Shown: one piece after another, positions 1 to 64,000 of the stretch
Position numbering within the stretch: position 1 is the stretch's first letter
Layout: each line of letters opens with the position of its first letter
Origin: Pachyseris speciosa
Taxonomy: Eukaryota > Cnidaria > Anthozoa > Scleractinia > Pachyseridae
Reading direction: 5' to 3'
Assembly: GCA_016490735.1 (NCBI GenBank)
Contig: JAEMWC010000556.1
Span: 288,501-352,500 of the forward strand
DNA length: 64,000 nucleotides
Position numbers and translations under genes: made by a program
Notes under the pieces: generated by a model
Databases searched by the model: none
The model's input: only the letters and a program-made list of their open reading frames with translations
What the model was told of the DNA's origin: nothing

Positions 1-3000
1 TAATTATCGATTGCTTTTTACATCCCTTTGTAGTGACTTAATAGGCTTCATTTTTGGGTAAATCACCTACAAAATCAAGATGATTGAAGCGATATGTATA
101 ACCCTCAGGACACATTGGTATTTAAAGTTCCCTAATGCCCTAGTGTTTTATTCCACTTTGTGACCGTCACTGCTAAATCTGTGCACTAAATTTCTTGATG
201 CAACTCAAAATGAACACTATTCAAGAGCATTTTACTGTGACAAATTCTGATTCAGTTAACCTGTAACAATAAATACAGGAAAATCGTTCTAACTGAGAAA
301 CACATCTAAGTGTAAAGCACGTCCACTGAAGATCACACTGATGTAATTGAATCTACTAGTTTTACCGTGGTATTCTCGACATGACAGGAATTTTCTCTAC
401 AGTTTAGATATGCCATGCAGCAGAACATGCCGGCGGATACAAGCAGATCTCTGGAAGCTTTGTTCATATTTTAACAATATTTGTCCTCAATCACTATGGC
501 TCATACATTCGGCCGCCTTTGCTTGAATCTATTTCCTGACATCAACATGCTTCATTTCAAATTGAATACACGAGCACAGTTATTGAGAAACCACTAAAAG
601 AACAACGATACAGTTAGGAACTATGTTTATTTATTACGATAGTGAAGTAAATTAATGTCCACTAGAACTGTCTCCTAACCTTCCATGCACTGACAGAATT
701 CAAGTTGAAATATATAACAAAATTAGTAATGGTTGGTCACTTTAAGATTTTACATCTATTGTAACAAGTTTGTCGTACTTGTATACCTGCCTTAGCTCTA
801 TGATTGTTCGATAACCATAAATTCAAGAATTCTGTTTGTCAGGAATAAAGGAATTAATGCGATACTTTGTTTTCTTTATCAAACGAATGCATTTCCGTAG
901 TATTGATGGCATTAGGCCGGCTTTTACGAGCGGCTCTTTTCATCCTGCGATTTAGTCAGTTATTCAGAAACAAACAAAAATGTAACCTGTTCAAACGTAA
1001 TTTATAAAGACATAGTTAAGTTTGAGCAACTGGCCCATGAAATTGAAAATGAATAATAAATGATTTCTTTCTATGATTGCTTATGAGAAACCCGCTCCCA
1101 AAGTAAACTTCAGAACACAACCTCGTGTTTCAGGTTAAAGTGTTTGCAATGTCTATCCTGAATTGATGTTATCTTTCACAGTTAAGACAGGGGATTCTTG
1201 ACTAGAGGGGAAAGTCTTGTGAGATATTGAAATGTCTTGACAATACATATATTGCCATGTGAACCCTAATTAAAAAAGACACAGGACAGAAAATGTTGTC
1301 TTCTCCAACCTGGTTGGAGAAGACAACTTTCCTTTGTAGTAACTTCCAGGTGTATATACCATAGGCTTCATTCTCGTTGAAACGGTAAGTATAAACTCCA
1401 GGAGAGCTTATTCCATCACAATATATGATGCACTGTGTTCGAATAAAATCTAATTTCAAATGCAAAAGAGCCAATCATACAAAGCGCAGTGCATTACTAC
1501 GAATGGTTTTAATGGCGCATAGCAAAGGACACTAAATCTTGAAGTCATATTTCCAAGGAAAAACTGGTTTGTTAATTTCTTCAAAAAGCATAAGAAAATC
1601 AATGGCTTGTTTCATAAAACTGCCAGAAAACCGAAGGATTCGTATGATGTAAAGTGAGGATGTATTAGTACGTCACAAATTAAACCTTCGGAGATATGTT
1701 CAGGATTGAATTTTGGTTCGAGGAGGAACGTCCACAACAATGAAGATAAAAACTGGAAATTGAGTTATGCAAAAGAGGTTGCTCCCTGCAACCAAATTAT
1801 CACTTTCTCAAATTGGCATTCATGGAATCAGATGCTCATATTCCCTTGACAAGTCCTCTTTCTTTAATGCAAATTGATATCACAGTTAAGTAAATACTAA
1901 CCATGAATTTCTTAAAGGTGGGAAATTATTTCAAGACGTCTGTTCGGATGAATCACACCTGCTCACTCAAATAACGACCAAAATTAATAAAAGCTGTAGC
2001 TACCAGCCAAATTGTTAAGAGTTATTTCAACAGTAAAGAAGCTGCCTGTTGTATAAACGCATTAGAACGTTGCACAGATTTGCAGACGTTAGAATAAGGA
2101 CTTCGGTGATTTCCCTTTCTGGCAAAAGAATGTCCCCTTTGTTATGCCTGGGATGGCTGTTTTTCTCGAAGACCACAAGACTACACCCGCTCTTATAGTT
2201 TGGTGCCTCACTATTAAGTAACATAAATGATTAAAAATAATTATTTTCGCCTAGCACTCACTTAAAACGTGATTTCTGCAAATAATTTTTATAAAGATAA
2301 GCGTTTTATTTCGGCAATATGCCCTGAAACCGAGCTCCCGTTTAAATGGGGCGGGGAAAAACACAGCCTTCAAACAATGAAACATGAACCAAATAATTGA
2401 TATCGTTTAAAATTGGTTATAAGTTTCTTGTTTGCAACTTTAGAGAGACTTGCTACTCGCTTTCACTGCCTATGCTCTGCCTCTACCCTATATCTTCTTT
2501 AGACAATCGCACAATCGACTTGAAGAACGAGGCGGTTGTCGATTGCTGAGGTTGCTTTATTTCGATCGGTTTTCAGAGAGAAAACTGTCCCGCTGAGAGA
2601 AAGGGCAGCTATCAAGCATGTGCTGTTTCACCAGGTCGAAAAAAAGGTACTAAAATTTATCAAATTTCTGTTTAAGATTACGAAGAATTTTTTTCTGAGG
2701 GCAAGCATGGAAGATAAAATTATCATATGCATAGGGTTCAGCTGACACTCTTAACAACACCCCTTGTTTTCTTATCAAAGGTGATTCACTCATTAAACAC
2801 AAGTTTTGTTTTACCAGTTCGAAATAAAATCAAGCAACAAAATTTATCAAGTCTCTTTTAACATGAATTTTATCTTAAAGACATGCATGGAATAAAAGAT
2901 GATGAAAGGTAGTTTGAAATTCGTAGGAACACCCATTTATTTTCTCATAAAAACTGATGCACTCGTACAACACCTGCCAAAATCGAACGCTATAGTGAAA

Positions 3001-5454
3001 CTTGAAAGATATACGCCTCGCCTTTTTCGCCATGAATACTCAAGTTAAATTTCTACAAGCTAGGATTATCGAGTTGTCGCTCGAAAGGTTTTATAGTTTG
3101 CTCCCTTCTATGTTAAATCTGCTTTGTAACTCCGTAATTTTTGAAAATCCATTTCCTAGGTAATTCAATTTTTGTTATTTGGACAAGAAGCCATACATTT
3201 ATCATCCACGTTATCAAGAAACACAGTGTCTTGTTAGACCTGGCAATGTATGCCTCGGAAAACGCAAAAATTAAGCATTCTTCGTGGCCTTAAAAGTCAA
3301 CATCTCTGCGCTTCTGAGCTTTGAAGAAAAAGACTTCATAGACCGCCGCTTACCTTAACTAAATCTGTTCCTGCATGAAGGTTTCACAAATATAATCACT
3401 TCCCTGATGCTCGAGAATTTTTTGTATAGTTTAAACATATCCCTCACTTCAAAGCTCTCTGGTTCAGAGCTACCGGCAACTAGCGAAGCCTCTAACGGAT
3501 CAACGTTTTATTTTTTCTTTTGTTTCTGTGGGAGGGAAGGCCTCCAACACTGGGTTCAACGCATGTTGAAATTTGCCTCATATGGCGTCCAAGCACTCGG
3601 TGCCTTTGCGACACGGCGGTACCTGTCATCATAGCCCTCGGTGCGGGCAGAAAATATGGGTGAACATGTTTAATATTTCACTCCACAAAATTTTTCGTTG
3701 ACCTTGTTCTTTACTGGTTAGGACTGAGATGTTATCTCGTTCGCATGGGCCAATTTTGGGCTCATTCCCTGAAGACCTTACTGGGTCACACATTTCCTCA
3801 CTGCAAGACTTTTGATTGAAAAGATGAAAAAGAACCGAAGACGCAGTGAAATGTTCCATTGAAGAATTTTAACCAAAGGGGCGTTTTATTTTGTTTAGAT
3901 TTAGCACGGAAGTAATGTTTTTCCACATTTGGCCTCCCTTAATTTGTCTCAACGATTCAAATCTGCATCCAGCTTTTCCTGCAAGATCGTTTCGAACTGT
4001 GTTATGAATGTTGATGTAACATTTAACCAACGGAGTGTTTAATCACACTAACTTCCGAACGATCATTGTGCTTTCTAAATAATATCTCAACACAAAAAGA
4101 CTGCAAAGACTGCAAAAGCTAACTGCATGTAAGAGAAACAAATCAAGGAATGAAACTAAAATCGAAGTCACATAAAATAAGTCTCTACCATGGGAAAAGT
4201 TCTAGCATCTGAAAAAGAGAATATAGCAATTTCGTATAGACTCACTACAGGCGTGAGGTCATACAATACTCATTATAAAACGCAGAGGATACATGCTTGG
4301 TAAACCACGTTTCACTTACTAAAAGTGATTTACACACAGCCACCTGAAATTTAAACTTTCAGGCGTTATTAAGTCTTCAAGATGTAAGAGATGCACATAT
4401 GTGATGTCTGGGCTTAGAGTGGCAAAATGCAGGATTACAAATTTCTAGTAGGAATCAAATTGACCATTGAGAGAAAGTGGTCAAAATTTAGAGTTTATTT
4501 ATTGAGATAAAACTTAGTAGCTGTAATTTAACGTCGAATGGGAGGGTTATGTGTCTAGCACAAACATGCAAAGATATTTTGACCTCTTTCATTCTATACT
4601 TTTAAGGTCAGGCCCAAATAAAAACAAGATGGTCTTACAGTGTTGAATGGAACAAAGGCACCCCAAGATCTCAACGGAAGAGATTAATCTTGAAGCCTCC
4701 GCGAAGCTTTTGAATTCTTAACAATTGCCACATGGAATTGATCACAGCTAGCGAGGAACAAAGTCTACAAATAAATACTAAGGGTTAAATTTGGTGAGCA
4801 ATTTGAAAGATGTTGCTTTTTTTGAAGAATTGTTTATATAAGAACTATGAAAAGAGGTACAAGTCTTAAATAAACTAATACTTCAGAACACTCTTGGCAT
4901 TATTGTCTTCCTTTCATTTCCGCGCCCATTTTTAACTAAAATTGCCATATGCTAGAAAATATGTTTACCAACCAAAATGCCCTGGCGAGAAACAACCTAT
5001 GTTTTGACCTCCCACAAAAACAAAGCACTAAAAAGATATACACTGTGCAATAATATACACTATGCAATCATATTACACGAGCAAAAATAAACCAAAACAC
5101 TAAAACGGTTATAGCTTTATTAGTCAAGTCATCTAAAAACTGGTGATTGATTTGTTGGAAAATGTTCAGAATGTAAACACAAGTGATAACACTTTGTTAC
5201 TAATGCATACACACTAAAACACAACACGACGCCTCCATTGAAAGGGGGTCCAAAAAATGCCCACAAAAGAATTCGATACAAATGTGAAGAGGACCCAATT
5301 CAAATCATTCATTCATTTTTACCCGTTGTTTGTTTCTTTAACTGGCTTATAACAAACCTAATTCGTATTCTCTGTAATGAGCTGGAACTAGCGTGCACAC
5401 TCGTCGAGGCTTAAACGGGGGAATCTTTTCATATGTAAATGTATTCCACCGCAG
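1..5454. other. Non-coding stretch, no gene recognised
   Basis: AT-rich single-copy-looking sequence. The open frames here are short (under 91 codons), overlap on both strands, and show no known domain or codon pattern, so none is called. The only structure that stands out is the perfect hairpin at 1295-1327, listed separately. Exons of a multi-exon gene with short coding pieces cannot be excluded by eye. Confidence 0.6.
1295..1327. repeat. Perfect 16-bp inverted repeat with 1-nt centre
   Basis: Seen directly: the arm GTTGTCTTCTCCAACC at 1295-1310 is followed by one T and then by its exact reverse complement at 1312-1327. Such a tight perfect palindrome is unusual in otherwise unstructured sequence. 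It could be the tip of a palindromic transposon footprint or a transcribed hairpin, but no further element ends are visible around it. Confidence 0.85.
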
Positions 5455-5462
5455 GAGCCTAT

Positions 5463-5507
5463 GCCATGCTGATGAGGCCTAACAAGGCCGAAACAGCTGT
5501 CCATGGC
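5463..5507 (+). ncRNA. Hammerhead ribozyme, copy 1 (type I, minimal stem III)
   Basis: All conserved core elements are present. Stem I is GCCATG (5463-5468) paired with CATGGC (5502-5507). The first core strand is CTGATGA (5469-5475). Stem II is GGCC/GGCC (5476-5479 and 5486-5489) with loop TAACAA. GAAA follows at 5490-5493. Stem III is the self-complementary ACAGCTGT (5493-5500). The cleavage triplet is GTC (5499-5501), with predicted cleavage after C5501. With no loop in stem III, a monomer should be weak and a dimeric fold is favoured, as known for newt satellite, Penelope and retrozyme hammerheads. Upstream of stem I this copy lacks 11 bases found in copy 2 (TGAGCATTAGC), so its outer stem I is lost. 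Confidence 0.9.
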
Positions 5508-5696
5508 TGCTAATGCTTGGGCTCAATCTTTGCTTTGGTAGATTTAAGGGGTAATGCCCGCTACCTTGTGGCCTTAGTGCCCTTTAGAGTGGCTTCAGCT
5601 TACTTGATCATATTAATTTGTAAAGTATCCTTGTCACTCCAGCCACACCCCACAAGCTTTACGTTTTCATTGCTTGTTTTCTTGATATGTGGGTAC

Positions 5697-5781
5697 TTGA
5701 GCCTGAGCATTAGCTATGCCATGCTGATGAGGCCTAACAAGGCCGAAACAGCTGTCCATGGCTGCTAATGCTTGGGCTCAA
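5697..5781 (+). ncRNA. Hammerhead ribozyme, copy 2, with extended stem I
   Basis: It has the same core as copy 1: GCCATG 5718-5723, CTGATGA 5724-5730, stem II 5731-5744, GAAA 5745-5748, stem III ACAGCTGT 5748-5755, GTC 5754-5756, CATGGC 5757-5762. Stem I continues past a small internal loop (TAT opposite T). GAGCCTGAGCATTAGC at 5699-5714 pairs along its full length, with two G-U wobbles, with 5764-5779, and two more A-U pairs extend the stem to 5697 and 5781. An internal loop in stem I is where natural hammerheads make the tertiary contact with loop II that gives fast cleavage. Predicted cleavage is after C5756. Confidence 0.9.
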
Positions 5782-5875
5782 TCTTTGCTTTGGTAGATTT
5801 AAGGGTAATGCCCGCTACCTTGTGGCCTTAGTGCCCTTTAGAGTGGCTTCAGCTTACTTGATCACATTAATTTGT

Positions 5876-6003
5876 GACTTCGTTCCCTATACTCCTTTGT
5901 AGACAGCGTGCCTGTTCTTTGACGTCTCCTCCCAGTTCAACTGGTGACCCGGTCTGGGACTTGAAGCCAAGGCCCTCTAACAACTGAGCTAGATAACCGG
6001 GCG
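5876..6003 (-). mobile_element. Decayed tRNA-derived SINE, minus strand
   Basis: On the minus strand there is an A-box-like TAGCTCAGTTG (plus 5981-5991) and a degenerate B-box-like GGCTTCAAGTCCC (plus 5956-5968), flanked by complementary CCCGGT/ACCGGG-type ends. This is the order and spacing of a tRNA-derived SINE head, and the sequence at 5876-5940 would be its body. It abuts the retrozyme repeat directly. A functional tRNA is unlikely because the arms do not fold cleanly. Confidence 0.55.
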
Positions 6004-6044
6004 TTAGCTTTGGCAAACAGTAAAACAAACAAATTCTTTATGTC

Positions 6045-6168
6045 TCACGGGCTCCTGAGGTGATCTTGCGACGCCAGGAAGGACGGTCCACAGTAACGCG
6101 TCTCCCATGTGCTGAGGCCAATATCCGGGTCCTTGAGTGACACTTTCAAGCAGTCCTTAAAACGTTTC
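6045..6168 (-). pseudogene. LINE ORF2 C-terminal fragment
   Basis: Read on the minus strand, this segment encodes KRFKDCLKVSLKD followed by a short W-containing tail. In my recollection this matches a stretch downstream of the reverse transcriptase domain in many cnidarian LINE ORF2 proteins (K-R-[YF]-K-D-x-L-K-x-S-L-K). Only about 40 codons are recognisable and no catalytic motif is included. It is a remnant next to other element debris. Family assignment is not possible from this length. Confidence 0.5.
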
Positions 6169-8234
6169 TCTCCCCCCCTCCCCCGCCGCTCTCAACTGAG
6201 CGCTGTAAACTTTGGCTGGCGCTCCAAATCATCAAATCAAACTAACTACACAATCAATACATCCCTAAGTCTCATTGACAAGCAGTGACAATTTTAGCGC
6301 CCAAACGTGGCACGACATAGACCAAAACATAAGCGTACCAAAGAAAGACTTGCAGTTTCTTAAAAAATAAAAGCATGTATGGGGCTTCGCAGTGCAGAGC
6401 TTAAACTAAACTAAGTAGTGCAAAAATATTACAACAAATACATGTAAAACACACGTAAACGTTTCAATATTAACATTTTTGCACCATTAACGCACTTTTT
6501 TAATGCTTGTGATGATTATTTGAAACTGAATTTAAACTTGTTTCAGAGGTTTGGAGAAATCGAGAAACCCAAGATCGCAGACACAAGATGGGAGCCTTCC
6601 AGAAATAATAACGTAATTAATATGTTCTATGGCGTCATCACTCCCCTTTACGGTCCCTAAAGGAAACTCTTTTCAACTTGTTTTATAGTTGCCGAGTTTC
6701 GCTTTAATTGCTTAACATGTCTTAAAGTTAGGAAGGAGGACCACAAGGTCCCACCATTCCCCATCCCCACCCTGAGCAAAAGAAGTAGAATACTGAAGAA
6801 AACATAATGGATTATAGAGATTTCCCACTACAGCCAGGAAAGCATGAGCACCATCATTATGAGAGGACACTGGAGGGAATTGGTCATGTCATGATATAGG
6901 AGAATAGTTACATAACCAACATGGTAATTCACTGGACATCAGAAGTGTGGAAGGCCGAGAATACATGGCAGCGACCCTTGGAGGAGGTAGAGCTGAAGCC
7001 CTTGAACCACAGCTGTGGTACTACTGAGATGCTACTAAAGACAGACAGTCATAGTATACCTTTGTTGCTGCCCTACAAGCCTGCGTGCATAACGGTCAAT
7101 AGCTAATTAAACAGTACAAATATATCTTCGGTATCATTTAACTAAATTGATTGAGGCATATTGGCCACGTAAAGAGATTGATGAACTGACATTTTAAGCG
7201 TGAGCCCATCGTCAGAGGGAACCACGCGCAGCATCTTAATTTCACCGACTAGCTTTAGTACGGTTAGTGATCATCTTGTAAGTCGTGTTGTCAAATAAAA
7301 GAATGTTAAAAAATCTTAATTTCACCTAGCGGTAAGGGCATGCGCGGTAGAGAAAAACAAAACACCTGATGGGACAAAGATCAACAAATGTAAACATCAC
7401 CAAGTTTCAGAGAGAAACAAAAGCGCAGCACTTAAACATATAAATAAATTTAAAGAATTCCTTACCCAAGAACAAAATAATTTTGATTACTTTGCGTTTA
7501 GAGTCAAACCAACCTTTGACAATTTTGTCAATGCAAGGAGTAGGTTGTTAATTATGAAAATTATCAGACGTGACTATGAAAATGGTACTCCAGGAATAGT
7601 CGACGCGTTTTTAAGTGTTTTCCTGGAATTGATCACAAGTATTTTTTGATATTAATACAGTACAACATGTGGAGTGTAGAGTTTAGAGTCGACTTGATGT
7701 TACTAGACGCTTGTTAAAAGTTATTATTTCCTTACACTGTAATAAAACGTTTGTGGCAAACCTGAATTAAAGTTCACAGCGACGATTTGGATGAGACCTG
7801 CTATCAAACTGTCAACATGCTTTACGATTTCCAGGTTCACTTAAATGGCTTCACGTACCGATCAATTTTAAAAGACATGGTTTACAAGCCTTATTCAGAG
7901 AACAATACAGAGAAAACTCTTGGCATATCAAAAAGAATGTGGACTAAGCTACAGTAATTATAGCCTGTTCCAGGTGTTCAGATAGTAACAGGGCGCAAGA
8001 TTACCGGCAGAGCGAGGCGAAAATAAAGTGGGGAAAAATGGAGGGGGACTTGGGACGGGCGGCGAGAAGGAACGCCTGTAAAACTTTCTTTAAAAAGGTC
8101 GTTCCGGTATACCAGAGTCTGGTATACCCTCTGATTGGTCAATTTTGACAGTTGCTGTCAACACAAAGGTCGATAAGGAACGCGATCAGAGAAAACATTG
8201 CGGATCAGGTCAAACGTGTCACGCAAAGTTCCAA
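6169..8234. other. Non-coding stretch, no gene recognised
   Basis: A C-rich run at 6171-6184 (G-rich on the minus strand) opens this stretch. A small palindrome sits just before the helicase fragment: GGTATACCA at 8106-8114 and its reverse complement at 8120-8128, with a 5-nt loop. Nothing else is supported. Confidence 0.55.
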
Positions 8235-8535
8235 ATGACCATAAACAACATACTGAAGAACATTCCGAACGTTGTTTCGCTACGCGAAGGGCAGGTGGAT
8301 TGCCTGGAGAATCTTGTCGCTGGGAGAGATGTTTTCGCTATCCTCCCAAGGCTGGGGTTTCCGAAAGAGTTTGATTTCTCAGGTGTTTCCACGCATGGAA
8401 CTGTTTCAACGATTATCGTTGTTACTCCTCTCATAGCGATAATAAAAGATCAACGCACTTGGAGTAGCTGCGATGGCCATCGGACTAGATGAACTCCAAG
8501 GAAAATTCAGTGCTGATATATACTGCTTCATTTAA
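8235..8535 (+). pseudogene. RecQ-like DNA helicase fragment, frameshifted
   Basis: The frame from 8235 reads like the N-terminal part of a RecQ helicase core. A Q-motif-like SLREGQVDCLENLVAGRDVF is followed by AILPRLGFPKE, where an intact protein would have the Walker A motif (LPTGxGKS), and then by VVTPLIAIIKDQ, which matches helicase motif Ia. The Walker A lysine-serine pair is destroyed. After about 8457 the homology continues in another frame (LGVAAMAIGLDE) to a stop at 8533-8535. About 100 codons remain of a protein that normally has several hundred, so this is a dead fragment. RecQ-like fragments are scattered in coral genomes in my experience, possibly carried by mobile elements. A short exon of a live gene is less likely given the broken motif. 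Confidence 0.7.
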
Positions 8536-10071
8536 CAAAAAAACCAACAACAACTTTGACCACATTTATGGTACCTTAAAGCACAAGTAATGTCAAAGTG
8601 TTAGAAAAAACATTACTTCAATTTCCAGTTTTAGAGCGTGATAATAATGTCAAGTGTTATCTTATGGCTTCCCAAGAGAAGACATAAATGTAGATTTCAT
8701 TAATTGGTTGATTTCGTGTACAAACGGACACCATTTTACGTTGGTGTCCTGGTGATGGCTGAAGAGGGACACCAATATGGCCGACTCATTATTTTCACTA
8801 CTGTTCTTAAGATTACCACAGAGCCATAAATCGTTCCTTGAAGTTGGTTCTTTTTAACCACTGTTAAACTGGGTCTAAGAAACAAGAATGTGAGAGAGTA
8901 GTGGAGGCATAAAAGTAAACGAAAGTTAAGATTTATCAGCCCATCTTTGCTTAAAACAGTCTCACAATAGGAAGATGTTAGTGTGATAATAAAGGTGTAA
9001 ATTCAGTGACAAATCTAATTGGAATAATGTTTGTTGCAAAAATATTAAACAAGAATCTTCTTGAAGTAGTTTTGTTAAAAGATTAAAAGCAATAAATGCA
9101 TTTTGAGTAGGCTTCTCAAATTATACTAAGATAAATCAAACACTATTGAGCTTGATTTGTTGACGATTTATATCCAAGGTGTTTTTTTGACGGACGTAGA
9201 AGCTTGCGAAGCTGCTCAGTGCAAATTAGAGTGCTTTCAAACGGAACAGGAGGGAACACCTGATCTCCTTGGAACTCAGTCAAGCAATTAATATAAATCA
9301 AATATCTAAGTAAGATTGTCCGAAAAAAGTTGATTCACCATTCTTCATGATCATAAAAAGCATTTCCACCCATTATCAAGTAACTTAGCTGAAAATTGTT
9401 GGTTTTGAACGGCTATACTATCAAGTACTGCCACTTCAAATAGCTAAAATATTGGACACGTCTTTCTGTTAAAGGAAACCCCCAAAATATGGTATAATTT
9501 TGTTATCACCACCAAAGAGCATGTTTGTGCGCTAAAACTATTGACTGTAGTCTCTTGTTACGAATGGAAAGAGGGGAATTGGTCGAACACTTACAAAGAT
9601 GGCCATTTTTTAAAGCTTTGAGACTGGATTTGCCAGAAGTTTAACCAGGCTTGTTCTCCCGACTTAAATTCATGTTGTGTCTCTAAAGCATTTTGCATAT
9701 ACGTAGAAGTATCGAATCATTTCATTTATGACTAAAAGGCAGTTTTTAACCTAAAAACAGTAAAGAATTTAATATTCAAAGTGTGGGCTTCACCATGTAG
9801 CACTATTTCGGAACGGAAATGCTGAAAACTAGGTGGCAATAAATGGTATTTCTTTGGGAATTAAACATTGGTCCATTCTATCATTGATTATCACCGTTTG
9901 TAACTGCGAACTAACAGTATTTAAATATTCTTAGATATCCTTAGTAACAATGAATTGTAAATTATTTTAGTGTCTTTTTTTTGTTCTCTTATTGTACTGC
10001 ATTCCTTATATTGATGTTTGTAACACTACTGTAATAATCTTTCTTTCTCTAATACACTGTATTTGTGTGAG

Positions 10072-10110
10072 TTTAAATAAATTGAATTAAATTAATTGAA
10101 TTGAATTGAA
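10072..10110 (+). repeat. (TTGAA)n-like simple repeat, possible retroelement tail
   Basis: Short AT-rich units related to TTGAA and TTAAA repeat here after an AATAAA-like sequence. This looks like the 3' tail of a non-LTR element or SINE, but no body can be recognised upstream. Confidence 0.4.
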
Positions 10111-11639
10111 TGTAGACGTGGAGGTAAAGTGTGAACGAAATTGAATCAAGTAAATAAACAAAAGAAATGGATTATCAATTAAAAATGAAATTCGATGAGC
10201 TGCATCAATGTGGAATTTGGCTCAAATGAGTAAATTAAAACAGAAATTGAAATCATGTTCTCTGGAAATCTTTGAGCGTGCGATTATAAGAGGTATGGAC
10301 AACATCAACAGAATCGGGTAAAAGAAAATGCTCCTCCCTCCCCCGGGGTTAGTTGTGCCTTAACAAAGCAGTTGGCCTCTCCCCTTTAAAAGTACGTACA
10401 TATGCATCTACATGTTTACTTTGCAACGATTTAATATTCGTCACTATCAGAATTAAAAAAAGAGAGAAAACATGAATTTTGTCTCGTAAAACAAAAGTAG
10501 GACAATATTCAGATTAATCTATTTGACAACTTTCCAATGTCGAACTCTTATGGTCACTTGATAAAACCGTGTACTTGTCATAGGAGAAGTTGGAGGAGGA
10601 TGAGGCTGAGGAGAGGACATAAGCAGAAATTGAAAAACACAATTTTGCCACAAGTGTTGCTTGAATTGAAATTGATAAAACATGCCTATTTATCTTCAGT
10701 GTGCGGCGGATGAGAACCCTAGATGTAGCTTTGTTTGAATGGAATAAGAGGACAGCGAGATTATCGGGCTCAAATGGGCTTGATTTAGTTGAATCCAGCT
10801 ATTTCTCTTGGTCAGTCTTGTGCCGTATAGGAATATTGAACAATTTTTCAGAACCACAGTTTTCTGAACAGTACAAAAAATATAGGAGAGTAATAAAAGT
10901 GGAGAAAAACATATTTGCATTTGGCGCTTTCCACTCGACAAAAAGTTCGAAAATTTAGTGACGGAATTATAAGGATTGACAATTTGCGGAAAACCAAGAT
11001 ATATTCTGCGAAGAACATCGGAGGAAGGTTACGAAAATTGGCCGGGAATATACATCGCAAGGTTTTTCTTTTACGGAAATTATAAACGGGTAAGGACATT
11101 CGCTAAGACAGTGAAAAAATATCGGAAAAATAAACCGAATTTTCTCTTTGAAAGGAAAAGTGCTGTTATTTCAGTATGTAGAGTTATAACTGACTAAACT
11201 ACATTATTTTAGGTGGAGAGAGACTTTATAAGAACGTTGAAATCTGTATCTACAGTAAAATCAATCCAACGATATGTTACATAATGAAGACCAGCGAGAC
11301 CCTAAATCTTTGTATAACTAATAATTCAGTAGCCTAATCCCACAAGAACTTCTGAAAAAGAAAACCAAAGGGCTACTCGAAACGTGCGAAAAGAATTTGA
11401 CTTCGGTTTCAGAGTCTAGTTTGCACTCCTGTAAAAAAACTGCACAAGTGGAATACAAATTAAGACTCATTCTGTTTGCCATTGGTCATTATTGTCAGAC
11501 TTATCACTAGATAAATTGAATTCGCCAGATTGGAAAACCTGGCTCATTAAAACTGTAGATTCCGAAAACGTTAAGTTAGGCGCCATTTTGAAGGAACCTC
11601 AGGACTGCCTCATAACAAGTACTATAAGTACAAGTACTA

Positions 11640-11837
11640 TAAAGTTAACTGCTTAGAATGTTTTAATCTTATTTAGCTGTTTTAATCTTATATAACCGTA
11701 AATATCTTAGGTTTTAGAAAAATTGTAAATTCTCTTAGGTTCATTAGTATGTTAGATCCTTAGATAACGACCCCAAAAGCTTTTAGCTTTGAACATTATC
11801 GTTTCAAAATAAAGTATGTATGTATATGTATGTAAGC
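11640..11837 (+). mobile_element. Probable LINE 3' tail with ATGT microsatellite
   Basis: The segment ends in an AATAAAG signal followed by GTATGTATGTATATGTATGT at 11814-11833. This tail type (a conserved 3' UTR, then AATAAA and a short tandem tail) is typical of cnidarian LINEs. No coding part is visible upstream, so the copy is strongly 5' truncated. Confidence 0.4.
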
Positions 11838-14800
11838 CTTTACAACTGGTGCACAGACTCGAGTCTGGGCGGCCAGGTCAGGTGACGAATAAAAAGCAGC
11901 CCAAGCTGCTGCCCACACGGGCAAGACTAACAAAGCTAACATAAGCCGAGATTAACCATTAAACATTTTAGTTAGGTCCTCCGAGAGGAAAGAGTTTAGT
12001 CCTCTATTGACGCTCAAGAAAAGAAAACACTTTGATAAATTGGAGCATTCTTTTGTCTCCCTTAAATTTCAAGGTAAAAGGTATTGCGTTTTGGATATCA
12101 GATATAAGTGATTTCATGGACCAATTCATTCAATTAATTGTAACTACTGACATTGCTTCAATTACTGCATAGATAAATGAACCTTGATTTGAAGTCAACG
12201 GGAATGATAAAGCTTTCTTTGCATCATCAAATCGTAACTAAAATAATATTAAATACAGACAAATACCTTCAAGTTACTCTATTTCTCCTGAGAATTCTGA
12301 AGCAGTTGTCGATCTTTCAAAACGATGGGTGAATACATCCATTTTTTACCCTAAAAACGAAGCTTATATTAAAAGTTCAATCTATCACCAAATATTAGTC
12401 GAGTCAATCTTAGAAGATTCCTTGTCAAAAAAACCTGCAAGTCAGAATGACGGGAATAGCTCTTTCAGGTGAATATGCGTCACTTAAAATCGACGTTGAC
12501 AGCAATATACTGCGATCACATCTCAGTGGGCATTTTAGGGATTAAGCTTCAACCGTCGAGTTTTTACAAATGTAGTTGCTTTGTTCATTTTGGTTCATTT
12601 AATTTCACAAACACAACCCTCCAAGTGTCAGAATAAGCGCACTAAGATTTCTCCGGAACTTGGGTGCCACGATTGTCTCAGAAAACACGACAACAGCGTG
12701 CCCGTGAGGTCCTCGCAAAGGACGCAGCCCGGCTCCAATTAATCTGGGTGGAGTTCAAAACAACAGCGGCGAGAAAAAGATGTTTAATATTTAGATCCCG
12801 CTGTTGGCAAAAGCGTGCGACACGCTATCTGCACGACACATTACAGATTGAAAGAAGCTAAACAAAACGGGTCTGCTAATAGCGCGAGGGTGGAGTGATT
12901 TGGTGGACCCCTAAGAGCTTTGTAATGACACTTTATTGAGAATTTCTTAGTGTACCGGGCTAAGAATTATTTTTCGTGACCTCGCGCTAATAACATGTAT
13001 GGGACAAATGCATCGTGTCTTCCATGTTGGAAATGAAAACCATCAGTAAAGCCAGTAGCATGTTTTCGGGTGGACGCCTTCTAGATCACAAAGCACTCTG
13101 TCGAAGAAAATCAATACAAAACTGCATTATTGTCTTATCAGAGAAATCACACTTGCGTTGGATATTTTTCGACATACGAGTTGGGAAACCATAAAGATAT
13201 CTTTACTAGGTAAAGAAAACAAGCTGAAGCAAAAGACAAGGGTTTTAATTGTCTCTTCTAATGTACACTCCTTTATTGCACGCGATTTTGTTCTTCTCAC
13301 GCGATCTATGTCTCCTACAACCACAGAAAGACATAAAAATAAAGTGACTCATCAGACGTTCAATGATAAAGGAAGGAAAGAGTGCTCAATTATAGCATTT
13401 ATTTGTTTGCGTTAATCAGGCAGTCTTTCCGTCTTCCTGCCATTCTTTTACCAGGATTCTGCAGATCGATCCAAGTAAATTTTTATTACTTTGAACTACT
13501 TATTGTAAGTGGTAAGAGGATTTGACTCTTTAAATAGAATTCTGCAGTGAGACCATTCAAGTGAGGACTATCTGAAGGTATTGTTAGATATGCTGTAAAA
13601 GGTGTTTCTAGCTAATGAATCTGTGGACGAGATCCCAGGACTATTCTTTCGTACTGTTTATTTGTCTGTAGTGCTACCATCCAAAGAAGAAAGAAAGATA
13701 TTAAAAAAGCTTTATTTGTGTTGCTGTTTTCTTTCAAAATGACGTTTTTAACGTTGAACTTGGCGATGAATTTAAACTTCGTGTTTCGCTGGAAGGCAGA
13801 ACAAAAAAGAAAGCTTTTTACATCGATCACCTGGAGTGAGACGTAATAAGAAACCAAAGCTTTCTATATACGTAATTCAATGTCACCAGAGAGCACCTGC
13901 CAAATCATATCGCCCTGAAATTAAATACGGGAAGACAAAGAACTTCGGAAAAAGCTCTAAGGAGTTTTACTACAATGCAGCCTGCGAAAATACCGTTGAG
14001 TAGAAGCGAAAACTTTGTTATCTTCAGCTGCGACATAAATAAACATGTACAATACATGAAAAGGACACGGCAAATTATATGGCCAAACCTCCTTCATTAC
14101 CACTTTTTTATAACAAGTATTGTTGAAGTGACCTTAAGGTACTGATTGTCTTAAACAAATTTGCTTGCAATCCTGCTACCTGCTTTATCTGTACAGGCAA
14201 ATGTGGGATTTATCGATCGATCAATAATTTCAATTTGCGAGTCATAATTGAGAGACAGAAATATCTGAAATGGGAACAGTCGGTGAAAACGAGGAAGAAT
14301 GGAGTTAAGAGAAAACTACTCAAGATATCTCGACTATTTACTGTGTTAAAGCTAATATGTAATATTTACGTGAAATAAAAACTGTGCCTGATGTTAAGCG
14401 TTTAAAGTGAAAGCCGAGATGAATTTTTCTATGATAATATAAAGCACATAAATTAAACATTTGTTTGGCGCTCCTATTCATATCGCGAGGTTTCATTTCA
14501 AAAGAAGTTACTCCGAAAAACACAAAATGTAAATACTGTAGATAAATCACAGCAGTATTTCAAATTACATGTCTGAATATCACATGGTATATTTTTCAAT
14601 AACATTTTTCTTCCTTGGTAACGTAACTGGTTGTCCTCAAACATTACATGTTAATCACAGATGAATTCGGTAAAAAAGCCGAAAGCCAAGTAGTCTTCTG
14701 AGTTTTCAAACTTTCAGCTCGGTTTTGAGTTTTAGAAGAAAGTACCGGATCGTTACCTTTCTGTGGTTCTGCTTAAGTTACCGTAGGAATTGGCTGGCCT

Positions 14801-17800
14801 TTAGAGTCTGCGGCTGAAATCTTGAAGTGCATATGTCTGCTACCGAGCAGAATTTCCCTAGGGTTGCTCAAGGTGTTTATAAATCAAAAAAAGTACTGGT
14901 TCAGTTATCCTGTACAAGGCACTCCTAACTGTGGAATCTCTGCAGGAAATCTTAAGATTTGCCCATTCAAAAGTAAGGTGTTGTGCATTTAACTGCGCTA
15001 CCGTTATACAGTACAAAGTCATTGTTACTTTTGTGCATGTAGATAAAATCCTGAAGTAACGCAGAGACAATTCAAGTAAAAGTTCTTCAGCAGTTACCTC
15101 TTTAAGGTTTACCAGATCATTTTGTTTCAAATCGAAATGGGGAAATTTTCTCGTTTTGAACTTCAGTTTTTGAAATCAAAAGGGGCAACGGAGAAGTCGA
15201 AGACCCACTTCCATTATCTCCTAACTTCCAACAAAAGCATTCACGTATAAGAGGAGACAATTTTTTTCAGACTCAAAGGCAACAAAGGCGTTTCCTTCCG
15301 TATCTATGATTTGTTCACGGGCGTTGTTTCTCATGTTCAAATATCGGCCTTTCTGAAATTTCGCGAAAAAATGATATTTCAGTTAAACACAACTTATATA
15401 CTTAAAATAGAACTAAGGAAACGTTACTAGCGAAGCTCGCGTGATAGACAACAGCTATTGTCTCCTCTCACTACTGTTTAACGCCAAGCGATTACTTAGA
15501 GAGTAGTGCAGGCCGATCAGTACGAGCTTTGCACCAATCAAAACCATGCCTTAAAGATCTCATGGGTCGGAAGATCACCAGGCCTCATTTAGGCGGCTTT
15601 CGTGGGGTCAACTATTGCAATTTTAGTCTAGTTTGTGGTTCTACGTCAGTAAGATTTGAATTAAATTGATAAGTGTTAAACTCGCCATTTCGACGATTAG
15701 GTAACACATAGAAGGTAAAATCGCTTAACGGGATTCTGTGGAATCTCCTTCGTAAGTGCAAATTGTTTTCAAGTGTACATGTCAGCGTTTTACGCTAAGA
15801 ATTGACCAAGTTGAAGATCAAAGTAAAGAGAGACGGTGCTTCAACAAATACCTTCCCTCAAAGAATAAAACAATGCACAAAGAAAAAGACAATATTACAC
15901 GTCTTCCGTTTAAGATCTTTGAAGCAGAATAAAGCAGAAGATATATGTCAAATTTTTCTTTTTCAATTAATATTTCTAGTTTTTGTGCAGGATATTATTG
16001 GTAGTATCATTTTGACTCGAGGTTATACACGAATGAAGAGGATTAAATCTAATGAAAATCGTTGGCGGAGTTCCCCTCTTTCATTACTGCGGTATTCAAA
16101 AATAACTGCTTGAAATCAAACTCAACAAAGTGCTGAAAGGGACCCCTTATATCCCCCCGTGTCACTCGAATGTTGGCCGAAGAGAAAACGGTATAAAGGT
16201 CGCAAGCCGTTCGCACAGTCGGTAAACTCCTATTTCTGTACCATAAAGCATTTAGGAATATTACGAGGTACTACTAGTAACTCCAGCAACATCCTTTTAG
16301 CTTATCTCAATGAATACTGACACGTGGTTAGAGAGGGGTAAACTATTTTTGTGTAATGAAACACACGAGCTGTAAAAACCATGCAGCCGAGCGTAGAAAC
16401 GTCGGCCCTCCCCTTATAATTTGAACAATAACTTTCAAATAATTTCAAATGAAGCCAAATGATTAGTCTTCAGTTTTCTCAGTTTATGGATTTGGGATTG
16501 ATAGGAAAAAGTAGCGACAATTCAAAAACAGCGATATTTTGCGGTCAGTAGCGCAAGGCCTTCTAACTCTTTTCGCAACGAACTGAAGAGGACGTCAACA
16601 AATGAAATAAATCAGTTTTCTATGACAATTTTATGTAAAATTATGCAACAAATTGTGACTACGAAGAAAGCTAACCAGCAGTGAACTTCGTGAATCTATT
16701 ATTTTCTTTAAAATACCCAAGTGATGTTTGAGTGGGCACTTCCCATTCGTCTATTCTAGTCAACGTCGGAGGGACATAATTTTGTGGGATATTAACGTTC
16801 CGAAACTCAGAGGCAACATTCACGTAGATGAAGCCGTTTCAAATTTAAGTGGAATGAGAAATCTGAAGAGCTATGTTGTCAGAAATGGGTAAGCGATTTT
16901 TAATTACTATCCTTTTTGAATATTTTGCGATATTAACTCTAAGCGTAGATTGAAAAACGTTTAAACATGCTCAGAGGCGATAAAGGCCAGTAGGTAAAAT
17001 CAGCGTGGGAGTAAAATAATTGTTTTTAGTCACAACTGCACATGAAATGTTGATTTCTGTGGAATGACACTAAATATATTAAAACGTCATTTAAAAGCAA
17101 TTTTTGGAAGAGAAGTGATTTCTACTTTTCCTTCCTACGCCATGAATTAATCAATAGGAGACAAGCGTCTGTTTTGCGATTTGTCAAAAATAGGCCTCAA
17201 TTTCAAATTTTAATAGGGAAGTCAAATAAAGTAACAAAAAGAAATGGAACCACCGGCTTCATAAAAGTTTCCTGCACAATTGTTAATACATCTTCTCGAC
17301 GTGAAATGGCAAAACTGTGTCATTGAATATTCAGTCTCAAAGGTCCCGACTTCTAGATGCCTTATTAAAAAATTCTTTTCTTTCGACCGGCTTAATATTG
17401 TGTGGTTTAGGAACTAAAAGAATTCATCGAAGAATCGCTTCCCCTTTCCCGCCTCCCACTGCTTTTCCATGAGCTTCTTTAGTTTCTATATCGACCGGCT
17501 ATAGATCTGAAACTTCCCTTGAAGCCCCGCGATTGTTAAGTGAATTTTTCTGATCTTAGTTACATGTCTAGCCTTATAGTAATGGTAGGACCCCTGATGA
17601 GAAAGTGTCCTCAGTTCTAGACGAGTGGCGCTCTCTTTCTTTGCTATGAAAATGGAAGGAAAATAAATCAAGAATTTCTTTGATACCTTGTTACCAAAAA
17701 AGTTTGCGTTTGAACAAAAGGAAAGAGCTAACAGCACAAAAAATAAGGTTTTTGCTTACTCCGGATGAAAATTCAGCCCACTGATTGGAAACAGCAGAGT

Positions 17801-18906
17801 TCGACAAAATCTGGACGAGGCTTTAATTTGTAGTTGAAAAGAATTTTGTTACCAAATGAAGACAAATGAAAGCTTTTAAATGATATTTCAGCATCCCTCG
17901 ATAACCAATTCGTCGGGTAACAAAGATAACTCTCTCTCTCGCAGCGAAACGCCGCATGCAAAGAGACGCACTGGCGGAGCCACCTGCTACGAGCATCATC
18001 TATAGAACGTAGAAAGCTGCGAAAATTGAGCATTCCCGTTAAGCAAATCGTAGTGTTCACTCCGTGAGTTAGAGCGGGCTAGTCGCACGTAGCCTCCAAA
18101 TTTGAACCAGTTCATCCCAATTAAAAGGCTTAAGCACCTCGATTCTCTCCACCCAACATCGGGTCAGTTGCGATTTATCGTCGATTGGTAGAGCACGTTC
18201 TGCGAGGTAAAGAAAGCGCAGCACCTGACGAAAGACAGAGCCGTGAAATGATTGCGACTAAATGCTGCTGGGAACCACCTTGGCGAGTAAGTTTTGGTCA
18301 TGTTTATGATGAGACAAAATGTTTCCTCTCAAAAAAACTGGTTTTTGAATCTTCCTCGATTTGGGAAAAACTTCGAACGCAAATATTCGCCAAGGAGTTT
18401 AAATAAAACTGCTGAGGTTAATGCTGTTTAAATTATTATTCACTAAAACTTGACTTTGAAACTTCTACGAATTTGCAAATATAAGCCAATCAAACAATGT
18501 ATTTAATCACGATGCATCGATTACTTTGTGTATGTGGCTGTTATTTACAAAGTACTTTTCATTGTCTTTAACGCACATTTTCATTCATAACTTGAGTTCA
18601 AAAAAGTTATGTATCATCTAACATGAGATGCTTTTACTTGTGAGTTATTTGCAATAAACTTTGTTTATTTTTTGTAATTTAACCTTTTGGTATTGTGCGA
18701 GATTTTCTTTTAAATGAAAATGACAACAAAAAGAAAGACTGAGAATTCTATCTTCACTGTGAACTCTTGATGAGGGTCTTGTAAACAAACCATCATAGCA
18801 GAATACTAAATAAAGACTATTTTAAAAAATGCTACTCTGGAATTACGCTTGAAAATCGCCTAACAATGCAATCCACTTTCCCTCCACGTAATCCTCTTAC
18901 AGTTGG

Positions 18907-18946
<40 letters not shown>
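18907..18946 (+). repeat. Poly-A run of 40
   Basis: Forty consecutive A residues. No AATAAA signal or element body is obvious just upstream, so a retroposed tail is possible but not shown. Open frames that read through it are artefacts. Confidence 0.9.
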
Positions 18947-18947
<1 letters not shown>

Positions 18948-21900
18948 ACTTGCCTCCGTTTTATTTTGGTAACTAAATGCTGGCTTTTAATATGTGCTGA
19001 CCTCAATTTTCTTTGTTTCTTCCTAGCTCCGGCATGGACTTCATTGAACAAGTCGAGAGCGACTCTGACAGCTATAGCAACCACAATGCAGTCCTCGAAA
19101 TGTGATGCTCTGTACGCGGCGAAAGAATCGTTTTAAACCCACATAATAAGAAGTAGAATTAGCCAGAGACGTAAATGTTTTTGGTTACACGCACTGAGGG
19201 AAAACGAAATTTCAAACTTCTCCACCTCAAACGCTGTTACTGCTGTCTGCTTGCTTTATTTTCAATTATAGATATACAACAACGAAAATACACCAATCAC
19301 CTCCTTTATTTATATAGAGTACAAATCTTGCAAGTAAAAGCGGAAAAGGAACTGAGGTTTTCAGTAGACGCCTGCCTTCAACAAGGCGACAGCACCACGA
19401 CAGTTATTCTCAAGCAAACTGAACCGACACAGTGTGATTCCCAAATGAAGAATGATCCTCGCAACACAGCGGATTCCCGCAGTCTGCAATTACTGCAGTT
19501 TTCTGGTCCATCGAATGGGACTGTTTGTAGAACTAGGCGAGAGTTTATGAGAGCGTTTAGTAATGATGCCGACTCCAGAATTAGAGTTCCTCATACGTTG
19601 AAAACGAAGAATGACTATAACCTTGCATGGGATTAGACTTAAATCGCAATAAATTTTACGTAATAGTAACCAATTCGACGGTTCAGCAAAGGCAGCATAC
19701 ACTACGGATAGCAAACTTTATGGATAACGTTGACACCAAGTGACTTTCATTTTTAGATCTCAGATTAACAGGCTGTTAATTACGAAAGCTCTGACGATCA
19801 GTTCACTTTTTTACGGGTCATAGCTTGAAAATTAAGAAATTTGTTCACAGATTAGAGTAAGGTTTTTAATCCGGCAATCTTGTGGAAGCCTGAGTGCTAA
19901 CTTCATTTTGCGAGGCTCAATCATTCGATTTCGCGGGTTTCTAATTTACGTGTATTTTAAGAGCGTCTTTCCAATACAGTCGTTGTAACTCACGAAAAAC
20001 AAAAACCAAAAAAAAAACATCGGATATAAACGTGGAGGGAAAGAAAATTATTGTCAAGTTACGAGTATTTCAGAAGGTCTCTTTAGATTCAAATTCTTAA
20101 ACAATTCACATTGCTTATCAACACCACTACTAACAGTGTAAATTAGAATCGAATGTGAATACTAATCAATGGAAAAAGCTCGAAACAGATTGCTTCAAAA
20201 GAACAGCGACAGGGATAGCGAGGAACTGAACATAAAAAGACAGTTATCAAGCTACCAATAGTTTGAAGCCCATGTTGTCCAGACAGTAACTCAATAGCAA
20301 TTTATACAGCTTCCTTAAAAATACGGATAACTGCCGTCCTTTTTTGATAAAATTGTTTTTCAGTAAAGGATAACGCATAGGGGAAAAACCTATATCAATT
20401 TGCATAAATGTGTGTTTAATTTGTTGTGAGACTTTCAAAATGATGAAGGGTAAGTCTGAATTATCTTCGCATGTCTCCGTCGCTTATCATGTTTTGGTTC
20501 GAATCTGCGAGCCAAATTCACCACACTCTCTCACAATGATTTGGCAGGGTTTGATACATTTTTCACACTCTTGGTGGATTAAAGAACTTCCAGTGTTATC
20601 GTTGAGAAGATATGCAAAAACACATCGGTGTTGCCTTGCGGCGTGAACAGATGGGAGCGCAGATGCACGAATAGATCAGCTACTATCATGTTATCAAGTG
20701 CGGGTAATGAAACATTTGCTAGGTCTCAACGCATTCAACTTAAAAACTCGACAGCTCCTTATCTCGATAAGAATTCGAATAAGATACAAGGCACACCAAA
20801 TGAACTACAGATGTATGTATATTATCACGCAACCGCTTACTTTTTAAGATACACACAACTGCAACTGATGTTCAAACGCAATTGCAGACGAATGTTGTCT
20901 TCCCAGACATCTCGAGCAATACTTTTCTCGGCACTTCGAAGTGAAAATTACCTGACTCTCATGGTCAATAATTGCCTTGTTGTCTGTTCGCAAGGCTGTC
21001 AAATTATCCCAGGAATGACTAGATTGGTTTTAAGGGAAAAGATTCTATTCGTCGTGGCGTTTTTCTGCACTTAATACACATGTAAATATTTTGGAAACCG
21101 TTCGCTGTTGACTCTCGCAGAAAAAAAGGCATTATTGTTCTTACTTATTTCTTCAAAAAGGCAGCAGTTGTCTCTTGTTACGTGACTTATTTGCATTTGT
21201 CTGTTATATTTGCTTCAGTGTAAACGGATTAAAAACAAAACTCTTACAGCCTTTCAAGTAGTTATCGAAGACAAAAGTTGGTCAAGCGTTGAGGCCAGTC
21301 ATGTTAACAAAGGCTATCAATCTACAAGAAAATGGCTGAATGCTCGCTCATTGTCTGGCAGGCTAAAGCAGTCTATGAGCGTCAAAAGAGGTGACAATCA
21401 AATGGAACTTTTATCAGGCTTGCTTATTATCAATATAAAGAAGAGGAGGTGGGATCCATACAGCGTGTTTCTCGGGGTCATTGTGTTTTCAGTGAGCAAT
21501 CTTTAAGGATGTGAGAGTGCAAAAGAATGAGATAAAATATTGTTGGGGCTATTTTCGGCAAAAAGAACTGAATCGGACGGCAAATTAGTATCATGCACCG
21601 ATAAGGACAGCTTGTGAACAAAATGACTCCGAGTCCAGTTGTTCGACATTTCGGCCTGCAGCAAAGAAGAACGTGAATAAATAGGAAAATAAGAAAGCTT
21701 TCTAAAACGTTTCAAAATAAGGTAAAATAAAACAAGAAGAACATACACAAGATTTTGGTTGGAACATAATGAAATAGGAATATAATGTTTTGTTTGTCAC
21801 AATTACGTTCACAACTCGCAAAACTGATCAGCCGCTTAATGTCGAAACAGAGAAACAAAATATGCATTTTTTGCGTTCAGAAATCAGGCCAGCTAGGATT

Positions 21901-24900
21901 TTTCAGTGGAAGGGAAATAGCAGCTTGAAACTTTATAAATTAAATATATTTTTCAAAGAATCAAAAAGAAAATTTTTAGAGCTTTAACAAAAGGAAGCCA
22001 AATAAAGCAGGGGTACTGCAGGGAAATAATTTCTAAGTCTTTAGACCTTGGGGGGAAATACAAAAAGTTCAACAATGTCTATTGCAAGGTTACATGATTT
22101 GCTTGTGCCGCAGTCGACTCGTTTTAATAAAAATAACCAACATACACGTCTGGCCGTGGGCTGTCAGTTTAAACATCCACAATGACTGATCATACTTTTT
22201 TGTTATCCTATAGACGACAAATTTTAAGCTGGAATATTTTGTTTTAGCCTTTTACACAAAAACAAACAAAAAAGATGTCGTTATTCGATGCGTTTTCTTC
22301 TCTTCCAAGGACAAAACTTTGTCGTTTCTCAATTTGCATTTATCGAAGCAAGAAGCGGTAAATTTTATCAAGTGGTCTCGATAATTGTCCTTGCAATAAA
22401 TATGCTCGGCTACCTATCAATAGCTTATTTGTTCTCTCTAGCAATTAAGTCAATGTTATCGGTACGCCTGTTCTTATTTGACTTATTTTCTTCGCCTGAG
22501 TGTGTATGAAAATTGCCTGCTCGTTTAAATGAACATCTCCCTCTGGACTTGAGCCAGTTACTTAAACGAAAATTAGAGTGATCCGTGACGAAGATCGATT
22601 AGTGCAGATGTAAAAGGGCCTTTTATGAAGCGAAAATAGGATGGAAATTTTCCCGGTTGTCACCTTTCAGAAGGCGCCTGCATCGATGGAGTCGCTCGAG
22701 GGCAAATCAACTGATCAGCAAATATGACAGTTAGTTTGGCGCCTAAAAACACTTCGCTTACAGGTGCCACCTCAATCGCCACAAAGGAGCAACTCATGCA
22801 AAACCGCGCTGAAAATACTGGCTAATTTGCCTTTGCGTTTGTATCCAAATTATCCTACTGTCTCGCATTTTTATCCCTTGGTAATGGCTTTATATTGGCC
22901 AAAGTGGACGGGCACAAATATTGGACTAAAGGAAATACTCGGAAGTAGGTAATTTATAACCAGTTTCCGGTTGTTTTTGTGACTGAATAATATGTTCTCC
23001 AGCGACAACTCGCGGGGGAATAATAACACGATCATTTTTATTTTCTGGAGTCATTGCGCGCCGCCGAACGCCTTTCCTGAGATTCTTTCTCGACAAAAGT
23101 TTGCCGCAAAAGTTCATATTTTTTTGCTAAATTTAGCTTCCAACAAAATAAAACGCAGACGAAAAGCCGAAAACTTAATTACACTCGCCTTGGAAAAGGT
23201 TGGGCTTGTTATAAGTTAGTTTTGAGAGTAATGAAAGCAGCTAGCTTGTAATCAAAACAGTGAGTTCAGAAATTAAAAACTATATGTTATGAATTTATGA
23301 AAACCTTGAGATGAAGTAGAAGTTGAAAAGATTATTGAGCAGAATTTGGAAAGCCCATTTGTCAAGTTGGAAACCTTGTAAGGGGTTTGTTTACGCGGCT
23401 AAACAGTCTGGAAAGAATTCGCTCATCTGACAGAGAAAACTGACCTCTAAAAAGCCCCTGCAGTGACAAATATCAAAACCAAGATTTCTAACATATTTAA
23501 TGCTAGAATTCAGTGTGGGAATTGGTGTACTTTTAGACAAAAGATAAAATATGCAGGAAAAATTCTGTCTAAGACGTGTCGCTACCATCTTATTTTTCAT
23601 TCATGCACAAGGTGGTAAAGGATTGAAGCATTTAACGAAAATGAAGAAAGAATTACGCTTCAAGATTGCCGAAATTTAGACTTGAACTTTGCATGAGGCC
23701 GCAGTGGGGACAAAGAGTGGCCACGAAGGGATTTGTTTCAGCGCTCTACGCACCCTTAGAAAAACGTTCGTTAACAAGAGTTTTATCAGCAGAAACTCCC
23801 CTCCTACTCGACCGCAAAGTTCATTAACCATCTTTCGCGTGAAGCGACCCGTTGTGAGGGAAACAAAGAGAGAAGCGGTCCCGAACAGAGCTTACTAGTA
23901 GGAATACATGCATATTTAGTTGGAGATGAACACTCTAGCTCTGATAATTCCTGGCGGATGCCTTTTGGAACAATAACTCGTATCCCACATGCGGGCTTAG
24001 CAATATTTACCAGCAAGGCAAGAGGTTCTAATTTAACTTAGCCGCATCTTAAACATTGGATTTAATTTTAAGTTCATAAAACCAACTCTACGCAAAGATA
24101 CTTTTTGCTTATCTCGCAAGTTTGTGAACTTTTATTACGAAATCCCTTAAATGATATAGTCTTTGTAGACTTTTTGGTCTTCTTGAGTTGTTCTTTCAAA
24201 CGTTAAGCACAGAGAAGGTTTATATGAATATGTCTTATGAAATGACGGATTGCTTTTTTCATTCACTGAAGACTTTACTTTTACCAGTGTTGTTTAAACT
24301 TGACATACTATTGAACAGCGGTGGGCAAAATGTAAATTTGTATTAAAACTGTTGCTAACAATAAAGTTAACTCATAAAAGACTAAATAAAAGAAGACAAG
24401 AGTTTCTTGGTCGGTGCTTAGTAAAAAATACACCAGTATACTTGGTGAACTTACGGCCACTGAAAAAATAACAAAGGAAATTCGCGATCTTTTGCCTTGG
24501 CCTTTTCATTTGAAAGATCCCATGTCGTCTGTGAGTAATTTTATTTCTGAGAATGGCTTTTAAAGTGAAAGGAAATTAAATATGTTAGACAAAGTGTTCT
24601 ACCAAGAAGTTTTATAATTGCAATGTTTGGGATGATTCCTCCAACGGCGACTACGGCTAATAAGGTTTCTTAGCTGCGGGCTGGCATGCTGGCGTGAATA
24701 TGTAAACATCGCAAGATGAATCATTTTAGTTACTAGAAAATAACGAGTTCACAAGATAGTATAGATGAGAAAGGCCGAGCAGACTTTTATTCAAACAGGC
24801 CTAAAAATTGCTCTCGAATTTAACTCAGGGTGTCGTTTTAAAACACGCTACGGAAAGGGAGGTTTGATTCCTTTCCGTACACTTTTTACTCGGTTGGAAA

Positions 24901-27363
24901 GAAATTTAATGAAATGATTTCACAAGATTTCTGTGGTCAATTTTATACAAGGAGTTCGCTTCCTTGTGAGGTCTACGTGAGCTCGGTTTTTAATTTCTTA
25001 TTTCACGCTTGTTACAAAGCGATTAAAGAAACTTTACCACAGTGAAGTTTATTAAAAAACTTTCAACTTCTCAGGTGGAGAGCGGTGAAACCGGATACAT
25101 ATCTGAGAAACTTTGGGCTCAAAAAAGATGTAAAAATATTATGGAAACGACGAAGTCTTTTCCCTTTTTTTGAGTAAGATAATTTAGCCTTTGTTTAGCG
25201 ATGAGAAGACCCTTCGAGACAAATTTGCGAAATTTTCATTTTCAGCACCAATCACATTTTCGACGCGAGAAGAACAATTATCCGTTGGATTTATTTCATA
25301 GAAGTCAGGGATATAATTGAGACAGCTGAGTAATATTGGGTGGTGTAAACAAGGGCAGGTGGAGACATCCGCTCGCTTCAGAAAAACGAGAAGTAAAACT
25401 GCACAAGATAAAACTTTTTTTAATATACAAGTGTAAAACGCGTTTGAAATATCGCAAGAATATCGAACTGAACTGAGATAAATAACTCAGCCAGACTGGA
25501 CAGCATGCTCTAAGTCGCATATTTCACACACAAACGCTCCCGGGCCTGTTATGTTGTTCTTTTACTGAATATGATTGATATGACCACAATTAATGGCCAA
25601 GGGAAAAAATGAAATATCTCCTGATCAAGCAAGGTTACCTGTTCAGTGAACTATGTTTACAAAGAAAATGATGTGGTATATTACAACCGAGTTATTATGT
25701 CGCAGTGAAATAGCCTCCACCATAAACCTGTTTTATTTGTTTATCTATGCGCAAATCAATCTTTAGAAGCGCCAGCCAAGGCTTACTAAAATTTACCCAT
25801 TCTCATAATAGCGTTTCCTTTTCCTTGTCAATTCTCCCTGCCTGCACATTCACCCAGGAATAGTGTCAGATAGTGAACAGGCACTTAAAATTCAATAACC
25901 CGCGATAGTAATTGCCTTGGTCATGGCGGGAAAGAGTAGAAATTGTCTTTTTTTTTTTTTCGTTGGAAGTGTGCAGCTTGCCTGCGTGCACGGCTAGCCT
26001 TCAAAAACCACGGAAATTAGGCAGACAGAGCGAGTCAATACATTCAATTACAGAAGCTTGGGGAAGGGTAGCGCCCCTTGCAGAGCACCTATTTATACAA
26101 GCTATTTCATCTTCTTCGCGCAATGAATAAACACTCTTATGGCACCGCAGTTCAAACTGCACTGAACAATGGCCTGCCGTGTATGAATTATGCTTAGCAG
26201 TGGTAGTCACTTCAGCGCCGGTGTTAATTAAAACCAACCAAAATGAAATTCGGTGTTCTACCATTTTCTGAGGCTGGCCCTTGTTTAATAGCCGGCGATT
26301 GGGACCACTTAACATCTTTATTGATTCATTATTCCGAGCACGAAAGCCTAAGAGATAACATCTGACATTTTCTTCCAGGTCCACTTTTTTGGTTTTGTTC
26401 AGTAGTGGTTACTTGCTTCCGCAGCTGAAGTAAAGAAAGGAAGAAAAATATCGTCAGGCATTAATCGCAAATCGTGTTCCGTCCCCACGACCTACTTCAG
26501 CACTCTAAGGACAATTGAATGATAAATAGGCGAAAACCGTACGTCGCTTGCAAACCAAAGCCAAACTGTGGCGACTCCTGGCGATTCTTGTCAATACCAT
26601 TGTGTCTCTCGGGGTGTTAATAAATTTATCGCGTCAAACACTGCAGATAAAGCGTGAAAGTGTTTATGTGATAAGCGATTAAGTACATGCGAATCCCGTT
26701 ATGTCAGCTCGTAACAGCGTCAGGTTCGACGGTTTTAGGAGCGCTTTCGGTCTTATTTGAGTGGGCCTTTCTTCCAAGAGGCTCATCCGTAACAACGATG
26801 AGTGACATCGCTTCAAGGTGTTTATTCTTTCCCGCTGTGCTTTTCAAATTGTGTCCCTCCCTATACGTCTATCACCGCAACCTCACCTGCAACGTAGCTG
26901 TTACCGAACGACAACATGTATTCCCGATGCTTTTGAAAAATATCAGGGCGAACAGACCTTAAATTACGATAGATAACACGCGACCCGCTTCCGATGAAGT
27001 GTTCTTAATCTTGATTGTGATCGCGCGCTGAAAACTGGCGAAATAGTTCGAGCTCGGTATTAGTCAATAAGAATAGGAATGCCAAATATAGTGTTGTTTT
27101 CAGAAGCTATCAAACAATTAAGAACATAACCACAGCTCTGCGGGAGACGACTAATCATAATATTCACCGGGATCACTTTACTGCTCATGCGTGCTTTCTT
27201 AGCAGGACAATTGTTAGTCGAGTCTCACGCTGGGTTTTAACGGTGTAACATATGCTCCTACACTCAAAACTTTCGCGTAGTCTCTCTGTAATAATAGTTT
27301 GAATCGCCATTATTTACACTTGTCTAGAGCTGATCCATATTCAAAACCCGAGGAAGCCTTAAA

Positions 27364-28779
27364 ATGGATGGCGGTTTTGCTAAGCGGTATTCATTGCAGT
27401 CGTTCGAGGGTGCAACTCTAAGGTCTTCCTCCGTGAGCAACTTGCCAACCTCTTCGATCGCGGGATTCAACGAACACAAGAAGGACTCTCCACTAGGAAT
27501 GAATCATTTGTTAGACTCGGGTAGCCATCTTTCGTCGATCAGATTTGCTGCAGCGCACAGGGCACAAGCAGAAGCTGTCGCTTTCGAACAAAAACCGCCC
27601 GGGATGTCCTCGCAGCAGACTCTGTACCATTCGTTTCCTGCGTATCGTCATGTTTCTTCTCAAGGCTTTCCGCCTCACGAGTTTATCCATCACCAGGACT
27701 CGCACTTAGGATCTGCCAACATATCGAGTTCTCACTCACTGGCTCTTCACGACCCCATCGCTTCCAGCACGCCCAATTACTCACATAGGCACAACATGTT
27801 CACTTCGCCACCAACCGCTGCAATTCACGGAAACAACATAAACTACCATCACGCAGTGACACATAAAGGCTTGGATGTCACGAGCAATCCGCATATACAC
27901 TACGGAGCTCTTACACCAGGGCACGAGGCGACTTCAGCGCACCATGGAATGCCACAGGTTCTTAATAATCAGCTCAGATATCGTGGAGACTTTTACTCGC
28001 GAACCGATCGCTTTACACAAGGTGGTCTGGGAAACCCTTTCTTGGATCATGGCCCGCCTGGCTATGGAGGGCCAGCCGGACCGGGAATGTATCACCTTCC
28101 TTTGATGAAACAGCCCACAAACCAAATAATGACCTGCCTTTGGATAGACCAGAACCCAGTGCAGGGGAAACGGAAGCCTTGTGGTAAGCAGTTCACGATG
28201 ATGCCCGATCTAGTGTCGCATATTTCGGACGAGCATGTGAGCATCAACGACTCTAACCTCCATGTCTGCTACTGGCAAGAATGCGGGAGGAGCGGCCAGC
28301 CTTTCAAGGCCAAATACAAGCTGGTAAACCACATTCGAGTCCACACTGGGGAAAAACCTTTTCCGTGCCCTTTTCCAGGGTGCGGAAAACTGTTTGCTAG
28401 GTCTGAAAACTTGAAGATTCACAAACGAACTCACACCGGGGAGAAGCCGTTCGAATGCGAGTTCCCCGGCTGCGATCGCCGCTTCGCCAACTCGAGCGAC
28501 AGGAAAAAGCATTCGCACGTGCATACCTCAGATAAACCGTACATCTGCAAAATCGAAGGCTGCAACAAAAGTTACACACACCCCAGCTCACTGCGAAAAC
28601 ATATGAAACTTCACGAGACTGGTGGACTTAGGCCTCTGTCACCACCTATTTCTCAAACTAACGGACAGCGGGATAGTATTAGTTCAGACAGGGAAAGTCC
28701 TATAAAACCTTCCGCAAGGTCGCCTTCGCCTAGAGCTCGACAGAACAGTGAGAACAACACCGAATGGTACTCGTGCTAG
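27364..28779 (+). CDS. Zic-family C2H2 zinc finger transcription factor (Zic gene 1)
   Basis: A nuclear DNA-binding regulator of the ZIC/odd-paired family, which acts in neural and axial patterning. It is one 471-codon frame with no intron. Five C2H2 fingers lie at residues 258-291, 302-327, 335-357, 365-387 and 395-417. Finger 1 has the long cysteine spacing and finger 2 the CYW start that together form the family's tandem CWCH2 signature. The linkers are TGEKPF, TGEKPF and TSDKPY. Finger 3 carries [14 protein letters not shown] and finger 5 [14 protein letters not shown], both near-invariant in ZIC proteins. The N-terminus is rich in His, Ser, Gly and Pro. The C-terminus ends EWYSC, nearly matching the NWYSC of the second Zic gene. 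The start has A at -3 and G at +4 and precedes the conserved-looking N-terminus. Candidate AATAAA signals occur near 29646 and 29736. Orthology within the cnidarian Zic set cannot be fixed by eye. Confidence 0.97.
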
Positions 28780-31700
28780 CTGTGTCATTTGCAAACAAAT
28801 TGAGATATTGGATTCTTGTCGACTCGAGAGGCTACGCTAAATATAAAAGCACATTGTAGGTAGAGACTTAAACACCATTTTCATGAGGAGCAAAAGCATT
28901 TAGTTACTGATAAGGTTAACAAAATGATATCACTAAGATTTTAGAGCAGTGTCTTCACCCGTCGCGACAGTTGTGCACAATTTGCACAGTAGTAAATTAA
29001 GGAACCACTTTTTAATTTCAAAATAAGACGTCGAAGGGAAATGCTTACAAAGTGATTCCCCTGTCTCGTTGAATTTTATTGCATGCACAGGTGCTGTATT
29101 CATCGTGTAAATATTAGTTTCGTTCTCCAAACAGCTGATAGAGGAGTTAAACTGAGATTGTACAGGGATTGAACGCTACGCAAAAACGATGCACTGGAGT
29201 AAAACTTTCGTTTGGTAACTCTATAAATCAGTTTGGTTGCAAAATACAAAACAATCAGCAAACACCGCATGTAGGTCTGATAATTTTAGGGCTTTAGAGC
29301 AATTTACCGAGAAAACAAAGGACAGAAAGGTGGAATTCTTTGTTCAAAGCAAAAGTGCAAAACAGGAAGCAAAGATAAGGAAAGATTTTTGATTTTTATT
29401 TCTTAAAAGTCATATTTCGTGAGGCCGCTCATAGCAATCACAAACATTTAGAGACCATGCTGTTTCTACCGGTTGCCACTAACAGTAAACTTTTCTCGTT
29501 GTGTCACGGAAATTGTGGCTTGAAACGAAACCCCAAAATTGAGGTAGCTTAAGCAGTATCCAAATTTGTTGAAAATTACCTTTAAACTTCAAAGAGACCG
29601 GTTAACCACGAAAGCAATGCTCCATCCGCAATTATTACGTCGCAAAATAAACGACGCTTCAGTTAAAAAACAGTTTGTATTCGAGGACGATTTCCACTCG
29701 GGCTAAACAACACCATTAACTTATTTTCTTGTACAAATAAAATTCCGTTTATCGCCAAAATAGCTATTTAAGATTTTATCTTGCTTCCGTGCTTAACAAG
29801 ATTTCTTATCGTTCTTTTCGCGCAAAAGTGATGATTGTTTAGCGACGGTAATGAGTAGAAATATGGGCCGGTATTAATTAAACATGTATGGCACCTAGGC
29901 CTTCCATCGTTCTTTCTTCTCTTACTTGAACTGCCCGCAAAGTATCGCGCTAGAAAATTAATCCAAATACAAAAAAAAATTGATAAACAAGACTCAACAA
30001 AATGTTTAATCGGCTTATACTGAATGAATCATCAGATTCATAAAGTAGGAATAAAACGTTTTGGGCCGTAAAGACAAATCTTCGAACGGATTTTCTCAAT
30101 GCAATTTTTCACGCTAAGCAACTGTTTTAGTTTCAAAATCGATTCTTTGAGTTCGGCGTGGTTATAATCAACATTCACTTGATTTTAATACGCTCAACGT
30201 CACTAGTTTGCAAGAAAAATCGCTGTTATATTTTTAGTGCCAGAGCCTGTGTTGTTGTTTCAATGGAGGTAATTATTTTGGCGGATCTCATTTTCCTCTT
30301 TGATTTTAAGTAAATGCCTCTCAAAAGGAAACAAGTTAACGAAAATAAATATGCTTGGGCTTTTCTTTGGACCCACGTTAAGGGTGTCAAAAAAATATAA
30401 AAAATAGAAGCCATTCACGTCAGTACGTACAGTTGAGTGGGAGAGAAACAGCTGGGATTTTCTTTTCTGCTGTTTGTAGATTCCGAGTTTAAAAAAGTAT
30501 CCTAGTGAGAGTGTTGCCCTCTCGAAGATAAAAAATGCTCCATAGTTTTTAGAACTCTTGCCCCTAAAATGATCGTTCAGTGAAGCGTGTTTTCTTGGGT
30601 TTTAGTGAATCAAGTTGTCCTTCAGAGAAGGAAATAAAGAATGAAAGCCAGTCACAGAGTACCGAGGGCCATATCAAATGCTTCGTGTAGAGCAGCGCAT
30701 CTATACATTTCGCAACAAACACGGGATTATTCGCGCAAATCTAGGAACGAAGCCTGTAATAGTGAACTAAAATTAAAAGAAACTATTATCTATCAGTCGA
30801 CTAGCCATCGAAGACCATTACCATTGTAGGCATAGTTGTATTTCTACTGACGAAAATCGTGGCTGGAGACTTGATGTGAAAAACGCCATAAGTAATAGAA
30901 AAAAGTCAGTCGCTAATACGAGTGATATCAAAAGAAAAAGGAGTTTGTCCGCCTCAGCAATAAAGTACTTGTGACAGATTGCTGGTAACCACTCAATCAA
31001 TTCGGTGCCTTTGAACCGAGTAAAACGAGTGAACTAATTTTGAATAGACATGCTCTCGCGTTAGTTTATTGTCCTTGTCAATATTACACTGACTCACATG
31101 CTAACTTTCCTCTCCACATTCTTTGCCGTAGGCTCCAAATTTCTCTACCAATGAATATTTGAAACTCATCCAATTCGAACATTATTCAGGAAAAAAAAAT
31201 GCTAACTAGCGCTGGGCCACCCAGTATTGGTAGCGTGATCACACAGAAATGCAATGCTCTATTTTTGTTTGGATGTGAGGTCATATATTGCGTGATATCA
31301 ACCCCTTTTAACCTGCACATCCTGGCAGCAACCGACAAGAAGAATAAGAAACGCAAGTCTACACAGAGGTCTCTATCGATGGACTATTCAACTTGTTATT
31401 TGTCATAGAAATACAAACACATAAAACACTTATCCTTTATAAATTTTTTTCTTTCCTTCGAGGAAAAGAAAAAGATCAATTTGTACTTTTAATCAAAGGG
31501 CGAAAACTACAAATTTTAATCAATAATTTTTAATGTGACCAAAACTCACCCGGGTCGATCTGTAATTTTTGGCGGGCACCAAACAAAAGCTTTTGTCTAG
31601 ACTAGTGGCGACCTAATTGGATAGAAGCGCTCCTTGGAAAATCCCTTAGAAGAGAAGCGTGGTCCAATGAATTAAAAGCCGAGAAAACAACCGGAAGAAC

Positions 31701-34099
31701 CGGGGCGAAACGTTAACTGCTCTGTGAGAAATGCACAAGCATTTACCTAGCACGATGTTCCGGAGGAGTGAGTTAGGATCCCACGCTTGAATTTAGACGT
31801 AAAGTTTATTCGTTCTGCGCCCCGCTGTGGTGCACAATAGCTAATCACAACCTCAGAAGCACTTGAAATCGCCTTTGTGCTGGGGCTTTTGAAATGGCTT
31901 GGCTCCCTGCCGAGTTCGCTCCGAGAAAACACGCTTGATTTAGGATTAACTGCGGCAGCTCTATGATGGACGCAGCGAAGGTGGAGCCCCGCAGAACGGT
32001 CCATGTAAACAGAAGAAAGACTTGGCTCACGAAACGATCGTTGGCCACCAGTAACACATCTGTACGCCATTCCCTGTACCCCACGTTTCACGGGCAAAAC
32101 TGTGATGTAACGTCAAGAGCCAGGACATAACGGCAACTTCTGTTTGGTAGCTAGCTAGCGCTCTTTTATTTCAATGGTCAAACGACGAAGTCTGGAGCAA
32201 ATAACGGGGAGCACTATTTAATTCAGCCCAGAGAAAGGTCATCGGAATAGATGGGATGTTTTAAGTAGTAAAACAAAAGGCAGCCAAGTGGCTAAGTCGC
32301 TTTGTTTTGGTGTCGATAACCATCGCGTCAAGCCGCAACTTGTAAATGTATGATTGGCGTTTTAATTATCGTTCTCAACTAACGTAAACATCTTAAAGGA
32401 TTCGTTCAAGTGGTTGTTAATAAGTAGATGGCGCGGAATGCTGGTGAGGGGTATGATTGGTGTAATTATTACTTTTTTTTGGGTCTGCCGCAACGGGGGT
32501 TGAATTTAAGAATTCAACCGAGTGAAAACAAAGAAATATTAGGGTTTTTTTTTGACAAGCCCACTTTGAATAACAATAACAAGCGATAAATCATACAATT
32601 TAAAAGAGCACTCCGAAAGAACTACAACGGAAACAAAGTAATGAAGACATTTTTACTTGTATAGCAATAAAAAGATGTTATCTTTGTTATTCGCTCTCAA
32701 GTGATTAGAGTGCGCCCTCAGGATCCGTGAAATTAACGCCACTTTGGTTTAGTTTGTTATTTTTGTTATTTTAAGGGCAAAATGGCGCGAGCTGCTGTTA
32801 GAATGCAATTACGTAAAACCGCAACTCGTTGTCAAGAGCTGTTTTTAAGACTTTTTCGGATGAAAGAGCAGGTTGAGTAAAACTGTTTTGTGCCTCAGGG
32901 TTATTATGGATGTTTAACAGCGACAAATTACAAAATATTGGGCACACTTAGGTCACAATTCAAAAGTGTTCGGTTTGAATAATTATCTGTGTGTTGTTTG
33001 TAGCCCTCACTATTCGTAAAATAGGCATTCATCGACACTTGTTACCATCTTTTTGTATTAACTGCCCAGTGTATAGATAAGTCGTTTGTTAGGGATTAAA
33101 CTCAAAAGCGACGTCCCTCCTTGTCACTTTGAAGAGGGAGTGACTGCCAGCGATTTTTGCCAGTCTGAAGAAGGCGAATAACGGTTACTTTTGTAAATGT
33201 ATGTTGCCACATACGAAACGTCAAGTCAGATTTCATCAGATAAAATGCATTGCTTCACCATGTTTATAACCGCTTTATGTGTTGTTTTTCTGACAAAAAG
33301 GTTGTTTCGCAAATTCGCCAAACGACACCATTTTTTGTTTCCCTCCTTCTAGAGAGTGTTACTTTCGTATTTTTTCCGTTTGCGGTCTGAGAAAGTTTCG
33401 CACCACACTCTCACGACATGAAACATTTCAGAATGAACAAGGTGCATAATCCGAATACAAGATCAGAGAACATCGGTGGAGAGGAATCACGTGAAGTTGT
33501 GCCTCGCTGTAAATAAAGGTTCGAAAATGGGCATAATTCTCAGAATTTGTCTGCAAAAGAACTACAGCGAAATAAAAGGCATCACCGTTAAACATTACTG
33601 AAAAGTTTTCACTATAAAAGTACACCTCAGGATTTCATTTCGTCTCCATCCTCTACTGTACGACCACGTTAAATGGCCAATGGTTGAGTTTCGTTTGTTA
33701 GTGGAGCGAGGGCCTGCTCGTTGAGCATAGAAACAAAACAAGCACGAGAGACGAAAAGCTTAGAACATCCCAAGTTGTAAATAGCGCGATATTCTGCAAG
33801 GGCAACTAGCAGAGCAGCCGTGGTTCTGACCAAAATGACGTTGTCTTTTGTCACGTACATTCATTTCAATCAATGCATTTGACATCAAAGGAATCTCCTA
33901 CTGACTTCAACTCTATGAAGCTATATTTTTCAAGTAACGTTCCCTGTTAATACTTCCTAAGAGGAAGTCCAAGCAGAAAACAAAAGAATGATACAGCATT
34001 GACAAATAAGCTAGTCACGAATAGTTGAAAACGTAATTCTGATGTTCTGAAGATTATGCACATTACGACATGATGAATGGACAGGGCAATTGGGCACAG
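28780..34099. other. Gene-free stretch downstream of Zic gene 1
   Basis: Its first part presumably contains the Zic 3' UTR. Beyond that I see no domain-bearing frame and no clear transposable element. The open frames are short and overlapping (largest about 116 codons on the minus strand near 31747-32097, with no family resemblance). Confidence 0.5.
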
Positions 34100-34224
34100 T
34101 ATTTGGCGTTTCAAGTTTCAAACTTTATTTACTTAAAGCAGACACTTAAGTTATTACTAGGCTGGCTTGCAAATAGTGAAGAGCTAATCACGGCAAGCCA
34201 GACTGTACTTTCCTTGGACTGACT
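34100..34224 (-). mobile_element. Possible retroelement 3' tail, minus strand
   Basis: On the minus strand the segment ends with AATAAAGTTTGAAACTTGAA, a polyadenylation-type signal followed by a short TTGAAAC repeat. This resembles LINE 3' ends. The body upstream is not recognisable. Confidence 0.35.
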
Positions 34225-34380
34225 AATAGACAATATTCGCATTCTAGGAATTGAACTGGATCTAGCATGAAGTGGAGGCTCTTGCGAGGAAATACATTTA
34301 CACATGAAAAGATTCCCCCGCATTAGCCTCCACTTCATGCTAGATCCAGTTCAAAACCGAGAATAAGAATATTGTCTAAT
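34225..34380. repeat. Long inverted repeat, 56-bp arms, 44-bp loop
   Basis: The arm at 34225-34280 is the near-exact reverse complement of 34325-34380. The inner 28 bp (34253-34280 against 34325-34352) are perfect, and the outer part has a few mismatches. It may be two head-to-head copies of one repeat or a hairpin MITE. If transcribed, it would form a stable stem. Confidence 0.85.
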
Positions 34381-34403
34381 ACCAAGAACATCGTTTGAAG
34401 ACG

Positions 34404-34665
34404 CCTGTTAAAGCCCGTGCAAACGCTCCCAAAATGCATTGCTCGCCGACAACATCCAACATTGTTGGGCCAAACATGTTGGGTGCGTTTGCCCAGTGTT
34501 ACTAAGAGGGATGTTGTTGACACTTGACAACCAACAACAGCCAACAACTCGCCACAACAACACCCAATACTGTATTCAAACGTACCCAGCATGGTGGGTC
34601 GGATGTCGTTGTTGGATAGGTCTATACTACGCACGCTACGTGTACGTTTTAACTTTATAAAAGTT
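34404..34665. mobile_element. MITE-like element with imperfect inverted ends
   Basis: The sequence is rich in CAACA and TGTTG motifs. The left part (around 34440-34495) is an imperfect reverse complement of the right part (around 34570-34620), sharing GACATCC, ATG.TGGGT and CGTTTG blocks. It has no coding capacity. It resembles a short non-autonomous DNA transposon seen repeatedly in anthozoan genomes, but its exact ends are unclear. Confidence 0.45.
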
Positions 34666-34967
34666 ACGGGCATTCAAAACCGAGTGAACAGCTCTTTTCT
34701 ACATACGGAATAAGGTTGTGGTTGCCTGTTAGACTTTACTTAATTTTTTCTTGTATCTCTTATCGGCCCAAATTATACCAGTAAATTTACCTTCGACATC
34801 ACAACGGCAACTCCTTCAGATGATTAGATTATATAGTACTGTTTTTTTTCCTTGCAAGTGACCGCTTTCAATTTTATTTACTTTTTCCTTATTTTCTTCA
34901 GTGCTCTTATAAGTTAACTCATAGTCAGTGGTCAAAAATGCCCAAGTATCACGATTCAAACCGACAT

Positions 34968-34998
34968 GGTGGGGTGGGGTGGGGGGGGGGAGGGAGGG
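34968..34998 (+). repeat. G-rich tract with G-quadruplex potential
   Basis: Runs of three to ten G separated by single T or A residues meet the usual G-quadruplex pattern. There is no gene next to it. Confidence 0.7.
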
Positions 34999-35975
34999 TT
35001 ATTTTGCGCTCCCTGGTGAATCATAGCTCTCCTTGCTTCTTGGTAAATTTTACAAAAATCTCCCTAGTGAGTCTTATTTCTGCGAGGTGCAGAACCAGTG
35101 AGGAACAAATTTTGGATTTTATTCTGTACAATAGAATTGAAGACAACAAAAAAACCAGTGAAGAAACACTGCACATTTATGTCCAGAGCCTGTCTGCATA
35201 AAAAATATGGATACGGTTAGATTTTACAAATCACTGACCTCCGCAAATAACAGATCGAAACAACCTTGTGGATTTAGTTTTGCCTGGAGGAACTCAGCAA
35301 ATTCTCGATCGATGAACGTTCGGGTTTCACGGTCAGGTATGGTATAGCGATCGAACAGTAGTTTAGGATAGAATCATTTAACGTACTGTTAAAGGTGTTA
35401 ACACATGTTTATGTTTGAGAATGAATCGTAAAAAGTGACTTGCACATTAAACCTACGGTAGGTGCTGGGTCCACTGAGTGGCAATTTCCTCCAACAAAGC
35501 TTACTAAACGATACACGGTGACTGAGCAGTTATTTCCAGGGGTGTTACGCTGAACAGGGTGTGGCTTCTCAAATGAGCAGCCTTTCCCTGGTGGTTATGT
35601 TTGAGACTGTAGGAAAACATTCAATCCTTTTCGCCCCCATTAGGACTAAAATTATCACAGAGCTGCTACTACTCTTAAGATCAACCCTGCCTGCAAAACT
35701 CAGACTACGCCAGTATCGCTAGACGTCAGACTGAAAGAGTCTCTCTTTTTTTTTTCTACATTTTTTCACTACATCCGTTTCGGATCAACACTCACTTGTA
35801 GGGTGAATGTGTTGACACAATGAATGGGCTGATAAATTGTGAGCCGGAAAGTGATATTCCTCACTTCCTGAGAGTGGGGGAGGAAACTTTGCTCACAAAA
35901 ATGAATCCCTTAAATACAATGTAGGGGGTCAAAGCAATTAGTGGCTGCACATCTGCGGTCCAGAGCGCGAAGCGA

Positions 35976-36206
35976 AAGGTATGCAGTCTAATTGAATGGA
36001 AAATCTTAAAGAAATGTAAACCCTACAGCAACATGAACAAAAAATGTAATCTTTGTCTTTATGAAAAATTCATCATCATTTGTAAAAAAGATCTGTGTAG
36101 CCTAAACAGGCGAAACGAGCTAGCGAGTTCATGCCCCCACAGAAATAGATATGTACTCCAGAAATTTAGAGTAACGCAACTAAGACAAAAAGCATCTGTT
36201 ACCTAG
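35976..36206 (+). pseudogene. Penelope-like element ORF, C-terminal remnant
   Basis: The frame ending at the TAG at 36204-36206 encodes EWKILKKCKPYSN, then KKCNLCLYEKFIIIC and LNRRNELASSC-H-RN. The CxxC unit followed by EK, and then NKRNEL-type and C..H residues, is in my recollection typical of the C-terminal segment of Penelope-like proteins (reverse transcriptase plus GIY-YIG endonuclease) in corals. About 75 codons are readable. The reverse transcriptase and the GIY-YIG core are not present upstream, so the copy is 5' truncated, which is common for this class. A hammerhead ribozyme begins close after the stop, which fits the known presence of hammerheads in Penelope-like terminal repeats. 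Identification rests on motif memory. Confidence 0.65.
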
Positions 36207-36284
36207 ATACAATGTCTTGAATATAACGCATCCCCATAACAACCATCCATTTTTTACTGCCAGTTCTGTTAGTTTTAACACTAA

Positions 36285-36361
36285 ATCGTTGAAGTTGCCT
36301 GATGAGTGTGGTCATATAATTTTGAAGCATACGAAACAGCACTGTCGCAATCTAAAACGAT
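36285..36361 (+). ncRNA. Hammerhead ribozyme in the 3' region of a Penelope-like element
   Basis: Inner stem I is GTTGC (36294-36298) with GCAAT (36347-36351), one pair being G-U. An internal loop (GAA opposite CTAA) leads to outer stem I, ATCGTT (36285-36290) with AACGAT (36356-36361). The core strand is CTGATGA (36299-36305). Stem II is GTGTG (36306-36310) with CATAC (36328-36332) and a 17-nt loop. GAAA follows at 36333-36336. Stem III is ACAG/CTGT (36336-36339 and 36342-36345) with loop CA. The cleavage triplet is GTC (36344-36346), cut after C36346. Every conserved core nucleotide is present. The short stem III is the feature reported for Penelope-like hammerheads. Confidence 0.88.
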
Positions 36362-36439
36362 GATTGACTCCTGAAGCCTGAACTCCTGTGAAGTTATATT
36401 TAACAATAAGATTATAAGCTCGAGATTTCTATTGCGTGT

Positions 36440-36470
36440 TAGCTGATGAGGGCGCAGCCCGAATCAGCTA
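36440..36470 (+). repeat. Hairpin with tandem G-A internal loop
   Basis: TAGCTGAT (36440-36447) pairs with ATCAGCTA (36463-36470). Inside it, GA faces GA, then GGGC pairs with GCCC around the loop GCA. It lies about 80 bases past the Penelope hammerhead. It superficially contains CTGATGA and GAA but is a plain hairpin, not a ribozyme. Confidence 0.7.
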
Positions 36471-37339
36471 CAATTCTTATTCAGCTGCGACCACCTAATC
36501 AGTAATTTGAGAAGAAAAAGAAGGTCCGGGGACAATTAAATAATAATAATAATAATCATAAAAGAAACAATTACACGACCTTTATTTACCCTCGGCAGTA
36601 TTTATAGCACACAAAGGCTTGTGGGGCCGAGCAAATACATGAAACAGATAATTCAAAAAAACACCACAAGGTCTTCTAATTTCAGTCTGCCATAAAAATA
36701 GTACCAAAACAAGATAGAGTTTCCATGTCTCCCTCCCGCGCTCCAACATTCATACATGCTAGTCTTCAAACAGTTATCTCAAAATATTAATTCTCCATAC
36801 CTGTCCTGGGCTGGGCTGATTCTGGAAGACTTTACGGGCTTCTGCAGTGTAACAACGATTTGCATTACACTTGAAGTGAGCAATTCGCTGCTAATCACTT
36901 TTGATTTTTCGTTGTCTAGTACAATGCGAGAAAGGCTTACAGAGGGTAGTCAACGGGACTATAGCGTACTTGAGGACGAATGGAAAGAGTTGTTCGATCT
37001 GCTGGAAACAGGGTTAAGGTTAATAGTGTTATATTGAGAATTTGAGACCCGTTGAAAGAAAGACAATCATTATTCTTTCAATTTCTCTTCGTTCACATTT
37101 CACTTCGCAGTTGACACACTCAGCCCCAGTAACAGCCAAGGTAAACGAATTAGCGCATCTCTTGACGTATATTCCGGCGACAAAGTTTTATTCCTTATTC
37201 AACTTTCAAGGTCTTTCAAAGGGTGGTAGCAAAGTGAAGAATGGTCCACAAAAACAAACAAACATAAAGGAGGACACATTTTTGGATCTGGGACTACAGC
37301 ATCCTTTCAAAGTTTGGGATACTGTGACGAAAAGTAATA

Positions 37340-37430
37340 ATTAACAATTATTCACCGAAGTGGAGGTGAATAGTACTTGCTATTCACCTCCGAGTTAACC
37401 AATCAGAGCGCGCGAAAAGTACTATTCACT
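37340..37430. mobile_element. Palindromic MITE fragment
   Basis: GGAGGTGAATAG (37362-37373) and its exact reverse complement (37380-37391) flank a 6-nt loop. They are followed by AACCAATCAGAGCGCGCGAA and a second copy of the ACTATTCAC motif near 37420. This block recurs in coral genomes in my experience. No coding capacity. Confidence 0.55.
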
Positions 37431-39434
37431 TGTGTGGTATATACCAATGACTGAAATCATGCCTAACAGAACATAAGACTGCCATTTCCTGCAGATATTT
37501 CCACGTTTCGACCACAGTTTCAGTGACTAGCTAGGCTCGTCTTTCACCCGAGTTCCTCAGACCTGAGCTGATTGCAGCCTAGAAATCAGGCAACACGCGG
37601 TCCCAGAGGAATTCAAGCCACCGGTACTTGCACACACCACAGCCCCTTGAAGCAATAAGGTTATGTATGCAAGCTCCACATATAGGGAAACGCACGTCCT
37701 CTTTTGTAAAGATCAATTTTAGACCCTTTTTAGTTAACTAGTATTACTATTTATTTATTTTACATTTTAATTTGTATAGATTAACTTCAGACGCACAACT
37801 TCATTGTAAATAAGTGTTAACTTAATGAATACACCATTTTGCTAATGATCAGTTCCTGGTGAATTGTGGGTAGATCCAGTCCTTTGTGGGGGCAAACGGT
37901 CAAAATTACAATTTCAAAATTTTCCCCTGGAAAGAACCGCTCAACAATAATTACTGGAACGGTCAATTTAGGATTTCATACAGTATCTCAAATATTAGAA
38001 CCACATTGACACAATAACAAAATGAACTAGAGGAAAGCACTGCTCACGGAAAGCTTTCAATGCTACGCTGAAACATTTCAGTGAGGCTGAAGGGTTGAAG
38101 AACAAGGCGGAATTATTTAATGCAGGTCTTTTGGAAGGTTCAGGAACGGCGTAAATAAAAAAAATATAGGTCACAAAATGGGCCTGACAGGAAATTCACC
38201 AGGTGCATTGCATATTTGATATGGAAAACAAAAAGTATTCTGCCCTGACCTGACGAAAGCTTTCGGTATTCTTCTTCCGGAGTTGGACATCTGTTCCAAC
38301 GATGCGTCAGTGAAGGAGATCTTTGTTCTTTAAATGTTTTACGGACAGCACTCTCGGTACTTTTGGATAACGCCGAGACATCACACTCTCAACTGCATGG
38401 TAGAGATTATATACAGCACCGTGTCAGTTGAAGATCAACCGTGCAATTGTGTTAGCATGTTAGCATAGTTTGTAAACCGATGAAGGTTGTACATCCATTC
38501 TCAACGAAATTAAAAATTGTGACGCCTTGAGGCAGTCAGGTAACATCTGATTGTAGTTATGGCGTTTGGTATTGCCCGAAAATGAACATTGGCGCAGACA
38601 TGCCCTGCATTTGTGGTGTACCCAAAGGGTTCATTGCATTTCAGTTTCAAAGGCCTTCTCTATAAGAAACATCTCAAATATCACAGATGCCCCATGGTCA
38701 GTTTGGCTCCCACAGTTCAGTCAACATTTTACTTTTTTTTTCATTTTTACCCGGCAATGTTGTCATATGCGAACGGAGAAGTCAATGTGGTAGCACATTA
38801 CGAACAGCCACGCGCCATATTTCCGTTCAATGTTATCCGGCCCATACAGGTGATTTCGCCCCAGGGACAATGTAGAAGTTCAAGAAACTGTCTTCACTTG
38901 TTCCGTGTCGTAGTAAATTTGAGAAGGTAATAGCGCGGGGAATAGGGGAGGAGAGGTATTAGCAGGTATTTCCAGTAGGCAGAAAGAGGAACAAAGACCG
39001 GTATTATGCATAAAGAAATCTACGCTAAGATGTGTCCTGAGTACTGGGCGAACAGTGCACGGCTGTTAAGAGACAAAAGCTACAACACTTTTACCGTTCT
39101 TGAACCATTAAATATATGTTCCCACACACCAATGGGGAGATATGTTTACTTTCTGAAAGGAAGAAAAAACCACCACCAAATTTAAGTGATTTTTTTCCAC
39201 GCAAGGGAGAAACTTAAAACGTTTAGCTAATTGTTTCAAGTTGTAATGCATTTTCAAACTGACCTCGCCACGAACGGATTGATAAGTGTTTCAGCTATTA
39301 AAAATAGTCCAAAAATAAAAGACGTACCGCATGAAACGCCTTCTTTCCAGTAAGAGCCCTGTTTCAGTAATGAGCCCTTCTTTTTAGGTGCGTGTTGTTT
39401 ATAAGCGCAAATTTCTTAGAAACTTTCCTATATG

Positions 39435-39741
39435 GAAGAGCAGAGTTGGCGCAGTGGTGAGAGCGCTCGCCTTTCAGCAATGTATCCCGGGTTCGATTCC
39501 CGGACTCGGCGTCATAAGTGGGCTGAGTTTGTTAGTTCTCTACTCTGCTCCGAGAGGTTTTTCTCCGGGTACTCCGGTTTTCCCCTCTCCCCAAAAACCA
39601 ATATTTGATTTCATTTGATTTATTTAGAGTTGATTTGATTTAGTCTCCCCAATTAGTAGAGCATCTGTACTCGGCTAAATAAATTTGAGAGTTAAATAAA
39701 GTCGTCGTCGTCGTCGTCGTCATCATCATTATTATTATTAA
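39435..39741 (+). mobile_element. tRNA-derived SINE with candidate target-site duplication
   Basis: The tRNA-like head has an A box TGGCGCAGTGG (39447-39457) and a perfect B box GGTTCGATTCC (39490-39500). A T- and C-rich body (with CTCCGGGTACTCCGG) follows, ending in an AAATAAAG signal and a GTC/ATC/ATT microsatellite at 39701-39740. The flanks carry CTATATGGA (39428-39436) and CTATATGCA (39742-39750), a plausible duplication of the insertion site. This is a fairly intact copy, transcribable by RNA polymerase III in principle. The head lacks a proper acceptor stem, so it is not a tRNA gene. Confidence 0.88.
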
Positions 39742-50640: not shown

Positions 50641-53600
50641 AAATTACATTATCATGTGACGGTGAATGATGTCTTGATAAGGATAGTTTGCAACAAGGCA
50701 CTTAATTTTCACGAAAAATTATTCAGCTACGACACTGAGTCTCCCGTGCACTCGCATTTTGAAGGTGTACGCACGCCGATGGCGCTCCAAACTAGGGGAA
50801 CTGGCGGCACGGTCCCCCAGAACATTTTGAAATGTTGGGTCTCGGAAATGCCATTTCCTACTATTTCAGAGGGACACTTCAATAAATAAATGCGAGGGCC
50901 GGAAAATGCAGATGCAGTAGTTAGTTGGTTATTTTACCCATCTCTAGAGTTTTCGGCAAGACAAAAAACAAAACAAAACAAAACAAAAAAAAAACAGGGG
51001 GTAAAACAACGGTATGAACAGGAGGTTTATAAGCAAATGGCAAGACGTTTACCCTTCAAAAAACTCTGTTATACATCATCAGTGTCAACGTCCTTGTGCT
51101 CAGTGATTGTGTGGAATTACTGAACAGCTCAATCTCCCGTCTGTCACGGTACTTCGTAAGGGACGTTTTCAGTCTGAGTTTTCAGTCTCTTCATACTGCT
51201 GAAGCTATGCTCAGCAGTGCAAGTTGACACAGGATAGGTGTGGGGGCCTTGGAGGATAAAGTTTTTTTCAATTTGCTTTTGTTTTCACTACTCTATGATT
51301 TTTCTTGCCGCGTATGGATTAATAAAGAGATACTCGAAAGACTTATACACAGAGACACCAGTACAATTCGACATTTAAAAAATCGGCCCGATTTTATGGT
51401 AACTTTAACAAATTGCTTTCAGGCAATAAGAAAAATTTTTTTTTTTTCCAGATTTAAGCTTTACGCACGGACGGACGTGCGTATATGGACGCTACGCCCC
51501 TGAAAATGTAGAAAGAGAACACCTGAATTTGGAGCCTCGGGTAAGGCCGAGGCCCCACATCGCCTCATGCGGTGAAACAAAGCTGAGAGCAACAATTAGT
51601 ATGAAAATAGAAAGCCTCCATCTTACAAATATAGGTTTTCAAATAAAGGTGTATATGGTCCCTTCGAAACTGAGGTGTAGAAGAGTACCAAGGTAGTCAC
51701 ACTTCGTCAAACAATACAGACACCGGCCAATGCAAATTGCATAACGTGTATTGCGTTAAATTTCGTTATAATCGGGAGGTAATGGAATAATCTGGTATAT
51801 CTTTGGAACGTGAGAAGATTACCCTTGCCTTTTCAACACAAGGAATTTTGTTTTCTTTCTTACGAAATTAGGATATAAGCCAAAAATCACGTTTCTTTGG
51901 TCTCCTGCTGGGGCTGAAAGTCGGAGCTACGTTTCAAATTGATGAAACTATAAACAATTTTCACTTAATGTCAAGTCTGTAAGCGCTGCATTCACTGCTG
52001 TATCAACAAGCGCGCTTCATATCTTTTGAAATATAAATAAAGTGGCCGCGTGCTGCGACTTCACGTGGGTAAGGTGGACGGTCTTTCAAAAAAATGACTG
52101 TCTCGCAAATTTTTAGCTTCCTTTTTTTGTCACGAAAAAGTGTCTCGGGATGACAGAAAGTGTTGTCCTCGTTTTCTTGCAAAGTCTAGAATTTACCGCT
52201 CGCTACGCCCTGTGAACGTTTGCCCATCAAGGCAAGGAGCAAAGGAAGTAAGCAGAGATGAAACAGAATTGTGACTTTCTATACCTGAAAGGAATCGGCT
52301 ATTTCATATAGCTTAGTTTTCTCAAGAAAAAACCTCGGGAAATCACAAATTGTACCTTCCTATTTCTCATTTGTCAGAGTTTTACAGATTGGTCTGTATA
52401 CGTGTTAAATTTGACCCATCCGAATAGCGCCGCAAACCGACAAGGTTAACAAGCCCTGCGCTGAAGAAGCGCTGGAAATTAGCGGCTGAAATCTTTGCTC
52501 AAGAGAGCTAGGCATCTTTCGTCAAGTATCAAAGACAGAATTGAAGAGAAGGAGAAACAACCTACTCCCATGGAAAATGAACGTAGAAGCACAATACTGG
52601 TGCGGTGTTAATCTTTCGACCAGCCAAAAAATGAAACAATTAAATGAAAGCTCGACTGGTTAGTCTTGTTCTTTTCGAGCGACATCAGTTGAAGTTCGTC
52701 GTGGATTAAATTATAATTCGCAGCACTTCGCTGTTATTTATGCCTCATTACTTTTAAACTGCGCAATAAAGCATAACATTTCTTTATTGAGAACCTTTGA
52801 ACTGAATCTAGCACGCACCAAAAGGGAAAAACTACGACTCATGAATAAGACAAAATGGTTATCACACTGAATGGATTTAATTATAGGTTATTCGCATTCA
52901 GCTCAATAGCATGTTTACTCTTCAAATACGGGCAAAAAAAATAGTCCTTTAGGCTATGTTACGACGCATACGGTCAGATAACGTTTAACTTTCCGCCTCC
53001 GTGTAAAATAATGGCACCTACCGGGAAACAGCGGTGGGCTGTAGAGCAGAGTCGAGCACCTGCACAGGTGGAGAGCAGAACGAGTGTTTTCGCGCATGTA
53101 TAACACCTCCGCGCAGCACAATGAAATTGTAAAACTCGAGCATTAATTGAACAAACCTCTAAAACGTCTCTTCAAGTTATCGATTTAATCTGAGTTTGAC
53201 GGTAATACATTCTACTCTAGCTTGTCCTTAGCTGGCAGGTGGTGAACTTGAACGCCATACGTCAGCAACAAATGTTTACTCGTCGAATGCGAAATTCAGT
53301 GCCAACAGGCAAAGTTGTTGACGAAGTTGGTTCTGAACGGCGAAAAACAGACTTGTTCTGATATCATGAACAGTTGTCTGTTTGTTTCATAAAGTTCATC
53401 GAGGTATATTCGCTCCCGTGAGACGATTATAAAAGTTAAAGTTTTGTTCGCCAGCCCTCATTCATTTCAGCGTGTGTTACATGATTGTCGACATCACTAC
53501 ATGTTTGACAATTTCTGTTGCACTTTCAAACACCAACTTGAATTTGCAAATAAAACTAAAACAAATTCTTGCCTTGTATAGGTGCCCATAATTCTCGAAT

Positions 53601-56600
53601 CTCTTACTTCACCCAAGCAGAAAAGCTTAAAACAAAAATCCAGAATTGTGTTTTTCAAAATATATAACGAACACCTTACAGCACCGCAGGGAAGTGAAAG
53701 TCATAACTTATCGAATTCCGTCCAAGGACCCAACAGGCATAAGCGTGAAAGAGGAACTAAGGTCTAATTGGCTAGGCACTAAAGCTACTTTTTCCATTCC
53801 TATTTTCGTAAGAGTTATTTCTTCTGACAAATTATTTTCGAGTTAACACCGCACCACTTTGATCAAAATTCATATTTTTCTTCATTCAACCACAAGACAA
53901 GAGAACTTCGCAGAGGTCCTTTGCGGTTGATCACGAATAAAAAAAAGGTAATCGACCATAACGTTTTGTCATCTGTTTGCGGTTTCGGTGAACTGTATAG
54001 AAAACGTGCAACACAAAGAAAATAATTTTAAATGCATCAGTCATTGAGTCCCAGAAAAACATAATACATTTCTTATCGTTTTTCGTGTGGAATGGCATAC
54101 TAACTTAGGAATGAGAATCATCACGAAGAGCCCGACAGAAAACACAATTTTTGAGCTAGCAAATTCTCTGTAAAACAAAGGGCAAAGGCAGCAGTCGTTA
54201 TTTTAATTATTCCAAAACTTTGAGTCACGCTCTCCAACCTCCGACGGACTCTCTCTCAGTGTTCTAAGACTTTGAAGATGGCAACATTTTTCGCAAAGTT
54301 GTGAAAATTCGTTATACTGTATGTCGGTCAGCTCCCAGTGATCAGGTCACCGCGTTCCAAAAAGAACCTGCGATACGTCAGTTGAGATCTATTGAGTTTA
54401 GGGATTAGATAGTTTCTGTTTGTTCCAGAGTTTACTATCAACGAACATTGTTGACTGCAAGCTCATAATCCAAAACTTCAACGGACAGAGGTTGCGAGAG
54501 GTCAGGTGGTTTTATTTCAATCCAGAATCTCGTTGCCGGAGTATAACCGTTAGAAATATTTTGCTACGCTGAGGAAAAACGGAGGGATATACCATTTGTC
54601 ACGACAACCCTGTCAAAAATGATCGATCACGACCAACAATAAATATTGATGTTTTATAATCGCCCGGTTCCACATACATACGGATGTGACGAGCCATTGA
54701 TTTCGAAGGTTTCAACTGGAGTTCAATGAAGATAAGTGGCTCCACTGCGAAATAACGCCGCAAAACACATCGTCAGATCGCGCGCTGTTATAGGGTTATT
54801 GCTAACAACTAAACAGAAGTTAAAAGTTAAAAAGACTAATTCCTTTTAAAAGCTAAATAACCCGCAGTGAAGGAAATAATATTTAGCTCGAAATTGAATT
54901 CTGTGCACGAAATAAGTGTACAGCTGGATGCACATTTGTTAAACAAGAATAGTATAACGAATGTTAATGGCATTTTACTGTAGTCAGGAAATGAGATATC
55001 AAAATTAATGGGCAAATTGCACGTTTAAATATCTAACGAATCAGTGCCCAGGATGTAATTCTTTTGGTGCTGGAGGCTTAGACAGCCTCTTGCCATCAGA
55101 CTAGGGATTAGTAATGTAAGTAATCCATCAAATACCGCTGCGCTCCCGCAGTGTTTCTGTCAGCGTGGTCGGCCAAATGAACTGTGAGTCAAGCAAAATC
55201 TCTTTCAATTGAAGAGTTGTCGCAGACCCATTTTAAGACATTGTTTTCTTCCGAGGACGCACAGAGCTGGACTGCAGCGTTCCGTGCATAGAGTGAAAGT
55301 GTTGGCAAGCATCATCTGCTAAGAACACTCTGAGGATTTACTTCCTCTGAAATGAGATTAATCCCGGAGTATTTATCCGTGTCAGCGCAATGGGTGATTT
55401 TCAACAAGACTGACTTATCCCTAACGGTCAATTCAGGAGTGTAATATTGTAATAACACAACCACGAGGTCACATAAACATGTTATCAGCTTGCGAGCAAG
55501 GTAGTGCTCTTGGACAGTCTCTAGTTTTCTGTCAACGTTTTCATAGTCTTATCCCAAAACAACATTCACATGCCTAATGTAACCTCACCATTTCCGGAAG
55601 TCGAAAGTCTGGCAAGAAAAAAATGTCCGGAAGTATTAATATTTAGTGAACGGTAAAGTACGGACAGATGGCTGGCAGATTGGCTAAAATTGTATTTACA
55701 CAAAGAATTTTGCTTGGTTAGACTTTTTTGCACAGCATAAAACGCAATAAAAATCTTGACCTTTACAGCAGTACAATGACATCACTTTCAAAATTGGTTG
55801 AGACGTAATAAACGTCTATTAATACAATCTTAATCAGTTTCTACAGCCAGTTTAACGTGAGATCTCCTCGATCCGCTCAACTCTTTTCATCAAAGATGGA
55901 CAGAGAAATAAATCCTGAGCATCTCAACGACGAGCTTTCTTGAAAGGCAGCTGCCTTTTCTAGCTATGATACAGAAACTCGATGGCTGAAAGAGCTTTTA
56001 TAAACTAATAACGACCTCCAAAAGTAATTCGAGATCCATTTTCGCTGTTTGCTTAACCTAAAACAAACATTTCACACCGCGATTGAAGATGCCTCGAGTG
56101 GGTACTGAATAGACGCGGTTTATGGTTCCAAAGCGTATTCCAAATAACTTTAAAATATTTTGCATTCGAAGAAAATTGTGGTGCGGAGGATCCAATGCTA
56201 ATACAATCTTTCGTGACGTTGTAGATAAGATCTTAATGAGGGCGGAGCGCACCAATTAGTCACTTTAACTTGCCTGTCAGCACTTGCCACTGTGACTACA
56301 GTAACGTATCAAAATAATAAAGACGAATAGGAAAAATTATTTGCTTTCTATTACGCACTCGATGCACGTGAAACTAGCATAACAATCTCTCAATTTCGCA
56401 AAGAATTAATTAGGTTTTGGCAATCTTCTGATAGAAGTTAAGTCCAATGGCAATGAAATCGATCGATATCTCGTTATCTTTGTGAGCCTGATCGGCTTAC
56501 GTCTTCGGTATTTACAGTACAAGCGAAAGAGCTGCTTAGAGAGATATAAAATGGAATAGCAGGAAGATAATTGATGATCTTATATTGCTGAATTATAAGA

Positions 56601-57187
56601 TGACCTAAGGTGAGATAGAATAAAGGTTTAGCGCCCCCTAGAACGCTTGTCAATGAACGCAATACACCACATGCCCGCGTGTAAGGGCTACCGCCACCGG
56701 GATGTGACGCGCTGTGGTTAGCTCTTTAAAACAAGAAAACGTACCAAATCGATTCTAATTCACACTAATGGATTTTAGAGCGTCTCGTGATGTCTTCCGC
56801 GTTGGATTGAACTACTCACGAGAAGTCAGCGAACGTCAACAAAACCAAGCCTGACCACAGCCGGCAGTCGTGAACGACAACTGACGCCTACAGGATCAGT
56901 GACGGAGCATGCGTGTGAAAAGCCTGTCTGATGAATGATTGGCCCCTAAATCTGGTTCGAAAACAAATTATGCAAGGACCAATCGATTGATAAAGTAAGC
57001 ATCAAGCTGTGATCGAACTCAAAAACACAGAGGCAGACGGTCCAGTCAACAGCGTTGGGCAAATAATCATTTACCGTCAATCTACTCCAGTGGATAATCT
57101 TGTCAAACAAACCACTGGCATCTAAAAAGCAATACATTGTACATCTGGATCGAGGATCACTGGCGACTCTTACCCGGCTTTGCTGTT
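50641..57187. other. Gene-free stretch upstream of Zic gene 2
   Basis: Apart from an AAAAC-type simple repeat at 50961-50997 and a poly-T run near 51440, the sequence looks single-copy. No frame shows a recognisable domain. Its position just upstream of a developmental gene makes enhancer and promoter content likely, but no specific site is claimed. Confidence 0.5.
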
Positions 57188-58530
57188 ATGGACAATCTTT
57201 CGCTGTTTAGCCAAAGCGCTTCTGTTGGCCATCCGACCGTGGCTGACTTCATCGAGCCCGTCAAAGATTCACCGTATGTTGGAAATCCTTTTGTGGATTC
57301 GAGCCCCAGTATGATCTCGCGAACGGCCTTCAACTTAGCGCACAGATTTCCCGAACCCATAGCCGACACCAAGGCAGTGTTTAGTTCGCCAACCGGTGGA
57401 TATCCGGCCTTTTCGCCTCACACCAGTCAAGTCAGAGCAGCGTGTGCCGCTCCAAATCTGAGTAGCCGAGATTACCTCCATCGCCAGATCATCTGCAAAG
57501 TTCTGGGTCCATTGCTCATGGCCATGGCCATGGCCACGGGCACGCTATATACGAGCCTATGGCAACTGGTCCGGGACGATTTCCTCAATGTCAGGGCCCT
57601 TCAATTCATTCCAACTTTAGCCCTCTGACACTGCATCAGGCGAGACCAGATGTAAAGCGGCACAATTTCTACCCAACAATGAACGGGCCCTCTGATCCGG
57701 AGACACCACAAAGGCCCGCTTTCGCGTTTCCACCGCCTGGCGCAGATGTGTATTCTCGAGTGGATATGTACTCGCAATCGCCGTACAGTTACGACCACCA
57801 TCGCCCCCTCAATTACGCACAAGTGCACTTCTCTCAATTCATGAGCCAGCCTCCAAGCAAAATCATGACATGTGAATGGATTGATCCTCAACACTATCCG
57901 AAGAACAAGATCTGTGGAAAGCAGTATACCAGTATCCATGAGATAGTAAGGCACTTAAATGACGAACACGTTAGCCAGAACGATTCGCCTTTACACGTTT
58001 GCTTTTGGAGGAACTGTGGTCGTAACGGACTTCCTTTCAAAGCAAAGTACAAGCTTGTAAATCACATTCGAGTCCACACTGGTGAAAAGCCATTCCCGTG
58101 TCCTTTTCCTGGATGTGGAAAACTCTTCGCTAGGTCTGAAAATTTAAAGATTCACAAACGAACTCACACGGGCGAAAAGCCATTTGTATGTGAGTTCCCG
58201 GGTTGCGATCGCCGCTTCGCCAACTCCAGCGATAGAAAAAAGCATTCGCACGTCCATACGTCCGACAAGCCATACAACTGCAAATACCAGGGTTGCAACA
58301 AAAGCTATACACACCCAAGCTCTCTTCGCAAGCACATGAAGCTTCACGGCATCTCTCCTTCTCCACCGCCTCTACACGAATCTGGCAGTCTAGATAGAAG
58401 CCGTCTGAGTACTCCTTCACCGCCAGAACACCTTCGCCTTTCTGTCAACTCCTCAAACGGCCAAAGCTGTACAAGTACGTCGAGCGAACGCAGCGAACGC
58501 GAAGTCAACACGAACTGGTATTCGTGTTAA
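57188..58530 (+). CDS. Zic-family C2H2 zinc finger transcription factor (Zic gene 2), one apparent frameshift
   Basis: A second ZIC-type nuclear regulator. Five fingers span 57871-58348: finger 1 starts CEWID, finger 2 CFWRNC, and fingers 3-5 are almost identical in protein to Zic gene 1. The C-terminus is NWYSC, stop TAA at 58528-58530. The chosen start is MDNLSLFSQ at 57188. An in-frame ATG 17 codons earlier gives an unlike leader. The N-terminal frame (57188 to about 57487) contains SSRDYLHRQ, similar to the ZOC motif of other ZIC proteins, and then is out of phase with the finger frame. The finger frame is open only after a TAG at 57463-57465 and includes a His-Gly repeat near 57519. One base missing near 57487 would explain this (assembly error, allele or decay). 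A 56-nt GT-AG intron at 57500-57555 would also restore phase but has poor splice sites. Bridged length is about 446 aa, close to Zic gene 1. Confidence 0.9.
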
Positions 58531-61500
58531 TATGGGGAGCTCGTCGATACAAACTTTGTAGACCAAAAAGCTTCAAAAGACACTTCGTCAAGAGGACGGC
58601 CTCTCCAATCATGATGCACAGCGAGACAAACCGCCGATGTAACATTATTACAGCAGTTGATCTTGTCGAAGTAACTGACATGATAGTCTGTGTACAAAAT
58701 AATGAGCTATAGGTTTTGCACAGTAGCACCGCTAGAGATTCTATCAATAGTTAGGCGTCATGGCTTGATACATGACAATAATAATGTACCGATTGAGAAT
58801 ATTCATGTGAAGTCCCCGCGGTGTGGTGTGCAGAGTATAAAGCTACTGCATTTAGCAGTCGACTTGATTATTCTCAGGGATGACTGCAAACATTACATTG
58901 CACCAGACACAAGTTGAGCTTTTTAGCCACAGTAAAATGGTCTTGAAATTGAATCATTCACGAAAGAGACTTCAGGTTTGTTGGATTCATTACATATTGG
59001 TTTATTTTTAAGGAGAAGAAAATTAGCTCACTTTCTGGTCTTCCAACAAGGGTTTCGTTCATGAGAAACTATTTCTAGATACTACTTAGAGAAATTTAGC
59101 ATCTGTATCACTTTGACTTCACAATGGTAAAAGTAACAACTAATTTGAAGGCGAGGGAGACTTCTGAAAACGAAAAGCTTGAGGTTAGATTATTGGCTTT
59201 TTAGAAACCCCATTCTCAAAATTCCTCCATGCCGAGACCTTGAGCAATTTGGCGAGACTCTTAAAATACATATTCTATTCTTTAGCACAATGTCTGTATA
59301 GGACACAAGGCTCTCTGAGGCGACAAGAAGTCCACGAGTAGTGATTCTAGAATTCCAATCCACAGCCACGAAATTCCGTTTGTTGGAGACGCTTCTTGTT
59401 TTAGAATTTCATAGCATTTTAATTCAATCAAAGTGCAGCTGTTAGCGGACGTTACTCTATTGCTTGGTCCTTTGTGGATAATGCTGCGAGGCCCCTTTCC
59501 ACTTTTTATTTATATAAAGTCTTACTTCGTGCCAAAGGGCTGATAACAGTACACATTTGAAAACATTCCCAATTGTTTAAAAACGAATTTGACTCTGCCT
59601 ACGGTGGGATACGATTTAATCTTCTTAGCGAGATGATGTCGATTAATTTAAAAACAGACTGTGACGGAAAACGACTGAAAATAAAGACAGCAAGCAAGAA
59701 AAGCTTTGTAATTGTGAACAATTCAAAGATATGCCGGATTACAAAGAGTATGCGTTGGTGAGAGAAAGTATCAAAAACGATGCACACTCAAACTAAAATG
59801 CTGGATCATTATTTTCTTTGTTTTTCTCAGGAGAGATCGACCGTTTTATTTTTTTTTGGTTTCAAAAAACTCAGCGTTGTCCGTTTGTGTAATAAGAAAA
59901 ATACATGAAGCACATTGAACAGGGAGGTCTAGCTCAATGGGAGCGGAAATTCCCTGCGAGCTCCATTCAATAAAACAAAAGCTATTCTCATTCACCCTTT
60001 GCTGAGAAAAATCCAAGACAGAAGAATTATCCGAGTACCTTACAATTTTATATGACAGTTTGGATAAATGACGAGATGCGATTTTGCTTTAAACACTGAC
60101 AGAGTTTTCAAGAGGGATGAGTTGTTAAGTTCCCAAAGAAGGAAGGATCAAGCGTAATTAATAGGTGGGGTCAGCTCCAAGCCAATGCGAAATTCACCTG
60201 AGGGATGCATGGCTACGTAGCAAGACAAATGCCGGCTGTATAAATTTTAGACCTGTAGCGCCTGGCTACTGGCTAGCAACTTGCAGTTGAGGTACGGAGA
60301 ACGCCAAATGGTTTTATCAAGGATAAAACCGGTTCTCAGTTCCATCTTTATGAAGCATTAGATGAGGATGAGAGCAGAAATGTTTGAATTGTGATATTCA
60401 TGAATTATCGATTAGTTGTTTATTTCGCGTGTTGGAATCAATTCGGGACACAAGATTGAATATGTTCTTGGAGTTTATCATTGTAATCTTTAACCACAAA
60501 GCAGCTTTCCCAACCACGATGTTAGATGCAAAATTGACATTTTGGAATAAACTAACAATCAACTGGGCTTTTCACAGACTGGTCGATTAAGCCTAAGGCT
60601 GATATATACAAGGGTAGTTTGGAAGGACAAACATATTTTCAACGGCTTAGACCTTAACCTGGTCATATTGTGAAGACCCAAACTCGTTTTCATAAATCCC
60701 TCGTCTACATAACATGGAGTATTTCGTAGAGAGAATTCTTTAGGTGGTGAACTCCAAACTGAAGTTAAATTATCATTTTCAATTTAACATCGAAGCATTT
60801 GCAAACGGCATTTAAATATTTTATTTTTAACAAATAACACATTATTCAACTGAAATACAAGGATTTCCTTGTTAAGCTGTAATCCAGATATGTCTTGGCG
60901 TCACTATTTTGTTAGTTTCAGATGTGGCTCTGCTATAACCTTGTTGTCTTGCCAGCGACCATGCAGCATGCCAAAGTATGATTATTATTAAAGTAGCCCA
61001 GTGATGAAATGATAAGATTACCTTTTCGTGATTTTCGGTAATGCTTCTAATACCAAAAACAATCGGGTAACAAGAAAACAAAGTTTCAACTCAAAACAAG
61101 CAGGAGAAACGCTTGGGCAATTTGACAATCACACTTGCTTCTACCCTTAAACCTTAGGGAATTCAGTCCTCAAATGAAAGTATCAGAGTAATACATTCTA
61201 CAGCACTGTTTATGGTTGAACAAAAGATGGTTCTATAACTTAAATGTATAGATAAACGCCCCCAAAAATGCGCCGTTCAAATGAAAGCCATCGAGGAATG
61301 AATACTCTCCTGTCGCGCTGTTTAACATGCGACACAACTAGACGTTTGCTTTACAACCTCTACAGATTTCAAGACTGTAGCAAGGCCTAACCATTCAAGT
61401 AAAGAGCCACTTAGCAATACATCTACGTTGTATGTCTATGCTGTTCACAGGAAAGGGATCGTTTGAGGTTTTGGATGAGATTCCAAAGTATAACCGCTAA

Positions 61501-64000
61501 AATAATATCCATTGAACAACACATCCTTGTGGTCAGTTTCCCTTCTCAATATTTCCTGAGTGGAAATCAAACCTTTATCAAATTTAATTTGGACTTAAGT
61601 GATGTTTGGAGAAAAAAGGCTTTTATAATAGTACGTGCGTTGGTCGTATTTATGTGGAGACTTTATGCATGAAGAGCATTACATGAAATGGATTTTTGAG
61701 CACAAGCTTGATTTTCACTCACTACCGCAACCTAAAAGATACAGTTTACATTAGCAAATGAGCGTTCATTGTACATTACTCATTAAAGACTTTGAAGAAA
61801 TTGTTGTGCATTTATTAAGCTTCCAGGCAGCAGTTTCTGCATTGTCCTTCTTCTTTTTTTACACTTTCCGCTTTCTTTGTGTTGCAGATTAAATATCGCA
61901 GGGTTTTCACAAAAGACGTGTGACATATTGTCGCAAAACGGAAAAGCGACGTCTGTAAAGAAAAGGGACGCATCAAAACAGATCAAAATGAACATCGTGG
62001 AACTATCGTTTGAAGTGAAAATTAAAAATTGGGCATAGATTGTTAACCGGATCCCTCACAACACCAAATTAGCTTGGAACATGCAGAGCCAAATTGATTT
62101 CAGTGTTTCTTGTCGACGATAACCAGATTCGAAATCTGCGTGTACTCGCCATTTAAATCACCACAGGTTTTCAAGTGTCTCAAAGAAAGATGGCAGATAA
62201 ATACAGGAAGCGAATGACAGCTCAGGGCAGGATCCTTTGACTAAACAGTTTTTTTTTATTTCCTTCGTAAGAGGATTAGTCTCTCACTATATTTGGAAGC
62301 TTCTTATTTTTATCCCATTTTTTTGCTTTTGGCCGGGCTTTTAAAGCCATTTCGAACATAAATGTTGGGAGCTATCAAAACTGTAAATTGCTAAATCAGT
62401 TTAGAATGAAAACCCAGTCTTTTGTTTCTCGTCTAGCGAGTAACACAGGATTGCAGATTGGCCTATAAAAAAACTGTTCACTGCCCTTGTGATTTGGTAT
62501 GGGCACTCGCTGTAAAACGAGTTGGGTTTGAAACGTCTTATTGCTAAAAACGTGAGATTTAGTAGGTAGGAAAATTAACTGCTTTGAAAAGAAGATCGAT
62601 CGATGACTTCATAAAGAACAAGAAGTAGATAAAGGGAATACTTTTTAACTTGAAGCTTAATGTACAAAATTTTAAATGCCTTTATTTGCATATGCATTTT
62701 TTGCTGAACCAACCTTGTTCTATTGAAATGTTCGCGAGGAGAACATTGAATTTCAAGGAAGAAGTGCATCGTTTTGGAGCATTTTTAAGTTGGAGCATAA
62801 TTTCCGCAGGTTCTATTTTGGGTGTTCTAAGTGGATCAGTCGCCAGGTTGGCACGCACAAACCGCGACGTGTATCTCGTCAGCTAGACCGCTTACGTCTG
62901 CTATCGCTTGACCCAGAAGGTCGAGGTTCGATTCGTGCGAAGAAAAAACAACAAATTTTGAAAGGTTTCTATCGGATTGGTCACCATGCAGTCAACAGGG
63001 AACGATTTAGAAAGAGACACATCAAAATATTCGCAAAAAAGACCCTATAAATTGTTTCCTTTTTTACTAAACTTGACATAGCGAACGTGCTTCTTTTTTT
63101 CTGTGCTAGCTCAAGGAAATCATTCTCCATAGTTTTAGCTGTAAGGGTTCGTACCACACGGCTTTTCAATACGAAATCACGGAAAGACAAACAGTAAGAA
63201 ATCGCCGACCTTTTCAAGTGGTTAAAAAGAAAACGCAGCAGGCAGTAACCGGCTAAATGGTGTTTAGACGTAAGCTTTGATCTCAGGCCTTTAGATTCGT
63301 GCCGCTTTGTACGGCCTTTGAGATTAAACAACTCAAGCGACACAAAACAAGTGGGAGATGGTTTTTAAATTAATTTTTCAGAGGTTAAATGGCTGAAAGC
63401 GTTTCTTACAAACAGGCCATTTCAAAGCCCCGTATGTCACGAATGCCTCTTGTACTATTTCTTTGTGATGTTGTAGCATGAAATAATGCCCATGGGGATT
63501 TTTCTACTAATTAATATTTTTGGGTTGAGTAACCTTCCACAAATATGTAAAAAATCACGACATTTGTTGTAATGAATTATTTATCGTCACGTGGGTATGT
63601 CTCGAAGTGACGTTAAGCATATTATGTCTTAAGAATATTAAAAGGCAAACTATTCACTTCGTCCACAATTTCATAGTTAATACAATTAGAACCTGACGGC
63701 TGATGAGAATTAGTGAATGCTGAAATGCTGCGTTTTTTTAGGTAAATGAAGATAAGAAGCTAGAGCAATGACCAAGGTCTTGACTGGGAGCTGGCGGACT
63801 AAAGAAAATAAATGTTTTTAAAGACTACTCCTACACATGTGACAATTTATTACCCACCCCACCCCGAGAGGGAGGAATATTAACCCCGGAGGGATAATCT
63901 TCTTATTCGCTCATAACCGGAGCGTTAAAATGGCTCAATTTCTTAATATCATAAGCAAAGCATTAACTTGGCAGTGCTTTGGAATAGTTTTTAAAGCGTA
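58531..64000. other. Gene-free stretch downstream of Zic gene 2
   Basis: The first part is presumably 3' UTR. An AATAAA lies at about 59680. No other frame shows a known domain, and I recognise no intact transposable element. A B-box-like GGTTCGATTC near 62925 lacks a matching A box. Confidence 0.5.

Follow-up and report, generated by a model that had tools for sequence, protein, structure and literature searches.

Tandem type I hammerhead motifs in a 417-bp genomic element with the anatomy of a small animal retrozyme

The stretch of DNA analysed here (64 kb; the window) was found to carry two hammerhead ribozyme motifs in tandem, in an element that spans positions 5459..5875 of the + strand and comprises 417 bp, or 1.64 head-to-tail copies of a 255-bp unit. 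The existence of the tandem motifs at 5459-5875 is confirmed. The element is very probably a small animal non-LTR retrozyme that has inserted into the genome, an identity that rests on anatomy, with the later steps of the life cycle borrowed from the published class. Judged from its sequence, it would belong to a kind that has already been published from corals and other cnidarians, to which it adds one example, and it would give the class of circular-RNA mobile elements one more sequence-level representative.

Both motifs were matched on the + strand by the Rfam Hammerhead_1 model (RF00163) as type I hammerheads, copy 1 at 5463..5507 (33.9 bits, E 1.3e-6 over 701 bases) with the cut predicted after C5501, and copy 2 at 5718..5762 (33.9 bits) with the cut predicted after C5756. 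The two 45-base motifs are identical. Each contains CUGAUGA and GAAA, with 4 or 5 pairs in helix II, 6 bp in the inner stem I, and a cut-site C that follows GU. Helix III can be drawn as AC/GU closed by an AGCU loop, while the Rfam drawing has four pairs and no loop; with a helix III of 2 bp plus tetraloop and stem I as the open helix, the motifs fit the type I model. Over the full 64 kb, E for each match is 1.2e-4, which bears out a sequence-only reading of this DNA that had claimed two complete catalytic cores. The covariance-model check proposed in that reading gave a more divided answer: both copies were matched by E-value, but each lies 0.1 bit under the Rfam gathering score of 34, and a scan at the gathering score listed neither hammerhead while the E-value scans listed both. 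Annotation at the default Rfam cut-off would thus overlook the element by 0.1 bit.

An exact-core scan with minimum stems of 4 bp (II), 2 bp (III) and 5 bp (I) found three places in the window, with cores starting at 5469, 5724 and 36299. The same scan of 150 dinucleotide shuffles on both strands returned two hits, which were two stem readings of one place. A looser core scan of the window recovered these three places and no others, and gave 1 hit in 20 order-1 Markov shuffles.

The third hammerhead-like motif, at 36294-36351 (+), has an exact core, a helix II of 5 bp with a long loop, a helix III of 4 bp, and a stem I of 5 bp followed by an 8-bp outer stem beyond an internal loop. Rfam gave no hammerhead there even at E 10, and the predicted fold differs from the catalytic one. 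Self-comparison of the window gave no clear second copy, and the motif has no likeness to the 255-bp unit. A candidate second hammerhead near 36443, where CTGATGAG occurs with a GGGC/GCCC stem, was rejected: neither a stem I nor a cut site was seen by eye, and Rfam lists none at E 10 or better. The segment 36440-36470 (+) does form a strong hairpin, TAGCTGAT...ATCAGCTA, around GGGC/GCCC, which resembles half a hammerhead core.

The repeat structure of the element was evident as two families of direct repeats (D1 and D2), with spacings of 255 and 254. Aligned to each other, the copies occupy 5459-5621 (163 bases) and 5714-5875 (162 bases) and differ over 163 columns by one indel (GGGG/GGG) and one T/C substitution, in agreement with the roughly two differences reported previously; the exact spacing of 255 bp between the hammerheads was likewise confirmed from start to start. 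These two differences in 163 columns are the basis for the earlier suggestion that the element may have been recently active or homogenised. The element had also been described as a dimer, which does not hold, given only 1.64 units and ends at 5459 and 5875. These ends are unlike: in unit positions numbered from the cut, the left one falls at 213 and the right one at 120. The predicted monomer between the two cut sites (5502..5756, +) is 255 nt long with 45.5% GC, and the GC content of the 417-bp element is 46.0%. All purine runs in the element are shorter than 8 bases. The longest ATG-started ORF overlapping 5400-5900 encodes 44 amino acids and is the only one of at least 40. An 83-codon frame had been noted here, and an open frame does exist, but it runs from stop to stop over 84 codons (5514-5768), and no ATG occurs in it until near its end.

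Comparison of the flanks (5390-5472 with 5862-5950) gave no target-site duplication at the element ends with a match of at least 6 bases. The best flank match in these intervals was a 7-mer lying 62 bases off the left end and 29 off the right, and the next agreed in 6/7 bases, at 5458 and 5886. The 64-kb window contains no further copies of the unit, the next BLAST match scoring 28.3 bits (E 0.075), and the output of Tandem Repeats Finder did not include the 5459-5875 element. Elsewhere in the window, at 47944-48646, lie four tandem copies of a 175-bp unit with 97% matches; this array starts in what appears by eye to be the broken 3' end of a putative LINE reverse-transcriptase ORF, and runs into its 3' tail.

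The description 'retrozyme-like element in an animal genome' is supported by the type I hammerheads, the 255-bp units, the GC content of 45.5%, the lack of any ATG-started ORF above 44 amino acids and the presence of animal Zic genes in the window. The assignment also leans on the near-identity of the copies, the outer stem I and internal loop of copy 2, and a monomer fold predicted to be stable. Features shared with the class are the type I core, head-to-tail repeats within ~150-450 bp and GC below 50%; the unit lies slightly above the '<45%' given in the Figure 1 legend of PMC7229834. A target-site duplication of more than 4 bp is a class feature without a counterpart here, and is treated as optional in the same paper. 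By analogy with the class, a + strand transcript would be cleaved after C5501 and C5756, and the resulting 255-nt RNA, carrying a 5'-OH and a 2',3'-cyclic phosphate, would be closed into a circle by a host RNA ligase. This circle would be reverse-transcribed, for more than one full turn, by an enzyme supplied by another element (Penelope-like or LINE), and insertion of the cDNA into the genome would follow. Copying round a circle would account for the non-integer number of units, which runs from position 213 to position 120.

A local, satellite-type tandem duplication of a one-hammerhead sequence, with no RNA circle involved, would also produce head-to-tail copies with no target-site duplication, and would sit easily with a window devoid of any other copy. 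However, both copies have a complete hammerhead core, and published animal elements of like anatomy, as described in PMC7229834, range from dimers to 62-mers and yield circular RNA. These points leave a DNA-level duplication at 5459-5875 a small residual chance.

Smaller still is the chance that the element is a hammerhead-bearing remnant of the pseudo-LTR of a Penelope-like element (PLE). Such elements bear tandem minimal type I hammerheads that perhaps act as dimers (PMC7761336, in excerpt), and in A. millepora the motifs beyond the 1508 canonical ones, out of a total above 6000, were said to resemble those of PLEs (PMC7229834, in excerpt). The PLE motifs are, however, described as having neither helix III nor loop-loop contacts, while copy 2 combines a 2-bp helix III with an outer stem I of 18 bp and its internal loop. 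In addition, the ORFs of at least 110 amino acids showed no obvious PLE protein, seven ORFs being covered by the Pfam scan. Chance matches devoid of ribozyme activity, although in keeping with scores slightly below the Rfam curated cut-off and with a predicted minimum-energy fold that differs from the catalytic one, can practically be dismissed at E 1.2e-4 over 64 kb (the second copy being a repeat and not an independent match), since the core-and-stems test gave one place in 150 shuffles, and that without a long outer stem I.

Returning to the retrozyme, the two hammerheads differ in the extent of stem I. In copy 2 the outer stem I measures 18 bp, its 5' arm at 5697..5714 (+; inverted repeats I1 and I2, 18 nt, 89% complementary) and its 3' arm at 5764..5781 (+), with an internal loop (UAU/U) between the outer arm and the inner 6-bp stem. 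Pairing of 5697-5714 with 5764-5781 leaves no position unpaired when G-U is allowed, and the same arm can pair equally with 5509-5526 of copy 1. In copy 1 the core and the 6-bp inner stem I are complete, but the long outer stem I lacks its 5' arm because the element starts at 5459, 4 bases upstream of the inner stem of this copy. Contacts between helix I and helix II are described as accelerating hammerhead cleavage generally (PMC7229834). We infer a loop-loop contact in copy 2, and the long stem I of this copy should make it the more effective of the two ribozymes when each acts singly. Alone, copy 1 may cleave slowly, and the left cut site (C5501) is likely the weaker of the two. The locus may therefore yield few circles, unless the copy-1 cut is served by a catalytic strand from copy 2. 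Release of a 255-nt RNA by cleavage at both GTC sites had been proposed before; the predicted cuts at C5501 and C5756 do delimit 5502-5756, but the missing arm of copy 1 qualifies the left-hand one.

Folding was predicted with ViennaRNA, whose energies and probabilities describe secondary structure and leave tertiary contacts outside the model. For 5695-5785, a fold with CUG/CAG pairing inside the core reached -50.5 kcal/mol against -43.1 kcal/mol for the catalytic fold, a gap of 7.4 kcal/mol against the latter. In the 417-nt RNA, the CUG/CAG pairing had a probability of ~0.97-0.98 in copy 2 and 0.90-0.91 in copy 1, while the inner stem I had at most 0.18 in copy 1 and ~0.95-0.97 in copy 2, save for its innermost pair. 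The inactive fold is thus predicted to be preferred for both copies. The 255-nt monomer was predicted to fold stably, with a minimum free energy of -94.6 kcal/mol (z -5.36; 0/200 shuffles as good) and a z of -5.56 for the circular fold (100 shuffles). The paired fraction of the circle, 62.7%, was not above that of the shuffles (mean 60.1%, highest 67.5%); the figure given for retrozyme self-pairing in PMC4918200 is 'above 70%'.

A co-fold of two strands of 5695-5785 reached -104.9 kcal/mol, lower by 3.9 than two inactive monomers. In it, helix III and the inner and outer parts of stem I are paired between the strands and the core bases are open, which is how a double hammerhead is usually drawn. 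Helix III contains the self-complementary ACAGCTGT (5748..5755, +; 5493-5500 in copy 1), which may pair between two hammerheads. Within one RNA, the 3' arm of copy 1 can pair with the 5' arm of copy 2 (I1; 5509-5526 with 5697-5714), and this pairing is formed in the predicted fold of the monomer. Intramolecular pairing of the helix III palindromes in the 417-nt RNA was set aside, being disfavoured by the energy model at a probability of ~0.02. One interpretation of these data, which we regard as rather unlikely, is that the retrozyme needs two copies to cut, single motifs being trapped by the CUG/CAG pairing until pairing along the ACAGCUGU palindrome, together with a strand swap in stem I, opens both cores. 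In the swap, the 5' arm of copy 2 (5697-5714) would lie on the 3' arm of copy 1 (5509-5526) and so provide a long stem I for the cut at C5501. If this were so, cleavage would be governed by the presence of tandem copies or by the concentration of the RNA, and the left copy would function as a cut site despite its truncation. It would extend known behaviour to an invertebrate retrozyme and found no new one, because amphibian retrozymes are already published as cleaving in dimeric form, and the same has been suggested for Penelope-like elements.

The animal genes referred to above are two Zic-family zinc-finger ORFs on the + strand, at 27364-28776 and 57466-58527, ~29 kb apart, each with the Pfam domain zf_ZIC and with 2rpc_A (zinc finger protein ZIC 3) as best solved relative. 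They make an animal host well supported, and the host is taken to be an anthozoan. The description of the surroundings as a developmental gene locus is loose: the nearest of these ORFs found starts at 27364, ~21.5 kb past the element. A homologue search was run with the 27364-28776 ORF, and among the best 120 of 4980 proteins the six top relatives had 63-93% identity at full coverage, the first named one being duck ZIC 4 (59% over 48% of the query). The cnidarian relatives within these 120 included those from Paramuricea (80% over 37%), Dendronephthya (77% over 36%), Nematostella (ZicE, 69% over 47%), Exaiptasia (51% over 66%) and Hydra (75% over 36%); other named Zic relatives in the same set came from arthropods, molluscs and vertebrates. 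Between the two ORFs lie a tRNA-Glu (CTC) called by ARAGORN at 39440-39511 (+; Rfam tRNA, 40.1 bits), which may be a gene or a tRNA-derived repeat, and a segment at 41796-41890 (+) with MIR5743 and MIR8007 matches of 44.7 bits, far under the cut-offs of 111 and 195, which is perhaps a repeat.

Relatives of the unit were also sought in other DNA. All five of five pattern scans gave 0 matches in viral contigs, a collection that is not animal DNA and in which records of the same or a very near genome may be absent. The single pattern match in genome contigs, on a Ponticaulis MAG contig, was attributed to chance: Rfam found no hammerhead in it at E 0.1 or better, BLAST to the element gave only 12- and 13-base matches, and its surroundings appeared by eye to be bacterial coding DNA.

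The closest known systems are the cnidarian non-LTR retrozymes. That animal retrozymes are already published, as the sequence-only reading had stated, is correct, the class being in print for a coral, jellyfish and sea anemones in PMC7229834. There, A. millepora is credited with >6000 type I motifs, 1508 of them canonical and lying in tandem arrays of 220-240 bp units that range from dimers to 62-mers. Self-cleavage in vitro was observed for one cloned copy, at ~0.8 per minute, and the RNA was found in linear and circular forms, the latter on northern blots. Similar repeats of ~230-350 bp are given for jellyfish and sea anemones, and 15-bp target duplications for the Nematostella repeats (PMC4918200, in excerpt). 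Judged by architecture and not by sequence comparison, the element described here shares with these an animal host, type I motifs, repeat units a few hundred bp long that run head to tail, a GC content under 50%, a noncoding nature and a monomer fold predicted to be stable. Its unit of 255 bp compares with 220-240 bp for A. millepora and 230-350 bp for jellyfish and anemones. It also differs in having only 1.64 units with one arm missing from the left hammerhead, and in that no target-site duplication was found.

The retrozymes of newt and axolotl (HHR_Amex1 and HHR_Amex2), as set out in the same source, share the weak helix III, which is two pairs and a tetraloop in HHR_Amex2 and a palindromic tetraloop in HHR_Amex1, and they cleave as dimers; their units are 330-350 bp and their hosts amphibian. 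The Penelope-like hammerheads are also type I and tandem and are said perhaps to cleave as dimers, but in the excerpt of PMC7761336 they are minimal, without loop-loop contacts or helix III, and sit inside an autonomous element. The plant LTR retrozymes likewise have hammerheads that flank a circular RNA. In contrast to the element at 5459-5875, the plant elements, as portrayed in PMC4918200 and PMC7761336, carry type III hammerheads, LTRs, a PBS, a PPT and 4-bp target duplications, and measure 600-1000 bp.
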